From positions 288,097 through 352,096 of the forward strand of contig JANXDO010000001.1 in NCBI GenBank assembly GCA_025059375.1: a DNA stretch of 64,000 nucleotides, given 5' to 3'. This DNA is from Candidatus Nezhaarchaeota archaeon (GTDB lineage Archaea; Thermoproteota; Methanomethylicia; Nezhaarchaeales; WYZ-LMO8). The translations under genes and the position numbers were made by a program. A model generated the notes under the pieces. That model had not been told where the DNA came from. It ran no database searches and saw nothing but the letters and a program-made list of their open reading frames with translations. Below, in pieces: positions 1 to 64,000 of the stretch; the first letter of the stretch is position 1; each line of letters starts with the position of its first letter.

Positions 1-1
1 C

Positions 2-112
2 ATAGCTTACTTTGAAAGTGAAGAACCCATAGCAGATGTTAGGAAAATTGTAAGCAAGATACACGAGGTTGAAGGAGTTGAGAGGACGCTGACAGCAATA
101 GCCATCCACTAA
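2..112 (+). CDS. C-terminal end of a Lrp/AsnC-type RAM-domain protein (partial)
   Basis: An open frame enters from the left edge and stops at a TAA at 110-112, giving 36 residues. The last residues (DVRKIVSKIHEVEGVERTLT followed by AIAIH) have the pattern that closes the RAM ligand-binding domain of Lrp/AsnC regulators: a helix, then a Gly-Val turn and a final beta strand. The protein could be a full Lrp regulator with an N-terminal helix-turn-helix or a stand-alone RAM protein; the missing part lies outside the window. It is convergent with the recombinase gene that follows. Confidence is moderate because only one-third of a domain is visible. Confidence 0.55.
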   Translation: MAYFESEEPIADVRKIVSKIHEVEGVERTLTAIAIH

Positions 113-113
113 A

Positions 114-136
114 CCCTCATTTCTTTACTTTGAGGG
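114..136. terminator. Hairpin between convergent genes, possible terminator
   Basis: CCCTCA (114-119) pairs perfectly with TGAGGG (131-136) across an 11-nt T-rich loop, two bases after the stop of the RAM-domain gene and 12 bases before the end of the recombinase gene on the other strand. The position between two converging stops fits a shared 3' end. Archaeal termination does not require hairpins, so this is only a candidate. Confidence 0.35.
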
Positions 137-147
137 CAACTTCGTCG

Positions 148-897
148 CTATGAAGTAGTCTTATAACCGCATGACCTACACTTATAGGCTCCCTCTATGT
201 CATCCCACCTAAGCTTGTGACCACACCTTGGGCAACTATGCTTTGCTGGAATTAGAACTCCTTCATTTATCAACACTTTCCTCACAGCATACATGCTCAA
301 ATTAACAGCTCTAGCCACTGCCCTCAGGCTCCATCCTTGACTATAGAGCTGCTTTATGAGCTTCTTCGTTTCATCGTGAACCTTGTCTATCTTCCTAATC
401 TTGTCAAGCTTTTCCTGAACCTCTCTCCTCCTCATTGAAAGCCTAACCCTTTCTCTAGTCAATTTTACTTCATACTCTGAAGCCCACGCTAAGACAGCTA
501 GCACGAGCCTCCTAATGTTGGGGTCTAGGGTTTGGAGGAAGTTGTCCCTTATGCTAATGACCATCATCCCCCTCCTATCGAGCTCGCTCAAGGTCTTGAA
601 TATGTCAGTGAAGCTCCTCCCAAGCCTATCGATGGCGTACACTATGACCGTTGAGACTCCATTGCGCTCAGCGTAATCCAGAAGCCCCTTGAAGCCCTCA
701 CGCTCAAAGGCCGGCGTTGCGCCGGAAACATCTGGATCACTGAACCAGGCCACGATCTCTATGCCTCTAGACTCAGCGTACTCCTTAATCGCGTTCACCT
801 GCTGCTCAGTCGTCTGCATATCTGTTGAGGTCCTCGAGTAAGCGACGGCCTTAAACCCATGACCACTCATGGCCCTCTCAATTAAGCGTAAATCCAA
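148..897 (-). CDS. Serine recombinase (resolvase/invertase family) with C-terminal zinc ribbon
   Basis: The 249-residue product begins with a resolvase catalytic domain. Tyr20-Ser-Arg-Thr-Ser24 matches the Y-x-R-x-S motif with the nucleophilic serine, and Asp90-Arg91 with Arg94 forms the DR-x-x-R active-site patch. A long helix follows, then a helix-turn-helix near residues 180-212 and a CPRC...CRSC zinc ribbon at the C-terminus. The catalytic domain is at the N-terminus, so it is not an IS607-type TnpA, which has its helix-turn-helix first. An internal start at Met10 is also possible. No tnpB-like partner, terminal repeat or att duplication was seen within 1 kb. It may act as a solitary resolvase or be the remains of a mobile element. 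Confidence 0.85.
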   Translation of the reverse strand: MDLRLIERAMSGHGFKAVAYSRTSTDMQTTEQQVNAIKEYAESRGIEIVAWFSDPDVSGATPAFEREGFKGLLDYAERNGVSTVIVYAIDRLGRSFTDIFKTLSELDRRGMMVISIRDNFLQTLDPNIRRLVLAVLAWASEYEVKLTRERVRLSMRRREVQEKLDKIRKIDKVHDETKKLIKQLYSQGWSLRAVARAVNLSMYAVRKVLINEGVLIPAKHSCPRCGHKLRWDDIEGAYKCRSCGYKTTS

Positions 898-1064
898 GGG
901 CTTATAACAATTGTACTTGCCAGTTCATGAGGATTGGATATGCCCTTCTAACCCTCATAATCAACCTTACAATACGCCTTTAAACGGCTCAACAAACGGT
1001 CCCTATCCAGCAAGCTAGGTCATGTACTTGGGGGACTTCAACGAAGCTAATAATGCCAGATCAG

Positions 1065-1072
1065 TTTATAAG
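1065..1072 (+). promoter_or_regulatory. TATA box for the marker 5/15 gene
   Basis: TTTATAAG lies 33-40 bases upstream of the proposed TTG start at 1105. Transcription would begin near 1093-1097, giving a very short leader that just includes the GAGGT ribosome-binding sequence. Confidence 0.5.
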
Positions 1073-1104
1073 CAGTAACATTGACTACCTGTGAGGTACC
1101 TGTC

Positions 1105-2847
1105 TTGAAGGTGTTAGTGTTCCCATTCAATAGTTTAATACTGAGCGACTTAGTCCTTAGGAGGGGGCATGAACCACTTACCTCAATGAAGTGCATTGAG
1201 GAGAGGGTTAAGGACGGGCTCAAAAAGCCACCATTCAATATATTCGACGAAGACCTAGTCAAAGCGCTTAAATTCGCTCCAGCCGACATGCCCGCTGGCG
1301 CCAAAGGTAGGATATCGCTCTTAGCCCCATTAATACATGAAGCTGAAGCGGCCTTAGTAATGGAGGGCGCTGAAGCATGTTTCGGCCCCTCTGGCTGCTT
1401 AAGAGCAAACATGGCGCTTCTCAGTCTTCTCAAGAGCAGGGGCATCCCCATACTTAAGGTTGGGGAGCCTAGGAGCATTGACGAGGCCAAGAACCTTCTT
1501 GAGCAGGTGGATAAATTCTTGGGTAAGCCTATCTACCCCACATCAACGTCAACGATTAGCAAGGCTGGCAAATCTCAAACAATGATAGTGAGGATCTATC
1601 CGGCACCCAAAGTTCCAACATATCCTTCAATCCCACTTAGGATTGCAATTATAAGTTGTGGACTTGAATACTCTGGCGTCTTTAGCGAGGTTGTTGAAGC
1701 GATAAGAAGTGTTGGAGCTGAACCCTACATACCTGAGTACTCTAAAGAGTACGTTAAGCAAGTGGAGAGAGTCTTTGGAGTTAAGCCTGTGAGCGGTGAT
1801 TTAAGGGTCCTACTTGCACAAGCACTGTCACTCCTCGACATGAGAATGGGTGTAAAGGGAGCCCTGCTCATGACGTGCTTTAGGTGTGGTGAGGGGAGCC
1901 TCATCAGGAGCATGGCGAGGTCACTCATTGTTGAGAGGCTCAAAATACCAGTCGTAGCCTACTCATTCACTGAAAGGACAAGAGACTACAACCTGCGCCT
2001 TAGGATTGAAGCACTGTACAACTTGATATCGAAGAAGAGCCTCTACAAGAAGCCACCAGGAGGATTAGCTCTAGGCTTAGACTCCGGCTCAACCTACACT
2101 AAGGCTGTGGTTTATGATGGCAAGGAGATTTTGGGATACTCTTGGAGGCCAACTATAGATATTGAGAGGGATGCCGAGAAAGCTACTAAAGAGGCCTTAG
2201 ATAAGGCTGGCATCTCTATAAGCCAGCTTGATGCTATCGGAGCTACTGGATATGGTAGGTTCAGGATAAGCAAGCTGCATCAAAAATCATTTGTAGTCGA
2301 CGACGTCAACTCTAGTGCTCTAGGAGCACTGCTTCTATCAGGTTTCAACAGGTGTCTAATACTAGATGTAGGTGGGACTGATACTAAGGCTATGTCCATA
2401 AGGGACATGAACCCAACAGGCTTCAGCCTAGGCGAGATATGTGCCGGTGCTTCGGGAAGATTCCTAGAGATTGTTGCCTCAAGACTTGGGGTAAGCATTA
2501 AGGAGCTCGGTGAAATGGCTCTTGAGAGACTAGAAACTAAAGTGACATTAAATGCTTATTGTGCTGTATTCGGCCTTCAAGACGTCGTTGCCTTACTGGC
2601 TAAAGGTGTCGACAAGCGAGATATTGCAGCCGCAGCGTGCAAGAGCATTGCTGAGCAAATATGCCAACAGTTTTTAGGGGACGTCGACGTGGTTGATCCG
2701 ATCATCCATGTGGGCGGGGCATCGCTGGTTAAGGGGCTGACAGAAGCTCTTAAAGTATCTACAGGCCTACACATCGTCGTACCGAGGTACTCACAGTTTG
2801 CTGGTGCAATTGGCGCTGCAGCTATGGCTCTAAATGCAGGGGGATGA
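1105..2847 (+). CDS. Fused methanogenesis marker 5 / marker 15 protein (BadF/HgdC-type ATPase)
   Basis: The 580-residue protein has two parts. Residues 1 to about 140 (starting KVLVFPFNSLILSDL) resemble methanogenesis marker protein 5. After a Thr/Ser-rich linker, residues from about 175 resemble marker 15: a SCGLEYSG start, a TCFRCGEGSL motif and a VAYSFTER motif, then an ASKHA ATPase domain (GLDSGST loop) like activators of 2-hydroxyacyl-CoA dehydratases. Cys446 in CAGASGRF and Cys486 in NAYCAVF match the two cysteines that bridge a [4Fe-4S] cluster in HgdC. I chose TTG 1105 because GAGGT stands 7 bases upstream and homologues begin there; the frame is open from 1081. It overlaps the next gene by ATGA. 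In methanogens the two markers are, as I recall, separate neighbouring genes. Its biochemical role is not established; a link to MCR modification or activation is inferred. Confidence 0.75.
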   Translation: MKVLVFPFNSLILSDLVLRRGHEPLTSMKCIEERVKDGLKKPPFNIFDEDLVKALKFAPADMPAGAKGRISLLAPLIHEAEAALVMEGAEACFGPSGCLRANMALLSLLKSRGIPILKVGEPRSIDEAKNLLEQVDKFLGKPIYPTSTSTISKAGKSQTMIVRIYPAPKVPTYPSIPLRIAIISCGLEYSGVFSEVVEAIRSVGAEPYIPEYSKEYVKQVERVFGVKPVSGDLRVLLAQALSLLDMRMGVKGALLMTCFRCGEGSLIRSMARSLIVERLKIPVVAYSFTERTRDYNLRLRIEALYNLISKKSLYKKPPGGLALGLDSGSTYTKAVVYDGKEILGYSWRPTIDIERDAEKATKEALDKAGISISQLDAIGATGYGRFRISKLHQKSFVVDDVNSSALGALLLSGFNRCLILDVGGTDTKAMSIRDMNPTGFSLGEICAGASGRFLEIVASRLGVSIKELGEMALERLETKVTLNAYCAVFGLQDVVALLAKGVDKRDIAAAACKSIAEQICQQFLGDVDVVDPIIHVGGASLVKGLTEALKVSTGLHIVVPRYSQFAGAIGAAAMALNAGG

Positions 2848-3362
2848 GCATGGCCGGCATACTGATAGTACTCCTACCAAGCTCTAAATTGACTCCATCA
2901 GCGCTTGCTGAGAGGATTACATGGCTCGGACTGCCAGTGAAGGTAAAACCCTACGGTTTCGGCGTCGCCGTTGAAGGGGCTAACGAAGACCTCAGGAGGA
3001 TTGCAGAGCTCGCGTGGAGCTTGGACCCTCAGCACGTGTTCATTAAGCCAAGAGGCTTTCCAATAGCTGATGAGAGATTCCTAGGCCATAGCTATCGCGG
3101 GCTGGGCTCGATTAGGAGGAAAGGCTTACTACAGATAGACTATGAGATGGAATTAGCTGAGAACCTTGCTGAGGCTATGGGTGGCAAGCCATCTAGACTA
3201 AACACCAAGATAGTTGAGTGTAAGCACGTTAGGGAGTACGTGAGCGCCCTCATCGTAGAGGATAATGGCAAGAAACTTGTCTACTGTCCAGAGAAGAGGT
3301 ATATGGGTGAGCATGCCTGTTCTGGTAGATGTCCATACGGGGAAGTTGTGGTCTGGGCTTGA
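2844..3362 (+). CDS. Methanogenesis marker protein 6 homologue
   Basis: The N-terminal 120 residues fit marker protein 6: an Ile/Val-rich start, a central segment with LDPQHVFIKPRGFPIAD, and a basic glycine-rich stretch before a helix. About 45 extra residues follow, containing four cysteines (Cys132, CPEKR, HACSGRC). I recall the family as about 130 residues, so this tail appears to be an addition. The start ATG overlaps the upstream stop (ATGA); a second ATG at 2850 sits better behind the GGGGG run. Translational coupling to the fused marker 5/15 gene suggests a shared role in an MCR-linked process. Function is not known for the family. Confidence 0.7.
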   Translation: MSMAGILIVLLPSSKLTPSALAERITWLGLPVKVKPYGFGVAVEGANEDLRRIAELAWSLDPQHVFIKPRGFPIADERFLGHSYRGLGSIRRKGLLQIDYEMELAENLAEAMGGKPSRLNTKIVECKHVREYVSALIVEDNGKKLVYCPEKRYMGEHACSGRCPYGEVVVWA

Positions 3363-3365
3363 CAA

Positions 3366-4220
3366 TCAAATTTCAATACAACCAGCTAGGAAGGCTGCCA
3401 GAGCTAAGCCCATGAATATGAGCATGACCTTCTTGCTTTTCACGGCTCTCTGCGGCGATGGAGATCTACATACGGTGAGTGATGAGAGCAGAAGACCGGC
3501 ATCAGAGAAGGCTATTAAGGGCGCGTAGAGCCAGTTAACGAGACCATAAACAATCGGTATGAAGCTCGTAGCAATAGCTACAACCATGAACGCTAAGGCA
3601 ATGTGGGATGCAGCTCTTAAACCTAATGAAGCAGCTAGGCTCTTAATACCTTTAAGTCTATCGCCCTCCACATCAGCTATACCCTTAACAATCTCACGGC
3701 TCATGGTGGCTAAGAAGGCAGTAATGGAGAACAGCACCAATAAAGCTGTTAGCGATCCAAAAGCTGTCGAGCCATAAATGAATGTTAGGGAAACGCATAA
3801 ACTAACAGCTACATTCCCGAGGAGACCCGATCTCTTTAAGTAAGCACTATACGCCACAAAAACTGAGCAAGCTAATATAGCAATGAGGAAGGCCTCGAAG
3901 TTTATGGTGGTGGAGAGCAGGATGCCTAGGACCATTAATGTGAGTGAAAAGATTAAAGCTTCTCTTGGACTTACCCTGCCACTTGGTATGGGTCTGCTAG
4001 GCTGATTAATAGCATCTATCTCCCTATCGAAGTAGTCGTTTATAGCCATTGAGGAGGACGATAGCATGAAAGCTGATGAGAAGGCAAGTAAAACCCTTAC
4101 ACTATGATGTGGTGTAAGGTTAAAGCCTGAGGCGACAAGAAAACCTATGATTGTAGCAATGCCAGCTAATAAGCTATTGATTGGCCTCATGAGCTCGATG
4201 TACGGCCTCAATATCATCAC
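3366..4220 (-). CDS. Digeranylgeranylglyceryl phosphate synthase (UbiA family)
   Basis: This membrane prenyltransferase would attach the second geranylgeranyl chain to geranylgeranylglyceryl phosphate in archaeal ether-lipid synthesis. The first Asp-rich motif, NDYFDREID at residues 61-69, is followed by N-x-P-S-RPIPSG, and the second motif (DVEGDRLKG) lies near residue 180. The rest is seven to nine hydrophobic helices, and the 284-residue length is typical. It starts 6 bases after the Hjc-like gene and is probably co-transcribed from the promoter at 4671-4678. Other UbiA enzymes share the motifs, but the archaeal context and the RPIPSG form make the lipid enzyme the best call. Confidence 0.85.
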   Translation of the reverse strand: MMILRPYIELMRPINSLLAGIATIIGFLVASGFNLTPHHSVRVLLAFSSAFMLSSSSMAINDYFDREIDAINQPSRPIPSGRVSPREALIFSLTLMVLGILLSTTINFEAFLIAILACSVFVAYSAYLKRSGLLGNVAVSLCVSLTFIYGSTAFGSLTALLVLFSITAFLATMSREIVKGIADVEGDRLKGIKSLAASLGLRAASHIALAFMVVAIATSFIPIVYGLVNWLYAPLIAFSDAGLLLSSLTVCRSPSPQRAVKSKKVMLIFMGLALAAFLAGCIEI

Positions 4221-4226
4221 CCACGT

Positions 4227-4640
4227 CTAGGGATTCCAAGTCCACTCTTTATCCTCTCTTCTAACAGTTACCGGTGATGGTTGTTTTACGCTCTCACCTA
4301 TATCCTTCATCACCCAAAGCCCCCTTCTACCTTTGACTCTCCACAAGACAGCTAAGACGTACTCGACTCTCCAGCCCTCTCCAAGAAAGTACTTGTACCA
4401 ATTCTCGTATCTATCCTTCATTTTCACAATGTTCTCGAGGGGGATAGTAAGGCTATTCTTTAGCGTTGATTTAACCTCAATCAGTACTAGCCTCTTCTCA
4501 GCCGGCTTAATAGCTTCAACATCCACTTGAGCTACTCCACCACTCATAGGAGTTCTGCAAGCAATCCACCCGAAGCTTGTAAGCCTCGCTACAAGCCTTT
4601 CCTCAGCGTACCTCCCTCTAATGTATCCTCGACTCATCAT
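4227..4640 (-). CDS. hjc: Hjc-type archaeal Holliday junction resolvase
   Basis: The 137-residue product has the archaeal Hjc layout: a basic N-terminus with YAEERL (Glu13/Glu14), an aromatic strand and TPMSGG, Asp40 in QVDVEAI, and the E-x-K pair Glu55/Lys57 in LIEVKST. These residues form the PD-(D/E)xK nuclease centre that binds Mg2+. Hjc cuts four-way junctions during recombination and fork repair. The C-terminus is somewhat diverged (RGLWVMKDIG and a tail of about 25 residues), so a related Hjc-like endonuclease is possible. First gene of a two-gene operon with the lipid prenyltransferase. Confidence 0.7.
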   Translation of the reverse strand: MMSRGYIRGRYAEERLVARLTSFGWIACRTPMSGGVAQVDVEAIKPAEKRLVLIEVKSTLKNSLTIPLENIVKMKDRYENWYKYFLGEGWRVEYVLAVLWRVKGRRGLWVMKDIGESVKQPSPVTVRREDKEWTWNP

Positions 4641-4670
4641 ACTACACGAGAGAAGCTATAGTGGAGAAAC

Positions 4671-4678
4671 TATATAGG
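4671..4678 (-). promoter_or_regulatory. TATA box for the hjc-prenyltransferase operon
   Basis: On the minus strand CCTATATA lies about 33 bases upstream of the ATG pair that starts the Hjc gene, which would give an almost leaderless transcript. Confidence 0.45.
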
Positions 4679-4776
4679 ATATTATGGTTTCAGATACCAA
4701 GGACTGTAGGAGCACGCTTAATCAACTACTTAAAGCCATACTATAGTTTCAAGGCATCATCAAGTTGAAGATCTCT

Positions 4777-5241
4777 TCATCCTGAAACCTTTATGAGGAG
4801 ATCTTTGCTATCGAACGTAGTGCCATTGGCAATAAACTCTGCACGCAACCTATACTTTATCTCTGCTATGCCTGATGGTATGTTGAAGGTCAACTTAGCT
4901 ACGTGCTTGATCTCAGAGCCTGGTGGCATGAGCCCGAGGTTCCACAACCACGTCCCCTCCCTAATCTTCTTGATGTTGAAGCCTGCCACCTCAACGTACT
5001 TTTCAACCTCACCACCTATGCTCAGGAGTACATCGACATAGACGCTATCGTTAAGCTCATTAGCGACCCTAACTGTAAGCACGACTGGCTCCCCACTCTT
5101 GACGCTCGATAAAGAGAAGCTTGCGTTTAGCAGCCTAACCCCATTCTGTTGCTTTTGAGCTGAGGGGAGGAGAGTTATGAAGTAGCTTGTGAGGAAAGTC
5201 ACCACTACAATTGCGACTACGAGGACTACGACACGCCTCAC
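4777..5241 (-). CDS. Membrane-anchored extracytoplasmic protein with a beta-sandwich domain
   Basis: The 154-residue protein begins with a short basic stretch and one hydrophobic helix (about residues 3-26), so it is an exported or membrane-anchored protein. The remainder alternates hydrophobic strands with polar turns (SVKSGEPVVLTVRVANELN, then GLMPPGSEIKHVAKLTF), the pattern of CARDB or Ig-like domains of archaeal surface proteins. There are no cysteines. The GTG start has GAGGT 8 bases upstream. No partner gene is coupled to it. I do not recognise a specific family. Confidence 0.65.
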   Translation of the reverse strand: MRRVVVLVVAIVVVTFLTSYFITLLPSAQKQQNGVRLLNASFSLSSVKSGEPVVLTVRVANELNDSVYVDVLLSIGGEVEKYVEVAGFNIKKIREGTWLWNLGLMPPGSEIKHVAKLTFNIPSGIAEIKYRLRAEFIANGTTFDSKDLLIKVSG

Positions 5242-5398
5242 AATTCATGACCTCAATGTCAGCGTGTGTTAGAGAAATAAAGCCTTTGGTATTACCTCCT
5301 TGAACGCGTTGAGAGTTCAAGAATCGAGGCTTGATTTGATAGTGTGGGAAAGCTTAACTTGTAGATGTAAAAACTAAGTTAGCCAGGTGCTTGTAGCC

Positions 5399-5626
5399 AT
5401 GGCAAAGCTGCTATCAAAATACAAGGTAGAGCTTGAGAAGACGGGGTTAACTCAACTTGACGTCTACAGATATCCAGATCACGATGAGGTTAGGGTTAAG
5501 ACACCTGATGGAGACGTACTGCTAGTTAAATTGCCAAGCCACAGAGAGGCCATGAGTATTGAAGAGTTTAGGGACTACGTACTAAAGGAGGTCAAGAAGA
5601 TCAAAGAGGCTAAGAAGAAGAGATGA
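5399..5626 (+). CDS. Small conserved-looking protein, unknown function
   Basis: The 75-residue product is charged and ends in a Lys/Arg-rich helix (EVKKIKEAKKKR). A short beta-rich centre (DVYRYPDHDEVRVKTPDGD) precedes a segment beginning with MSIEEF. The ATG at 5399 is preferred over a TTG at 5387 because AGGTG stands 9 bases before it. The gene stands alone between two divergently oriented regions. I do not recognise the family; the composition suggests a soluble protein, perhaps one that binds nucleic acid. Confidence 0.6.
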   Translation: MAKLLSKYKVELEKTGLTQLDVYRYPDHDEVRVKTPDGDVLLVKLPSHREAMSIEEFRDYVLKEVKKIKEAKKKR

Positions 5627-5710
5627 AGATTGAACGCGAGAGGATGACATTGAAGCTTAAGACACATAAGTGGCTTAACTTGAATTAGGTCGCCACTTGA
5701 GGTTGAATTA

Positions 5711-6823
5711 TTGATGTCTAGGTTCCTGGTAGTCGGTTACGGTCGAGTTGGTAGGGCGGTGGCCCTCGACTTAAAGAGCTGCGGTCACAGTGTTGAAGTG
5801 GTGGACTTGCGGTCAGTTAGCGATGAGTTAGTCGACGGTTATCACTTGGTTGATGCGTCAAAGGACCCACATGCAATAGCAAGGTTAGCTCGAAACTTTG
5901 ATTGTACGTGTGGTTGCCTACCGGGAAAGTTGGGGTACAGCTTCATGACCGCTTGTGCTGAACGGGGTGTAAAGCTCGTAGACGTCTCCTTCATGAGCGA
6001 AGATCCGTTAACGCTAGACTCTAAGGCTCGGGAATCTGGATCCATCATAGTACCTGACTGTGGAGTGGCACCAGGGCTAAGCAACATGTTTATAGGTTTA
6101 TGCTCTCGAGTGATGGATCTCATAGAGGTAGCCGAGATAATTGTTGGTGGGATACCTAGGAGTCCAAGACCACCGTTATACCATTCGCTCTCTTGGTCAG
6201 CTGAAGACCTGTTGGAAGAGTATATCAGGCCGGCTAGGTACATTGAAGACTACGAGGTCAAGAGTTGTAACCCTTTAAGCCTCAAGATCCCATTCCTATT
6301 TAAGGGGCTTGAACTAGAAGCCTTTCCAACTGATGGACTGAGAACACTATTAAGATTAAGGAAGAGGCCGAGACTTATGAGGGAGCTTACGGTTAGGTGG
6401 AAGGGGCACTTAGATGCAGTTAAGTTACTATGGGAGTTGGGCTTCCTAGACGATAGTCACATCGAGCTTCAAGGAGTTAAGGCACCCATTAAGGTACTAA
6501 CTGCTAAGATTATAGAGAGGCTATCGTCCGAGGAGGATGATATGATAGTGATGGAGGTCGTGGTTCAAGGCTTGAGGGGAGGAGAGAGGGTCAATGCACA
6601 ATTAAGGGTTTACGGGTCAGTAGCGGGGAGGGCGAACACCATGGCTGAGATAACCGGAACAGTGTGCTCGACCATTGCGTTAAATGTTGCTCAAGGACTA
6701 GTAGATGATGTGGGGGTCATACCACCTGAGGATCTTAAGGAACTTAAAGTCGTGATCTCGAAAATATTAAGTGAGCTTAAAGAGCTGGGACTCCAAGTTG
6801 AGGTTGAAGGATTGAGCCTCTAA
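5711..6823 (+). CDS. Saccharopine dehydrogenase-like NAD(P)-dependent oxidoreductase
   Basis: A Rossmann fold opens the protein (GYGRVGRAVAL after two strands), followed by the short Asp-containing strand expected of NAD(P) binders and a C-terminal catalytic region with PDCGVAPGLSNM, a segment characteristic of the saccharopine/lysine 6-dehydrogenase family. At 370 residues it is the length of the small archaeal members. The substrate cannot be read from the sequence: members act on saccharopine, lysine or carboxynorspermidine. GAGGT lies 7 bases before TTG 5711; ATG 5714 is the other possible start. It has no coupled neighbour. Confidence 0.75.
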   Translation: MMSRFLVVGYGRVGRAVALDLKSCGHSVEVVDLRSVSDELVDGYHLVDASKDPHAIARLARNFDCTCGCLPGKLGYSFMTACAERGVKLVDVSFMSEDPLTLDSKARESGSIIVPDCGVAPGLSNMFIGLCSRVMDLIEVAEIIVGGIPRSPRPPLYHSLSWSAEDLLEEYIRPARYIEDYEVKSCNPLSLKIPFLFKGLELEAFPTDGLRTLLRLRKRPRLMRELTVRWKGHLDAVKLLWELGFLDDSHIELQGVKAPIKVLTAKIIERLSSEEDDMIVMEVVVQGLRGGERVNAQLRVYGSVAGRANTMAEITGTVCSTIALNVAQGLVDDVGVIPPEDLKELKVVISKILSELKELGLQVEVEGLSL

Positions 6824-6827
6824 AGAT

Positions 6828-7400
6828 TCAGCCCTCAACATTTACGTTCATGACCTTTAACCTCTCCATAAACATTGCAGGATCACTTGGACTCATAATA
6901 TAGTTCTTGCCCTTCCTAGTCTTTATCAACAGCAGTTTATCTTTGTCGGTCGCATACATCCAGACCCTCCCTAATCCTGAAACGTAGAATAATCCATAGT
7001 ACCCGTACAATCCACCACTTCCAAAGAGCCTAGCACCTAAACCTACCTTTACCCGTCTAACGCTTAGCACATCATCAAATGGTATCAGTATCCCTCCTAT
7101 CGGCCTCTTTATTAAGATCCCTTTGCTAGTAATGCTGAAAGCCCTAGGGGCGAATAGGTAGGGCACTATTATTATTGAGCAGTCAGTGATTAACAATATC
7201 GTCAATATCAGGCTTAACTGGTCGCCGTACATATAAGCCAAATACGAGATGAGTAGTGAGAGTATGAGTAAGAGGGCTATCACACCGCTCGTTACGGCCT
7301 TCACAACCTTATCGTAGGTCACCTTGGCCTCATAGAGTATCGAGGTCGACGACCTCGTGAGAGTAGTTGAAAAACTTGAACTAGCTCTTAAGAACATCAA
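6828..7400 (-). CDS. Two-helix membrane protein with a bacterial PH-like domain
   Basis: Residues about 33-85 contain two hydrophobic helices. The C-terminal 100 residues read like a bPH domain: IPFDDVLSVRRVK, then a glycine-rich loop with LFGSGGLYGYYGLF, and strands ending in a helix with SPSDPAMFMERL. This resembles Pfam family bPH_5 found in small membrane proteins. The first 20 residues are Ser/Thr rich and may lie before the true start. The gene ends 4 bases from the convergent saccharopine-dehydrogenase-like gene and starts 12 bases after DUF1464, so it is probably second in that operon. Function unknown. Confidence 0.65.
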   Translation of the reverse strand: MMFLRASSSFSTTLTRSSTSILYEAKVTYDKVVKAVTSGVIALLLILSLLISYLAYMYGDQLSLILTILLITDCSIIIVPYLFAPRAFSITSKGILIKRPIGGILIPFDDVLSVRRVKVGLGARLFGSGGLYGYYGLFYVSGLGRVWMYATDKDKLLLIKTRKGKNYIMSPSDPAMFMERLKVMNVNVEG

Positions 7401-7412
7401 GACAGCTCCACG

Positions 7413-8552
7413 TCATTGGATTGTACCGCTAGTCAATAGCTTCAACTTAATCTCGCTCTTCTTGGGATGGAATATGTAGTCCAATGAGGTGCCGGAAGCC
7501 TCTGGTATTCTCATCCACTCTATGAGCTTCTTGAAAACTCCTCCAGCCAGTCCATCAGCCACCATTGCATATCCCTGAGCTGCCTCCTTAACGGTCTTAG
7601 CCCCCTTAAGCCAGCCCACTTGTCTAACCTCACCATATCTACTGAGCCTCTCTTTAACCATCCTCTCTATCTCATTAATCCTCGTCAACCTACCGGACAG
7701 CAGGATCTCTCTTGGCTTTCTCACTGATACCATCATTGATGCAACCATCTTCTCTATACCTTCAACCATCGCCTCCATCATAGCCCTACACACCTCATCC
7801 CATTTAGCCCTTTCAACCAACTGCTCTGGTAACTGAACTTTAGCCACTGTTGAGATTCCACCAGTAAAGATGTCGCTCTTCTCCCAATTACCCACGAGCT
7901 GTACAAGCTCGGCATCCAAGCCTCCGGCCGTTAGGAAGCCCATGTGGCCCATGGTTCCACCTATACCATCAACTATCCTACCCCCCTCAACACCTATGAC
8001 AGCATTGTAACCAAAACCCATCTCAACGAGTATGAACGACACCTCACTGTAATTCAATCCTAACCTTCTTGACTGGTCATAGACTCCCAAGACGGCTATG
8101 CACATCTTGTCCGCTGTCCCCATGTCTATCTTATTTATCTTCCTATACCATGGAACTGTGGGCAGATGAACTACAGCTGGTATGAAACAGATAGGCATGT
8201 TTCTTCTCTTCATCTCGATGGTCGCCTTGACCATTGCTTGATAAACCATTATCCCGAGGTCCCCTCTTTTAAGGGCTTTCTCGACATCCTCTGGTCTAAC
8301 GAGGAGAAGGTCGTTGAGAGCAAAGGCCTCCGGATCCTTTACATCCTTTAGGTGCGTGATCTTAACCCCATAGCCCGATGGGCCTGTTATCAAATCGACT
8401 TTGCCAGCTTCCTCCAAGCCCTCAATTAAGGATTCAGGCCTTTTGGCTATTTCTGGTGTTGGGATGACCTTCTCATAGAAGACCTCTCCATTCTCTAGGC
8501 CGCATATATCGAAGCTAAAAGTTCCAGGATCGACCCCCAAAACCTTGACCAT
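7413..8552 (-). CDS. DUF1464 family ASKHA-type kinase-like protein
   Basis: The 379-residue product opens with GVDPGTFSFDI, a phosphate-1 loop of the acetate/sugar kinase-Hsp70-actin fold, and shows a second nucleotide-binding segment with ILLSGRLTRI. The order of blocks matches archaeal DUF1464 proteins, which are predicted to be related to butyrate kinases but have no proven activity. The neighbouring PH-like membrane gene is probably co-transcribed. Substrate unknown. Confidence 0.75.
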   Translation of the reverse strand: MVKVLGVDPGTFSFDICGLENGEVFYEKVIPTPEIAKRPESLIEGLEEAGKVDLITGPSGYGVKITHLKDVKDPEAFALNDLLLVRPEDVEKALKRGDLGIMVYQAMVKATIEMKRRNMPICFIPAVVHLPTVPWYRKINKIDMGTADKMCIAVLGVYDQSRRLGLNYSEVSFILVEMGFGYNAVIGVEGGRIVDGIGGTMGHMGFLTAGGLDAELVQLVGNWEKSDIFTGGISTVAKVQLPEQLVERAKWDEVCRAMMEAMVEGIEKMVASMMVSVRKPREILLSGRLTRINEIERMVKERLSRYGEVRQVGWLKGAKTVKEAAQGYAMVADGLAGGVFKKLIEWMRIPEASGTSLDYIFHPKKSEIKLKLLTSGTIQ

Positions 8553-8683
8553 GCGATCACCGGGGAGATTTACGAGGGTTCAAGTTTTTAACTGTTTCTA
8601 CCGTCAAGCTTAAAGTACTCTACTGTTCATAGAAAGCTTTTAGGTTGATCGCATCATAGGGCTTAATGGGCATAATTTGGGTG

Positions 8684-9631
8684 ATGATATTGAGAGTGTG
8701 GATTAGCGCGCCATCAAGGCTTCACTTTGGCATGATAAATCCCCTAGGGGTTGAAGGTAGGCAATATGTATCTCTAGGTGTGGGGATTGAAGAACCTAGG
8801 ACAGTTGTTGAGGCTGAACCCTCCAATGAACTAATAGTGGAGGGGGTGCATAAAAGGCTATCTCAAAGGTTTGCGGAAAAGGTCATCAAGGCTTTCAGCC
8901 TAAAGGGAGCTAAGATAAAGGTGCACTCAACAGCTCCTAGACACGTTGGTTTAGGCTCTACAACACAATTAGCTTTAGCTACTGCCTACGCACTATTAGC
9001 AGTCAATAGAGTTGATAAGGATGTCGTAACGGTATCCAAGGCTCTTGGACTTGGAAAGCAATCTGGCATCGGTACTTATGTCTTTGAGAGAGGAGGCTTC
9101 ATACTAGATGGTGGTATAGGAAGGGGCAGAGACTGCTTTCCGCCACTACTATTAAGGCTTAATGTACCTGAGTGGTGGAGCTTTATCGTAATTGTACCAG
9201 TAGGTCGAGGTCTCAGTGAAAGAACTGAAATGAAGGCCTTCGCATCACTCAAGTCATCAACTAATGAGTGGAAACTCGTAGGTAAAGCTGCGAGCATAGC
9301 ATTATGCAAGCTTATCCCAGCATTAGTGGAGGATAACGTAAGTGACTTTGGCAAAGCCCTAATAGAGCTTCAAGAGACTGTGGGCATGATGTTCTCTAAG
9401 GTGCAAGGGGGCATATACAATCCAGTATCAGCCAAAGTCATAGAAGTCCTAAAGGGGGTTGGTGTAGAGGGTTATGGTCAAAGCTCATGGGGTCCAGCAG
9501 TCTACGCTGTAACCAGTGATGAGAAGGCTGAAGTTGCTGTAAGCAAGATCAGGAAAAGGCTTAAGATGAGGGCTAAGATCTTCATAGTGAAAGCCGATAA
9601 CCACGGAGCCAACATAACTGAAACGAAGTGA
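8684..9631 (+). CDS. mptG: Beta-ribofuranosylaminobenzene 5'-phosphate synthase
   Basis: This enzyme condenses PRPP with 4-hydroxybenzoate or p-aminobenzoate in the first committed step of the methanopterin branch. The N-terminus (APSRLHFGMI), the glycine-rich GHMP-kinase-like loop (HVGLGSTTQLALA) and the QSGIGTYVFERGGFILDGG segment are diagnostic. Length is normal at about 315 residues. The frame is open from 8666; I prefer ATG 8684, although a GTG at 8696 stands 10 bases behind GGTGAT. It implies tetrahydromethanopterin as the C1 carrier, in line with cofD and the methanogenesis markers in this window. Confidence 0.88.
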   Translation: MILRVWISAPSRLHFGMINPLGVEGRQYVSLGVGIEEPRTVVEAEPSNELIVEGVHKRLSQRFAEKVIKAFSLKGAKIKVHSTAPRHVGLGSTTQLALATAYALLAVNRVDKDVVTVSKALGLGKQSGIGTYVFERGGFILDGGIGRGRDCFPPLLLRLNVPEWWSFIVIVPVGRGLSERTEMKAFASLKSSTNEWKLVGKAASIALCKLIPALVEDNVSDFGKALIELQETVGMMFSKVQGGIYNPVSAKVIEVLKGVGVEGYGQSSWGPAVYAVTSDEKAEVAVSKIRKRLKMRAKIFIVKADNHGANITETK

Positions 9632-9679
9632 ACAGCTTCTCGTAATACCAATGTTGATAAGCCTCCCACACTTTAATGA

Positions 9680-10015
9680 ATGCTACTGGAGACCATGAAG
9701 GAAATAGTCGTTAAAGTAGATGAAGACGAGTATAGAATGCTAATCAACTTCAAAAAGGTCTATGATGCGGTCATAGAGACTGAAAGCGACTTCAACGACT
9801 ACATAAGGGACGTAATAAGAGAAGGCCTGGATAAGATGTTAACCGACTTGCCACCAAAAAACGTAAACATCCTGTTAAGAACTATACAGGCGATGTTTAG
9901 AGAGAACCCTGAATTTGTCTGCAACTTTATAGTTCAAATACTTAAGAAGGGTTCAAATATAAGCAAAGAGGAGGAGGATAGGATAAAGGAAATACGTGGG
10001 CACTACATATCGTGA
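9680..10015 (+). CDS. Small helical protein, unknown function
   Basis: The 111-residue product has one strand-like N-terminus (KEIVVKVDEDEY) followed by helices rich in Glu, Lys and Ile. The opening strand plus two helices could be a ribbon-helix-helix DNA-binding fold, but no defining residues are visible. A TTGATAAG element about 25 bases upstream of the ATG suggests a leaderless transcript. ATG 9695, behind GGAG, is another possible start. It lies 48 bases after mptG and may be transcribed with it. Not recognised. Confidence 0.6.
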   Translation: MLLETMKEIVVKVDEDEYRMLINFKKVYDAVIETESDFNDYIRDVIREGLDKMLTDLPPKNVNILLRTIQAMFRENPEFVCNFIVQILKKGSNISKEEEDRIKEIRGHYIS

Positions 10016-10034
10016 TAATATCGTACCACTCATT

Positions 10035-10103
10035 TTCGGGGGTCTCTGATACCCTGGGAGTCGTCACCCCTCAGTCGGCATGACTGTCTTCATTGACCCC
10101 GAA
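10035..10103 (+). other. Unexplained 69-nt folded element
   Basis: TTCGGGG (10035-10041) pairs perfectly with CCCCGAA (10097-10103). Inside, CAGTC (10072-10076) pairs with GACTG (10082-10086) around a 5-nt loop, and GGGT/ACCC (10040-10043, 10051-10054) is a further, partly competing helix. The size and 7-bp closing stem recall a tRNA, but there is no 7-nt T loop, no D-loop GG pair and no anticodon arm. A TAATAAAAAT run follows. It lies 20 bases after a gene stop, on the same strand as the C/D-type RNA downstream. It could be a small RNA or a 3' processing structure. Confidence 0.4.
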
Positions 10104-10180
10104 TAATAAAAATATGGACTCTCCTTTTAAGCTACCCTTCAATAGCAAGATTACCAGGATTGCCTTGGAGCTGCGGTAAC

Positions 10181-10186
10181 TTTAAG
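10181..10186 (+). promoter_or_regulatory. TATA-like element for the C/D-type RNA
   Basis: TTTAAG stands about 26 bases upstream of the first base of the predicted guide RNA, the distance expected between an archaeal TATA box and the transcription start. Confidence 0.35.
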
Positions 10187-10210
10187 CATAAGTTAGATAG
10201 ACATAGTGAT

Positions 10211-10269
10211 AGATGATGAGCGCTGGAACTTGAGACCTTAGAGGATGATCGATACATCCGGCTCTGATG
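10211..10269 (+). ncRNA. Candidate box C/D guide RNA
   Basis: A perfect box C (ATGATGA, 10213-10219) is followed by a 10-nt spacer and a D'-like TTGA (10230-10233), a C'-like ATGATCG (10245-10251), a 12-nt spacer and box D CTGA (10264-10267). The order, spacing and total of about 57 nt fit archaeal C/D RNAs, which guide 2'-O-methylation of rRNA or tRNA through L7Ae, Nop5 and fibrillarin. A TATA-like element lies at the right distance upstream and no protein frame covers the site. The C' and D' boxes are imperfect, as is common. The targets were not determined. Confidence 0.5.
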
Positions 10270-10300
10270 CTTATGTTAATCGTTCACGATAAAAAGCGTT

Positions 10301-10540
10301 TTAAAGAGAGCCTGATACGCTTATTCCTAAAGCCCTTGCCTTATTCATTATGGCCTTTAGCCTTGCTCTGGATTTAGACTTTAAGAGGACCTTTTCACCC
10401 GCAAAGTCAACCTCCACACCATCTAGGTCATCAATTGCGCTCAATTTTGGCTCTAATGCCTTCCAAACGCTTAGTGTAGTTAGAGCAACAAAGTTGCCTT
10501 GGGGATCACGACGCCTATCAATAATAAAGTACTTGTCCAC
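10301..10540 (-). CDS. Small protein, unknown function
   Basis: The 79-residue frame encodes a soluble, charged product with two strand-like segments (KYFIIDRR near the start and DGVEVDFAGEKVLLKS) and a C-terminal Lys/Arg-rich helix (SRARLKAIMNKARALG). Codon positions look coding-like in this frame more than in the overlapping frame on the other strand. No clear promoter or ribosome-binding sequence was seen. Not recognised; retained as a probable gene of moderate confidence. Confidence 0.45.
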   Translation of the reverse strand: MDKYFIIDRRRDPQGNFVALTTLSVWKALEPKLSAIDDLDGVEVDFAGEKVLLKSKSRARLKAIMNKARALGISVSGSL

Positions 10541-10760
10541 TTCCAGTTAGACCACCAATTAATCATGTCGTGTGGAGACATTTATCTGTTATGTCATGCT
10601 CTTAACTTATGATGCTCAACAGTTCCTGAATTGCTTATGGCACAGCCGATAAGTTTTTCATACATGTAGCAACCAACTTTCTATCGCTCAGCATTGACGC
10701 TAAGCTTGCTTAATTAATCAGAGCTAATGAGACTTATAGGTGGATCAAGCGCCTTTAAGT

Positions 10761-11204
10761 TTAGCTGATAAAGCCAAGCTTAATTAGAAGCTCCCTAGTC
10801 TTATCAGATAATTTGATACCCTTAACCTCCCCTGCAGAAAACCATCTTGCCTCCTCGACGTCACTTGATGCACTAGGGCTGTAAGATAGAGGTTCCCCCT
10901 CAAAATCTATTATTACGAAATGGTACTTTACCCTGCCATGGTCATCCAACACCATCTTATCAACTACATCAATTAGCCTTTTAATCCTAACCCTGATGCC
11001 GGTCTCCTCAAAGACCTCTCTAACTGCTGCATCAGTAACCTTCTCGCCTAGCTTTATGAGACCGCCCGGTATTGCCCATAGCCCCCTATCAGGCTCATTC
11101 TTACGCTTAACTAACAGTACCTTACCATCATGGAAGACTAAAACTCCAACACCTACAAGTGGCCTCTCAGGGTAGCTTCTCGAAGACATCTCACTACCAT
11201 CCAC
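10761..11204 (-). CDS. Nudix hydrolase (ADP-ribose pyrophosphatase-like)
   Basis: A complete Nudix box, G48-x5-E54-x7-REVFEETGI (62-70), follows the typical WAIPGG entry. The metal-binding glutamates Glu63, Glu66 and Glu67 are all present. Nudix enzymes cleave nucleoside diphosphates linked to another moiety; this 147-residue, single-domain form resembles archaeal ADP-ribose pyrophosphatases, but substrate cannot be assigned. Met6 is a possible later start. It is divergent from the acetyl-CoA synthetase gene, with about 85 bases between. Confidence 0.85.
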   Translation of the reverse strand: MDGSEMSSRSYPERPLVGVGVLVFHDGKVLLVKRKNEPDRGLWAIPGGLIKLGEKVTDAAVREVFEETGIRVRIKRLIDVVDKMVLDDHGRVKYHFVIIDFEGEPLSYSPSASSDVEEARWFSAGEVKGIKLSDKTRELLIKLGFIS

Positions 11205-11257
11205 ATTGCATAGCTAAATTTCCAAGCAGTACAACAACTTGTTGTTAGAGGTGTTTG

Positions 11258-11267
11258 TTTATAAAAG
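11258..11267 (+). promoter_or_regulatory. TATA box for the acetyl-CoA synthetase operon
   Basis: TTTATAAAAG ends 23 bases before the chosen GTG start. A frame beginning at 11255 would start inside this promoter, which is a reason to place the true start at 11291. Confidence 0.6.
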
Positions 11268-11290
11268 TGCTTCCAATAAGGGGGAGTGTA

Positions 11291-13432
11291 GTGCTCGGTG
11301 GTCTTACATTGAGAGCTAAACATGACAACGAGTATGAAGTCATGCTGAACCCAAGGTCTGTGGCAGTAGTTGGAGCCTCAAGGATCCAAGGCAAGGTCGG
11401 TCATGCAATCCTCAAAAACATAGTGGATGGAGGGTATCAAGGCAGAATCTACCCAGTGAATCCGAACGCTGAAAGAATACTTGGATTGAGATGTTACCCA
11501 AAGGTCTCTGACATAGGTGATAAAGTTGATATGGCTGTAATCGTCGTGCCAGCCGAGAAAGTGTTAGAGGTTGCTGAGGATTGTGGTTTAGCTGGCGTTA
11601 AGATGCTTGTCGTCATATCGGCCGGCTTTAAGGAGATAGGTATTGAAGGGGCTAAGAGGGAAAGAGAGCTTTTAACTATTGCAAGGAAGTATGGGATGAG
11701 GGTTCTGGGTCCCAACTGCTTTGGCTACATAAACACTTCAATAGGCCTAAACGTCACCTTTGCGAGCTCAATGCCCCCTAAAGGCCACATATCATTCATA
11801 TCGCAGAGTGGAGCTCTAGTCTCCGCATTAATAGATAGATCACACCTTGAGGGCATGGCATTCAGCAAGATTGTAAGTCTTGGGAACAAGTCTGATCTAG
11901 ATGAAGTGGACTACATAAGGTTCCTAGTTAACGACCCAGAGACGAGGGTCATAATTTTGTATCTTGAAGGAATAGGTAGGGGGGAAGAGTTCGTAAGGGT
12001 TGCAAGAGAAGCTTCAACGATAAAGCCAGTCATAGCCTTAAAGTCTGGCGTGACTGAAGCTGGCATTAGAGCCGTCTCATCACATACTGGTTCACTAGCC
12101 GGAAGTGAGGTTGCCTACAACATTGCCTTCAAACAGTTTGGTGTTGTAAAGGCTGAGACGTTATCTGAACTTTTCGATTTAGCCATGTGTTTTGAGAGCC
12201 AGCCCATACCTAAGCATGGAAATGTAGTCATAGTGACGAACGCCGGAGGTCCAGGAATACTAGCTGCTGACATGTGCGGGAGGATGGAGCTTAAACTTGC
12301 TGAGCTTGGAGCTGAGATAGACAGGAAGCTTAGAGAGATTCTTCCACCAGCTGCATCCACTCATAATCCAATAGACGTGTTGGGTGATGCAGGGACTGAT
12401 AGGTATGAGGCTGTCCTTAAAATTCTCCTTGAAAGAGAGGATTTAGACTCCTTCATTGTAATACTAGCACCTCAAGCAATGACTGATCCAGATGGAGTTG
12501 CTAGATTGCTTGTAGACTTTAAAGCTAAAAATCCCAATAAGGCAATTGTAGCCAGCTTCATGGGGGGTCGCAGGACAGCTGATGCTGTATCAATTCTAAG
12601 GAGAGGCGGGATACCGAACTATGATACACCAGAGAAGGCTGCTAGAGCCCTTGCAGGACTGATCAGGTACATGGACATCAGGCGGAGACAGGGAATGCTA
12701 CTTAGAGAGGGCTACCCAAGATATCCAATAGATAAAGAGGCTGTGCGGGAGGTCTTAAGCAAGGTTAAGGAGGAAGGGAGAAACCTTCTAATGCCAAATG
12801 AAGCTTGCGAGGTACTTAAGGCTTGCAGTATAAGGGCAACCCCATGCATTTTAGCTAAGAGCCCTGAAGAAGCCGTTGAAGCTGCTGAGACAATGGGATA
12901 CCCGGTCGTTCTTAAAGTTGCCTCACCACACATAACCCACAAGTCTGATGTTGGTGGTGTAAAGATGAACTTGATGACGCCGTCCGACGTTAAGCTAGCT
13001 TACTATGATATAATTGCTAGCGTAAGTAGGTTCGTTCCGGGAGCAATGATTTACGGTGTGATAGTCACGCCTATGGCTCCTAAGGGAAAGGAGGTCATAA
13101 TAGGGATGCACAGAGACCCACAATTCGGTCCATTAATAATGTTCGGCCTAGGGGGAATATACGTTGAACTTATGAGGGACGTATCGTTCAGACTTGCACC
13201 ACTAACTAGGAGTGAAGCCCTGGAGATGATTATGGAGACGAAAGCCTATAGGCTTCTCAAGGGATTTAGGAGTGAGCCCCCTGGAGATATAGAGGCCGTC
13301 ATCGATACTATACTTAAGGTGTCCGTCTTGGCCCTAGAGTTTAAAGAGATTCAGGAAATTGATATTAATCCGTTATTCGTATATGAGAGATTTAAGGGTT
13401 GCTTAGTTGTGGACTCGAAGATATGGTGGTAG
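11291..13432 (+). CDS. acd: ADP-forming acetyl-CoA synthetase, fused alpha and beta subunits
   Basis: Acd converts acetyl-CoA, ADP and phosphate to acetate, CoA and ATP. The N-terminal part has a CoA-binding Rossmann domain (LNPRSVAVVGAS), a succinyl-CoA-ligase-like domain (FISQSGALVSAL) and the SHTGSLAGSE segment carrying the catalytic histidine. From about residue 490 an ATP-grasp beta domain follows (GYPVVLKVASPHITHKSD, then an EIQEIDINPL end). GTG 11291 has GGGGAG four bases upstream and lies just behind a strong TATA box. The stop overlaps the next gene by 10 bases. Acyl specificity cannot be read; related enzymes also use aryl- or branched-chain acyl-CoA. Confidence 0.87.
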   Translation: MLGGLTLRAKHDNEYEVMLNPRSVAVVGASRIQGKVGHAILKNIVDGGYQGRIYPVNPNAERILGLRCYPKVSDIGDKVDMAVIVVPAEKVLEVAEDCGLAGVKMLVVISAGFKEIGIEGAKRERELLTIARKYGMRVLGPNCFGYINTSIGLNVTFASSMPPKGHISFISQSGALVSALIDRSHLEGMAFSKIVSLGNKSDLDEVDYIRFLVNDPETRVIILYLEGIGRGEEFVRVAREASTIKPVIALKSGVTEAGIRAVSSHTGSLAGSEVAYNIAFKQFGVVKAETLSELFDLAMCFESQPIPKHGNVVIVTNAGGPGILAADMCGRMELKLAELGAEIDRKLREILPPAASTHNPIDVLGDAGTDRYEAVLKILLEREDLDSFIVILAPQAMTDPDGVARLLVDFKAKNPNKAIVASFMGGRRTADAVSILRRGGIPNYDTPEKAARALAGLIRYMDIRRRQGMLLREGYPRYPIDKEAVREVLSKVKEEGRNLLMPNEACEVLKACSIRATPCILAKSPEEAVEAAETMGYPVVLKVASPHITHKSDVGGVKMNLMTPSDVKLAYYDIIASVSRFVPGAMIYGVIVTPMAPKGKEVIIGMHRDPQFGPLIMFGLGGIYVELMRDVSFRLAPLTRSEALEMIMETKAYRLLKGFRSEPPGDIEAVIDTILKVSVLALEFKEIQEIDINPLFVYERFKGCLVVDSKIWW

Positions 13433-14508
13433 AGTTGGTGAGAGGGCTATTTATAACATCAACTGAAGCGGGTGCTGGTAAGACCATGGTCGCACTCGGA
13501 CTAGCACTCTACGCTAGAGAGCGAGGGGTTAGGACTAGCTACATTAAGCCGATAGGATTAGCTAGCACTGTGAGCGAAGGGAGAGCCATGGATGAGGACG
13601 TGGTCTTAATGAAAACTCTATTGGATCTACCCCATCCCTACGAGGTCCTATGCCCACTAGTAGTCGATGTGCACTTTGTTGAGAGGCTTCTGAAGATAGG
13701 GGATCGAGGTATGGAGCTAATAATGAGATCCTACGATCAAGTTCAAAGAGATTATGACATTGTGTTACTAGGTGGCTTTAGAGATGTAAGTGCAGGATTA
13801 CTATCCGGTCTTTCAGCACCTGAAATTGCTGCCAAGCTTAATTCAACTATGCTACTTATAACGAGAGCATCATCTGATGAATTTATTGATAAAGTTTTGG
13901 CATGTAAGAAGCTCATTGAGATTCTTGGAGCTAAGCTGCAGGGAGTGATACTCAACTTTGTTCCCTACTACCTGCAACGCCATATTAAGGAGGACATAAT
14001 TCCACTACTTGAAAGCAATGGTATGAAGGTGTACGGTGCAATACCTGAGATTTCAGGCCTCTTAAACCCGACTATTAGAGATATAGCCGAAGAGTTGAGG
14101 GGTGAAGTGCTCACAGCTATTGACAAAATTGACGCAACTTACGAAACAATCCTTGTAGCGGCTATGGGTTGTGAATCAGCATTAATATACGCTAGAAGGG
14201 CCGCTAATAAGCTGGTCATAGTTGGAGGAGATCGTACGGACATAATACTTTCGGTACTTGAAACTCCAACTATTGGCATAGTGTTGACAGGAGGAATACA
14301 TCCTGGGTCTAGAGTCATAGCTGTGGCTGAACAAAAGGGGGTCCCTCTCGTACTTGTAAACTATGATACTTACACAACAATACAGATGATACATAGGATA
14401 AGTGGAAAGATAAAGCCTCAAGATATAAAAAGGGTGAGCATAGTTAGAGAGAACATTCTAAAGCATGTTGACTGCAGAGCCATACTAGAGGACATGTACT
14501 CTAATTAA
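13423..14508 (+). CDS. BioD-like P-loop plus DRTGG domain protein
   Basis: The first 200 residues form a dethiobiotin-synthetase-like P-loop domain (STEAGAGKTMVALGLA), and the C-terminal part is a DRTGG domain (GGDRTDIILS, then GIVLTGGIHPG). The same two domains form the N-terminal half of some bacterial phosphotransacetylases, but the catalytic phosphotransacetylase domain is missing. The ATG at 13423 lies within the last codons of the acetyl-CoA synthetase gene, so translation is probably coupled and a regulatory role in acetyl-CoA metabolism is likely. That role is inferred. Confidence 0.75.
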   Translation: MVVELVRGLFITSTEAGAGKTMVALGLALYARERGVRTSYIKPIGLASTVSEGRAMDEDVVLMKTLLDLPHPYEVLCPLVVDVHFVERLLKIGDRGMELIMRSYDQVQRDYDIVLLGGFRDVSAGLLSGLSAPEIAAKLNSTMLLITRASSDEFIDKVLACKKLIEILGAKLQGVILNFVPYYLQRHIKEDIIPLLESNGMKVYGAIPEISGLLNPTIRDIAEELRGEVLTAIDKIDATYETILVAAMGCESALIYARRAANKLVIVGGDRTDIILSVLETPTIGIVLTGGIHPGSRVIAVAEQKGVPLVLVNYDTYTTIQMIHRISGKIKPQDIKRVSIVRENILKHVDCRAILEDMYSN

Positions 14509-14529
14509 TGACAGCTGAGGAGTACAACT

Positions 14530-15195
14530 TCATTCTATTACTGCGTGCCTATACTTCATCTCCAATTCTGATTTACCAAGCCTATACATAAGCTCCGCCA
14601 CTACACTGTCTAGAAATACTGCAACCCCAAGCTCAAAGAGGGTGCCCAACGGGGCTAATGGCTCATGTATCCCTAGTATCTGTCTTGAAAAGTAGTCCTG
14701 CTCCATAGAGGTCTTCGTTCTACCCGGCACCACGACCACATGATCAGCTAACTTTGCCAGCGGGCTGTCTCTATACGATGTGATCGCTATGACCTTAGCC
14801 CCAACCTTCTTAGCTGCTTCAGCTGCTGTTACGACTATCGCTGTTGAGCCTGAACCCGATATCGCTATTAATATGTCATTAGGTCCTATGGCTGGAGTTA
14901 TGGTCTCGCCAACCACATAGGTTCTAAAGCCCAAATGCATGAGCCTCATAGCGAAGGCCCTACCTACAAGCCCACTACGACCAGCACCAACAATCAAGAT
15001 TATTTTACCCCAACCCCAAGCTTCAACGAGCATCCCAATCATTTTGTCAACTTCCGATTTATTGACTTTCTCCCTCAAGTCCTTTAGGAAAGTAGCTATT
15101 TCGTCGATAGCCGTGTAGAAGGCCTTTAAGTTCTCTGCGCCAGCAGCCATAGACTCCTCAAGCATATCTAACTTTGCTGTACTTTTAAATTTCAA
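14530..15195 (-). CDS. hxlB: 6-phospho-3-hexuloisomerase (SIS domain)
   Basis: The enzyme interconverts hexulose 6-phosphate and fructose 6-phosphate. A helical N-terminus is followed by a SIS domain with GAGRSGLVGRAFAMRL, SGSGSTAIV and AITSYRDSPLA, and the C-terminal segment FELGVAVFLDSVV is typical of archaeal PHI. In archaea lacking the pentose-phosphate pathway it works with hexulose-phosphate synthase to make ribulose 5-phosphate. No synthase is in the window. The gene is monocistronic and convergent with the DRTGG gene. Confidence 0.82.
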   Translation of the reverse strand: MKFKSTAKLDMLEESMAAGAENLKAFYTAIDEIATFLKDLREKVNKSEVDKMIGMLVEAWGWGKIILIVGAGRSGLVGRAFAMRLMHLGFRTYVVGETITPAIGPNDILIAISGSGSTAIVVTAAEAAKKVGAKVIAITSYRDSPLAKLADHVVVVPGRTKTSMEQDYFSRQILGIHEPLAPLGTLFELGVAVFLDSVVAELMYRLGKSELEMKYRHAVIE

Positions 15196-15357
15196 TGCTT
15201 AACCGGCTCATCGCTGAAAGCTTAATGAGTGTGAGAACCCTTGTAGCTAGTGCTGAACAAGGCTGCTAAGTTTAAGTAACCTCTCAACGTCTCAATAAAA
15301 GTGTAAGCAAACGCTTGGCACGCTCTCAAGAATCACCATGTAGTTGAACGTGAGGAG

Positions 15358-16053
15358 ATGCTATTGAGGTTGATTAAGAGTGGAAAGTTAATCTACGATG
15401 AGGAGCTCATGGGGATGTTTCACGTCTTCAAGGATAGAGTTCATGCTGGTAAAGCTCTAGGACTTGCGTGTAGGGAAGTCCTCGATAAAGTCGATTATGT
15501 CCTAGCAGTGCCAATGGGTGGGATACCAGTAGGCGCGATGGTGTCGAAGGAGCTCAAGGCAGAGTTCGATGTTATAATTTGTAGGAAGCTCTTGATACCA
15601 TGGAATAGGGAGGCGGGCTTTGGGGCAGTTGACCCTGACGGCAACTACTTTGTCGATGAAGCCTTCGCTAGGGCCATAGGCTTAAGTAACCACGACATTA
15701 AAAGCGCCGTAGAGGAGCAGCTCGCTGAGATAAAGAAGAGGAATCAAATACTGAGGAGGGGTAGAGGCTATCCATCCTATAAGGGTTTGACACTTGTACT
15801 GGTTGATGATGGGATAGCTGCAGGGTACACAATGAAAGCCGCCATAAACTTCGTCCTATCCAGGGGCGCAGAGAAAGTGATTATAGCAGTTCCAACTGGA
15901 TGCTTAGATTCACTATTGAAGCTTCTAAACGAAGTCGACATCATAATATGCTTAAACGTAAGGTCAGGACCTTGGTTTGCAGTCGCAGATGCCTATGTTG
16001 AGTGGAGTGACCTGGATTATGGGGCCGTCATTAAATTCTTAAACGAAACCTAG
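15358..16053 (+). CDS. Phosphoribosyltransferase-domain protein
   Basis: The type I phosphoribosyltransferase fold is shown by the PRPP-binding motif VLVDDGIAAGYT (147-158), the earlier AVPMGGIPVG loop (50-59) and the flexible-loop region with GFGAVDPDGNYFVDE. The 231-residue size and the GFGAVDPDG segment match predicted phosphoribosyltransferases of the ComF/Rv0571c-like group rather than the well-known purine or pyrimidine enzymes. Substrate unknown. It reads alone on the plus strand, about 70 bases before a small unknown gene. Confidence 0.72.
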   Translation: MLLRLIKSGKLIYDEELMGMFHVFKDRVHAGKALGLACREVLDKVDYVLAVPMGGIPVGAMVSKELKAEFDVIICRKLLIPWNREAGFGAVDPDGNYFVDEAFARAIGLSNHDIKSAVEEQLAEIKKRNQILRRGRGYPSYKGLTLVLVDDGIAAGYTMKAAINFVLSRGAEKVIIAVPTGCLDSLLKLLNEVDIIICLNVRSGPWFAVADAYVEWSDLDYGAVIKFLNET

Positions 16054-16123
16054 TATGCATTTTAACTAAGCCTTTAAAGGCTTGTGCGAAGCTAGTAGAG
16101 AACGCCCTGCAAGTGAGGGAGTA

Positions 16124-16486
16124 ATGTTGTCTGAGAAGAGAAGAGTGGAACCCACGGTAGCGATAAGGGTCAAGAGCCTAAACGACTTAGCAAGATTTGC
16201 TGCCTCCATGTCGACTCTCGGGCAGACCATATACATTGTGCACTTTGAGTATGGAGGGAAGCACATATATGGGCTATTTGCTGTCTACCACGACTACTAC
16301 AACATGTATGGGCTACCGATACTCTACTATTACGCAACTGAAGAGAAGCTTAATGGCAAGTACCTCTTAATTAGGACTGAGGAAAATAAGGAGTACGTGG
16401 TTGTTTCTGATGGTTCTAGACCTGGCTGGGTAACCATACCAATTATAAGCTTAGAGGAGCCTCCACCATTCACGAACTTCGACTAG
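16124..16486 (+). CDS. Small conserved-looking protein, unknown function
   Basis: The 120-residue protein is rich in aromatic residues, with a helix followed by strands (TIYIVHFEYGGKHIYGLFAVYH) and a C-terminal run ending SLEEPPPF. I place the start at ATG 16124 behind a GAGGG sequence; the frame is open from 16082. The combination of a helix, beta hairpins and the Pro-rich end looks like a compact archaeal protein, but I do not recognise it. It may be co-transcribed with the phosphoribosyltransferase gene. Confidence 0.6.
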   Translation: MLSEKRRVEPTVAIRVKSLNDLARFAASMSTLGQTIYIVHFEYGGKHIYGLFAVYHDYYNMYGLPILYYYATEEKLNGKYLLIRTEENKEYVVVSDGSRPGWVTIPIISLEEPPPFTNFD

Positions 16487-16504
16487 ATTGGAGCCTTTAA
16501 TCAA

Positions 16505-16879
16505 TCACTTTGCTAGCTGTATTAGCACCGAGCTCCCCATCGGTGTTCTCTCTATAAGCTCAATGCCGCTAGTAACCTTGCCTATGAGGCTCACAGCTTG
16601 AGTTAACTTGACATCTTTTATGAAGAACGCTATCGCTGATGCCTGTGGCCAAAAGGCTATATCACCCCTAAATGCTTGCTGTCTTGGCTTCTCGACATCC
16701 ATTGAGAGATCTGCGAGGACGTAAACTCTGTCAGGAAGCTTGTAGGCTCTTGACCTCATGGGCAAAGACCTCACAATGTTAGATATAGTGAGAGGTGCAT
16801 AAGTCCTAACTAGCTCTCCCTCTGCCTTTCCCAACTTCTCTATCACGATTACTATGGGGTACCTCTCTATGACGGACAT
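16505..16879 (-). CDS. Cyclophilin-like (TM1367 type) small protein
   Basis: The 124-residue protein has the marks of the cyclophilin-like family PF04126: an early strand with VIEKLGKAEGEL, APLTISNIVRSLPM, a central VYVLADL strand, GDIAFWPQASAIAFFI and a C-terminal GKVTSGIELI. The fold is a beta barrel, but prolyl-isomerase activity is not established. It starts 6 bases after cofD and is almost certainly in its operon. A second member of the family lies at 34692-35087. Confidence 0.7.
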   Translation of the reverse strand: MSVIERYPIVIVIEKLGKAEGELVRTYAPLTISNIVRSLPMRSRAYKLPDRVYVLADLSMDVEKPRQQAFRGDIAFWPQASAIAFFIKDVKLTQAVSLIGKVTSGIELIERTPMGSSVLIQLAK

Positions 16880-16885
16880 GGTTAA

Positions 16886-17821
16886 TCAGCTTAAAGCTAA
16901 GTTTAGCGTGAAGCTAGCTAATGCCTTCTTGGCCTCTAAGCTCTTCATGATTGTATCAGTCACTCCAACCTTTATATTCATTTGTTCAATTTGAGGAGCA
17001 TACTCAGCATCAACTCTATCTATGACCATACACTTTATGAGACCCTTGTACACATCAGCAACACCTTTTGGCGATACCTCGTAGCCCAAGGCAGCCATTA
17101 GCTTGTCTGCGGGCCCCTTAATAGTTCTCCCCCCAACTATCGGGCTTACAGCTACAACTCTCTCAGCTCTAGCCACGACGTCCATAACTCCTGGCAGTGA
17201 TAGTATTGGCCTTATGCTTACAATGGGGTTACTGGGTGGAATTATGATCACGTCAGCTTCCTTCAACGCCTCAATGACTCCGGGAGCAGGTTTAGCCCCC
17301 TCAATACCTTTAAAGCCAACCCCCTCAACAATACCTTGGCAAGCCATTTTAACCATGTAATCTTGGAAGTGAACCCACCTACCATCAACCTTAACTATGG
17401 TGGTTACTCCGTCATCCGTCATGGGTATGACCCTGCATTCTACACCAAACACTCTGCATTCAATATCTGTTATTTGGCTTAGCTTCAAGCCCCGCCTTAA
17501 CATCATGGTCCTAAATATGTGGGTAGCTAAATCCATGTCTCCTAGCTTAAACCAGGTCTCTAGACCGAACCTCTCCATAGCTTTAAGACAATTAAAGGTA
17601 TCACCCTTTACCCCCCATCCCCTCTCCTCATCTACAATTCCAGCTAAGTGGTATATCACGATGTCGATGTCTGGCGATATCATAAGACCGTTTATCTCAA
17701 TATCATCGCCAGTATTCACTATTGCTGTAACGTCAGATGGGGGGACCACTTGAACTAAGCCTTGGAGGAATCTAGCGGCTCCAACTCCGCCACATAGGCA
17801 AGCAACCTTCATCTCCACCAT
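16886..17821 (-). CDS. cofD: 2-phospho-L-lactate transferase (CofD)
   Basis: CofD transfers a phospholactyl-type group to the deazaflavin Fo to form F420-0. The N-terminus (KVACLCGGVGAARFLQGL), the Asp-containing IVNTGDDIEINGLMISPDID block, the GWGVKGDTFNCL segment and the GPADKLMAALGYEVSP block are diagnostic. Length is normal at 311 residues. Start at 17821 or at the following ATG at 17812. The presence of cofD implies F420, the hydride carrier of methanogens and many other archaea, in agreement with mptG and the marker genes. Confidence 0.92.
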   Translation of the reverse strand: MVEMKVACLCGGVGAARFLQGLVQVVPPSDVTAIVNTGDDIEINGLMISPDIDIVIYHLAGIVDEERGWGVKGDTFNCLKAMERFGLETWFKLGDMDLATHIFRTMMLRRGLKLSQITDIECRVFGVECRVIPMTDDGVTTIVKVDGRWVHFQDYMVKMACQGIVEGVGFKGIEGAKPAPGVIEALKEADVIIIPPSNPIVSIRPILSLPGVMDVVARAERVVAVSPIVGGRTIKGPADKLMAALGYEVSPKGVADVYKGLIKCMVIDRVDAEYAPQIEQMNIKVGVTDTIMKSLEAKKALASFTLNLALS

Positions 17822-17996
17822 ACCCTAAGCGTGGTACACCTCATTCCGTTCCCAAGTCTCAAGCTTAAGCCCTCTAATAAATGTTGAGGCTCACTTTTGC
17901 CCTCATCACGCCCATCTACGTCTGCAGTGTAAAGAAGTCAACTTCTATGATGAAACTTCTGTAACTGAGAGTAGTAAAGCTCGCTCAACACTTAAT

Positions 17997-18007
17997 TTTA
18001 TCTATAT
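17997..18007 (+). promoter_or_regulatory. TATA region for the alcohol dehydrogenase gene
   Basis: TTTTATCTATA lies 25-35 bases upstream of the ATG at 18032, so transcription would begin at or just before the start codon. Confidence 0.5.
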
Positions 18008-18031
18008 CTAACCCCTAAGAACTTGTGACCG

Positions 18032-19249
18032 ATGGAGTGTGAAAGCTTGGCCTCACCTCATGAGTTTAGAGGCTTTTCATTAAGGCTTCCATCAAAGGTG
18101 ATAGTCAACATGGGTTCAATTGAGTTGCTAGGTCATGTTGCACGAAACTTTGGCAGGAGATGCCTTGTAGTAGCAGGTAGACAAACCACTGAGAGTGGTA
18201 GGCTAAAGGTGGTTGAGGAAAGATTGATTGATGTAGGCGTGGACTATGATGTATATGATGCCTTTCCACCTGAACCAACGTTTAGTCATGCAGAGGAGTT
18301 AGCTGAGTACGTCGACAACATTATGAAGTCCAAGGGGTTTGCATTCGTTGTGGGCTTTGGAGGTGGAAGCAGCCTAGACATGGCTAAGGTCGCATCTTTA
18401 GCGTCAGTCAATCCGAGACCCATTGAACAGTACATTGGTGTTGAGAGAGTTCCAAGAAAAGGCTTACCTCTAATACTTATACCAACAACTGCTGGTAGTG
18501 GAAGTGAAGTTTCGAGATCAATAGTCCTCGTAAAGGAGCAGGAGGAGATTAAGGAAAGTATTGTAAGTGGGAACTTAGTGGCCGACGTCGCCATAGTAGA
18601 TCCCAAGTTGACCATCACCATGAACCCAAAACTTACAGCTATAACGGGGATCGACGCTCTCTCTCATGCTATAGAATCCTACATGTCGCTTAAAGCCAAC
18701 ACCTTTACTGATCCACTTGCTCTAGAAGCTATCAGCCTCATATCAGCGAACTTAAGGAGGGCTTACAGTAATGGAGATGACCTTGAAGCTAGGAGGGCAA
18801 TGAGCGAGGCAGCACTCTTAGCTGGGCTAGCCTTCAGTAATGCTAGCAACTGTGCGGGTCATGCAGCCGCCTACTCATTTGCTGTTAGGTACAACATACC
18901 TCATGGAGCAGCATGCGGCGTAGCCCTCCCCTACATCATGAGGTTCAATATGCTTGCAATACCTGAAAGGCTCGCGGACATAGCTGTGGCAATGGGGGTA
19001 AGTGGTGAATTAAGCATAAGAGAGTTAGCTCAGCTAGCTGTAAGCGAGGTTTTGGACTTATTGACTGACCTGAACATGCCTACATCACTCGAGGAGTTAG
19101 GGGTTCCGCAGAAAGACATCGTTGAATTAGCCGATAAAATGATGAAGATGACTAGGTTATTAGAGGCCAATCCAAGAAAAGTAAGTTTCAATGACGCAAG
19201 GAAGATTTTAGAGTCCATGTGGCATGGAGATGTTGAATCAAAAATATAG
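18032..19249 (+). CDS. Iron-containing (group III) alcohol dehydrogenase
   Basis: The protein has the NAD(P)-binding FGGGSSLDMAK loop, the PTTAGSGSEVS signature, and the DALSHAIESYMS motif with metal-ligand histidines, followed by NIPHGAACGVALPY. These identify an iron-dependent alcohol dehydrogenase of about 405 residues that oxidises alcohols or reduces aldehydes. The substrate cannot be set from sequence. The gene stands alone with a leaderless-type promoter. It is convergent with the DUF2258-like gene. Confidence 0.87.
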   Translation: MECESLASPHEFRGFSLRLPSKVIVNMGSIELLGHVARNFGRRCLVVAGRQTTESGRLKVVEERLIDVGVDYDVYDAFPPEPTFSHAEELAEYVDNIMKSKGFAFVVGFGGGSSLDMAKVASLASVNPRPIEQYIGVERVPRKGLPLILIPTTAGSGSEVSRSIVLVKEQEEIKESIVSGNLVADVAIVDPKLTITMNPKLTAITGIDALSHAIESYMSLKANTFTDPLALEAISLISANLRRAYSNGDDLEARRAMSEAALLAGLAFSNASNCAGHAAAYSFAVRYNIPHGAACGVALPYIMRFNMLAIPERLADIAVAMGVSGELSIRELAQLAVSEVLDLLTDLNMPTSLEELGVPQKDIVELADKMMKMTRLLEANPRKVSFNDARKILESMWHGDVESKI

Positions 19250-19253
19250 TGGT

Positions 19254-19275
19254 TGGAGGGGGACTTACTCCTCCA
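19254..19275. terminator. Hairpin at converging gene ends
   Basis: TGGAGG (19254-19259) pairs with CCTCCA (19270-19275) across a 10-nt loop. It begins 5 bases after the alcohol dehydrogenase stop and covers the stop of the gene on the other strand. A shared 3' end is possible but unproven. Confidence 0.3.
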
Positions 19276-19969
19276 TTAATGGTCTCTCCTCTCTAAGCTC
19301 GCTCTTTATGAGAGACTCTATATCCCTAAACCCTTTTTCAGCTTCAAAAGTCTCAACGTGCCGAGCAGCCCTAACTAGATCCTGAAGGCTGCTTGAAAGG
19401 GCCTCATCAACAGCTCTTCCTTGTAAGAGGACTTTACCCTTATCAATTATTATTGGTGTTGGCTCTAAGATTGCCCCACGAACTGCTGCAAGCTCCTCAT
19501 TTATGACTGTGGCCACAAGAGCCCCAACAACTTTAGCTTCTATCTTAACTCTATAGACATGATCTCCATAAACTGTTGTTGCAGCCTTCTCGATTTCGTA
19601 AGCTATGACCCTTTCAAGAATTTTACTTATCTCAGGTACAACTTCTTTTACAACTTTTGAGACTGTTTCGTCAGGTACCCTCTTGAATAACTCTAAGTGT
19701 AAAGTGTCGTATCTCCACACAACTTTACCGTTCTCGACGTCATACCCTATCCTAGCTCTAACAACGTCACCCTTATCAGACTTTAACCTCTCAACGATGA
19801 TGTGATACAAAGCTCTGTTAAGTTCAGCTGAAGCCCTAGCAACTTCCTGGGCTGAAACTTCCCCTCTCTTTACATGCTCTCTAAGTTGAGCAAAAAGTGT
19901 CTTCCTGACCTTGTCTGCATAGGCACCAGCTATTATTAATCCAGTGTTAAGTTGCGCCATAATTTTCAC
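19265..19969 (-). CDS. DUF2258-like archaeal protein
   Basis: The 234-residue protein starts with an invariant-looking TGLIIAGAYADKVRKTLFAQL, then helices, then a beta segment with two lines of repeated alternation (KVVWRYDTLHLELFKR, and IEAKVVGALVATV). I recall this N-terminal pattern from the crenarchaeal family DUF2258, but I could not check it. No catalytic motif, cysteine pair or membrane helix is visible. The start at ATG 19969 or the following ATG at 19957 is close to TATTTTACTATA upstream. Confidence 0.6.
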   Translation of the reverse strand: MKIMAQLNTGLIIAGAYADKVRKTLFAQLREHVKRGEVSAQEVARASAELNRALYHIIVERLKSDKGDVVRARIGYDVENGKVVWRYDTLHLELFKRVPDETVSKVVKEVVPEISKILERVIAYEIEKAATTVYGDHVYRVKIEAKVVGALVATVINEELAAVRGAILEPTPIIIDKGKVLLQGRAVDEALSSSLQDLVRAARHVETFEAEKGFRDIESLIKSELREERPLMEE

Positions 19970-20162
19970 CTAATATTTTACTATACTTGCTGGGAAAAAA
20001 TCTATCTATCCTCATTATCAAATCCTATAGGGGGAGAATTCAAGAGCTATGGTCTTAAAGGGAATTAAAGTGGAACGTTCACCACCTCAATCATAGTTCT
20101 TAGGACCTAGCCGTTTACGAGCTCCTATCACTACTGATGTACACGTAAAGCATTCATAACAT

Positions 20163-20227
20163 TCACCTCGAAATTGTGAACCTTAAATGAGGTGATTTAG
20201 GAGACTAAGCTCTTCACTGAGACCTCA
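20163..20227 (+). other. Two mutually exclusive hairpins in a 416-base gap
   Basis: TCACCTC (20163-20169) pairs perfectly with GAGGTGA (20189-20195). The same middle strand, TGAGGT (20188-20193), can instead pair with ACCTCA (20222-20227). The gap from 19970 to 20385 holds no gene that I can support; a TATA-like element for the downstream protease gene is at its right end. The competing stems could be a switch or part of a small RNA. Confidence 0.3.
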
Positions 20228-20350
20228 CAGTCATGGCTGACCACCCTCCACATAATTTAAAATTCTCTAAGCATTGAAATAGGAGGCGCCTCGACATTTA
20301 GTGCAGCGAAGGGGTATTGCGCGTTAAGGTTGTATCTCAGCGGAGAATCA

Positions 20351-20358
20351 TTTATTTA
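20351..20358 (+). promoter_or_regulatory. TATA-like box for the M50 protease gene
   Basis: TTTATTTA stands 28-35 bases before the GTG at 20386 and is the best promoter element in the gap. Confidence 0.4.
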
Positions 20359-20385
20359 GGGGGTTAGTGAAGACTATCTGATGTC

Positions 20386-21027
20386 GTGGGCAGGATGTGG
20401 TGGACTGAAGCCAATAAAGCACGCTACTCTAAGAGGGAGCTGTTAGAGATCGTGATTTCATGGCTAGTTGTGAGCTTCTGTTTCTCCCTCCAAGGGTCAT
20501 TACAGGGATTAGGGTTTTACATGATCTTCTTAGCAGCTTCGCTCATAACTGTAGGTCTGGGCTTCGTACTTCATGAGCTAGTGCATAGGCATGTAGCTAA
20601 ACGGTTTGGCTGCTATGCTGAGTTTAGGATGTGGCCTTGGGGCCTAATATTAGCACTTGTTGTAGCACTAGCTTCAGGGGGTCGAGTGATATTCGCAGCA
20701 CCAGGAGCAGTGTACATAACCCCCTTAGTAATAACACCATACATTTCAAGTAGAGGCATTGAGCGAGTCTATGGGCTGATATCTCTTTCAGGTCCACTGG
20801 TGAACATAGCTCTAGCAGCAATTTTTCATGCTGTGTTAAACTTCAAGTTAGATCAGCTCACCTACTTAGTGGCAAAAATGGGATTCAACGTCAATTTATG
20901 GTTAGCAGCATTCAACTTAATCCCAATACCACCACTAGATGGCTTTAAAGTATTTAGGTGGAACTTGGTGGTATGGGCGATGGTTACGATACCAACGTGG
21001 GCCGTCATGCTCCTAATGGCAGCATAA
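20386..21027 (+). CDS. Site-2 protease-like M50 metallopeptidase
   Basis: A polytopic membrane protein of 213 residues. The zinc-binding motif HELVH is at 63-67 inside a hydrophobic helix, and the second motif NLIPIPPLDG (177-186) supplies the third ligand Asp185. This is the S2P/M50 layout without PDZ or CBS domains, as in short archaeal members. Such enzymes cleave membrane-bound substrates within the bilayer; substrates are unknown here. GTG 20386 or ATG 20395 could start it. No partner gene is coupled. Confidence 0.85.
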   Translation: MGRMWWTEANKARYSKRELLEIVISWLVVSFCFSLQGSLQGLGFYMIFLAASLITVGLGFVLHELVHRHVAKRFGCYAEFRMWPWGLILALVVALASGGRVIFAAPGAVYITPLVITPYISSRGIERVYGLISLSGPLVNIALAAIFHAVLNFKLDQLTYLVAKMGFNVNLWLAAFNLIPIPPLDGFKVFRWNLVVWAMVTIPTWAVMLLMAA

Positions 21028-21163
21028 ACCCTTAAACCCCACTCCCAATTCACTAAACTAGTTCATTGCATTAGCTTAAATTTACGTCACAGAGCCCTAC
21101 AAGTTGGCGTCTTGAACATAAACATTGAGGCACGGGTTACAGACTTTCTTCCCGAAATTCCAG

Positions 21164-21955
21164 TTAAACGGATTGCTTGAGCAGCCAGCCCACTATGGTC
21201 TCGTAGAACTCATTGCTCCATTCAGGATCTTCAAATATTTCATGGTAAGCTTCAGGGAATTCTTTAAGCGTTTTGTCGCTAACCTTCAACTTCTCATAAA
21301 GTGCCTTGGCTCCTATAGGTAGCGTGATCACGTCGCTGGTACCTATTAACATTAGCACTGGCACCTTGATCTTATCCGCCTCTTCATACACCTTCCTAAT
21401 GTTATCAATCATGCTATCTATGAGTGCGATAGATACTCTCATATGGATAAGCTTGTCAGTAATATACCTCTCAACAGCCTCCCTACTTCTTGAAAGCTTC
21501 ATGGGATCAATTCTGTTGTTGACCGTTGTTGATGGAGCTATAATTTTCAATATTCTCAACATTAGGGTTTGAGCCCTCGACAACTTCACTCCTAGTGTTA
21601 AAGCTGGAGAGGAAACGATTAAACCTCTAATCTTATCTGGATACACCTCTCCATACCTCAATACTGTCAATCCACCAAGGCTATGACCAAATAGGTAGGG
21701 CTTCTCACCTATATCGTTAACGATGTCGTCAATTATCTTCATTATCTCCTCAATTGTTGTGTGACCTCTCTTGCCACTGCTCCTACCATGGCCAGGCAAG
21801 TCAAAGGCATAGACTGCGAAGCCATTATCGTTTAACAGCTCTATGAACCTTTGATATCCAGCCCTCCCACTGTACTCTCCAAGACCATGAACGAGGACTA
21901 CCCAACCTCTCTTACTGACTCCATGTTTCGACCTATAAATCAAGACGCTCACCAA
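21164..21955 (-). CDS. Alpha/beta hydrolase, monoacylglycerol-lipase-like
   Basis: The 263-residue protein has VLVHGLGEYSGRAGY at the oxyanion region, the nucleophile motif GHSLGG with Ser92, an Asp in the GTSDVITLP segment and a His in AYHEIFED, completing a Ser-Asp-His triad. The spacing and the DLPGHGRSSGKRGH segment resemble monoglyceride lipases and lysophospholipases. It would hydrolyse carboxylic esters in the cytoplasm, since no signal peptide is seen. The glycerol operon lies just downstream in coordinates, but no co-transcription is visible. Confidence 0.82.
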   Translation of the reverse strand: MVSVLIYRSKHGVSKRGWVVLVHGLGEYSGRAGYQRFIELLNDNGFAVYAFDLPGHGRSSGKRGHTTIEEIMKIIDDIVNDIGEKPYLFGHSLGGLTVLRYGEVYPDKIRGLIVSSPALTLGVKLSRAQTLMLRILKIIAPSTTVNNRIDPMKLSRSREAVERYITDKLIHMRVSIALIDSMIDNIRKVYEEADKIKVPVLMLIGTSDVITLPIGAKALYEKLKVSDKTLKEFPEAYHEIFEDPEWSNEFYETIVGWLLKQSV

Positions 21956-22172
21956 CCAATAACTTTACTAACCAACTCTTGCTAGTCAACTGTTTCTTAT
22001 AGCTCTTAACCATACGAGATCGTAGCTTTTCCTGAAACTCTTTGATCAGCAACAATACCTGTTTCACAGATGCTCTTTAACACTGCTTAATTTGCTTCTT
22101 GGGACCCTCCAGCCATACTTCTAGAAGCTTTCTAATATGATCCAAGTATAGTCTTTACTAGCACTAGCTTTA

Positions 22173-22324
22173 CTAGTAGGTCTCCTCCACATACCTCGCT
22201 ACACTCATAGCACTCATGAGTATCACGGCCTCATCCAACGAAGTCCGCGCCACGTAGGCATGGCACCTTCAACCTCCGCTCCACTACTCTTGACCAACTT
22301 TAACGCACGACTGACGAGGCACAT
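22173..22324 (-). pseudogene. Small ORF broken by one frameshift, downstream of the glycerol operon
   Basis: From the ATG at 22324 (minus strand) the frame gives MCLVSRALKLVKSSGAEVEG and then loses its character. After a one-base shift near 22255 it continues with AYVARTSLDEAVILMSAMS and ARYVEETY to a stop at 22173-22175. Both parts look protein-like. The same first frame continues upstream in phase with the FAD/NAD oxidoreductase across its TGA stop, adding APCV before this Met. It may be a degraded or mis-assembled small gene of about 55 residues. The rest of the gap from 21956 to 22172 shows nothing I can support. Confidence 0.35.
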
Positions 22325-22336
22325 GACGCATGGAGC

Positions 22337-23614
22337 TCAAGCCCCATCACTAGTCGTCACCTCGAGCGTTACCTCATTAACCTCCTCCTGGCTCAGCTTG
22401 CTAAGCAGCTCTCCACCAAGCTTAAGGCGTATCATTTCTGCAGGTCTAACACCATAACTAAACACCTTAAAACCCACCTCAGGAATTTTTATGTAAACTC
22501 TTCGCATGGGAACTTGAACCCTAGCGTAAAGCACCGCGCTCCTCTCACAGCTTATCCAATGGGGTACCACGAACCTTACGTTATGTCGTGGAACAACCCT
22601 CCTCCAGCTTCTACTTGGTAAGCCATCATTCTCCACGAACAACTTAGCTCCTTCAGCGGCTAACTCGCCTTGCTCTACAGCGTAGTCCACTAGGTCGTTT
22701 ACCACAAGAGCGTTGCCAGCTACGAATACTCCAGGTGTACTAGTCTCAAGAAGCTCATTCACCACTGGACCGCCCGTAGCTGGATCTAGAGCTACTCCAA
22801 GCTTTTCGAGGAGGTCCACATTGGGCCTCAACCCGGCTGATATGATCACAGTATCACAGGGTATTTCGAGCTCCGTACCCTCTATGGGCTTCAGCCCCTT
22901 GTCTACCTTGGCTACGATAACCTTCTCAACTCTTCTTCCACCCAAGACCCTTACGACGCTATGCCCTAACAAGAGCGGTATGTTAAAGTCTCGTAAGCAC
23001 TGTACTACATTCCTCATCAATCCACCAGGGTATGGAAGTATCTCGATTACAGCTTTCACCTCAGCCCCTTCAAGCGCAAACCTCCTGGCCATTATTAACC
23101 CAACATCACCAGACCCTATGATGACAACCTTCCTACCAGGCATGACTCCATAGATGTCCATCAAAGTCTGCGCTTCACCGGCAGTATAGATCCCATCAGG
23201 CCTATCGCCGGTTATGCCCAGTTCAAAGAAGTGCCTCTCTCTAGCACCTGCAGCGTGAATTATGGTTTTAGTGTGTAACTTCAAAATGCCATAAGGCGTG
23301 ATCGCGTTTACAACCTTGTGATTGTAATCTCGATACTCTAGGCTGTGGACATGAGCTTTAAGGATGTACTCAGCACCAATAGCATTAAGCTTGTCAATGA
23401 ACCTAGTCACGAACTCAGATCCCGTCAAGTCTTCCTTAAAGTAGTGGATTCCAAAACCCGGGTGGACGCATTGTAGCGGTATACCTCCAAGTACATCTCT
23501 ATCCTCAATCAATAGAGTCTTCAAGCCAAACTCAGTAGCCTTGATGCTCGCCGCTATGCCTGCTGGCCCTCCACCGATGACAACCACATCGTAACTAAGC
23601 TCTCTCAACATCAT
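22337..23614 (-). CDS. FAD/NAD-dependent oxidoreductase of the glycerol operon
   Basis: The 425-residue protein has an N-terminal FAD-binding fold (VVIGGGPAGIAASIKA), a central NAD(P)-binding GSGDVGLIMARRFALEGA and a second FAD motif with STPGVFVAGNA. It resembles the pyridine nucleotide-disulphide oxidoreductases encoded next to glycerol-3-phosphate dehydrogenase in Thermococcales and Thermotogales, which pass electrons from that enzyme. The usual small third partner (DUF1667, cysteine-rich) is not seen as an intact gene. The start overlaps the glpA stop by ATGA. No C-x-x-C disulphide pair is present in the FAD domain. Confidence 0.82.
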   Translation of the reverse strand: MMLRELSYDVVVIGGGPAGIAASIKATEFGLKTLLIEDRDVLGGIPLQCVHPGFGIHYFKEDLTGSEFVTRFIDKLNAIGAEYILKAHVHSLEYRDYNHKVVNAITPYGILKLHTKTIIHAAGARERHFFELGITGDRPDGIYTAGEAQTLMDIYGVMPGRKVVIIGSGDVGLIMARRFALEGAEVKAVIEILPYPGGLMRNVVQCLRDFNIPLLLGHSVVRVLGGRRVEKVIVAKVDKGLKPIEGTELEIPCDTVIISAGLRPNVDLLEKLGVALDPATGGPVVNELLETSTPGVFVAGNALVVNDLVDYAVEQGELAAEGAKLFVENDGLPSRSWRRVVPRHNVRFVVPHWISCERSAVLYARVQVPMRRVYIKIPEVGFKVFSYGVRPAEMIRLKLGGELLSKLSQEEVNEVTLEVTTSDGA

Positions 23615-25116
23615 TCACCTCCTAACGTGATCTTCTGTCTCAATAAGACCTTCACATCACCCACTCCGTAACGATCCTTCTTGACGACGACTTCATGGTA
23701 TGGCAAGTTGAGTTGCTGAGACACTATAAGAGCTACTCTCCACCTGCAGAAGGAACCTTGGCACTTGCCAAACCCGCTGTGCGTCCTAAACTTTAATCCA
23801 TCTAATGTTATCGTCTTAATGCCAATCCCCCTCATCCTCTTAATTGCTTCAAGGACCTCCGCCTTCGTAACCATCTTGCAGCAACAAATAACCTCCCCAT
23901 AACATGGGTTCTTGGCTATGAGCAAGTCTAACTCATCGAGAGTCTTACCCCTTACCCTGGTAATGTCCTTCCTGTAAGGATTCCAATGCTTCTTCACTTC
24001 AAGTTTTACTTCAAGTTCCTTCGACAGAACTTTAGCCACGTACTCAGCTATGGCTGGAGCTGCTGTGAGACCAGGTGACCTCATTCCAGCTACGTTTATG
24101 AAGCCCCATGGATCCTCATATGCTCTTATTAACCAGTCTCCACTAGAAGGTTCTGCTCTAAGGCCAGCGAATGTCCTGATGATTCTAGATCTTGGCGGTA
24201 GCTCTTTGAGAATCCTGCTCGCCTCTCTCATGACATGCTCAATCCCACGACTACTCGTAGACACGTCATCCCTTGCATCAGGTGGCAAGTCTTCAGCTGT
24301 AGGTCCAAGCATTAGGTTCCCGTGAACTGTTGTGACAGCGTAGACGCCCTTAGTTTTGGGCGTTGGTGTTGTATGTAGCACCCTTAAGGGCTTAATTGAC
24401 ACCTCCTCGTCATAGAGGACATACTCTCCCTTACGTGGAGTTATGTGGAAATCCTTCTCCACACCAGCTATGTGCGAAATCTTGTCAGCGTATATTCCAG
24501 CAGCATTCACAACTACATCTGCCTCGATTAAACCCCTACTCGTCTCAACACCAGCGACACTACCATTGACAACCTTCACATCAACAACTTCTGTCTCCGT
24601 CAGCAATTTAACACCGTTATCAACAGCGTTCTCCACGACTGCTATGACAGCATCGAATGGCGATATAACGCCTGCAGTGGGTGCATATATTGCCCCCCTA
24701 ACCTCTTGACTTAGCAATGGCTCTAAGGTCCTAAGCTCCATATCGTCAACCAATCGAACACCTGGTACACCATTTAATTTAGCTAACTTAATGTAATCTC
24801 TAGCTCTCCTCTCCTCTTCATCCCCCGTGTACACCATCAACTCGCCGGGCCAATAAACTGGTATTTCGAGTTCACTGGTCCACGTCCTCCAAAGATTATT
24901 CCCTCTCGCGCATAGCTTAGCTCTTAAAGGATGCGTTCTTGGATCCTCCTCATGTCCAGGATGTATGATTCCAGTATTAGCCTTACTAGCACCCCATCCA
25001 ACGTCAACCTCCTTCTCAACAATTGTGACCTCCAAGTTCTCATACATGCTTAAAACGCGTGCAATTGAAGCTCCAACGATCCCAGAACCTATTATTACTA
25101 CCTTCAACTTATTCAT
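23611..25116 (-). CDS. glpA: FAD-dependent glycerol-3-phosphate dehydrogenase with BFD-like cysteine domain
   Basis: The protein oxidises glycerol 3-phosphate to dihydroxyacetone phosphate. An N-terminal FAD-binding motif (IIGSGIVGASIARVLS) is followed by the glycine oxidase-like catalytic domain. The C-terminal domain contains CYGEVICCCKMVTKAEV and GKCQGSFCRWRV, the cysteine pattern of the bacterioferritin-associated-ferredoxin [2Fe-2S] domain. ATG 25116 is preferred over the upstream start at 25128 because GAGGTG lies about 9 bases before it. It is the second gene of the glycerol operon, 57 bases after glpK. Confidence 0.85.
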   Translation of the reverse strand: MNKLKVVIIGSGIVGASIARVLSMYENLEVTIVEKEVDVGWGASKANTGIIHPGHEEDPRTHPLRAKLCARGNNLWRTWTSELEIPVYWPGELMVYTGDEEERRARDYIKLAKLNGVPGVRLVDDMELRTLEPLLSQEVRGAIYAPTAGVISPFDAVIAVVENAVDNGVKLLTETEVVDVKVVNGSVAGVETSRGLIEADVVVNAAGIYADKISHIAGVEKDFHITPRKGEYVLYDEEVSIKPLRVLHTTPTPKTKGVYAVTTVHGNLMLGPTAEDLPPDARDDVSTSSRGIEHVMREASRILKELPPRSRIIRTFAGLRAEPSSGDWLIRAYEDPWGFINVAGMRSPGLTAAPAIAEYVAKVLSKELEVKLEVKKHWNPYRKDITRVRGKTLDELDLLIAKNPCYGEVICCCKMVTKAEVLEAIKRMRGIGIKTITLDGLKFRTHSGFGKCQGSFCRWRVALIVSQQLNLPYHEVVVKKDRYGVGDVKVLLRQKITLGGE

Positions 25117-25173
25117 TCCATGAAGCACCTCAATGATGTCGGCCGCTAGGCGAGGAAGTCACAGTGTGAAGCT

Positions 25174-26784
25174 TTAGTATCCATATGCCCACGGAACCTC
25201 TTTAGCCCACCCTAAAGCTCTCTTTACAGCTGCTTTCCAGCCAGCGTACAGCTTATCCCTCATATCAGGAGTCATCTGAGGAACGAATTCTTTCTCAGGC
25301 TTCCAGTTCTTCCTTACTTCATCAAGGCTTTTCCATAACTCCACGGCCAACCCGGCCAGGTATGCAACGCCTAGTGATGTCGTCTCATGTATCATGGGTC
25401 TAACGACTTTCACACCGAGTATATCTGCTTGAAATTGAAGGAGGAAGTCGCTCCTCGATGCACCTCCATCAGCCTTTAATACAGCGATATCTCTGCCTAG
25501 ATCGACCTTCATGGCCTCAATGACGTCTCTGGTCAAGTACGCTATGGCCTCCAATGCAGCCCTCGCTATATGCTTCCTCTCTGTCCCTCTCGTAATGCCA
25601 ATTATTAGGCCACGTGCATACTGATCCCAGTAGGGTGCACCTAGACCGACGAATGCGGGGACGAAATAGACTCCACCCGTATCCGATGTAGATTCTGCTA
25701 ATGGATTAACTTCAGAAGACACCTCTATTATCTTTAAGCCATCCCTAAGCCACTGAATAGCCGCTCCAGTGACGAATATGCTGCCTTCTAAGGCGTAAAC
25801 TACCTTCTTATGTTCAAGTGAGTAGAACACCGTGGTTAACAAGTTACGCTTCGATTTAATCGGAACCTCACCTGTGTTTAGCAGTATGAAGCTTCCCGTT
25901 CCATAGGTGCATTTAACCTCCCCAACATCAAATCCCGCCTGACCAAAAAGAGCTGCTTGCTGATCACCGACTGCAGACACTACGGGGACACTGACGCCTC
26001 CTAATAGCTCAGTAGCCTCCGGTCCTGTGTAACCGTAAAACTCCTTATCGCTCGAGGGTCGTGCAAGTGGTAGTGCCTCCCTAGGTATTTTACCCTGCAC
26101 CTCCAGTAGCTCATCGTCCCAATCTAGTTTATGAATGTCGAACATCATTGTTCTCGAAGCATTCGAGAAGTCAGTTACGTGCGCACCATTCTTCTCAGGA
26201 GTTAATACGTCCTTTGATCCTCGTGTTAGGTTCCATATTATCCATGCATCTATCGTTCCAAACAGTACCCTCCCACTCTTAGCTCCACCCCTAACGCCAG
26301 GTATGTTGTCTAAGATCCACCACACCTTAGTGCTTGAGAAATAGCAGTCCGGCACGAGGCCTGTCTTTTCTCGTATCATATCGAGGTAGTGCTCGCGTAG
26401 GTAGTCAACCTCTTTAGCAGTCCTCCTATCCTGCCAAACAATAGCATTGTATAATGGTCTACCAGACACAGCATCCCAAACAACTACCGTCTCACGTTGG
26501 TTAGTGACCCCAATCGCAATTATGTTCTTGGGGTCAACCTTAGCTTGGCTCATGACCTTGCATATACAGGACTTGGTCTTATCCCAAATCTCAAGAGGAT
26601 CATGCTCAACCCAGCCAGGCTTAGGGTATATTTGTTTATGCTCGTAGTAAGCCCATCCACCTCTAACAATTGAGCCATCATCGTTAAACAGCACTGCCCT
26701 CGTCCCCGTTGTCCCTTGATCTATCGTTAATATGTAGCTAGGACCGTTAGTAAGCAATCCCCTGCAGCTGTTACACCTTAATGA
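25174..26784 (-). CDS. glpK: Glycerol kinase
   Basis: A FGGY-family kinase phosphorylating glycerol. [11 protein letters not shown] opens the fold, [19 protein letters not shown], the [18 protein letters not shown] segment and [10 protein letters not shown] are all glycerol-kinase signatures. Length is slightly above the usual 500 residues, partly because of a 20-residue N-terminal extension; a TTG start at 26757 behind GGGG would remove most of it. The product feeds the dehydrogenase encoded next. A promoter region with CTTATCA lies about 30 bases upstream. Confidence 0.9.
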
Positions 26785-27029
26785 CATTCTCAACACGATT
26801 AAGTAGTTGAAGGAATTTAGTGATAAGCCTTTTTAGGGCAGGGAGAGGGTCTCAAGCCCCGCTTATGCATGTGCTTTCTGAGGTGACTAGGCTGAAGGAA
26901 TAGGAGTTAGGCTTACTAGTTTAGGTACCTCTCCACAACTAATCAATTCATAACGTCGTCTCAAGGATGCTGAAGGCTGGCACCTCACACTTAAAGTGAG
27001 GGGGCATAACGTCCGAGAACCCTGAGGAG

Positions 27030-27872
27030 TTATCTCCTTAAATTGGGATCTTGAGGTTCAAGGTTTAACAGCACATCAAAACAACCGCTTTTATACCCCT
27101 CTAAGTCTAGCGTCACAAACCTAAAGCCGAGCATCTTCAACTTAGCTGTGATGCTTTTCAGCAGCTCATTGCTGGGAAACAGCCTTAAGTAATCGAGATC
27201 AACCTCTATCCTCGCCAAGTCTCCATGATCTCTAACACGCACAAGCTTTACCCCCAAATGATCTTTTACTATCTTCTCGGCGAGACCTATGCGCTTCAGC
27301 CTTTCGATAGTTAACTTTTCTCCATATGGTACCCTTGTTGCTAAGCAAGCGTTGGGAGGCTTATCGTGGAACGGAAGGTTAAGATATTTTGCAATTTCGC
27401 GTACATCATTCTTCGTTAACCCAGCTTCGAGCAGGGGGCTATAAACACCCTCCTCAATGGCAGCTTTTAGACCAGGTCTATACTCAAATGAATCGCTCCT
27501 ATTAGTGCCATCAGCCACGACGCTGATCCCCTCCTCTAAGGCTAATTCCTTAAGCTTCCTGAAGCGAAACTTTTTACATAAGTAGCATCGATCTCTAGGA
27601 TTGTTAGAGAGGCCAGGCACTTCAAGCTCATTGAGCTCAATTACTCTATGCCTTATTCCAATGAACTTAGCAATATTTATAGCATCCTCAAGCTCACCGG
27701 GTGGCATGAGTGGGGAGTCTATCGTCACAGCCAAGGCCTTAACACCAAGAGCTTGATTGGCTAAGAAGGCGACGACAGAACTATCGACACCACCCGAGAG
27801 GGCCACTAATACGCTGCCCTTCTCTTGAAGCCTCACAATAAGCTCATAAATCAAAGACTTCAAGTCCCTCAA
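27030..27872 (-). CDS. larE: LarE-like sacrificial sulphur transferase
   Basis: The ATP-pyrophosphatase P-loop SGGVDSS is at 26-32. CYLCK gives Cys96 and Cys99, and Cys176 lies in ACLATRVPYG, the position of the sulphur-donating cysteine of Lactobacillus LarE. LarE thiolates a pyridinium dinucleotide for the nickel-pincer cofactor. Three cysteines in this arrangement characterise the [4Fe-4S] cluster form described for Thermotoga, which takes sulphur from the cluster. The 280 residues match the family. No larB, larC or larA is in the window, so the role in this organism is uncertain. Confidence 0.82.
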   Translation of the reverse strand: MRDLKSLIYELIVRLQEKGSVLVALSGGVDSSVVAFLANQALGVKALAVTIDSPLMPPGELEDAINIAKFIGIRHRVIELNELEVPGLSNNPRDRCYLCKKFRFRKLKELALEEGISVVADGTNRSDSFEYRPGLKAAIEEGVYSPLLEAGLTKNDVREIAKYLNLPFHDKPPNACLATRVPYGEKLTIERLKRIGLAEKIVKDHLGVKLVRVRDHGDLARIEVDLDYLRLFPSNELLKSITAKLKMLGFRFVTLDLEGYKSGCFDVLLNLEPQDPNLRR

Positions 27873-28173
27873 CAGCTACACCTCACAAGCTCTTAAAGTC
27901 GAGGAAGTGTGAGGATCGCGAAGCTTATAATATTAATTCACTGGGCCATAAATGAACGATAGTATCTAACCTGAAGCAACTTCCTGGTCCCATTATAACC
28001 GCCAGCAGCTTCTAGTTGATGAGCTTCCATGAATGTCACGCTATATGTAGACCTACAACGACTACACGTAGCGAGTGAAGCCTTGAGCGCAAGTTATCAA
28101 GGCATCTTGAGATTATGAGCCCTGTGAGCATTTAACAGCTTGACGTAGCGCGCTACTAAGTTATGCGTCGACA

Positions 28174-28596
28174 TCATTCAACCTTTATTTCTCGCCCCCT
28201 CTTCTCTTCGCCCTCCTCAACCTTCATCTCTTGTATTTTAGGCTTCCTAGAGCCGGTCTTCACTACTTCGGAAGTCCCTAGCCTTCGTTCTGTGGCATTG
28301 AACTCTTCAACTTCCTTAATGTGCTCCTTAACTCGCCTCTCCTCACCTTCCCAAGTTATCTTGGCATCAGGATAGCGCATCCTTATGTATTCCTCAATTT
28401 CTCTCCTATCAACATCACCTCGAGCTGATACCCTCACGACCGGCTTTCCATTATCGTCATACGTCACTGTGATTGAATAGCTTCTACCAAAGCCTTCACC
28501 TAGCTCCTTAAACCCCATTTCCTCTTCCATCCTCTCAAACAATTCGTCGATCTCCCTGAAGAAGTCGTCGAAGAAACCCCTTCGCCTCCTAGGCAT
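28174..28596 (-). CDS. Charged protein with a Hsp20-like N-terminal helix, unknown function
   Basis: Starting at ATG 28596 the product has 140 residues. It opens with MPRRRRGFFDDFFREIDE and a Phe/Glu-rich helix resembling the N-terminal arm of small archaeal heat-shock-like proteins, then a beta-rich segment (SYSITVTYDDNGKPVVRVSARG), and ends with a highly charged tail. The alpha-crystallin signature is absent, so it is not called Hsp20. The frame extends upstream to 28644, but homologue-like sequence begins at Met17. The gap from 27873 to 28173 shows no other gene. Confidence 0.55.
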   Translation of the reverse strand: MPRRRRGFFDDFFREIDELFERMEEEMGFKELGEGFGRSYSITVTYDDNGKPVVRVSARGDVDRREIEEYIRMRYPDAKITWEGEERRVKEHIKEVEEFNATERRLGTSEVVKTGSRKPKIQEMKVEEGEEKRGREIKVE

Positions 28597-28705
28597 AACC
28601 ACCACAACTTTCAGTGGGATAGAGCCAAATAAGGACTTCCTCACAAGCAGGCTAAGTACAGGTTGAATGAAACTTAAGTCAAACGATTAAGACTTAGAGT
28701 GATGG

Positions 28706-28930
28706 CTAGGGTAATTCAGAAGCTCTTTTAAATTGAGCTCCTTGATGTTTCTTAGCCTTTAGCTCTTGGACCATGACTATGGCACTTTTAACGGAGTCTA
28801 CTTTGCTAATCACATTGCTTCCATCAACCTCGTTTATCCGGTTACAATAGGGACACCTCCACTTACCCCTCCCCTCCTTAAAATATGCTGGTAATCCACA
28901 ACACCTACAAAAAGTCACTATGTAGCTCAT
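28706..28930 (-). CDS. Small zinc-ribbon protein, DUF1922-like
   Basis: The 74-residue protein has the pattern FCRCCGLP...WRCPYCNR, two Cys-x-x-Cys knuckles that form a zinc ribbon, followed by a helix with VISKVDSVKSAIVMVQELK. The arrangement is that of archaeal DUF1922. Single ribbon proteins of this kind usually bind RNA or protein, but no function is established. It lies 18 bases after the radical SAM gene stop on the same strand and is likely its operon partner. Confidence 0.65.
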   Translation of the reverse strand: MSYIVTFCRCCGLPAYFKEGRGKWRCPYCNRINEVDGSNVISKVDSVKSAIVMVQELKAKKHQGAQFKRASELP

Positions 28931-28948
28931 GACATTAACCCTCAGCTC

Positions 28949-29860
28949 TCAATGTACATGAGCATACTCTAACCCCTTAACCTTGACTCTTATTGGTATT
29001 AGGTGGGTGCCATCACATGTAGGGCTAGTAGTCAGGTTGGAGAACCCCTCTCTACAGACCGAGAATGTCAGTCCATACTCCTCCACTATTTCCTTAACCA
29101 TCTTCATGAATCTTAACCTTAAGTCTGTGGGGAGGTATCTAGATCCATCAATTCTGACCCCCTCTTCGTAGTACAGCCTACCCCAGTAGCTCGCTTTATC
29201 AGGAAAGGCTTTGGACATCCTTGATAGGTTGTCAGGCTTAACTTTGTAAGTCGCTGATGATATATGTTTAACCCCAGCTATCACGACCTCTCTAATTAAC
29301 CTCCTCAAATCAGCTTCATCGTCATTGAGCCCTGGTATTATAGGATCTAGCCTAGCAATGCAGGGAACTCCTGCCTCACTCAAGACCTTAATGGCCTTTA
29401 TTCTATCCCTAGGTCTAGGAGCTCCAGGTTCAATCTTAGCTGCAAGCTCCTCTTTAAGAGTCGTTACTGTGAAGCTTACGGAACAGTTACCTCTAGATAT
29501 TAAGTCGACGTCTCTGACCACGATGTTGGACTTCGTTACTATCATCACTTTGAAGCCTCTTGGCAGCAGTAACTTCAAGCTGCTCCTAGTTATTTCGAGG
29601 CTTTGCTCTACGGGTGGGTATGGATCTGAGCTATTAGCCATCGATATTGGTAGACTCCTATCTATCCTAGACAAGCTCCTCAATAACCTACTATCTAGGT
29701 TTGCTTTAGGTCTCGACTCTCCAAAGTTCCTTATGTATGAGGTAGCGTAGCAGTAGAGACAAGCGTGACTACAGCCAGTGTATGGTGAGAAGCTGTACTT
29801 TGGAGGGCAGGTGCACATCCTTCCCTTCCATGGGTCGAAAGGCGCGATGATCGTACCCAT
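28949..29860 (-). CDS. Radical SAM protein, SplB/COG1533-like
   Basis: The radical SAM motif Cys30-x3-Cys34-x2-Cys37 (CSHACLYC) binds a [4Fe-4S] cluster. A second short cysteine pair, CTCPP at 16-20, precedes it, as in the spore-photoproduct-lyase-like group. Typical downstream motifs follow: ANSSDPYPPVEQ, VTKSNIVVRDVD and SVSFTVTTL. Such proteins occur widely in archaea, but the substrate is not known; DNA photoproduct repair should not be assumed. The zinc-ribbon gene behind it is probably co-transcribed. Confidence 0.75.
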   Translation of the reverse strand: MGTIIAPFDPWKGRMCTCPPKYSFSPYTGCSHACLYCYATSYIRNFGESRPKANLDSRLLRSLSRIDRSLPISMANSSDPYPPVEQSLEITRSSLKLLLPRGFKVMIVTKSNIVVRDVDLISRGNCSVSFTVTTLKEELAAKIEPGAPRPRDRIKAIKVLSEAGVPCIARLDPIIPGLNDDEADLRRLIREVVIAGVKHISSATYKVKPDNLSRMSKAFPDKASYWGRLYYEEGVRIDGSRYLPTDLRLRFMKMVKEIVEEYGLTFSVCREGFSNLTTSPTCDGTHLIPIRVKVKGLEYAHVH

Positions 29861-29990
29861 TCTCCCGCCTTCTAACTTTCCGACCTACTAAACTTTCAAC
29901 ATTACGCAAGTGGCACCCGACTAGCAGCAGCTTATGACTTACGCAAAACTTAACACTACTAACTTTTAACCTTTATACTGGTGCACTCTA

Positions 29991-30338
29991 TTGTCTGAGC
30001 TTTCTAATAAGTTATTCGAAGTAAGCGAGAACGTTAGGCATGTGGTGGTGACTGATAAAGAGGGATCAATAATACACATAGCATCTAAAGCTAAGAAGGA
30101 GTGGCCTAGGGAGAACATCAAGCAGATAATGTACTTCGCAGCCCAAATCTTTAGCGAAGCACTAGAAGCCGTAAAGGACGTTAGCGGTCAAGTTGAGAGT
30201 GTACTATTCACGTTCTCCAACATGAAATTGATAGTTGTTAGAGATAGGGCGGGTAGGTACCTCGCAATATCGATGAGGAGGAGAGCAACGCATGAGGAAG
30301 TTGATAAGGTAATTAATGTGGCAAGCTCCTTCACTTAG
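29991..30338 (+). CDS. Roadblock/LC7-like small protein
   Basis: The 115-residue protein follows the roadblock fold order: a helix, two strands with VVTDKEGSIIHIAS, a central helix with QIMYFAAQIFSEALEAVKDV, then VESVLFTFSNMKLIVVRD and a final helix. Roadblock proteins dimerise and often serve GTPases of the Ras-like or MglA type; no GTPase is next to it. The TTG start is close to a TTTATA element (29972-29977), so a later start cannot be excluded. The following gene is of unknown function. Confidence 0.6.
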   Translation: MSELSNKLFEVSENVRHVVVTDKEGSIIHIASKAKKEWPRENIKQIMYFAAQIFSEALEAVKDVSGQVESVLFTFSNMKLIVVRDRAGRYLAISMRRRATHEEVDKVINVASSFT

Positions 30339-30425
30339 TCTCAACCACATTGATACCGTGAGAAGTTGACGTACATCTCGTAGTGCTCGGTAAATCGATT
30401 ATATGGAGCACTTTTGGTGAGCGGG

Positions 30426-31205
30426 ATGAGGCTTTTTGTAGTGAACTCAGGAGCTATTTACGATATTGACGGCGATCCTAGGATGATCTCAGACACTGTT
30501 GTCGGTGACATTCTAGTCGGTAGGAGGGCCGCAATTCCAGGACCTCCATCACGTGATGAAGCTGTGAAGTTTATCGAAGACCCAAAGCAGCTTAGTGTTG
30601 AGGCTATAATTAGGATTTTAAGTTCAATAAGAGGTGTGTTCATCGGTGAACCATCCAAGCTTGAGGAGGCTAATAAATGCTGGTCATTAATAAGGTTGTC
30701 GGGCAAGCTAATTGAGAAGCTAGAGCCAACGTACTCGTGGTGCTCTTGCATCGGTTTGACTAATAGCAGCATTAAGAGAAGAGTTGCATTTGAGAGGATG
30801 TCAACACCCGAGACAGTCTTATCGGGAAACGTAGTTGTTGGTTTATCTCTCTTTAATCTACCATGCAAGAGGATAGAGTTCCGAGATACACCTCTCCTGA
30901 AATTTAATAAACCTCAATCTCCACGCTCCCTGATAGACATCGTGGCGGAAATGATGAACTCCAGAATTGGAGATGTAGTTATTAACTTAGAGGGCATTGT
31001 TGAAGACATAGGTGAGAAGCTTGATGATCTAGCTAAAGCTAAGCTGCGAAGCATTAACGATGTATTAAATAAAGCAGTAGAGGGCGGAATCGCTTACATT
31101 GAGCTTGATAAGCTTGCGGACGAGACATTTAATGACGTCTGTAAAGAGCTGGGACACTACATTTTAGACATAAAGAAGAGGGCTACTAGGATGCTCATGA
31201 TCTAA
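30426..31205 (+). CDS. Unknown protein with a helical C-terminus
   Basis: The 259-residue protein starts RLFVVNSGAIYDIDGD and contains several cysteines in its centre (WCSCIGLTN), but no known metal-binding spacing. The C-terminal 90 residues are helical and charged. ATG 30426 follows GGTGA by 5 bases; the frame is open from 30414. It lies about 90 bases after the roadblock-like gene and may be co-transcribed. I do not recognise it. Confidence 0.6.
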   Translation: MRLFVVNSGAIYDIDGDPRMISDTVVGDILVGRRAAIPGPPSRDEAVKFIEDPKQLSVEAIIRILSSIRGVFIGEPSKLEEANKCWSLIRLSGKLIEKLEPTYSWCSCIGLTNSSIKRRVAFERMSTPETVLSGNVVVGLSLFNLPCKRIEFRDTPLLKFNKPQSPRSLIDIVAEMMNSRIGDVVINLEGIVEDIGEKLDDLAKAKLRSINDVLNKAVEGGIAYIELDKLADETFNDVCKELGHYILDIKKRATRMLMI

Positions 31206-31347
31206 TGCTGCAGTGCTATCACTTAATATAGTTGTAGTGGGCAATTAACCACATTATTAAAGCGGCAGCTCAACATTAGTGTAGACTTGAGGAAAATTAT
31301 TAAGCCACTATAGCAATTCATGTACGTCATAATTGTGGTGCAAGCAC

Positions 31348-32193
31348 ATGAATCAATCTGAGGAGAAGGAGGAGGCTAAGAGGACTATTGAAGAGGATGC
31401 AAAGTTCAAGGAGACACTCTCAAAGATAAAGTACAAGGTGATGGTGATAAGTGGCAAGGGGGGTGTTGGAAAGAGCTTTGTTACAGCAAATCTAGCAATG
31501 GCCTTCGCCCTCAAGGGCTACGCCATCGGGGTGCTGGATGCTGACGTACATGGTCCATCGATACCCAGAATGCTTGGCTTAAAGGGGGAAGTTCCAACTG
31601 TCAGTCCTCTCGGGGTCTTTCCAGTTATAGGGCCGCTCAACATCAAGGTGATGTCTATGGACTTCTTAATTCCCAGCGACGAAATCCCAGTAGCGTGGAG
31701 AAGCCCATTAAAAGTGAGCATCCTAAGACAATTCATATCTGACGTCATCTGGGGTGATTTAGATATCCTGTTCATAGACTTGCCACCAGGAACTGGAGAT
31801 GAAGTGATATCAATAGCTCAGCTCTTACAACCCGATTTCGCACTCGTAATTACGATCCCCTCTGAGGTCTCAAAAGCTGTGGTTAAGAAGGTAATCACAT
31901 TCACAAGGACAGTTAACGTCCCAATACTGGGGATCGTAGAGAATATGAGCTACTTCGTCTGCCCTAACTGCAAATCAAAATATGATCTCTTCGGATCTGG
32001 TGGTGGTAAAAAGTTAGCAGAGGAGATGAGGGTCCCATTCTTAGGAGCCATCCCAATAGACCCCTCAATAAGTGAGGCTTGCGATAAAGGTCTCCCCTAC
32101 ATAGCTAAGTATCTTGATAATGAGACTTCTAAGCTATTCTTCGACATAGTTAGTAAGTTTGAAGAGGAGTTAAATAAGAGATCCCAAAAGTAG
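31348..32193 (+). CDS. Mrp/NBP35-type iron-sulphur cluster carrier ATPase
   Basis: The deviant Walker A motif GKGGVGKSFV and the switch segments (VLDADVHGPSIP, LFIDLPPGTGDE) identify a ParA-related Mrp ATPase. CPNC in YFVCPNCKSKYD is the C-x-x-C pair that holds a bridging [4Fe-4S] cluster. It would deliver clusters to target proteins. ATG 31348 is preferred because GGTG stands 6 bases before it. Archaea with many iron-sulphur enzymes commonly have several copies. The intergenic region that follows is long. Confidence 0.88.
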   Translation: MNQSEEKEEAKRTIEEDAKFKETLSKIKYKVMVISGKGGVGKSFVTANLAMAFALKGYAIGVLDADVHGPSIPRMLGLKGEVPTVSPLGVFPVIGPLNIKVMSMDFLIPSDEIPVAWRSPLKVSILRQFISDVIWGDLDILFIDLPPGTGDEVISIAQLLQPDFALVITIPSEVSKAVVKKVITFTRTVNVPILGIVENMSYFVCPNCKSKYDLFGSGGGKKLAEEMRVPFLGAIPIDPSISEACDKGLPYIAKYLDNETSKLFFDIVSKFEEELNKRSQK

Positions 32194-32669
32194 GTCGTCA
32201 AATATGACCAGAAACTTCGAGTAACTCTGTTAGCCCATGAATCTAGGGCTACAATTTGCAATGACTTACACTATTCACAAAGCCTCTAAGCTTCTTGTAG
32301 TGCAACTCCCACTAAGATGATCGCTCAAGGACTTAGGCTTAAGGAGAGTCCATCTTAATTGCGTGGTGCTTAAGTTCAAGGCCACGAAGCAGTACTTTTT
32401 GTTAAGGGCAACGTGAAGACTAAGCTTATTCACGCAAGAGCTCACGTCAACAACCTTTGAGTTTATAGAGGAGCCTGCACACAATGAGTACTAGAACCTC
32501 TATCTTAAAGTTAAGGCTCATTTTGTCCGCTCAGATTAAGTGCCCACGCCTTCATGGTAACTGCCTGGATAGGCAAGATTAAGTCGTGAGCACGATGGGA
32601 TCGAATTATGAATTGAACTATAACCTTGAACACTATGTAAGCTTTAATACAACTTGACCTTCTATGGTG
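32194..32669. other. Gene-poor 476-base gap
   Basis: No gene could be supported here. The only clear structure is a hairpin, TAGCCC (32231-32236) with GGGCTA (32246-32251) around a 9-nt loop, 37 bases after the Mrp stop. A 69-codon open frame on the minus strand (32275-32484) has no ribosome-binding signal and an unremarkable composition. The gap separates two converging genes. Confidence 0.4.
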
Positions 32670-33326
32670 CTAGCTAAGCTGGCTTTGAAGGGACATCATT
32701 ATGAGCTTGAATGCCATGTCAACTGCGCCTTGAACTCTGCTCTCCTCGACTCCTCTGACCCCGCACGCCACGATTAGGATGTTCTTCGTAACCTCACGAA
32801 CCATTGTCAGCACGGAGTCTCTATGGGGGAACACATGCACTATCCTGCCCACTAAGTCGGAGAGGACTATTTCATTTTGAGTTAGAAATTCTGGTTTACC
32901 GCCTATTGGATGAAAGACCTCTCCTCGACGAGACCTTCTCAGGGTCAGCGGGGGGATTACTTGATCTAGATCGTAGATTCCTATGGGTATCATGGTCTCA
33001 ATCGAGGCTACGTTTCCTAAGTCAACAACATTATTTATCAGGGGCAGATCACCATGTCTCAACACCCTCCTTATTAGGGCCTCAGCTGATGGTCTGGTCT
33101 TCGTGGGATCAATCCCCAATCTCCAGTAAAAATCTCTATAAGCTCTAATCACTGGATGGTCTTTAAGGGTTTCAAGAGTTAAAGTTGACCTTACGCGATT
33201 GACTGATTCCCTTATAATGTTCATCACCACTTCACTAGAGCTCGATTTGTAGACCATCACACCTTCAAGAACCCTCCACCTCAAGAATACCCCTAACGAA
33301 GTCAACTCTTCTGCTATGTTAATCAT
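32670..33326 (-). CDS. B3/B4 tRNA-binding domain protein
   Basis: The 218-residue protein contains VIRAYRDFYWRLGIDPTKTRPSAEALIRRVL, here split over two helices, a pattern found in stand-alone B3/B4 domains related to the phenylalanyl-tRNA synthetase beta chain. The later DLGNVASIETMIPIGIYDL and IGGKPEFLTQNEIVLSD segments also fit. Such proteins are suspected to deacylate or edit tRNA, without proof in archaea. No synthetase domains are present. Divergent from the aminotransferase. Confidence 0.75.
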   Translation of the reverse strand: MINIAEELTSLGVFLRWRVLEGVMVYKSSSSEVVMNIIRESVNRVRSTLTLETLKDHPVIRAYRDFYWRLGIDPTKTRPSAEALIRRVLRHGDLPLINNVVDLGNVASIETMIPIGIYDLDQVIPPLTLRRSRRGEVFHPIGGKPEFLTQNEIVLSDLVGRIVHVFPHRDSVLTMVREVTKNILIVACGVRGVEESRVQGAVDMAFKLIMMSLQSQLS

Positions 33327-33358
33327 GACCTACCTTAGCCCCTATTAGAATAACAAGC

Positions 33359-33366
33359 TTTAAATT
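33359..33366 (+). promoter_or_regulatory. TATA box for the class V aminotransferase gene
   Basis: TTTAAATT predicts a transcription start near 33387, two bases before the first hairpin of the leader described next. Confidence 0.45.
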
Positions 33367-33388
33367 CTTACCTCAAGCTTATAGTGAG

Positions 33389-33468
33389 CGGCGGAGGTAA
33401 ACCGCCGATGTGGGAGCAGGGAGCCATATAGATTCCACAAAGCCTGAAGATCGCGGTTCAAGTCAGGC
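33389..33468 (+). promoter_or_regulatory. Three-hairpin 5' region with the Shine-Dalgarno sequence inside the first hairpin
   Basis: Three perfect stems follow one another. CGGCGG/CCGCCG (33389-33394, 33402-33407) has loop AGGTAAA; TGTGGGA/TTCCACA (33409-33415, 33433-33439) has one G-U pair; GCCTGA/TCAGGC (33442-33447, 33463-33468) closes a 15-nt loop. The ribosome-binding GGAGGT (33393-33398) is partly in the first stem, and the start codon follows it. Transcription would start almost exactly at the first stem. This arrangement could hide or expose the ribosome site. It could also be chance sequence in a GC-rich reading frame. Confidence 0.4.
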
Positions 33469-34672
33469 ACCAAGCGACCTCGTAACTGAGAAAATCATGT
33501 TCTTCACACCTGGACCAACCTATGTTCACCCAAGGGTCTTAAGAGCATTAAGTAGACCAGTTGAACCCCACTCCTACTCAGGCTTCATTTATAAGTATAG
33601 GGTGGTCCTAGACAAGCTCAAGAGGCTCTTTAAGTCTAGAGGCGAAGTCTTCCTCTTCGCTGGCTCAGGAACACTTGCTCAAGAAGTCATGGTGACCAAC
33701 TCGATCAGGTCAGGTGATAGAGTTTTATGCCTAGTTACAGGCTTCTTCAGCTCAAGGTTCAAGGACATGGTTGAGAGGATTGGTGGCATACCAAAGGTTG
33801 TTGAGAAGCTTGATGGCAGAGGGTTCAGAGGTAAAGATGTCGAGAAGCTCCTTAAGAGAGGAGGCTTTAAGGCTATAACAGTAGCTCATGTTGACACTTC
33901 AACAGGGGTGACGTCGTACATAGATGAAATCGGTGAGGTAGCATCTAAGCATGGAGTTCACCTACTGGTTGATGCAGTAGCATCGCTAGGAGCTATGGAT
34001 GTTAGGTGTGATGAGTGGGGGATAACCATCTGTGGAAGCTGTACTCAAAAGGGTATTGGCGCACCCCCTGGATGTACATTGATAGCCGTTAGCAAGCAGT
34101 TCGTCGAGGAGCTTGAAGCTAGAGATTACAGGATACCAATCTTTTATGGAGATCTAAAAGGCTGGTTAAGTGTCGTGAGAAACCCTGAGAACTACTACTC
34201 AACTCAACCTATAAGCTTAGTCTACGCACTGAACGAGGCCCTCGACATGATATTCGAGGAGGGTCTTGAAAACCGCTTCAAGAGGCATGAGGTGATAGCT
34301 AAGGCTATTAGAGCGGCAGTTAGAGCGGCTGGCCTTAAAACATTCGCAAAGAGGGGGTATGAAGCTAACACGGTCACGGTCATAATTAAGCCGGATGGAC
34401 TCGATGATGTGAAGCTTAGAAGTGAGATGGAGAAATTGGGGATAACAATCGCAAGAGGCTCAGGTCCATTTAAGCAGGCAACCTTTAGAATAGGTCATAT
34501 GGGCTGGTTGATGCCATCGGACGTCATGGCCATGATATCATCGCTTGAATTGACTTTAAGGAAAATGAATTTTAAGCCGAGACGCAGCATGACAAGAGGG
34601 GCCATGAGGATCTTTGAGTCAAGCACCAGCCATCATTGGACATCGGCTCTGGCACATGAAACCAAAACTTAA
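33410..34672 (+). CDS. Class V aminotransferase (alanine-glyoxylate / serine type)
   Basis: The conserved fold begins with FFTPGPTYVHPRVLRALSRP at about residue 31, and the PLP-binding lysine is in GSCTQKGIGAPPGCT. The family transfers amino groups between serine or alanine and glyoxylate or pyruvate. GTG 33410 gives a 29-residue extension with a good GGAGGT upstream; ATG 33497 would remove it but has only a weak GAG. The C-terminus also runs about 30 residues longer than the fold. No biosynthetic neighbour is linked, so the physiological direction is open. Confidence 0.78.
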   Translation: MGAGSHIDSTKPEDRGSSQAPSDLVTEKIMFFTPGPTYVHPRVLRALSRPVEPHSYSGFIYKYRVVLDKLKRLFKSRGEVFLFAGSGTLAQEVMVTNSIRSGDRVLCLVTGFFSSRFKDMVERIGGIPKVVEKLDGRGFRGKDVEKLLKRGGFKAITVAHVDTSTGVTSYIDEIGEVASKHGVHLLVDAVASLGAMDVRCDEWGITICGSCTQKGIGAPPGCTLIAVSKQFVEELEARDYRIPIFYGDLKGWLSVVRNPENYYSTQPISLVYALNEALDMIFEEGLENRFKRHEVIAKAIRAAVRAAGLKTFAKRGYEANTVTVIIKPDGLDDVKLRSEMEKLGITIARGSGPFKQATFRIGHMGWLMPSDVMAMISSLELTLRKMNFKPRRSMTRGAMRIFESSTSHHWTSALAHETKT

Positions 34673-34691
34673 GGCAAGAGACCAAAGGGCC

Positions 34692-35087
34692 TCAAGCCAT
34701 GTAAACCCTCAACCCTTCACCTTCTCTCACTTTTCTTAGGACCTTAGGATCCCCTACAATCTTGCCTATAACGTTCACTGGACTATAGGGCTTTATGATA
34801 TCGGGCTCCGGGCTTATTGGTGTTGGACCAAAAAATAGACAGAGAGAAGGTTCTTCAGGCCAATAGGCTACATCGCCAACGTCGACGACATCTCTCGTGT
34901 TCTCAGGGCCGACAGAGAATGGAACTGAAAAGTATAACTCTTCACCCCAAAGCTCAGCACGAGACTCAAAGGGTAGGGACATCATTAAAACCTCTGCAGT
35001 CCTCGGATTTTCTTCAAAATTTACCAAGAACTCGACAGTTAATCCTGACTCAAAGGCTACTCTTACCTTAACAGGCTTCCTATACAA
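34692..35087 (-). CDS. Cyclophilin-like (TM1367 type) small protein
   Basis: The 131-residue protein has SLPFESRAELWGEELYFSVPF, then DVGDVAYWPEEPSLCLFFGPTPIS and a C-terminal VIGKIVGDPKVL, the strand order of PF04126. The TTG start follows the upstream gene's stop with no gap, and GAGGTG stands 7 bases before it, so the two genes are translated together. It is the second member of this family in the window, with the tryptophan-proline core shared with 16505-16879. Function is unknown. Confidence 0.72.
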   Translation of the reverse strand: MYRKPVKVRVAFESGLTVEFLVNFEENPRTAEVLMMSLPFESRAELWGEELYFSVPFSVGPENTRDVVDVGDVAYWPEEPSLCLFFGPTPISPEPDIIKPYSPVNVIGKIVGDPKVLRKVREGEGLRVYMA

Positions 35088-35636
35088 TCACTTCACCTCA
35101 AAGCTTTCATGTGGTGTCGTGAAGAATTTGTCTCCAGAATGTAGGAGGACGTTAGCCTTTTCACTCCATATCTCATTCCTTAGGAGTTCTTCATCTGCAT
35201 AAGCGGCCACGACTTCGGCTATGTACACATTGCATTCACCAGCTTTAACAAAGTCGATCAACTTGCACTCTAAGTGACCTATACACTGCTCTATTATCGG
35301 TACACTAACCTTCTTTGCTGGCTGAACAGTCAAGCCTGCTAGTGCTAACTTATTAGTTCTCCTACCGCTCCTAGTACCAGCAATCCAGACAGCCTTAACC
35401 ATGTCTGCTGAGGGTATATTAACAGTGAATTCCCTCTTGGCTTCTATTAATTGATGGGTGTACCCCCTCCTCCATAGCGACAGCGCTATTAGGGGGGGTT
35501 CTTCGCTGACGGGCGTTATCCAAGAGCACGCCATAACGTTAGGTCTACCCTCACTATCAATGGAGCATACAAGGACAACGGGCCTTGGGTGGAGTAAGTA
35601 ATGAAAATGCGTGACATCTTTCTTCAACTTAAACAC
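35088..35636 (-). CDS. Flavin reductase-like FMN-binding protein
   Basis: The split-barrel fold is shown by PRPVVLVCSIDSEGRPNVMACSWITPVS and LIALSLWRRGYTHQLIE, followed by FTVNIPS. These segments bind FMN in the flavin-reductase-like family; archaeal members include ferric reductases and flavoredoxins. The 182-residue length is typical. The electron donor is unknown. It is the first gene of a pair with the cyclophilin-like protein and is divergent from the DNA glycosylase. Confidence 0.82.
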   Translation of the reverse strand: MFKLKKDVTHFHYLLHPRPVVLVCSIDSEGRPNVMACSWITPVSEEPPLIALSLWRRGYTHQLIEAKREFTVNIPSADMVKAVWIAGTRSGRRTNKLALAGLTVQPAKKVSVPIIEQCIGHLECKLIDFVKAGECNVYIAEVVAAYADEELLRNEIWSEKANVLLHSGDKFFTTPHESFEVK

Positions 35637-35687
35637 CCATAAGACCTATCACCATATATCCTCTTAAACGTTATCAGGGAGAGGACT

Positions 35688-36644
35688 TTGAAGCTGAAAT
35701 TTCTCTATAACCTTAAACTGAAGCCTAGGACACCATTTAACTTCTACCTTACCTCTTCATGCTACAACTTTGAATGGTGGTTCGATGGATCCAAGTGCCT
35801 CGTCCCCATCTCTAGGGATCCTCCACTAATTGTCGTGGCACAACAACATGAGGATCTAGTGAGTGCAGATGTTTATGGTAATGAGGAGGCAAGGAGTTTG
35901 GATGTAGAGAGAAAAGTTAAGTGGATCTTCGGCCTTGATGAGGACCTGACAGACTTCTACAATGTCGTGGGTGACGACCCCATCCTTTACGAAGTTCCAA
36001 GGTCTCTCCTAGGCATGAGACTAAGGACTACAGACCTCTGGAACGCCTTGCTCATAGCCATATGTCAACAGAACGCCAGCTTCATTCAGGGATGGAGCAT
36101 GTTGTGCAGGATCTACAAATACTTTGGATCAAGAGTAGAGCTAGATGGACTCAGGACAATCATGCCGCCAGGCCCTACAGATCTCCTCGAAAAGGATAGG
36201 CTTGAGGAGACTAAAGTTGGCTATAGGGCTAAGACGATAATGGAGGCAGCCCTAGCCTTTACAAACTTTAACAGTGGCTTCTTTGATCGTGTGGAAGGTC
36301 TTAAGGATGAGGATGCTGAAGCTCTTCTTAGAGAGATTAAGGGCGTTGGAAGTTACACAGCGAGGCTAACCTTAATTCTATCCCAGAGAAGGTACTCACT
36401 CCTGCCTCTTGATAGGTGGCTCAAGAGTTTAGCTGAGAAGGTGTATGGGCTTAGGGACGTTGAGGGTGGACTTAAAATTAAGTGGAGAGGGTGGTGCGGC
36501 CTAGCTGCCTTCTTCGTAACCGTCGTCCTCGACGCCGAGGTCATAACTAAGGCCCTTCAAAGAGCTTTGGGCGGGGATGTGAAGCCAAGAGGTGAGTCCA
36601 AGAAGCCTACACCATTGACTTTATGGATGCACAGCATTTGTTAA
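35688..36644 (+). CDS. HhH-GPD DNA glycosylase (OGG1/AlkA-like)
   Basis: The 318-residue protein has an N-terminal domain typical of AlkA and OGG1 and the helix-hairpin-helix LREIKGVGSYTARLTLIL, followed by SLLPLDRWL, which carries the catalytic Asp. A lysine in the helix preceding it (as in OGG1) is not visible at the expected place, so AlkA-type monofunctional glycosylase activity is more likely. It removes damaged bases in base-excision repair. The substrate cannot be stated. It starts 51 bases from the divergent flavin reductase gene. Confidence 0.78.
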   Translation: MKLKFLYNLKLKPRTPFNFYLTSSCYNFEWWFDGSKCLVPISRDPPLIVVAQQHEDLVSADVYGNEEARSLDVERKVKWIFGLDEDLTDFYNVVGDDPILYEVPRSLLGMRLRTTDLWNALLIAICQQNASFIQGWSMLCRIYKYFGSRVELDGLRTIMPPGPTDLLEKDRLEETKVGYRAKTIMEAALAFTNFNSGFFDRVEGLKDEDAEALLREIKGVGSYTARLTLILSQRRYSLLPLDRWLKSLAEKVYGLRDVEGGLKIKWRGWCGLAAFFVTVVLDAEVITKALQRALGGDVKPRGESKKPTPLTLWMHSIC

Positions 36645-36669
36645 AGAAACCAGTTTAATCGAACACGTA

Positions 36670-36699
36670 AGCCCCTAGAGGGCTCAGGTTTACTGAGCT
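36670..36699. terminator. Two overlapping hairpins between convergent genes
   Basis: AGCCC (36670-36674) pairs with GGGCT (36680-36684); the same GCT then belongs to GCTCAG (36682-36687), which pairs with CTGAGC (36693-36698). The two stems compete. They lie 25 bases after the glycosylase stop and about 100 before the opposing gene's stop, a place where a shared transcript end is expected. Confidence 0.3.
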
Positions 36700-36798
36700 A
36701 AAGTTAGGTCTAAGAGCCGCTCTCTTAAATGAACTTAAAACCATTAAGGCTCATGCTGATCTTTTCGACTTTGTATTGAGCTTTCACGTTCAGGGCGG

Positions 36799-37113
36799 TT
36801 ATTCCAAGTCCTCATCGCGGAGGGCTCTCTCCTTGTTAATCTCTTCGACCTTCTTTAAGAGCTCATCCCTCGTTATAAGACCCTTCTCCTCAAGCAGCTT
36901 AGTCAAGCTCCGCAGCATGACTTCTTGGTGCTCTATTGTCGATATCAAGGAGCCTATAAAGCTCACTAAAACTTCGAAGCCTTGACTTGAAGCCGCTAGC
37001 TGAATCAGCTCCTCAAGCTCCTCCTCATAGAGGTAGTTGTGTTCCTTCAACTCTTCAAAGATTTTGTTAGGTGCTATAGGCAACCTCTTAATAGAAAATG
37101 CTCGAGGCAACAT
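36799..37113 (-). CDS. Small helical protein, unknown function
   Basis: The 104-residue product is almost wholly helical, with coiled-coil-like heptads in the stretch that begins EHQEVMLRSLTKLLEEKG and ends with a charged tail (KERALRDEDLE). A short basic N-terminus precedes it. No metal ligands or membrane helix are visible. It is followed about 55 bases later by the stop of nothing else; the DHH phosphoesterase gene starts a separate operon. Not recognised. Confidence 0.55.
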   Translation of the reverse strand: MLPRAFSIKRLPIAPNKIFEELKEHNYLYEEELEELIQLAASSQGFEVLVSFIGSLISTIEHQEVMLRSLTKLLEEKGLITRDELLKKVEEINKERALRDEDLE

Positions 37114-37169
37114 CCCACATCCAACTTTCCTTGCTTATGAAGTGTACAACTAGCCTGGACTATTTTAAA

Positions 37170-38159
37170 TTAGTCCCTAGTTTCAGGTCCTCTGCTTAAC
37201 CTCCTTCTCCTGCGAACTCTAATCCTTAATTCCTTAACACCAATAACCTCTGCCCCCTTGACTTTGTGCACTTTCAATCTCCTTAACTTCAGCTTTTTAG
37301 CTATTAGCTTAAGTGCCCCATATGGATCACTGACCGTTGCTCCTGCAGCATATCTATGTCCTCCGCCACCTATTTTAGATGCCAGCTTTGAACAATCTAT
37401 ACCAGAATCCTCCCTCGAACCTAGGTGTATCTTGTACTTTCCATTTCTAGGTGTAATCACGCAAGTCACTTTCGCGCCCTTTCTCTCAAGTGTTATCATG
37501 AGGTTCCTTGGCGATATGTCGTTCTCACCATCAAGCTCTATAAACACGCTGTCTTCAATTGGTATCTTATCCGCCAACTGTCTAGTCCTCTCTCTTCTCT
37601 CCCTGTTTCGACTGATCCACTTTTGAACTTCCGGTAACCTTAGAGCTTCAATGCCCATCTCGCTAAGCAGCTTAGCAAGCTTAACCCTTTCACTTATGGG
37701 GCTGCCCTTAACGGCATCATTAAGGTCCCAGCCCTCATCACTGACTATGTTAGCTGTGTCACACTCATTTGCTAGCTCAATTAACTTTCGGGCTACTTGG
37801 TCATCTTCAAGCTTAAACGCTTTTACTGCTAAGGATGCTGCCGAGGGAGCCTTGGGGTCATAGTAAGCCTCATTAACAGTGGGTGTGGGCTTATTGGTTT
37901 CGTGGTGGTCAATGAATACGGAGGCCCTCGAAGGGCAAGGCAAGTCCAAGACATAGTCCCACTTGAAGACCTTCGTCCAGCTCCCTCTGCTCTTAATCTC
38001 ATAAGGCTCTGCAAGCACAACTAGCCCCTTACCCTTAGTAGCCCTCAAAAAGAGGGCTGCACACACTATCCCGTCGACATCACTTGAATGACTTAAGCAA
38101 ACACTCCTCCTAGTCAGCTTAGCCCACAGTACGTTGAAGAAGCATCTTATCGAAGACAT
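37170..38159 (-). CDS. DHH/DHHA1 phosphoesterase
   Basis: Motif I (SHSSDVDGIVCA) and motif III (VFIDHHETN) with intervening Asp residues define the DHH metal site, and GGGHRYAAGATV near the C-terminus is the DHHA1 domain signature. The 329-residue size fits archaeal RecJ-like or NrnA-like proteins that degrade short RNA or nucleotides. The exact substrate, including a role in replication with GINS, cannot be told. The stop codon of the 2-isopropylmalate-synthase-like gene lies only 5 bases before its start, so the two are probably co-transcribed. Confidence 0.8.
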   Translation of the reverse strand: MSSIRCFFNVLWAKLTRRSVCLSHSSDVDGIVCAALFLRATKGKGLVVLAEPYEIKSRGSWTKVFKWDYVLDLPCPSRASVFIDHHETNKPTPTVNEAYYDPKAPSAASLAVKAFKLEDDQVARKLIELANECDTANIVSDEGWDLNDAVKGSPISERVKLAKLLSEMGIEALRLPEVQKWISRNRERRERTRQLADKIPIEDSVFIELDGENDISPRNLMITLERKGAKVTCVITPRNGKYKIHLGSREDSGIDCSKLASKIGGGGHRYAAGATVSDPYGALKLIAKKLKLRRLKVHKVKGAEVIGVKELRIRVRRRRRLSRGPETRD

Positions 38160-38164
38160 TTTCC

Positions 38165-39766
38165 TTATTGACCCTCGTTCCCCCTACTCCGCCTCTCCCT
38201 GATACTCTTAAACATTATTGCCTTGTTTATCGCGTCTACAAAAGCAGTCACAGAAGCTATCACTATATCTTTATCGACAGCCTTTGCCTTAAATATAGAG
38301 CCTCCAGGATCTCTTATTGCTATCTCAACACTCGCTAAGCTATCGGTCCCTCCAGTCACGGCTTCAAGCCTAAACTCACTTAAGGTATAGTGACCTATAA
38401 CCCCTAATGCCTTCTCTATGGCCTTAGCTGAAGCATCAACCGGTCCAACACCAATGGCAGCAGCCCTAATCTCGTTGTCAAAGACTTTTAAAAGGACGGA
38501 CGCTGTGGGGGTAATTGTGTTTCCAGTGACTACGACAAGCTCCTTCAAAGTAACTGCTCTCTTACTCTCTGGTATTCCCCCGATTACTGCTTCAGCAATG
38601 GCATAGACGTCCTCCTCCATGACGGCCTTTTTCTGCTCACCAAGCTTCCTAACTTCTTCAGCTATTCTTGCTAAGTGTTCTTCCGTCGCTTGAATTCCGT
38701 ACTGTTCTAGCAGAGCCTTTATGCCATGCCGCCCGCTATGCTTACCGAAGACTATCCTTCTCACCTGACCCACGTACTCTGGCGCGAAGGGCTCGTATGT
38801 TATGGGCTCCTCCAATACCCCGTGGACGTGTATTCCTGATCTATGTGCAAAAGCATTTCTACCAACTATCGGGTAGTTTGGTGGATTGTAGATTAAGCTA
38901 TACTTCTCTATGAGCCTGCTCACCTCTGTTAAGTACTCTTTCTTAATTCTAGTCTTCACGCCATAGAGCGCTTCGAGACCCACGACAACCACCTCTAGTG
39001 CTGCATGCCCTGCTCTCTCACCTAAACCATTGACTGTAACGTGGACTTGACTTGCACCGGCAACAACGGAGGCCAAGGCGTTGGCGTTGGCCATACCTAA
39101 GTCGTTGTGACAGTGAACCGATATCGGGACGTTAATGTGCTCTCTAAGAGTCTCTATTAAGTATTTCATTGCATCGGGTGACATGACCCCAACGGTGTCT
39201 GGCACGTTTATCCTATCGACCCCCGCATTAACAGCATTCTTATAGACTTTAATTAAGAACTCAAGATTGGTTCTTGTAGCATCCTCACATGAAAATTCGC
39301 AGACAACGCCATGATCCTTTATGTACTCAACAGTCTCGACGACTCTCTCTATGACCTGTTCAGGCGTCATTTTAAGTTTGTACTTAAGGTGCCACTCGGA
39401 GGTCCCTATGAATGTGTGCACCGCACTCACATCGGCCTTTAAGCAGCAGTCCACGTCGGACTTTAATGTCCTCGCTAGAGCACATATTTCTGCTCTAAGT
39501 CCTAAGCCGGCTATGCTCTTAACAGCCTTAAACTCCTCTTCAGAACTTGACGGGAAACCAGCTTCTATAGTGTCTACGCCAAGCTTATCCAACTGTCTCG
39601 CTATCTCTAGTTTCTCGTCAATCTTGAAGACGACGCCGGGCGTTTGCTCACCCTCTCTAAGCGTTGTGTCAAATATCCTGACATCAACGATCTTGAACCT
39701 TGATGCCACTCTCCTAACGTACTCACTCACGAATGGTATTTTATCGATTGACACATCCTCCACCAA
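38165..39766 (-). CDS. 2-isopropylmalate synthase or (R)-citramalate synthase
   Basis: The HMGL-like TIM barrel is shown by DTTLREGEQTPGVVF and SVHCHNDLGMANANAL with the metal-binding histidines. TFIGTSEWHLKYKLKMTPE and HRSGIHVHGVL follow, and after about residue 390 the C-terminal LeuA allosteric domain ends the protein. LeuA condenses acetyl-CoA with 2-oxoisovalerate (leucine), CimA with pyruvate (isoleucine). The two cannot be separated here. The 533-residue length fits both. It shares an operon with the RAM-domain synthase upstream. Confidence 0.8.
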   Translation of the reverse strand: MVEDVSIDKIPFVSEYVRRVASRFKIVDVRIFDTTLREGEQTPGVVFKIDEKLEIARQLDKLGVDTIEAGFPSSSEEEFKAVKSIAGLGLRAEICALARTLKSDVDCCLKADVSAVHTFIGTSEWHLKYKLKMTPEQVIERVVETVEYIKDHGVVCEFSCEDATRTNLEFLIKVYKNAVNAGVDRINVPDTVGVMSPDAMKYLIETLREHINVPISVHCHNDLGMANANALASVVAGASQVHVTVNGLGERAGHAALEVVVVGLEALYGVKTRIKKEYLTEVSRLIEKYSLIYNPPNYPIVGRNAFAHRSGIHVHGVLEEPITYEPFAPEYVGQVRRIVFGKHSGRHGIKALLEQYGIQATEEHLARIAEEVRKLGEQKKAVMEEDVYAIAEAVIGGIPESKRAVTLKELVVVTGNTITPTASVLLKVFDNEIRAAAIGVGPVDASAKAIEKALGVIGHYTLSEFRLEAVTGGTDSLASVEIAIRDPGGSIFKAKAVDKDIVIASVTAFVDAINKAIMFKSIRERRSRGNEGQ

Positions 39767-39817
39767 CTCACTTTAACCTTCTTCCACTTAAACAGTTAAG
39801 CTAACCTTAAGAGTTTA

Positions 39818-41215
39818 TTACCTCTTCTGCTGTATTGACCTCAAGGACTTTAAGATGAAGTGAGTCTGTGTACCACTCACCCCTCTTATCATCCTTATTT
39901 TCTCTAAGCATTCATTTAACTCAGTTATTGACGGAGCTGAAACCCTGACCTGAATATCGAAATCCCCGCTTATCTCGTGAACCTCCATGACTTCTTTTAT
40001 TGACGCCAACCTCCTAGCAATGGACGTTGTATAGACATTAGGTTCGCACTTCACTAGTATTGTTGCTTCGATATTTGAAGGAACCTCGGGAGTCAACTTT
40101 ACCCCTGTAACCTTCTCTACGATCTCTATGAGATCTACATCTCTATAAGTTCTTACGTCACTCCTACCCTTAATGACGTTAACTACCTTCTCTACGTCCT
40201 CTTCACTAAGCTGTATACCAAGCTCATTAAGCTTAGCTTTAACCGCATGCTTACCTGAGTATTTACTTACAATTATCTCTCTCCTCCTACCAACAAGATC
40301 CGGTGGGAAGGCCTCATAAGTTGAAGGGTCATAGAGCACTGCTGCTATGTGAACACCACCTTTGTGAGAGAATGCATTCTCTCCAACTACAGGTGCATGT
40401 GGTGAGACAACAATACCACTTAACCTCTCAACTAGTGCTGATAGCCAGGTCAACTTATCAAGCTTGAGGACCTCTATTCCATAGAGAACCTTCAAGGCCA
40501 CGGCGATGACTTCAAGGCTCGTAATTCCAGCTCTCTCTCCAATACCATTGACTGTAACGTGAACTCCAGTGGCCCCTCCCTCTAGTGCAGATAAGGCATT
40601 AGCTACAGCCATGCCCAAATCGTTATGACAGTGACAATCGAATTCAACCCCAGGCACGTCCCTCGTAACCCGCTCGAATAACTCTCTTATCCTCCACGGA
40701 GTCATGATGCCGACCGTATCTGGTAAACTTATTCTATCAACTCCAGCGCGAACAGCCTCCCTACATATTCTAGTCAAGAAATCGTATCGAGCCCTAGTAC
40801 CATCCTCTGCTGTAAATCGTACCTTAACTCCATGGCTCTTAGCATACTCTACAACCTTAACAACCCTCTCTACAGCCTCATCTTCACTAATCCTCATCGA
40901 CTTTAGCTTCGCCTCTGTGACGCCGAGAAATATCGCCACCATATCGACATCACACGATATGGCCCGCTCAACATCCCCCACATTCGCTCTACAGTGAGCA
41001 ATGACATCAGCCGATAGTCCCTCCCTAGCTATTAGCTTAACAGCTCGATATACATCCTCAGACACATTGGGATCCCCAGCCTCTATCATCTGAACGCCTA
41101 CGCTATCTAGAGCCCTCGCTATCTCTAGCTTCTCCTCAACCGTAAAGTTAACACCAGGCGTTTGTTCACCCTCTCTAAGCGTTGTATCGACTAGTAAAAC
41201 CTTCGTTATTGGCAT
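39818..41215 (-). CDS. Homocitrate synthase-like enzyme with C-terminal RAM domain
   Basis: A TIM barrel starts VDTTLREGEQTPGVNF and contains EFDCHCHNDLGMAVANALSA, the HMGL-like signature. GGVHIAAVLYDP takes the place of the GIHVHG motif of LeuA, as in homocitrate synthases. The C-terminal 85 residues (NIEATILVKCEPNVYTTSIA... and GDFDIQVRVSAPSI) form an Lrp-type RAM domain, known from archaeal homocitrate synthases. I start at ATG 41215, behind a TATA box; the frame is open to 41320, but that extra 35-residue hydrophobic stretch lies in the promoter. It may serve lysine synthesis (AAA pathway) or coenzyme B chain elongation. Confidence 0.78.
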   Translation of the reverse strand: MPITKVLLVDTTLREGEQTPGVNFTVEEKLEIARALDSVGVQMIEAGDPNVSEDVYRAVKLIAREGLSADVIAHCRANVGDVERAISCDVDMVAIFLGVTEAKLKSMRISEDEAVERVVKVVEYAKSHGVKVRFTAEDGTRARYDFLTRICREAVRAGVDRISLPDTVGIMTPWRIRELFERVTRDVPGVEFDCHCHNDLGMAVANALSALEGGATGVHVTVNGIGERAGITSLEVIAVALKVLYGIEVLKLDKLTWLSALVERLSGIVVSPHAPVVGENAFSHKGGVHIAAVLYDPSTYEAFPPDLVGRRREIIVSKYSGKHAVKAKLNELGIQLSEEDVEKVVNVIKGRSDVRTYRDVDLIEIVEKVTGVKLTPEVPSNIEATILVKCEPNVYTTSIARRLASIKEVMEVHEISGDFDIQVRVSAPSITELNECLEKIRMIRGVSGTQTHFILKSLRSIQQKR

Positions 41216-41242
41216 ATGTATCTGAAGTAGAAAAGTGAACAA

Positions 41243-41251
41243 TAATTTAAA
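41243..41251 (-). promoter_or_regulatory. TATA box for the homocitrate synthase-like gene
   Basis: On the minus strand TTTAAATTA is centred 32 bases before the proposed ATG at 41215, giving a leader of only a few bases. It also argues against the upstream start at 41320. Confidence 0.5.
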
Positions 41252-41364
41252 TTTTTCGGAAAGATTAATACGATAATAAAACCATAAAAATACGTTTCCC
41301 GCACCATCCCTAACCTTCATAGATTGATTTTCTGTAAAGAATGATGCTTCATGGAGGGGTGAGT

Positions 41365-41390
41365 AAGCTTTAATAAGCTTCGAGAAGCTC
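41365..41390 (+). promoter_or_regulatory. Histidine operon promoter with three AAGCTT-like repeats at 10-bp spacing
   Basis: AAGCTT begins at 41365 and 41375, and AAGCTC at 41385, exactly one helical turn apart. A TATA-like TTTAATAAG (41369-41377) lies between and across the first two repeats, and transcription would begin near 41396. Repeats on one face of the helix over a TATA box are what a repressor site would look like. AAGCTT is common in this genome, so regulation is unproven. Confidence 0.4.
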
Positions 41391-41412
41391 TTGCTTGCTG
41401 GGGGTCATTAAG

Positions 41413-42595
41413 GTGATTAGGAGGGCTTTCGTTCACTCAAACACCAAGAGGTACAAGAGACCTAATCCCACCATACAGCGAAGCCTTTAGGTTTGTAGAG
41501 TCTAAGCTCCTCGGGGTTTTCTCTTCGTGGGGTTATAGAGAGGTTAAGACCCCCTTATTCGAGTACTTTGATGTTCTATCAAGGGGCGTTGGCAAGGAGC
41601 TAATAAGGTCAATGTTTAAGGCTCAAGACGATGATGGTAACTTAATAGCCTTTAGGGCTGAGATGACAACTCCAGTTGCTAGGCTAGTATGCTCTAGTAT
41701 GCTCAATGAGGCAATGCCATTAAGGCTCTGCTACGTGAGTAATGTCATTAGGCTTAAGGAGAGACTGAGCGGTTATCTAAGAGAGTTTTGGCAAGCTGGT
41801 GTTGAACTAATAGGTCATGCAGGCGTTGACGCTGATGCTGAGGTCATAGCGCTAATGATCACCGTCTTGAAGGAACTTGGTCTAAAGGAGGTGAAGGTTG
41901 ACGTCGGCCATGCCGGGATGTTCAAGAGACTACTAACGCTAGCAGGGCTAAGGGAGGACGACGTCGAGAGAGTGAAGAACCTAGTCTTCATGAAGGACAC
42001 GTCAGGGCTCACCTCCACGCTTAAAAGCCTTGGTTGTAAGCCAGCACTGATAAGGGCATTTGAACTACTATGTAAGGTTCGTGGCATTGAGGTCTTAGAC
42101 GAGATCCTTAACATCCTAGATGACCAGGAGCTTGTAAAGCAAGCGGATAACATTAAGACTCTCTTCAAGTTATTGAAGTATTACGAGGTCCAAGACCATG
42201 TGACGCTAGACTTAAGCCTCATTAGGGGTCTCGACTACTACACCGGAATAATCTTTGAGTCCTATACGTCAACCTTTGGTAGAGCTCTTGGAGGTGGCGG
42301 TAGGTACGATGACCTAATAGAGTCGCTCATAGGTAAGAAGGTGGCAGCCACAGGGTTCGCTCTAGTGGTTGATTACCTCATTGAAGCGGTAGGTGTGGAG
42401 TCCATAACTCAAAACCTCATCAACAGGCGAGCCATAATAGTGCCTAGGAGCATGGAGAGCTATGGGGAGGCAGTATCCAGAGCTCGTGAGCTTAGGTCTC
42501 AGGGATTAACAGTTGAGCTTCACATGATAGGTGACGTTGATGGAGCAATGGCTAAGGCCAAGAAACTTCAAGCCGACGTCATCGTGGTGAGCTAG
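41413..42595 (+). CDS. hisZ: ATP phosphoribosyltransferase regulatory subunit HisZ, with an apparent frameshift near the start
   Basis: From 41438 on, the frame reads QTPRGTRDLIPPYSEAFRF and continues as a class II aminoacyl-tRNA-synthetase-like catalytic core (RAEMTTPVARL, LIRGLDYYTG, ALGGGGRYDDL) to the stop at 42595. The C-terminal anticodon-binding domain of HisRS is cut short after DVIVVS. With a short-form HisG directly after it, HisZ is favoured over HisS. In this frame no ATG, GTG or TTG precedes QTPRG after a TGA at 41414-41416. A GTG at 41413 behind GGGGGT starts another frame giving IRRAFVHSN, which joins the main frame if one base near 41443 is skipped. A one-base assembly error is the simplest explanation; true decay or recoding is possible. 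Confidence 0.72.
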
Positions 42596-43219
42596 TTGAG
42601 ACGTATTAGACTTGCCATTCCGAGTAAGGGGAGGCTTCAAAAGCCATCGCTTGATCTTCTCGCGCGAGCAGGCTTAAAGGTTAGCACGGAGAGCAGAACT
42701 TACATCACGAAGACTGATGATGTCGAAGTAGTCTTTGCGAGGGCTGCCGATATACCCGTCTATGTGCACTTCGGCGCCGTTGACATGGGGATTACGGGGC
42801 ACGACCTGGTCTTGGAGAGGGGAGTTGACGTATACGAGCTTTTAGACCTAGGCTTTGGATGGTGCAAGATGATCGTAGCGGTTCCAGTGCACTCAAACAT
42901 AAATAGCATATATGAACTCCCTCAAGGCTCACGTATTGCCACGAGCTTTCCAAGAATAACCTCGCACTACTTCAATAGCTTAGGGTTAAAGGTTGAGGTC
43001 GTGGAGGTTGAGGGCTCAGTAGAAGTAGCCCCTCACCTTGGCCTTGCTGATGCCATAGTTGATTTATCGTCAACGGGCAAGACTTTAAAGGAGAACAACC
43101 TCAAAGAGATAGCAGTCATCCTAGAGAGCACTGCTAGATTGATATGCAATAAGATCTCGTTTAGGGTTCGAGAAGATGAGGTAACTAGGATTGTTGAGAC
43201 ATTGAGGGAGCGTCTATGA
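42596..43219 (+). CDS. hisG: ATP phosphoribosyltransferase, short form
   Basis: HisG condenses ATP and PRPP in the first histidine step. The N-terminus IRLAIPSKGRLQKPSLDLLA and the FGAVDMGITGHDLVLERG segment are diagnostic; the GLADAIVDLSSTGKTLKEN segment binds PRPP. At 207 residues it lacks the C-terminal regulatory domain, so it should need HisZ, which precedes it. The TTG start directly follows the hisZ stop, with GGTGA 5 bases upstream. The stop overlaps hisD by four bases. Confidence 0.93.
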   Translation: MRRIRLAIPSKGRLQKPSLDLLARAGLKVSTESRTYITKTDDVEVVFARAADIPVYVHFGAVDMGITGHDLVLERGVDVYELLDLGFGWCKMIVAVPVHSNINSIYELPQGSRIATSFPRITSHYFNSLGLKVEVVEVEGSVEVAPHLGLADAIVDLSSTGKTLKENNLKEIAVILESTARLICNKISFRVREDEVTRIVETLRERL

Positions 43220-44490
43220 GGATAGTGGATTTAAGAGAGCAGAAGGTTGAGGTTACGAGGAGGATTAAGGATAGAGGCCTTGAGAGGTTCGAAGAGGCAC
43301 TCGAATCAGTCAAGCTCATAGTGAGTGATGTTAGGATTCGTGGAGATGAAGCTATTAAGCTCTACGAGAGGAGGTTCTCAAAAGTAGCATGTGACTATGA
43401 CATTAGGGTTTCGCGGGGAGAGATCGAGGACGCGTACAATCTAGTTGACGAGGACTTTATTGAAGCCTTGAAGGTGGCTATAGATGTGGTCAGGAGCTTC
43501 CACGAGGAGGAGAAGCCTAGGCCTTGGATCAAAGAGGTCATTAAGGGGGTTAAGGCTGGAATCATACCAAGACCAGTTGATATAGCTGGCATATACGTTC
43601 CAGGTGGTCGTGCGCCATACCCTTCATCCGTCATAATGACAGTGATTCCAGCACAAGTAGCTGGTGTGAGTAGGATAATTGCTTGCTCCCCTCCAGGGCC
43701 CGATGGGAGGTTAAACCACTTCACCCTAGTAGCTCTCAATGAGGTTGGTGTAAGAGAGATCTACAAGGTTGGCGGAGCTCAAGCCATAGCAGCCATGGCC
43801 TATGGGACCGAGAGCATACCTAAAGTTGACATTATAGCTGGTCCAGGAAACATCTACGTAACAGCAGCAAAGTACCTAGTCAGCAACATAGTCGGCATAG
43901 ATGTCTTAGCTGGTCCAAGTGAGTTACTAGTGGTAGCTGATGATAGTGTTGATTCAAGGCTAGTGGCGATAGACTTGGCATCGCAGGCAGAGCACGACCC
44001 ACTATCTCAGATAGCCTTGGCCTCAACGAGGCTAGACGTTATAGACAAAGTCATTAATGAACTGAAACCTCTAGCGCGTGAGAACTCAATAGTCAATGAA
44101 GTTGTGAACAAGTCCTTTATAGCTGCGCACGGTGATGTAGAGGACATAGTGGAGTTTGTCAATGCCTATGCCCCAGAGCACCTTCAACTAATGGTTTCAG
44201 ACCCATCAAAATACATTGAAAAGATAAGGTCTGCGGGCACAATTCTGGTTGGACCTAAGACCCCCACGGCTCTAAGCGATTACTGTGCGGGTCCGAGCCA
44301 CGTCCTACCAACAGGTGGTAGCTCTAAGTTCAGGAGCGGTCTCTCAACACTAACCTTCACCAAACTCATACACTACGTTGAGGTGGAGAAGCCTAGTAGA
44401 GAGGTCTATGAGGCAGCCAAGAAGCTTGCTGAAGCAGAGGGCTTCAAGTTTCACGCGGAAGCCATAAGGAGGAGGTTGAATGGGCTTTGA
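43216..44490 (+). CDS. hisD: Histidinol dehydrogenase
   Basis: HisD oxidises histidinol to histidine in two NAD-linked steps. The protein has AGIYVPGGRAPYPSSVIMT, then GAQAIAAMAYGTESIP, IAGPGNIYVTAAKYLV and AGPSELLVVAD, and the zinc-ligand segment QAEHDP. The length of 424 residues is normal. The ATGA overlap with hisG suggests translational coupling. HisC follows with an overlapping TTG start. Confidence 0.94.
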   Translation: MRIVDLREQKVEVTRRIKDRGLERFEEALESVKLIVSDVRIRGDEAIKLYERRFSKVACDYDIRVSRGEIEDAYNLVDEDFIEALKVAIDVVRSFHEEEKPRPWIKEVIKGVKAGIIPRPVDIAGIYVPGGRAPYPSSVIMTVIPAQVAGVSRIIACSPPGPDGRLNHFTLVALNEVGVREIYKVGGAQAIAAMAYGTESIPKVDIIAGPGNIYVTAAKYLVSNIVGIDVLAGPSELLVVADDSVDSRLVAIDLASQAEHDPLSQIALASTRLDVIDKVINELKPLARENSIVNEVVNKSFIAAHGDVEDIVEFVNAYAPEHLQLMVSDPSKYIEKIRSAGTILVGPKTPTALSDYCAGPSHVLPTGGSSKFRSGLSTLTFTKLIHYVEVEKPSREVYEAAKKLAEAEGFKFHAEAIRRRLNGL

Positions 44491-45560
44491 GCATTGAAGC
44501 CTACGTTAATCCATACGTAAAGAAGCTTAAGAGGTATGAGGTCAAGGAGACGACCTTAAAGCCTTTAGAAGCATATAAGCTAGACGCGAATGAGAACTTC
44601 GTCCTGGATGAGGAGTGGATTAGGGGGGTTGTTGAGAAGGCCATTAAGAAGGTGGATGTAAGGCTATACCCGCCGGCTTATGCCATGAAGGCCGTGAATG
44701 CCATAGCTGATTTCTTAGGGCTCTCAAGAGACAACATAATAGTTGATAATGGGAGTGACGCTATAATAGACCTTATAGCGAAGTGCTTTGTGGGTCGTGG
44801 AAGAGCAGTCATAGTCGAGCCGACCTTTGAAATGTACAGGTTCTACGTTGAAGCCATCGGCGGCATTGCTGAGAGCTTCAATATGAGCAGCAACTTCACA
44901 ATAGACGTAGAAGACCTTCTCGTTAAAGCTCGTGAAGCCAAAGCAATCTTCATAGCCTCACCAAACAACCCAACCGGGACTCAGCATCCAAGGGACGTCA
45001 TAGAGACAGTGATTGAGGGGTTTAAGGGGGTGGTGGTTATTGATGAAGCCTACTCAGACTTTGGAGACTTCAATTTAAAGGACCTGCCTTTGAAATATGA
45101 GAACGCCATAATCTTGAGGTCCTTCTCAAAGGTTGCTGGGCTAGCTGGGCTAAGGATTGGCTACGCCATAGTTAACAAGGCAGTTCACAACTTCATTAGC
45201 AACCTTCAATCCCCATACTCTGTAAACTCGATAGCTCAAGAGGTTGTCTGCTTTATCCTAGAGAATTGGACCATCGTAAAGGAGGCTGTGGAGAAGATTA
45301 AGGCAGAGAGGGCTAGAGTGTTTAGAGAACTATTGTCGATTAAAGGTGTGAGGCCTTACGACTCAAGGGCCAACTTCATATTATTCAAGGTTGAAGGCAT
45401 GAGCTCGGCAGAGTTAACTGAGAAGCTAGCCTTAAAGGGCTTTTACGTCAGGGAGAGGAGCGCAGACCCTATCCTGAAGAATTGTATAAGGGTGACGATA
45501 GGACCTAAGGACGTGAATGATAAGTTCTTAAGCGCATTAAGTGAGATACTAGAGTCGTGA
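44487..45560 (+). CDS. hisC: Histidinol-phosphate aminotransferase
   Basis: A fold-type I PLP aminotransferase of 357 residues. LDANENFVL begins the fold, SPNNPTGTQ and VVIDEAYSDF follow, and ILRSFSKVAGLAGLRIGY carries the PLP lysine. It converts imidazole acetol phosphate to histidinol phosphate. The TTG start overlaps the hisD stop, and GGAGGT lies 10 bases upstream. A 66-base gap to hisB follows. Confidence 0.92.
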   Translation: MSIEAYVNPYVKKLKRYEVKETTLKPLEAYKLDANENFVLDEEWIRGVVEKAIKKVDVRLYPPAYAMKAVNAIADFLGLSRDNIIVDNGSDAIIDLIAKCFVGRGRAVIVEPTFEMYRFYVEAIGGIAESFNMSSNFTIDVEDLLVKAREAKAIFIASPNNPTGTQHPRDVIETVIEGFKGVVVIDEAYSDFGDFNLKDLPLKYENAIILRSFSKVAGLAGLRIGYAIVNKAVHNFISNLQSPYSVNSIAQEVVCFILENWTIVKEAVEKIKAERARVFRELLSIKGVRPYDSRANFILFKVEGMSSAELTEKLALKGFYVRERSADPILKNCIRVTIGPKDVNDKFLSALSEILES

Positions 45561-45626
45561 GATTAAGCTACTTCTGAAGAAAACCTTTATGACTTATCTC
45601 TGAAATAGTGTGCTGGAGGATTGAAC

Positions 45627-46199
45627 GTGAGAAGGGCCAAGGTTGAGAAGAAGACCTTAGAGACTCACATCGAGGTGGAAGTCAACATTGATGGATCCGG
45701 TTTATGTGAGGTTGAGACGGGCTTTCTACTTCTAGATCACATGCTCAGGACTCTAGCATTTCACAGCTCCATTGACCTAAACGTTAAGGTTATTGAGGGC
45801 GACTTGGAGCACCACATTGCTGAAGATATTGGATTAGCACTCGGCGAAGCAATAGCAAAAGCACTTGGTGAGAGGGAGGGTATTGCTAGGTTTGGATGGG
45901 CCCTTGTGCCGATGGATGAAGCTCTCGCACTAGTCGCTTTAGATCTATCGAGTAGACCCTCACCCCATATAGATCTAGGTTTAAAGGACAATTATGTTGA
46001 GGACATGAAGGTCGAGGACCTTGAACACTTCTTAAGGTCCATGGCGACCTCAGCCAGAATGTCAATGCACGTGAAGATCTTGAGCGGAGAGAATGACCAT
46101 CACAAGGTAGAAGCAGTATTTAAGGCTATCGCACTGGCTCTAAGACAAGCCGTAGCTATAAGTCGCAGTGGCATTCCCAGCTTGAAGGGCTTAATGTAG
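45627..46199 (+). CDS. hisB: Imidazoleglycerol-phosphate dehydratase
   Basis: The metal-binding motifs FLLDHMLRTLAFHS, HHIAEDIGLALGEA, and the C-terminal NDHHKVEAVFKAIALALR are complete. The enzyme dehydrates imidazole glycerol phosphate to imidazole acetol phosphate. GTG 45627 is chosen because GGAGGA ends 6 bases before it; a TTG at 45621 abuts the same site. It lacks the fused phosphatase of some bacteria. Confidence 0.94.
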   Translation: MRRAKVEKKTLETHIEVEVNIDGSGLCEVETGFLLLDHMLRTLAFHSSIDLNVKVIEGDLEHHIAEDIGLALGEAIAKALGEREGIARFGWALVPMDEALALVALDLSSRPSPHIDLGLKDNYVEDMKVEDLEHFLRSMATSARMSMHVKILSGENDHHKVEAVFKAIALALRQAVAISRSGIPSLKGLM

Positions 46200-46210
46200 T
46201 GGTGTGCTCC

Positions 46211-46819
46211 ATGGTGACAATAGCGATCATAGATTATGGGGCCGGCAATTTAAGGAGCGTTAAAAGGGCTTTTGAGAAAGTAGGTGCAACGGTATCAGTA
46301 ACCCTTAAACCAGAGGACATAGCGATGGCTGATGCCATAGTACTGCCAGGTGTTGGCTCATTTAAGAGTGCTATGGAGAACCTTAAGCCTATAATTCAGC
46401 TACTATATGAGTCGATGAGAGAAGGAAAGCCGATGCTAGGTATATGTCTAGGCCTTCACCTATACTTTGAGTGGAGCGAGGAGGGATGGGTGAAGGGGCT
46501 AAGCTTCATTGAAGGGTACGTAGATAGACTTCCAAATAACGTCAAAGTCCCGCACATGGGGTGGAACACAATTAAGGTAGAGAAAGCTAGTCCATTAATT
46601 GATAACGTACCTAGTGGAGCTTACGTCTACTTCGTCCACTCTTACAAGGTTAATATGCACGATAACCGGAGTGTGATCGCAACAACCAACTATGGCGTTG
46701 AGTTTCCATCCATAATTGACGTCAAATCACAGATCTTTGGGACACAGTTTCATCCAGAGAAGAGTGGCAAGATAGGTTTAACGATGTTAAAGAACTTTGT
46801 CGAGTTAATTAGGCGGTGA
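46211..46819 (+). CDS. hisH: Imidazole glycerol phosphate synthase, glutamine amidotransferase subunit
   Basis: The class I amidotransferase triad is present: the cysteine in MLGICLGLHLYF, and the His and Glu in GTQFHPEKSGKIG. IIDYGAGNLRSVKRAF opens the protein. HisH supplies ammonia to HisF. ATG 46211 has GGTG 6 bases upstream; the frame opens at 46199, touching the hisB stop. Its partner hisF is two genes further, with hisA between. Confidence 0.93.
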   Translation: MVTIAIIDYGAGNLRSVKRAFEKVGATVSVTLKPEDIAMADAIVLPGVGSFKSAMENLKPIIQLLYESMREGKPMLGICLGLHLYFEWSEEGWVKGLSFIEGYVDRLPNNVKVPHMGWNTIKVEKASPLIDNVPSGAYVYFVHSYKVNMHDNRSVIATTNYGVEFPSIIDVKSQIFGTQFHPEKSGKIGLTMLKNFVELIRR

Positions 46820-46823
46820 TAAT

Positions 46824-47543
46824 TTGAAAATCATCCCGTCCATAGACATTGTGAGTAAGAGGGTGGCTCGACTCTACATGGGCGACATCAGCAAGACGAC
46901 GGTGTACCAAATTAAGCCAATAGATGCTCTAAGGCGTTGGGAGCGAGAGGGTGCCGAGATAATTCACTTAGTTGATATAGATGCTGCCTACGGTAGAGGT
47001 AGCAACATGGAGACCATACTTCACTTGATATCTGAAGCAAGCGTGGAAGTGCAGGTTGCCGGTGGCATTAGAAGCTTGGATAAGGCGCTCATGCTTATAG
47101 AGTCTGGGGCAGCTAGAGTGGTCATAGGCACTATCTTCATAGAGAAGCCAGAAATAACTGAGGATATGATTAGACAGCTAGGTAGTGATAAGTTGATAGT
47201 TGCCTTGGATCACTATGAGGGTAGAGTAGCCATTAGGGGCTGGGAGAAGATAACCGATAGACTGCTTATTGATGAGGCTAAGAGAGCCAAGGAGATGGGC
47301 TTTAAATGGATACTGGTCTCGTCAATTACAAGAGATGGAACCTTAGCTGGGATAGATGATAGGTATGTTGAGCTGGTCGCTAAAATGGGAGAACTTAACG
47401 TCATAGCTGCTGGAGGGGTTTCAAGTATTGAGGATGTTGAGAAGGCGAAGAAGGCTGGAGCATACGGCTTAATAATTGGTAGAGCTCTCTATGATGGGCT
47501 AATAGATCTTAAGGAGGCAATAAAGGTAGGGAAGGACTGTTAG
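46824..47543 (+). CDS. hisA: ProFAR isomerase HisA
   Basis: The TIM barrel has [19 protein letters not shown] at the start, [21 protein letters not shown] in the phosphate-binding region and [18 protein letters not shown] at the second phosphate site. It isomerises ProFAR to PRFAR in histidine synthesis. Compared with HisF it lacks the catalytic pattern of that enzyme. TTG 46824 follows GGTGAT by 3 bases, and lies 4 bases after the hisH stop. Confidence 0.92.
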
Positions 47544-47551
47544 GTGTTAAT

Positions 47552-48361
47552 ATGTTAACTAAGAGGATCATACCCTGCCTTGACGTCAAGTGGGGGCGAG
47601 TAGTCAAGGGGGTCAAGTTCGTAAATCTACGCGATGCCGGCGACCCAGTTGAGCTGGCTTCTTACTATGAAGATCAAGAAGCAGATGAAGTTGTGTTCCT
47701 GGACATAACTGCCTCCTACGAGGGGAGAAAGACGCTAATGGAGGTGGTCAAGCGAACATCCGACGTCCTTAGCATACCGTTCACGGTAGGAGGGGGTATC
47801 AGGGACATAAACGATATTAGGGACCTTCTCGTAGCTGGAGCCGACAAGGTGTCGATAAACACGGCTGCCGTTATGAACCCCCAGCTAATTAGAGATTCTG
47901 CGGATGCTTTTGGTTCTCAATGCATCGTTGTCGCGATAGACGCTAAGAGGGTACTTAAGAGGGAGAGGCCCAGTCCTCAAGGCCTCTACGTTGAGTCCAA
48001 CGAGGGAGAGGTTTGGTGGGAGGTCTACATCTATGGTGGTAGACGACCAACTGGGATCGATGCTATATGGTGGGCTAAGAAGGTAGCCGAGCTTGGTGCT
48101 GGAGAAATACTACTAACTAGCATTGACAAGGACGGCACAACGGATGGTTACGATCTCGAGCTTACAAGGACAATCTCCGAAGCAGTCAATATACCAGTTA
48201 TTGCGAGTGGAGGGGCGGGGAACCCTCACCATATCTATGAGGCACTAACGGTGGGTAAGGCTGATGCCGCGCTAGCGGCTTCCATATTTCACTTCGGGCT
48301 ATACACAATAATGGATGTGAAGAAGTACTTAGCTGAGAGAGGAGTTCCAGTAAGGCTTTAA
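47552..48361 (+). CDS. hisF: Imidazole glycerol phosphate synthase, cyclase subunit
   Basis: The TIM-barrel protein begins [20 protein letters not shown] and shows [35 protein letters not shown] and [12 protein letters not shown] with the catalytic Asp residues. It cyclises PRFAR with HisH-supplied ammonia to imidazole glycerol phosphate and AICAR. ATG 47552 follows AGGTG by 5 bases. This is the last gene of the operon; hisI and hisE are not found here. Confidence 0.94.
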
Positions 48362-48484
48362 CACCTATTAATCTACTCACATGCTAAAACATTTACTACT
48401 GAGTACTGCAATGCCAATGAACTCTAAAGCTATTGCTTCACCCCTAGTCGCGTTACTGAGCTCCAGTTGATATTAAAGCGAACC

Positions 48485-49798
48485 TTAAATCTTCAGCTTT
48501 TCGATGAGTTTATAGGCTGGCGAGCCATCAAAGCAGTACTTAACCTCCTGGTAGTCTTGCATGAACTTTACAACCTCTTTCCTCACCTCTGACGGGTCCC
48601 TCCTCCTCAAAAGTACATCTTCAATCTTCTCAGCTATGAAGTTCATCTCGCTCTTTCCCATCCCTAGCCTAGTAACCTCTTGAACACCAAGCCTCAAACC
48701 ACTTGGATTGTTAACTCTCTTAGGGTCATCCCATGGGAGCAAGTTCATGTTGGTTATTATGTTTGCCTCTTCAAGCATCTTGGATGCTCGCTTACCCCCA
48801 CCTAGCTCCGTAACGTCAATCACTATCTGATGCGAGGATGTGAAGCCCTTATGTGGACACAGAACCCTGAACCCTCTGTCGTACAGTGACCTTGCTAACT
48901 CTCTAGAGTTTTCTACCGTTGCCTTAGCATAGGCAGCCCCATACTCGATCATCTCCGTTAGTGACACGGCTAAAGCAGCTACTCTATGCAGATGGTGGTT
49001 ACTAATTAAGCCCGGGAAGAGGGCTCTTTCTATCCTCTCCATGGCCTCCTCATTGTTTGATAGCACTATACCTCCCTGAGGGCCTGGAAACGTCTTGTGT
49101 GTGCTACCCATGAGTACTAGCGCGCCTTCGGCTAAGGGGTCTTGAAACTCTCCTCCAGCTATTAGCCCCAAGACATGGGAGCCATCGTAAACCACATGAC
49201 CTCCAAACTTCGCGACCTCTTTGCTAAGTTCCCTCACTGGATGGGGGAATAGGAAGAGGCTTGCTCCTAGGACTACTAGCTTAGGCTTAACCTTAGCTAT
49301 AACGTCTACTGCCCTATTAACATCTACGTTCATCTCGTTGACATCAAATGGCAAGTCGACAACTGAAAGCCCTATAATGCCAGCAGCCCCTATTTCTGCG
49401 AAGCTTATGTGACCTCCACAAGGTATGCTCAATCCCACGATGGTATCTCCAGCCCTCGTTAAAGCTGAGAACACAGCTAAGTTGGATATGGTCCCTGAGA
49501 TGGGCTTCACGGAAGCAAACCTACACTTGAAAAGTGTCTTAGCTAACTCTATGGCTATGACCTCAACTTCATCTATGTAGCGAGTTCCACAGTAGTACCT
49601 CTTATACGGTTTTCCCTCAGCGTACCTATGGCCGAAATCCGACATTAAGACAAGCCTGACATACTTGCTGGTAACATTCTCGCTAGGGATGAGATTTAAG
49701 CATGACGACCTCCACGAGTCATGAGCCTTAGTGAGCTCAAGCACCTTAGACAGAAACTCAAAGCTACTCATTGACTGTTCAACTGATAACAATACCAA
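48485..49798 (-). CDS. glyA: Serine hydroxymethyltransferase
   Basis: The PLP lysine lies in VLMGSTHKTFPGPQGG, and LIPSENVTSKYVRLV begins the fold. The cofactor site and folate-type site residues are conserved across the GlyA family. It interconverts serine and glycine and passes a C1 unit to tetrahydromethanopterin or tetrahydrofolate; mptG in the window favours the former. The 437-residue length is normal. It is convergent with the histidine operon. The N-terminal nine residues may precede the true start. Confidence 0.92.
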   Translation of the reverse strand: MVLLSVEQSMSSFEFLSKVLELTKAHDSWRSSCLNLIPSENVTSKYVRLVLMSDFGHRYAEGKPYKRYYCGTRYIDEVEVIAIELAKTLFKCRFASVKPISGTISNLAVFSALTRAGDTIVGLSIPCGGHISFAEIGAAGIIGLSVVDLPFDVNEMNVDVNRAVDVIAKVKPKLVVLGASLFLFPHPVRELSKEVAKFGGHVVYDGSHVLGLIAGGEFQDPLAEGALVLMGSTHKTFPGPQGGIVLSNNEEAMERIERALFPGLISNHHLHRVAALAVSLTEMIEYGAAYAKATVENSRELARSLYDRGFRVLCPHKGFTSSHQIVIDVTELGGGKRASKMLEEANIITNMNLLPWDDPKRVNNPSGLRLGVQEVTRLGMGKSEMNFIAEKIEDVLLRRRDPSEVRKEVVKFMQDYQEVKYCFDGSPAYKLIEKLKI

Positions 49799-49929
49799 TT
49801 AACAGGTTATGAGTCTTACGGCTCGATTAAGCTTCAAGAGCATAGAGTATACGGGGAAAGCTCATGTGTGAACAATGAATGCTGCAACTGAGTGAGAATT
49901 GCATGGCGCGTGCGAAGTACTTTGTGAAC

Positions 49930-51480
49930 TCACTCCCACTCTATGGTTGCTGGTGGCTTGTTCGTAATGTCATAAACGACCCTAACGACCTCCGGTATCT
50001 CGTTAGTTATCCTTGTTGAAATCCTTTCCAGGACTTCGTATGGGATTTTAGCAAAGCTTGCCGTCATCGCCTCCCTACTCTCAACTATCCTAATGGCCAC
50101 GGTGTAGCCGTAAGCCCTAGCATCACCCTTAACTCCAGTACTCTTGGTGTCAGTTAAGACTGCAAAGTACTGCCATAAACCTCTCGCTAACCCAGCACCT
50201 TCGATCTCTTCTCTGACGATTTTATCAGCCTTCCTGGCGATCCTAATCTTCTCCTCAGTTACTTCACCTACGATCCTGACGGCTAGGCCTGGTCCCGGAA
50301 AAGGCTGCCGATGAACTATGTGATCCGGTAAACCTACCTTCTCAGCTATGACTCTTACCTCATCCTTGTAGAGGTCCTTAAGGGGCTCCACTATCTTCTT
50401 AAACTCTATCTTCAATGGCAGACCAGCAACATTATGGTGAGTCTTTATCTTATCAGAGAACCTCCTAAAGCCTGACTCTATTCTATCAGGATATATCGTC
50501 CCCTGAAGTAGGTATTCCGCACTTACATTTCGCGCAACCTCTTCAAATACTCTTATAAATTCTTCGCCTATGATCTTGCGCTTTAACTCTGGGTCTACGA
50601 TACCCTTAAGCCTCCTAAGAAACCTCTCCTTGGCATCTACAAATATGAAATTCTTTATTACCTTGCTAAAGAACTCCCTTACCTGCTCAGGCTCGCCCTC
50701 CCTCATGAATCCATGGTCGACGAAGACGGCATAGAGCCTATCACCTATTGCCCTAGCTGCAAGCATAGCCGTAGTACTTGAATCTATGCCTCCACTCAAG
50801 GCTATGATTGCCTTGCCCTCACCGATCTCTCTACGTATCTCATCTACAGCTCTCTCTATGAAGTCCTCCATCCTCCACTCAGCTTTACACCTACAAACAT
50901 TAAACACGAAGTTTTCGAGGACCTTCATGCCCTTATCGGTGTGGACAACTTCAGGATGCCACTGAACCCCATATATTGGCTTCTCAACGTGCTTGAAGGC
51001 AGCCACTGGACATAAATCTGTATGAGCAAGCACTTTGAAGCTGCTCGGTAAGCTTGTAACCGTATCTCCATGGCTCATCCAGACCCTCTCCACCCTATCC
51101 AGACCTTCAAGTATATCGTTAAAGTCATCTACGTAGGCGTAGGTTGCCCCGTATTCCCCCTTGCCTAAAGCCTCAACCTTACCGCCAAGCGTGTATGCTA
51201 AGAGCTGATGTCCATAGCATATCCCGAGTATCGGTAAGCCAAGCCCTAAAAGCCTAAAGTCCAATTTAGGCGATGCATCCAATCGGACACTCGAAGGTCC
51301 ACCCGATAGTATGAGGCCCTTAACCTCGAGATTACGAGGTAGCGCCTTTATTTCATCGTAAGCTGACCCTCCATGGACAACCTCTGAATAAACTCCTACT
51401 TCCCTAACCCTTCTCGCTATGAGGTGGGCGTACTGCCCACCATAGTCAACAACTACAATGCAATCCATGTTCTCAACCAA
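49930..51480 (-). CDS. guaA: GMP synthase, single-chain
   Basis: The glutamine amidotransferase half has [15 protein letters not shown] (catalytic Cys) and [12 protein letters not shown]. The ATP-pyrophosphatase half has [16 protein letters not shown], and the end carries the dimerisation domain with [15 protein letters not shown]. It makes GMP from XMP. Both halves are fused in 516 residues, as in bacteria; many archaea have them as separate genes. The small winged-helix gene and cobT lie upstream on the same strand. Confidence 0.93.
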
Positions 51481-51509
51481 GCTTAAAAATGGGGAAAAGA
51501 GGGGGAACG

Positions 51510-51698
51510 TCAGCCTTTAGGTTTATAGGTTTTCCTACAACCTCTCATCTCCACGACTACCTCTCCAGTGGTTTCAAGCTGGTTAAGGAGCTTCGCCGCT
51601 TTAGCCTTGCTTAAGCCTGCAAGCTCAGCTATCTTAGTCGCTGGCAAGCCCTTAGGATTCTGCTTCAAAACTTCTTTAATTTTCTCAACTTCAGACAT
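51510..51698 (-). CDS. Small winged-helix DNA-binding protein
   Basis: The 62-residue protein has a helix-turn-helix: [20 protein letters not shown], followed by [17 protein letters not shown], a typical winged-helix wing. Residues near the end are basic. I begin it at ATG 51698; the frame opens at 51740 in a less protein-like stretch. Single-domain regulators of this type are common in archaea. The gene lies 29 bases before guaA on the same strand and may regulate it or itself. Confidence 0.65.
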
Positions 51699-51752
51699 AG
51701 CGTCACCCACAATACTCTTAATAAGCATGTATGAGTTCAAACATTTAAAGCC

Positions 51753-52850
51753 TTAACGGATCTGCTTAATTAGCCTCCCATATTCTTCGTATATGGCTTC
51801 TTCTATGTCCGCCATGCCCCTCTCAGTCAATACGTGAGCTATGAAGGCTGTTCCACCAGCTCCAACACCTTCCTTTACATATCCATCCTCATAGCGTCTC
51901 AGCCCAACATAAGGCGCCTTCGAGAAGTCTAAGTTAACTGAGACTATGGGCACCGCGGGCTCAATAGACCCTATTAGATTCGCTATGCTCGACAACTTAT
52001 CTGATGTTATCCACCTCGTAGTGACTGTGATGACTGAGCCTCTTAGATTTAAGTTCATGTGCTTCGCTATTGCTATGACAGATGCCATTTGTGTTCCACC
52101 TGCCAGCACGACCTTAGCTCCATTCTCCAGCGCTCCGTGAACGAAGCCGGCCATGGAGACGTGTACCGGGTCGCCTAGTGCTGAAACTGCTTTAATAGGG
52201 TCCTTCCTCACCTCATCAACCCTTAATCTTGCTTTCTCGAGGCCCTCCCTAACGATCCTCTCCTTGAGTTCATGAGGATTCGATGGCGAAGCGCTACTGA
52301 CCTTCCCCCAAGCATTATAGCCTAGAGCTGATAGAATTCCTAGAGTAGTCGTTGTTCCTCCAGGTATGCTCTCCCCAAGCAAGTACACGTCAACTCCATG
52401 AATTGTATGAGCTAACGTTCTAGCCTCATCGTATAACGACTTAGTAACCTCATATGGCAAAGCACTCCCAGTGTTGATGAATTCACCTACTCTCCTACTC
52501 GGTAGGACCACGTGTGGAATCTTGGGCTCTATGGCTGAGCCCACATCAACGACGATGTAGGGTATCTTGCACAAGTTGAGGCACGTCCTCGTTATGATGG
52601 CGGGCGTCGGTATGCCTTCCGGCGTTACGGGAATGACATTGAAACTCTTGGGCGCACCATATACTAGATACTCCACATCACAAGCAGGGGTATAGAGTGT
52701 AAGATCAGGCGTAGCACCAGCGATGCTTATCCCAGGTATTGTTGATGTCCGCGTTGAACCTATGAAGTAGAGCGCCATAACTCTACCCGTCTTAACCTTA
52801 TCGATCACCTCATTCATGATGCTGTGTGATCCAATGACGGAGAACTCCAT
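51753..52850 (-). CDS. cobT: Nicotinate mononucleotide:base phosphoribosyltransferase CobT (archaeal)
   Basis: The 365-residue protein contains the AGATPDLTLYTPACDVEYL and PEGIPTPAIITRTC segments, ESIPGGTTTTLGILSALGY, and VLAGGTQMASVIAIAKHMN. These identify archaeal CobT (TIGR00303), which activates the lower ligand of cobalamin. It suggests corrinoid synthesis or salvage. The start lies downstream of a TATA box at 52889-52897 and a 14-bp palindrome at 52923-52936. A long gap separates it from the next gene. Confidence 0.85.
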   Translation of the reverse strand: MEFSVIGSHSIMNEVIDKVKTGRVMALYFIGSTRTSTIPGISIAGATPDLTLYTPACDVEYLVYGAPKSFNVIPVTPEGIPTPAIITRTCLNLCKIPYIVVDVGSAIEPKIPHVVLPSRRVGEFINTGSALPYEVTKSLYDEARTLAHTIHGVDVYLLGESIPGGTTTTLGILSALGYNAWGKVSSASPSNPHELKERIVREGLEKARLRVDEVRKDPIKAVSALGDPVHVSMAGFVHGALENGAKVVLAGGTQMASVIAIAKHMNLNLRGSVITVTTRWITSDKLSSIANLIGSIEPAVPIVSVNLDFSKAPYVGLRRYEDGYVKEGVGAGGTAFIAHVLTERGMADIEEAIYEEYGRLIKQIR

Positions 52851-52888
52851 GCCTCATCGCCAGGTCACTTTATGTTAATTAAGCTTTA

Positions 52889-52897
52889 GTTTTAAAC
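52889..52897 (-). promoter_or_regulatory. TATA box for cobT
   Basis: On the minus strand GTTTAAAAC is centred 43 bases before the cobT start, giving a leader of about 17 bases. Confidence 0.4.
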
Positions 52898-52922
52898 ATT
52901 TAGTTTGAACATCAAGTTGCAA

Positions 52923-52936
52923 TGCCTTGCAAGGCA
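52923..52936. promoter_or_regulatory. Perfect 14-bp palindrome upstream of cobT
   Basis: TGCCTTGCAAGGCA reads the same on both strands and lies about 30 bases upstream of the cobT TATA box, at a place suited to a dimeric regulator. The 317-base gap from 52851 to 53167 has no gene I can support apart from the promoter parts. Confidence 0.4.
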
Positions 52937-53167
52937 AGCACTTAACGTAAAGAGCCCTTATTATGGCTATAGGCCTTTAAAAAGCCAATAGCAGATTATC
53001 GCGTCACTCTCTTCCTTCAATCATTGAAAAGCTTATGACGTAAAGGGAGGACGTAATTTACTCACTCATAAAAAGCCTACCCACTAAAATGTTTTAAAAC
53101 CCCTCAATTAGCTAGTCATGTAGACTTCTAACATATTAATAAACGTAATACCCACGATATCTGCACG

Positions 53168-53509
53168 ATGAGGTTCACAGAGCTTAGAGATACTAGAAGG
53201 TTGCTTTGGACCCTCATAGATTTTAGACGGATCGTAAATAACAGCACTGAAGCTATCAGTGATGTGATACTAACGACCAGGTCGATTAAGCGCTTAATTA
53301 ATCATCAAGAGGACTCAAGCTTAGGTTCGAGGTTAATCAAGGCCGGTATTGTTTGTATAGCCCTTCCGGAGCCACTATTTTCAAACATAGTAGGATCAAT
53401 GCTGATTGCCACCGGGGCGCTCCTCAGGCGCTCAAATAGCTTAAGTGTCATGGATGCCATTAGGAGCATCAATATGGTTATGGATGAACTGAAGATGGTG
53501 CAGACATGA
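53168..53509 (+). CDS. Small helical protein, unknown function
   Basis: The 113-residue protein consists of helices, with a central hydrophobic stretch (KAGIVCIALPEPLFSNIVGSMLIATGALL) that is long enough for a membrane segment or a buried helix. The ends are charged. There are no recognisable motifs. AT-rich sequence with an AATAAAC element lies about 25 bases upstream of ATG 53168. The gene is monocistronic on the plus strand. Not recognised. Confidence 0.5.
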   Translation: MRFTELRDTRRLLWTLIDFRRIVNNSTEAISDVILTTRSIKRLINHQEDSSLGSRLIKAGIVCIALPEPLFSNIVGSMLIATGALLRRSNSLSVMDAIRSINMVMDELKMVQT

Positions 53510-53568
53510 TCATAACCCGATGACGTCCTCACACTGCAATTATTTAGTTATGCGATGAAGTGGCACTC

Positions 53569-54084
53569 TTACTCCTCAATTTTTAGTTGCTTCTTTGCTT
53601 CCTCATCTGCTAAAATTATTTCAACAACCCACCTAGCTACCTTACCAGAGACCTCTGTACACTTATCCTTGTGTCCACCCATCTCCTCGAATTTTCTAAA
53701 GTCCTCTGGATTCCAGAGGTTAAAGGATCTTCCAAAGAGTCTTAGCTGGACATCCTTACACGAGCAACCTCCAAACTCGTTTACAAACATGTCGTAGAGC
53801 TCCTTTGCCTTCACGTACGACTTGAGGAACCCCTTCTTGCCCATGTTCTCTAAGCTCCTACCGTATACTAAGCCTAACGCTAATACGCCTCCCGCTAGAG
53901 CTCCACACGTACAATTTCCACTAAGTCCTAGGCCTCCAGCTAGGGGATGAGCTGACTTAATTACTAACTCGGCCCCCTTAAGGTTAAGCACCTCGTAAAT
54001 AGCCCTTAAGACGGCTTGCGAGCAATTCTTGTATTCGACACCATACCTGAACGCTAATTGATAAGCCTCTTCAGCCTTATTCAT
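53569..54084 (-). CDS. C_GCAxxG_C_C family redox protein
   Basis: The family signature is complete: CSQAVLRA, then GNCTCGALAGGVLALGLVYG and a pair in FGGCSCKDVQ. Four to five cysteines are expected to bind an iron-sulphur cluster or form a redox disulphide. Members occur in anaerobes and are sometimes near hydrogenases or radical SAM genes; activity is unknown. Start at ATG 54084 follows GGTGG; the frame is open to 54099. Not coupled to another gene. Confidence 0.82.
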   Translation of the reverse strand: MNKAEEAYQLAFRYGVEYKNCSQAVLRAIYEVLNLKGAELVIKSAHPLAGGLGLSGNCTCGALAGGVLALGLVYGRSLENMGKKGFLKSYVKAKELYDMFVNEFGGCSCKDVQLRLFGRSFNLWNPEDFRKFEEMGGHKDKCTEVSGKVARWVVEIILADEEAKKQLKIEE

Positions 54085-54259
54085 GTCCACCAACAACAAC
54101 GCTCTTGTGCATCAATTTAAGGTTTACCTCAAATTTTGCTTTTTAGGAGCTTAAGGGGCCTTACTTCAATCTAAACTTAAGAGTATCGACAATTAAGAGG
54201 ACATGTTAAGCTGGAGACGTTGAATAGCTCCAACCAATATAAGCCTTAGGGGACGGGCT

Positions 54260-54658
54260 ATGCTGCATGGAGTCTTAAAGAAGTTTGTTTTATTCTTAGC
54301 TAAGCTTTTCTTTTATTTCTACGGCTTCATGTGGGCGCTTGGAGCACCAAAAGCTCGCAAAGTTAGTGAAGTCCTTGAGCTTTTCTACATCAGGTTCTTG
54401 AGGGTCCAGAGAAATCACGTAGAGGTAGTTAAGCTCGATGACTATGAACTAGTAACTCGCTGTAGAAATCCTTGCCCTATACTTTGGCTTTCATTGCGTC
54501 TAAGCTTAGATACAAAGTTCACGTGCAGGTACATCTCAGAACCAGTCTGCAAGTACGTTCTTAAGAGGCTGAATCCCAACTTGGTTTTTGAGCGAAACTA
54601 TAACGGGATAAGGCCATACAAGGATTATTGCGAAGAACGCATACTTTTAAAGTCCTAG
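54260..54658 (+). CDS. Cysteine-containing protein, unknown function
   Basis: The 132-residue protein has a hydrophobic N-terminal helix (about residues 9-27), which may be a membrane anchor, then CRNPCPIL, a second group CRYISEPVCKYVL, and a final DYCEERIL. The five cysteines and the basic-aromatic stretch between them (NPNLVFERNYNGIRPYKDY) suggest a metal- or cluster-binding domain. The pattern resembles a widespread archaeal family I cannot name. It has no coupled neighbour; the radical SAM gene is 279 bases away. Confidence 0.6.
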   Translation: MLHGVLKKFVLFLAKLFFYFYGFMWALGAPKARKVSEVLELFYIRFLRVQRNHVEVVKLDDYELVTRCRNPCPILWLSLRLSLDTKFTCRYISEPVCKYVLKRLNPNLVFERNYNGIRPYKDYCEERILLKS

Positions 54659-54949
54659 CGTCACGTGGTCGAGAAGCTCCTCATCAGCCTTGAAGCTTGA
54701 GCTCTTAGAGATCATTGACTCCAACAAGCGCGTTATACTCACGTGACTTCAATCGCTACTTAACACTTAAGCTAGCCATAGTGTGGCGAGCAATTAAGGT
54801 GCTAAGCTTTACACCGAGATAAATGATGTACCCCTTCACGCGAATTACAGCGTTAATGGAAGGCTCTACGATAAGATTATAGTGATCCTCCAACTAAAAC
54901 CCCCATGTAACTCACACCTTCCCGTGCTAGAAGGGGCTTGATAAGCATA

Positions 54950-55768
54950 ATGAGCAGTGGATTAATGCCTAAGAACGAGGAGGCCTTGCAGGGTTACCCT
55001 AGGATGCTTAAGAGGGGTGTCAAGTTTAATCCCCTTGAAGTTGCCAGGCAGACTGAAAGCATAGTGTGCAAGGATGGTGCTAGGAAGTATACAGCCTTCT
55101 ATGCTACTGGCGTTTATGGTGGAATCGCAACTGGATACGTTGTTGGCTGTTGTCTAAGATGCTACTTTTGCTGGACGGACTTGAGCAGAGACTTCCCTGA
55201 AGTGTACGGTAAGTTTTACTCAGCTGAAGAGGTTTGCGAGAACATAGTTAAAGTGGCTAGAAAGTGGAGAGTTAACAAAGCTAGGATTAGTGGTGGTGAA
55301 CCTACACTATGTAGAAAACATCTAACAAGACTTCTTGAGTTAATTCAAGATAGAGAGGAGGTGAAGCTATTCATACTTGAAACCAACGGGATACTATTTG
55401 GAGCCTATGAAAGCTATGTCAAGGATATCGCAGGTCTTAGCAAGGTTTATGTAAGGGTCTCACTTAAAGCAGGTGAACCGGAGGCATTTGAATCTAGGAC
55501 GGGAGCTTCAAAGGATTTCTTTGAACTTCCATTTAAAGCCATTAAGAACCTACTTGAGAACAACGTAAGGTTTCACGTTGCAGCCATGACCGATCCGAGA
55601 ATTATGCCTCCTGAAGAGAGGAGAAAACTATTGGAGAGATTAGCAGAAATCGATCAATTCGTAGCAGCTAACTTAGAGGAGGAGGTTTGTGACCCATACG
55701 AGGGGACACTGGCACGAATGCACTTCTATGGAATAGACCCCATAAAGTTCTTTGGTGGGAGGTATTAG
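54950..55768 (+). CDS. Radical SAM protein
   Basis: The radical SAM cluster motif Cys71-x3-Cys75-x2-Cys78 (numbered from the TTG at 54938) lies in GCCLRCYFCWTD. GGEPTL, IRISGGEP-type segment (RISGGEPTLCRKH) and VRVSLKAGEPEAF follow, as in the AslB/MoaA-like and activating-enzyme families. No extra C-terminal cysteine knots are visible, so a SPASM domain is absent. The start could be TTG 54938 or ATG 54950. The small frame that follows overlaps no other gene and probably belongs to the same transcript. Substrate unknown. Confidence 0.78.
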   Translation: MSSGLMPKNEEALQGYPRMLKRGVKFNPLEVARQTESIVCKDGARKYTAFYATGVYGGIATGYVVGCCLRCYFCWTDLSRDFPEVYGKFYSAEEVCENIVKVARKWRVNKARISGGEPTLCRKHLTRLLELIQDREEVKLFILETNGILFGAYESYVKDIAGLSKVYVRVSLKAGEPEAFESRTGASKDFFELPFKAIKNLLENNVRFHVAAMTDPRIMPPEERRKLLERLAEIDQFVAANLEEEVCDPYEGTLARMHFYGIDPIKFFGGRY

Positions 55769-55770
55769 AG

Positions 55771-56031
55771 CTGTCCTCCAACTTCAAAGAGAAAATTAGG
55801 AAAATACTTGAGGTCTCAGAGATTGAAGGAGAGGATGCGGATCTTAGAGCTCTATGCTCAGCACTCAACATTGAGATCCCAACAGAGCTAAAGAAATACG
55901 AGGAGTTACCGCCACGAATAGCATTAGCACTAGCATATTCAAACGGGAGGTTAAGGGACCTCTTGAGGGAGGTGGCTAGCAACTTCATTGAGAAAAAAAG
56001 CGATTATAAAACCTGTACGAGTCTCAGTTAA
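55771..56031 (+). CDS. Candidate small gene with a CTG start
   Basis: From CTG 55771 an 86-residue frame runs to a TAA at 56029. The product is protein-like: helices with KEKIRKILEVSEIEGED, ELKKYEELPPRIALALA and a basic end. No ATG, GTG or TTG occurs near the start, but GGGAGGT (55757-55763) lies 7 bases before the CTG, an ideal distance. It begins two bases after the radical SAM stop. A CTG start is rare in archaea, so the alternative is translation by reinitiation or a frameshift from the gene before it. Confidence 0.45.
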   Translation: MSSNFKEKIRKILEVSEIEGEDADLRALCSALNIEIPTELKKYEELPPRIALALAYSNGRLRDLLREVASNFIEKKSDYKTCTSLS

Positions 56032-56108
56032 ATTCCTTGATTAGTCATGTGTAAAGCCCTCAATTGAAGTAAAACTTTAAGTCATGAATTGTGAGAAGCA
56101 TTCTCTAA

Positions 56109-56134
56109 TTTAGACGGCGATTTTAGACGGTGAT
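56109..56134. repeat. Two tandem 13-bp repeats
   Basis: TTTAGACGGCGAT (56109-56121) is followed directly by TTTAGACGGTGAT (56122-56134), identical except for one base. It lies in a non-coding gap between the small frame ending at 56031 and a membrane-protein gene. It could be a regulator site. Confidence 0.6.
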
Positions 56135-56248
56135 AACTAACTGAACATCCTCGATGTTTTCATGTATTCCTCTGCTCAACATAAAGACTATCCCTAATTC
56201 GTACACACCTCAGTACATTGATTAGGTGGTGATGGCTTCTCGATTCAA

Positions 56249-56665
56249 TTACTCCTCACTGCGAAGTAGCTTCTCAAACATTCGCATGATGGTGAAGATT
56301 ACTGAGAAGCCTATGATGGTAAAGAGCAACATCTTGAACTCAAATAATGCCGTTACTTTAGTACCATAAACCTCTAGTGGCACCTCAACAACCCCTACCC
56401 CTAAAACATCTATTAGTATCAATAAGCCTAATAGGAGGGATGTGGCACTAAAGACCACGCCGATGCAGGGCTTAGTGCTAGATGAGATCACACCGAGAGA
56501 TATAAAGACGCCTATGAGTGCAGCTATCACTATTGGATGCTCAAATTCAACAGGGAACCTCATCATCTCGCCTACTAGTAGGGGCATTATGTAAGCGAAG
56601 AGGATGAAGAGAGTGAATCCCTCAACAGCCCCCACGACAATTCTTCTAATTAGACCCCTCACCAT
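56249..56665 (-). CDS. Polytopic membrane protein, unknown function
   Basis: The 138-residue protein has four hydrophobic helices separated by short loops (FTLFILFAYIMPLLVG, PIVIAALIGVFISLGV, SLLLGLLILIDVLGV and LLFTIIGFSVIFTI), with a short basic end. It is the third gene of a compact minus-strand trio of membrane proteins. No transporter or enzyme motif is visible. Not recognised. Confidence 0.6.
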   Translation of the reverse strand: MVRGLIRRIVVGAVEGFTLFILFAYIMPLLVGEMMRFPVEFEHPIVIAALIGVFISLGVISSSTKPCIGVVFSATSLLLGLLILIDVLGVGVVEVPLEVYGTKVTALFEFKMLLFTIIGFSVIFTIMRMFEKLLRSEE

Positions 56666-56678
56666 ATATTTCCCCTCA

Positions 56679-57044
56679 CTAGTATCTTAATGACATCTTG
56701 AATAGTCCAGCTATCACTAACTCGACTTCCTTAACGCCTCCTCGAAGATCGTCGTAAGTTAGAGCGACTTCTCTAACAGCAACACCCTTTACAATGTTGT
56801 CAAAGACTATGCTCTTGTCGCCTATAAGTACCCTAACCCTGTCTAGCGGTACATCGAGGGAATAATGTAGAACTAGCTTAACCATAGTACTCTCGTTGTC
56901 TAGAGGTTTAATGCTCTCGATCCTAATTTCAATCCCTCTCGGGTTGCCCGCTACTTGACTAATGAAAACGGCTAATGGTAGTATCGTTAATAACATCACT
57001 GAGATGAGAGATATCGTTAGGATGAATTTGAAGGGTCCATACAA
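56679..57044 (-). CDS. Membrane-anchored extracytoplasmic protein, unknown function
   Basis: The 121-residue product has an N-terminal hydrophobic helix (about residues 8-30) and then a soluble beta-rich domain (MVKLVLHYSLDVPLDRVRVLIG, then VREVALTYDDL). Its topology suggests an outside-facing sandwich domain. It lies 13 bases before the third gene of the trio, and 9 bases after the first. No cysteines or catalytic motifs. Confidence 0.6.
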   Translation of the reverse strand: MYGPFKFILTISLISVMLLTILPLAVFISQVAGNPRGIEIRIESIKPLDNESTMVKLVLHYSLDVPLDRVRVLIGDKSIVFDNIVKGVAVREVALTYDDLRGGVKEVELVIAGLFKMSLRY

Positions 57045-57053
57045 GGCTAATCA

Positions 57054-57365
57054 CTACTTTTGAATTTGCTCTGATTTAATTGACTCTGGCTTAAGCGCTT
57101 GGATTCCGTACCTCAAGAGTACGCTCCCAGCCCAAACCATTACCCCTAAAAAGCCTAATCTAACAGCAACTTCAACAAGTGCGAACACCAATGCTGCTAT
57201 TGTGGCCTCTATCCCTGAGGGTTGAGCCTGAAACCTTGGTAGTTGATAGCCATAAAAGGAGAAGTAAGCCATAACCGCTGCGAGGACTATTAATGCAGCT
57301 CCAACAACTATTAATCCAACCCCGACATATCTTTGAGATAGGCCCTTAATCTTCTCCAAGCTCAT
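57054..57365 (-). CDS. Two-helix membrane protein, unknown function
   Basis: The 103-residue protein has two hydrophobic helices (VGLIVVGAALIVLAAVMAYF and a second around LVEVAVRLGFLGVMVWAG) joined by a polar loop with Pro and Gln. It is the first gene of the trio. GGAGG stands shortly before the ATG, and a CATATATAG promoter lies 32-40 bases upstream. The three together look like subunits of a small membrane complex. Confidence 0.6.
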   Translation of the reverse strand: MSLEKIKGLSQRYVGVGLIVVGAALIVLAAVMAYFSFYGYQLPRFQAQPSGIEATIAALVFALVEVAVRLGFLGVMVWAGSVLLRYGIQALKPESIKSEQIQK

Positions 57366-57396
57366 CTTCGCCTCCGCTTAAAGGTATAGCGCCTAA

Positions 57397-57405
57397 CTAT
57401 ATATG
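57397..57405 (-). promoter_or_regulatory. TATA box for the membrane-protein trio
   Basis: CATATATAG on the minus strand is centred about 36 bases before the ATG of the first gene. Confidence 0.5.
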
Positions 57406-57625
57406 ACTTGGGGTCAAGCAATGACACGCTACCGTGGAGCTAACGATTCAAGTCGAAGCTATCTGATTGATCATTGACGTGAGCTACAAGGGTCTTTAAT
57501 TGTAAGGGCCATGTATCCACACAGCACAAGTTCAATAAGCAACTTAAACATCCCTACACCTTTAAGGTTAGTCTCACTGTTCAATGCAGTACAGGGACTG
57601 TGCTTTTTAATCGCGTCAACATCAG

Positions 57626-57634
57626 TTTAATAAA
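57626..57634 (+). promoter_or_regulatory. TATA box for the cysteine-rich small gene
   Basis: TTTAATAAA stands 22-30 bases before the TTG at 57656, so a leaderless or nearly leaderless transcript is expected. Confidence 0.5.
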
Positions 57635-57655
57635 CTCGCGTTACAGAATAGATGC

Positions 57656-57937
57656 TTGGGGATTAATTTGTGGGGAGGATGTAGATGCTGGTGTTGGTGT
57701 AGACCAATTCACGGATACCCACCGCATCCATTCTTCTGGCATTACCTAATCCCATCACTAGAAGATGAGGTTGTAGCACTCGAAGACTATAAAAGGCATC
57801 TCGAGTACATTAAGACTCGCATTGAGAGGGAAATAGTAGAGATTGAAGCTAGAATAAAAGAATTGAGGAACATGTTTAAGAGGAGCGCTGAAGGATCACA
57901 GCGAAACACATCAATCCCACCCACAAAGTCCAATTAA
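57656..57937 (+). CDS. Cysteine-rich small protein with a coiled coil (DUF5320-like)
   Basis: The 93-residue protein begins with CRCWCWCRPIHGYPPHPFFW, a dense cysteine and histidine cluster, and continues with a coiled-coil helix (EDEVVALEDYKRHLEYIK... and IVEIEARIKELRNMF). The order, a Gly/Cys-rich head followed by a coiled coil, resembles DUF5320 proteins, which are often near iron-sulphur or nitrogenase-related genes. The head may bind a metal. TTG 57656 or TTG 57668 could start it. Confidence 0.6.
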   Translation: MGINLWGGCRCWCWCRPIHGYPPHPFFWHYLIPSLEDEVVALEDYKRHLEYIKTRIEREIVEIEARIKELRNMFKRSAEGSQRNTSIPPTKSN

Positions 57938-58062
57938 GGGGCTAATGCCAATACCTCCATGACCTCTTGAAGGGCACTAACCTCAATACTTCACTGATTA
58001 CTTCTAACCCTTCGTAAGGCTTTAAGCTAGAATGCTACAACATGACATTTAGGTATACTGTT

Positions 58063-59214
58063 ATGAGGATTTTAGAATATGAAGCCAAGAGCATCCTAAC
58101 AAAGTATGGAGTCCCCATACCTAGAGGTGGGTTAGCCAAGAGCGCTCGAGAAGCTCGTGAAATAGCTCAGAAGTTAAATGCTCCATACGTTGTCAAGGCG
58201 CAGGTTCCAGTTGTAGGAAGAGGGAGGCTAAGTGGAGTCCTCTTCGCAGAATCAGTTGAGGACGTAGAGAGGATCTCTAATGAATTGTTTAAGATGACAA
58301 TAGGGGGTTTCCCAGTTACCAAGGTTCTCGTTGAGGAGAAGGTAAACGTCCTCAGAGAGATATACTTTGGAATGACGATTGATAGGATCAAAAGGACCTA
58401 CATAATAGTAGCTTCAACTAGAGGTGGAGCGGATGTAGAGGAGGTGATTAGGGAGTATCCTCACGAGACTATTAAGTTCTGGATAGATCCACTACATGGT
58501 TTTCAATTTTACCAGGCTAAGAACATCATCAGGAGGATGGGGTACCGTGGTGATAGTCTCATATCGCTCGCGAACATTCTCCATAGCCTATATAGAGCTG
58601 GAATGGACTTGGACGCTGAGCTCATAGAAATAAATCCATTAGCAGAAACGCAGGATGGAAAGTTCTTAGCCCTTGATGCGAGGATAGTAATTGATGATAA
58701 TGCTTTATTTCGACATCCAGAGTACAGGGATAGATCGCTTGAAGACAAGCAATCACTTCTAGAGATAGAGGCTACTAAGTATGGCTTGGCTTACGTTAAA
58801 CTGGATGGAGACATAGGCATAATAGGTAATGGTGCTGGCCTGACCATGGCGACCATAGATCTTGTGAAGCTTTATGGTGGGAGGCCAGCAAACTTTCTCG
58901 ATGTTGGTGGTGGTGCTTCTGCTGAGAGAATGGCTATAGCTACACGGATGGTGCTCTCTGACCCACGCGTGAAAGCACTGTTCATAAACATCCTCGGTGG
59001 GATAACCCAGTGTGATGAAATTGCGAGGGGGATTGTTAAGGCTTTAAAGGATCTCAACATTGAGAAGCCCATAGTAGTTCGACTATTAGGGACTAATGAA
59101 GAAGAAGGAAAACGGATACTGATGGAGATGGGCATACATGTGTTTGATAGTATGGAGGAGGCAGCAAAACACATTGTGAAATTGGTGGAGGGAGGCAATG
59201 GGGATAATAGTTGA
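58063..59214 (+). CDS. sucC: Succinate-CoA ligase (ADP-forming) beta subunit
   Basis: The ATP-grasp N-terminus begins [21 protein letters not shown] and includes [32 protein letters not shown], then a CoA-ligase-like domain with [14 protein letters not shown] and [17 protein letters not shown]. It joins succinate and CoA with ATP hydrolysis, or the reverse. ATG 58063 follows AGGT by 8 bases; the frame is open from 58042. It overlaps sucD by 17 bases. Confidence 0.9.
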
Positions 59215-60070
59215 TAGGAACACGAGGGCAATAGTTCAAGGTATAACTGGGAGGCAAGGAAGCTTTCACACAAAGCTTATGCTAGAATATGGAACGCAGA
59301 TAGTTGCTGGTGTTACCCCCGGAAGAGGAGGAGCTGTGATCTATGGCGTTCCAGTGTACGATACCGTAGAGGAGGCTGTTAGGGAGCGCCCAGCGAACGC
59401 CTCAATAGTTTTTGTGCCAGCACCCTTCGCAGCGGATGCAGTGCTGGAGTCCTTAGATGCTGGTATAAGAACCATCGTCATAATAACAGAGCACATACCG
59501 ATTAAGGACACCATCACCATCATAGCTCATGCTCGTCGAATGGGTGCTACCATAATAGGTCCCAATACCCCTGGAGTAATAACTCCTGGTGAGTGTAAGC
59601 TTGGAATAATGCCAGCTCATGTGTTTAAGCCTGGAAGAGTAGGCATAGTCTCCAGAAGTGGAACACTTACATACGAAATAGCCATGGAGGTCACTAAGAG
59701 GGGTCTAGGAGAGTCCACATGTATCGGCATAGGTGGGGACCCAATAACCGGCTTAAGCTTCGTTGATGCACTAAAGCTCTTCGAGAACGATCCACAGACC
59801 GACGCTGTCGTACTCATAGGTGAGATAGGTGGAAACCTTGAGGAGCATGCAGCCAAGTACATAGAGGAGAAGCTCTCAAAGCCAGTTGTAGCCTTCATAG
59901 CTGGACTAAGTGCGCCGCCTGAGAGGCGCATGGGCCATGCAGGGGCAATAGTGATGGGGCGAGCTGGAACTGCAGATAGTAAGATAGAGGCGTTAACTAA
60001 GGCTGGCGTTAAGGTTGCTAAAAAACCGGGTGAAGTAGCCACGCTATTAGAGAGGCTGCTTAAGTCTTAG
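59198..60070 (+). CDS. sucD: Succinate-CoA ligase alpha subunit
   Basis: The CoA-binding Rossmann domain has [21 protein letters not shown], and the catalytic domain has [34 protein letters not shown] and the active-site histidine in [11 protein letters not shown]. At 290 residues the length is standard. The substantial overlap with sucC indicates coupled translation. The pair links succinyl-CoA to ATP formation or serves a partial citric acid cycle. Confidence 0.92.
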
Positions 60071-60228
60071 TAACATGACGATGTAATCAAGCATTATCGA
60101 ATGGGCTGGAGAGTTTCGATTACTCAGCGTTAAAGTTGATTGTCTTAACTGCTTAGTCAAGTCCACGACGTAGAAAGTTACATAAGGGCTTGCATCCTAT
60201 AAGTAAGGCTAGTCGTCTGGGTTGTAAG

Positions 60229-60972
60229 ATGCCTTCGTGGCGTGCTCACAGGAACATCACGAAGGCCGTCCTAAAAAGCTTAGGACCCACCATACCTGGA
60301 GGTGTAATTAACGGCATCATGGACGGCATCATTGACCCTGACAAGAATCCAGATAAAGTGTTCTACGTGACTAGGAAGGGCGTGGTCAAGGAGTACCTTA
60401 CTCCTCATCACGCCCCCATCAAAGAGCTCATAAACTATTACTTTGAACTATCCCTCTACCACTTCAGGTGGGGCGATGGATACAAAGCTGGCTTCATGCT
60501 TGGTAGGGCACTACACTATGTTCAAGATGGCTCACTAACCAGGAGAAGGTACTTAATACTCGACGTCCATGAAGCTGAGGAGAAGACTATAGACGACATA
60601 ACGATGATCCCCCAACGAATTGAGGATGTGTGCAGGGGGGTAAGCGTTGAGGGCAAGAAGCGGTCGTCGAGGGCCATAGAGGCGGTTTGTATAGCGCTTA
60701 GGGAGAGCAAGAACATTGTAGAGGGCTTCGTTATGGAGACTCAAAGGATCGTGGATGTAGATGAGCTTAGAAAGAGGGTTAAGAGGATAAGACTAGCAAA
60801 GCTCTTAACTTTCCTCGCTTTCGCGCTGCCAACATTAGTTTACCCGCTCTTCGTTGTCGTGACGATTATGGTCGCCATAGCAGTCATGGCGTACAAGCCG
60901 AGGACGTATCACGAAGCCATGAAGGCGGGCATCATGATCGTGAAGCCATTTGGCGTAATAACGGCATACTAG
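60229..60972 (+). CDS. Phospholipase C/P1-nuclease-like protein with membrane helices
   Basis: The 247-residue protein has a helical N-terminal domain with several histidines (PHHAPIKELINYYFELSLYHF, then RWGDGYKAGFMLGRALHYVQDG and ILDVHEAEEK), the pattern of zinc-dependent phospholipase C or P1 nuclease. The C-terminus has two hydrophobic helices (LLTFLAFALPTLVYPLFV and a following one), so the domain is probably anchored to the membrane. No signal peptide is seen. I start at ATG 60229; the frame opens at 60190. Substrate unknown. Confidence 0.65.
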   Translation: MPSWRAHRNITKAVLKSLGPTIPGGVINGIMDGIIDPDKNPDKVFYVTRKGVVKEYLTPHHAPIKELINYYFELSLYHFRWGDGYKAGFMLGRALHYVQDGSLTRRRYLILDVHEAEEKTIDDITMIPQRIEDVCRGVSVEGKKRSSRAIEAVCIALRESKNIVEGFVMETQRIVDVDELRKRVKRIRLAKLLTFLAFALPTLVYPLFVVVTIMVAIAVMAYKPRTYHEAMKAGIMIVKPFGVITAY

Positions 60973-60981
60973 TTCAACTTC

Positions 60982-61001
60982 TATCATCCAGCTCGATGAT
61001 A
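60982..61001 (+). terminator. 3' hairpin after the phospholipase-like gene
   Basis: TATCATC (60982-60988) pairs perfectly with GATGATA (60995-61001) around a 6-nt loop, 9 bases after the stop. Confidence 0.35.
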
Positions 61002-61211
61002 CGCGATAAACCCCTTCACTAGGCCCCTCAAAGTCCACTAGAGCTCGAAGATGCGGCTCTCTGTTGAAGCCAATAATAGTCCATGAAATAGAAGCGAGAA
61101 ACGCTAGCACTCATTTCAACATCTGAAGGAATAGAAAATGGCTTTCACGTATCGGTTTAACGTCGCGTGAAGATGTGAAGCTTTTCTCACTCCCTCAAAC
61201 AACCGGTAGCT

Positions 61212-62411
61212 ATGTGGTGGTTGGGCCTTGCTATTCATGAAGCAGGGCTCAATTTGTTGATGGTCTTTCTACCACTTTACGTAATTGCGATAGGCGGGTC
61301 ACTTATTGACATTGGCATCATGTTCGCTGCCGGTCAACTATCGACAATCCCAGCCTCAATCTTATGGGGCTATGCTTGCGACAAGATTGAGCGCTACAAG
61401 GTCTTCATCCTCATCTCATTTATGTCCCTAGCTATAATCATGTACTCATTCACTTTAGTATCAAGCGTGAAGTTATTGGTGGTGCTCTATGTGCTCATGT
61501 CAATCCTGCATGTCGCTCACAGTTCACCAAAAAATGTGCTTATTGCAGAACTCTATACACATGAAGAGTGGAGGAGAAATTTTGCTGTATATGAGGGCTT
61601 TGTAGAGATTGGGCGCCTCTTAGGCTTAATTTCAGGCTTCATGATCTCAGTTGATAGGGTCGACGGTATTTCAATACCAATTCTATGTGGTAGCCTCCAC
61701 TTGGCTGCCTTCGCTATGTCAGTTGTCTTAGTCAAGGACCCAATATTGATGATGGAGCGACGGTTAGTAGCCATAGAGAGAGCTGTAAATCTTGCATATA
61801 GGGGCACATCAGTCCTCTCTAAGATTCTCAATGGAACCTCCACAAACCATCACCTTAGAGGGGATGGCGTTAAAGCATTCTGTTGTGGCTTAGCTCTCTT
61901 CTACTTAGCGACAGCCATACTTTTCACGCCCCTGCCAGTCTTTCTTTCACAATGTTTAACTCTTTCACAGGGCCTAGTCTTCATTGCCTACTCTGTAAAC
62001 TCCATTGGAGGAGCCTTAGGTTACTTCCACCTAGCTCAACGATTTAATCAACCTGTTGAGAGGGTCGCATTAGTTAAGGTGGCCCTCTTAAGGAGCCTAC
62101 TAGCTTTCCTCATAGTATTTACATTACAGCTCTCAACCCTTAGCACGATAGTGATCATGATATTATTGGCATTATTAGGCTACCTCTACGCACTATTCAA
62201 CACCTACACCTTGACCTTGTCAATGGAGCTCCTCCCGAGAAAGAGAATTGGACTTTTTGATGCACTTGTAAGCTTAGGCTCCGTCTGCGGCTCCTTCATT
62301 GGCCCTCTTATTGCCGAGAAAGCTGGCTTTACGTGCGCATTCTTAATGAGCAGCGTGACCTTCCTCATTTCATCCATAATCTTCAAGGTATTCAGTAGAG
62401 GTGCAATGTGA
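61212..62411 (+). CDS. Major facilitator superfamily transporter
   Basis: The 399-residue protein shows about 12 hydrophobic helices in two groups, with a central cytoplasmic loop rich in Arg and Ser (about residues 180-215). The loop between helices 2 and 3 (GYACDKIERYKV) is a variant of the MFS D-x-x-x-R-x-x motif. Substrate is unknown; no operon partner. It starts at TTG or ATG near 61212. Confidence 0.78.
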   Translation: MWWLGLAIHEAGLNLLMVFLPLYVIAIGGSLIDIGIMFAAGQLSTIPASILWGYACDKIERYKVFILISFMSLAIIMYSFTLVSSVKLLVVLYVLMSILHVAHSSPKNVLIAELYTHEEWRRNFAVYEGFVEIGRLLGLISGFMISVDRVDGISIPILCGSLHLAAFAMSVVLVKDPILMMERRLVAIERAVNLAYRGTSVLSKILNGTSTNHHLRGDGVKAFCCGLALFYLATAILFTPLPVFLSQCLTLSQGLVFIAYSVNSIGGALGYFHLAQRFNQPVERVALVKVALLRSLLAFLIVFTLQLSTLSTIVIMILLALLGYLYALFNTYTLTLSMELLPRKRIGLFDALVSLGSVCGSFIGPLIAEKAGFTCAFLMSSVTFLISSIIFKVFSRGAM

Positions 62412-62494
62412 CATGGCATCGTAGGGTGTAGCCTTCAAAATGTGCATCAGCCTCTTCAAAGTCCAGCTCCCATACCATCAAACATCAGAGAGAA

Positions 62495-62559
62495 GACCAA
62501 ATAACAATAGATGCTCGTAAAAATTCTCTATTTGATGTCAAATGCAAGGCCATTTGGTC
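62495..62559. repeat. 8-bp inverted repeat in a convergent gap
   Basis: GACCAAAT (62495-62502) and ATTTGGTC (62552-62559) form a perfect inverted repeat 49 bases apart, followed by AATTTTTAAT. It lies between two converging genes at the left edge of the restriction-modification region. It may be a termination structure or a repeat at an insertion boundary. Confidence 0.35.
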
Positions 62560-62631
62560 AATTTTTAATCGAAGTCATGCAGGAGTAAGCGCCATATGAT
62601 TATGGCTTAAATGTAGTCGTTATCTTCATCA

Positions 62632-63657
62632 TCAACGTTTAAGCACGTTCCTCATCTCCTTAATCCACTGCGGCTCAATAAATCTTGTATGGCAAGTCTC
62701 GCAGATTTGACCTTTAGGCGTCTCACCCTTCAGGATTTTATTTATGGTACATAATGTCCTAAGGAATAGTGCTGAATTAAGCATGATGAAGTGACTCTTA
62801 TCCTTATGCAAACAGTGGTTTAAAGTCCCTCTAGCCTTTCCGCGAACCTCGTCCTTCAATATGCCTTTTATCACCTTCTCTCTTGGGTGGGAGGCGAGCT
62901 TAAACATAAATTGTGGATTCTTACCCTCAATTCTTGCTACTCCGATTTTTGCAAACCCTCCGATGTCCGGAGAATAATTTAGTTTTAACCTCAACTTTTT
63001 GATAATTTCAACATCTCCTATCTCATTCGCTAAGTAATCGACTATTTGATCGAAGCAGCCCATACAGAAGCTAAAATTCTCAACCGGAATGCCTTTCTTT
63101 TTCTCCAATTCGCAGAAGTAGGTTTCTTCTCTACCGCTTTGCTGAACCTCTCTACTAATGAGCATTCTCCTCTCACAGAGATCTTGAGGTAACCCTACTT
63201 TGCTTATGAGCTTCTCAGTTAAATCAAGCACGTCTCTTATGTTTAAGTAAAACATGACCCAATTGGACCATCTTTCAGGGCCTACTCGACGGACAGATGT
63301 TCTTTCAATGTGATAATTTTCTGGCTTGATGACTAAACATACGTTCCTCTTCTCTCCACATAACTCAACCTCAAGTAAACTCTTTTCATCAGGGATAACA
63401 TAGGCTTCCTTTCCACCCTTAATGATTCTCTCCCAACCTAAGTCTGATGGACTTCTTCCGTAGCGAGAGGGGTGGATGAGCCTTTCGATGGTTACTGGAG
63501 GCTTTTTGGAAACCCAGCCTCGAAAATTAGCGTATACTATCGGGAGCGGGGTCGGCTTGGGAACCTTAAAGCCAGCATTTATAAGCTCCTCCTGAAGTTC
63601 AAGTGATGCTGGGAAATAAATCTGGAGCGACTCAATATGGTACGTTCCAATATGCAT
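62632..63657 (-). CDS. Unknown protein next to a DNA methyltransferase, possible restriction enzyme
   Basis: The 341-residue protein has a beta-rich N-terminal half, FCMGCFDQ in the centre and a C-terminal CETCHTRF, which look like two halves of a zinc finger (or two separate ones). The C-terminal CETC-HTRF element resembles HNH-associated or transposase zinc ribbons, but no His-Asn-His catalytic set is clear. A possible PD-(D/E)xK core is not visible either. It reads 58 bases after the methyltransferase on the same strand, which is the usual arrangement of a type II restriction-modification pair. It ends with three UGA codons in a row (62626-62634). I do not recognise it. Confidence 0.55.
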   Translation of the reverse strand: MHIGTYHIESLQIYFPASLELQEELINAGFKVPKPTPLPIVYANFRGWVSKKPPVTIERLIHPSRYGRSPSDLGWERIIKGGKEAYVIPDEKSLLEVELCGEKRNVCLVIKPENYHIERTSVRRVGPERWSNWVMFYLNIRDVLDLTEKLISKVGLPQDLCERRMLISREVQQSGREETYFCELEKKKGIPVENFSFCMGCFDQIVDYLANEIGDVEIIKKLRLKLNYSPDIGGFAKIGVARIEGKNPQFMFKLASHPREKVIKGILKDEVRGKARGTLNHCLHKDKSHFIMLNSALFLRTLCTINKILKGETPKGQICETCHTRFIEPQWIKEMRNVLKR

Positions 63658-63715
63658 GTGCTATTATCCCTTGGAAGTAGAGTTAAGGTTAAAGTTTCCC
63701 GCTTTCTCCATCTTT

Positions 63716-64000
63716 CTATTTACCTATAACACTTTTCTGGGATTTGATTCTCTCTTGGAGAAATGTCCTTAATCTCTTAGCGTCATCCCTAACCACGTAC
63801 TCGATGACGTCCCCGGTGAGGGTTACTTGCTTGTAGCCAACTTTTTCCAGGATTATGTCCATTAGCTCCAAGTCCACCTCGTACCCGTAGCTGTTCCTGC
63901 CGAGCTCCTTGGCGACCTTCATCGTTGTCCCGGAGCCCAAGAAGGGGTCCAGCACCACCTCGCCTCTAAAGCTGAATAACTTAATCAAGCGCCTAGGGAT
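63716..64000 (-). CDS. DNA methyltransferase, C-terminal part (partial)
   Basis: The frame continues beyond the right edge. IPRRLIKLFSFRGEVVLDPF and LGSGTTMKVAKELGRNSYGYE carry motif I (DPFLGSGTT) of N4-cytosine or N6-adenine methyltransferases. In this order the AdoMet site lies near the C-terminus, the beta-class arrangement. Motif IV (DPPY or SPPY), which would decide the base, lies outside the window. The gene upstream of the unknown 62632-63657 gene in transcription order is this one, so they are likely a pair. Confidence 0.82.
   Translation of the reverse strand: MPRRLIKLFSFRGEVVLDPFLGSGTTMKVAKELGRNSYGYEVDLELMDIILEKVGYKQVTLTGDVIEYVVRDDAKRLRTFLQERIKSQKSVIGK

Follow-up and report, generated by a model that had tools for sequence, protein, structure and literature searches.

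No function has been assigned to methanogenesis markers 5, 6 and 15, conserved though they are across methane-metabolising archaea, and which physiological electron donor serves MCR activation is unsettled (PMC12176620). In a 64,000-nucleotide stretch of a Candidatus Nezhaarchaeota genome (hereafter the window), markers 5 and 15 are joined in one gene and followed at once by marker 6, which raises the question of whether this gene is the organism's own form of the two markers and what such a chain might do. Nezhaarchaeota are predicted CO2-reducing methanogens (PMC9635834). The locus comprises the following features:

1065..1072, + strand: putative TATA-like box TTTATAAG, 5′ of the fused gene, as read directly from the sequence
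1093..1097, + strand: Shine-Dalgarno-like GAGGT, 7 nt before the TTG start of the fused gene
1105..2847, + strand: fused marker 5-marker 15 gene, 580 aa, an open frame with HMM matches and with fused homologues in genomes G001 and G004
1105..1530, + strand: marker-5 (DUF2112) domain, residues 1-142, with C92-x5-C98 in place of the canonical CxxC
1525..1632, + strand: linker, residues about 141-176, stop-free, with residues 147-174 under 50 pLDDT
1633..2064, + strand: marker-15 N-terminal domain, residues 177-320, with C185 and the CxxC C258/C261, resembling the HGD-D C-terminal domain (HgdB/DCCP family)
2065..2844, + strand: ASKHA activase domain, residues 321-580, with C446 (codon 2440-2442) and C486 (codon 2560-2562) matching HgdC C127 and C166
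2844..3362, + strand: divergent marker 6 (DUF2102), 172 aa, its start inside the fused gene's stop (ATGA), translationally coupled
3219..3332, + strand: part of the marker-6 C-terminal extension holding the four cysteines C126, C148, C159 and C163

The frame of the fused gene, read from its TTG start, contains no internal stop codon, the linker, predicted to be disordered, included. TIGR03271 (marker 5) matched residues 2-139 of the product (133 bits, E 8e-39) and TIGR03286 (marker 15) residues 179-575 (423.7 bits, E 7e-127; profile positions 2-401 of 404), and Pfam placed DUF2112 at 1-140 and BcrAD_BadFG at 323-575. The claim of the initial annotation that a single 580-residue protein has a marker-5 N-terminal and a marker-15 C-terminal part was thus confirmed, residues 1-140 being DUF2112 and not an unrelated family, and the overlap with marker 6 by ATGA was likewise found as described, with the start at 2844 inside the stop. 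An assembly slip does not account for the fusion, since two further genomes encode fused homologues that are 63 and 68% identical to this one. The match to TIGR03271 is full length (133-137 bits) yet below the curated NCBIfam cut-off of 140.25, and the TIGR03286 score lies below its cut-off of 455.75, where the canonical copy of the same genome reaches 614.9; against Pfam DUF2112 the protein scored 136, above the cut-off of 25. In the same way, the partner marker 6 reached 70 bits with TIGR03272, below the curated cut-off of 125.95, and 59 with Pfam DUF2102, above the cut-off of 25. All three NCBIfam scores of the module are therefore under the curated cut-offs, whereas the canonical copies of the same genome exceed them, and from its sequence the marker-5 part reads as a divergent relative.

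The genome from which the window was taken (G000; 1.47 Mb in a 14-contig draft, 96% complete, 1.98% estimated contamination) also encodes a separate canonical marker 5 (C3:323042-323467, 226 bits) and marker 15 (C3:323488-324696, 615 bits), the two frames overlapping by ATGA, as well as a canonical marker 6 (139 bits). The initial annotation had overlooked this set and had treated the fused gene as the form that markers 5 and 15 take in this organism, a view that we abandon. Canonical 5, 6 and 15 share a cluster with McrC, Mmp3, Mmp17, McrA, a McrD-like protein, Mmp7, A2 and a second A2-like ABC protein, and the mcrA gene (C3:317868-319514), which lies on another contig than the fused gene, bears out the earlier prediction that the genome is MCR-type. 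Of mcrA, Mmp3 and Mmp7 the genome has one copy each; 5, 6 and 15 are the only families, among those counted, that occur twice. The window thus carries a further, divergent copy of the 6-5-15 module, with 5 and 15 fused. Given that the canonical 5 and 15 genes coexist with it, the fused gene is a divergent paralogue with altered cysteines and not the organism's own markers 5 and 15, and it need not serve MCR. The canonical mcr cluster also contains two A2-like double ABC proteins (L037:11530-13227 and 17726-19318; C3:308000-327999), one of them above the A2 cut-off (714 bits) and the other well below it (306 bits).

The fused protein was present in three of the six genomes of the same family, each from a different genus (G000, G001 at 68% identity and G004 at 63%), and was absent from the remaining 34 genomes of the class and from all others in a 398-genome phylum sample. 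Canonical copies accompany the fused gene in each carrier, marker 15 of G001 being in pieces at contig ends, and in all three marker 6 overlaps the fused gene, the two forming a stand-alone pair. The fused gene is absent from G003, which belongs to the same genus as G004 and is 93% complete, so that the module may be dispensable. Its gene neighbours largely differ among the three carriers. In the window, a serine recombinase gene (148-897, − strand; Resolvase N-terminal domain and a CxxC-type C-terminal tail) lies upstream of and divergent from the fused gene and could have brought the module here, and a DUF1464 protein is encoded nearby (7413-8552, − strand). Orthologues of two further window genes, one for a NUBPL/ApbC-type Fe-S carrier NTPase (31333-32193, + strand) and the other at 48485-49798 (− strand), stand directly beside the fused module in G004 (L040:7321-9667); in the window they are 28 kb and 45 kb from the module, and this may be chance. 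The window also contains two adjoining 2-isopropylmalate/homocitrate synthase-family genes (38165-41320, − strand) that are 42% identical, one of which scores above the LysS-type homocitrate synthase cut-off.

Fused and split forms were compared by phylogeny, as the initial annotation had suggested. The marker-15 tree grouped the three fused copies in one clade (100/100), whose branch is long at 1.5 changes per column, apart from the Nezhaarchaeal canonical marker 15, and a forced grouping of the two was rejected (p-AU 0.011). The same constrained tree speaks against a recent duplication of the organism's own marker 15, but the trees of marker 5 (p-AU 0.09) and marker 6 (p-AU 0.28) do not discriminate, and the long branch applies here too. 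When an activase outgroup was added, the fused clade was placed beside the f6 family (records named Methanomethylicota) and G028; the marker 5 and marker 6 trees recovered the clade but not its position. Because long-branch effects are possible, the clade may stem either from an ancient duplication or from gene transfer out of a related lineage. The fused marker-15 parts share 62-71% amino-acid identity, as compared with 79-94% for canonical marker 15, and among the fused copies codon position 2 is the least changed and position 3 the most, the signature of purifying selection on the fused copy.

These observations bear on two rival explanations of the locus. That the gene is an artefact, part of a contaminant contig or in decay would fit a 14-contig draft with some estimated contamination and the location of the two sets on different contigs; however, two further genomes of the family, one a named public record, carry fused orthologues, the tetranucleotide make-up of the two contigs is similar (r 0.93) and the codon-position pattern runs against decay, so that we consider this explanation very improbable. 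Simple replacement of the usual markers 5 and 15 by the fused gene has the HMM matches to both families in its favour, but separate 5 and 15 are found in all three carriers (in G001 with marker 15 in pieces) and the fused copy scores under the family cut-offs, and we give it even less credence.

Elsewhere the two markers are encoded separately and mostly side by side. Among 80 named marker-15 loci, the best 80 of 157 confirmed in a collection of 84,980 species genomes, one was fused, and this was G001's own record. In the other 79 of these best 80 of 157 loci, marker 5 directly adjoins marker 15 in 68, with overlap or contact in 56, and marker 6 lies within 600 nt upstream in 54. Apparent fusions in ANME-1, Methanobrevibacter and others, seen as one continuous match, were set aside because each has a stop codon in the linker, and in L109 and L112 the apparent long frames that include marker 6 arose by chance or masking and are not fusions. 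Among the genomes and loci examined, no stop-to-stop frame matching both families was found outside the three Nezhaarchaeal genomes, although other fusions may exist, since the searches beyond the class used peptide patterns and the phylum sample. In one Methanobacteriaceae MAG (L054:6888-7948) a tandem duplicate of marker 5 lies upstream of marker 15, its first copy being very divergent. The published gene order in Methanohalophilus mahii is marker 7-17-15-5-6-3-AtwA (PMC3226654), and marker 5, with a CxxC, has been described in a conserved operon with marker 6 (PMC9425974). The initial annotation had argued from the fusion that markers 5 and 15 act together; the idea is supported, but the fusion is not needed for it, as the adjacency in 68/79 other loci and the published order (PMC3226654) already imply as much. 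No report of the fusion or of a duplicated module was found in the open-access literature searched, nor were any biochemical data on marker 5, 6 or 15.

Which parts of the machinery were kept was assessed from the cysteines. The marker-15 cysteines C185, C258/C261 (codons 1876-1878 and 1885-1887), C446, C486 and C512 are all present in 26/26 canonical rows and in 3/3 fused copies. In alignment with HgdC, C446 and C486 fall on its [4Fe-4S] ligands C127 and C166, and thus both cysteines that the initial annotation had expected in the ASKHA part are in place; the ATPase motifs are intact as well. The modelled C-terminal domain superposes on HgdC (1hux) with a TM of 0.91, an rmsd of 1.9 Å and 29% identity, and the fold together with both cluster cysteines assigns it to the HgdC-type ASKHA activases, with the dimer and the cluster themselves predicted. 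In the marker-5 part, the canonical FGCxGC reads CFGPSGC in 3/3 fused copies, the first Cys of the CxxC being gone and a new Cys lying three residues earlier, so that CxxC has become CxxxxxC. The structure-model alignment was imperfect, in that it placed marker-5 rows partly on the marker-15 N-domain; for this reason the residue counts that it gave for the C-terminal half of marker 5 were disregarded and a separate alignment was used. In the partner marker 6, both cysteines that are invariant in canonical marker 6 (18/18 rows) are replaced, and C126, C148, C159 and C163, which canonical marker 6 lacks, are kept in 3/3 module copies. A structure search with marker 6 returned generic ferredoxin-like matches only. 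The engine has been kept and the partner cysteines remodelled, and we infer that these cysteines bind clusters.

The domains upstream of the activase were compared with HGD-D (PF06050), the family to which the subunits of 2-hydroxyacyl-CoA dehydratase, of benzoyl-CoA reductase and of the double-cubane cluster protein (DCCP) belong. With hhalign, marker 5 and the marker-15 N-domain scored 31.3 against each other, as compared with 22.3 for the best of 60 column shuffles and 16.8 for the marker-6 control, and in the model, on an imperfect underlying alignment, they have a similar strand and helix order with the cysteine motif in the same place. Against the HGD-D C-terminal domain, marker 5 scored 35.6 and the marker-15 N-domain 39.0 (best of 40 shuffles, 24.0 and 25.8), with 13.0 for the marker-6 control. 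The canonical marker-15 N-domain matched PF06050 at the C-terminal end (E 0.017, 15.1 bits against 28.4), and marker 5 matched DCCP weakly (E 0.5-0.9). The likeness is remote, at 13-17% identity and 42-67% hhalign probability over small alignments, and neither domain is an HGD-D member in the sense of a three-domain subunit over the family cut-off, as only the C-terminal domain was matched. The comparisons suggest a kinship of both domains, marker 5 and the N-domain of marker 15, with the cluster-binding C-terminal domain of the dehydratases, of which they would be reduced relatives, and the fused chain may accordingly be read as dehydratase subunit, dehydratase subunit and activator.

In dehydratase-type systems, two ASKHA subunits dimerise with one [4Fe-4S] cluster and spend ATP to push an electron into the clusters of a two-subunit partner (compare PMC11971306). 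The fused protein has the dehydratase-dehydratase-activase order of HgdA/HgdB/HgdC, BzdNOPQ and DCCP with its reductase, and its upstream domains resemble the HGD-D C-terminal domain; it differs from them in showing one of three dehydratase domains per half, in having no recognised CoA substrate domain and in carrying all its parts on one chain. A complete operon of this type, with two HGD-D subunits and an activase, is encoded in G000 itself, a predicted methanogen (C3:224023-226980), and was found in G003 and G004 too. HGD-D proteins were considered as a dedicated partner of the fused protein and set aside, as they showed no correlation with the fusion. Compared with canonical markers 5, 6 and 15 (TIGR03271/DUF2112, TIGR03272/DUF2102 and TIGR03286; often a 6-5-15 operon), the module has the same families, the same 5-then-15 order and the same marker-15 cysteines, but 5 and 15 are joined, 6 lies downstream instead of upstream, the scores fall under the cut-offs, the marker-5 CxxC is changed, the marker-6 cysteines are replaced and the whole is a second copy outside the mcr cluster.

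Our leading reading, to which we give about even chances, is that of a second, divergent 6-5-15 module with 5 and 15 fused, working as a dehydratase-like electron pump with a different redox partner. The fused protein itself is, on its sequence features, most likely an ATP-driven low-potential electron donor whose redox partner has changed. Electron donation is suggested because marker 5, the marker-15 N-domain and the activase repeat the dehydratase layout in miniature, in the same order as at C3:224023-226980, and a different partner because the activase is kept and the partner cysteines are altered. The ASKHA domains would dimerise around one [4Fe-4S] cluster, and ATP binding and hydrolysis would send a very-low-potential electron into the cluster site of the two dehydratase-like domains, which would hand it onward; marker 6, with its new four-cysteine tail, would likely be the subunit for electron input or docking. 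The canonical module probably serves the reductive activation of MCR or the assembly of the activation complex, and MCR activation is its likeliest use because it sits in the mcr cluster. The purified activation complex consists of McrC, Mmp3, Mmp7, Mmp17 and A2, with markers 5, 6 and 15 not among its components (PMC12176620), so that MCR as the target is deduced from the clustering: canonical 5, 6 and 15 share a cluster here with all the genes of that complex, and the fused copy lies elsewhere. The fused module may do a similar job with another redox partner, most likely for the same single MCR and less likely for another enzyme; with one mcrA, the same MCR under other conditions or another enzyme would both be possible. 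Of the electron-donating unit for MCR that the initial annotation had proposed, the electron donation accords with the intact activase motifs and cysteines, but service to MCR does not follow, as the fused gene is a paralogue and 5, 6 and 15 are outside the purified complex (PMC12176620).

Two further explanations were weighed against this electron pump with a changed partner. The fused module might have been retargeted to activate a non-MCR enzyme (nickel, corrinoid or Fe-S radical) in these Nezhaarchaeota; the changed marker-5 and marker-6 cysteines, the long branch, the site outside the mcr cluster and the absence of a second mcrA would agree with this, but no candidate target is linked to the module, its neighbours differ in the three genomes, and the HGD-D pair that would be the obvious candidate comes with an activase of its own and is also present in the fusion-free G003. 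We consider retargeting unlikely, though worth keeping in mind. We are somewhat more doubtful of a module that serves as chaperone or scaffold for Fe-S clusters (for example, those of McrC, Mmp7 or Mmp17) or F430 and spends ATP on conformational work instead of electron transfer: clustering with the activation-complex genes (PMC3226654) and CxxC motifs that could carry a cluster in transit speak for it, whereas all copies keep both [4Fe-4S] ligands of the electron-transferring activases and the domain order is that of dehydratase-dehydratase-activase operons such as C3:224023-226980. A bolder combined proposal, that markers 5 and 15 are a shrunken dehydratase-activator pump constituting the missing ATP-driven low-potential donor across MCR archaea and that the fused copy has been retargeted to a second low-potential enzyme, we hold with similar doubt.

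The clustering of 5, 6 and 15 was already known (PMC3226654, PMC9425974); what is new here is a fused, divergent second 6-5-15 module in Nezhaarchaeota. That 5 and 15 occur on one chain and are doubled together with 6 while mcrA, Mmp3 and Mmp7 are single sets 5-6-15 apart as a separable unit. One soluble protein whose activase is intact is easier than a multi-gene complex to express and to assay for ATP-driven electron transfer, and the proposed kinship with the dehydratase pumps would turn the label 'function unknown' into specific, testable chemistry.
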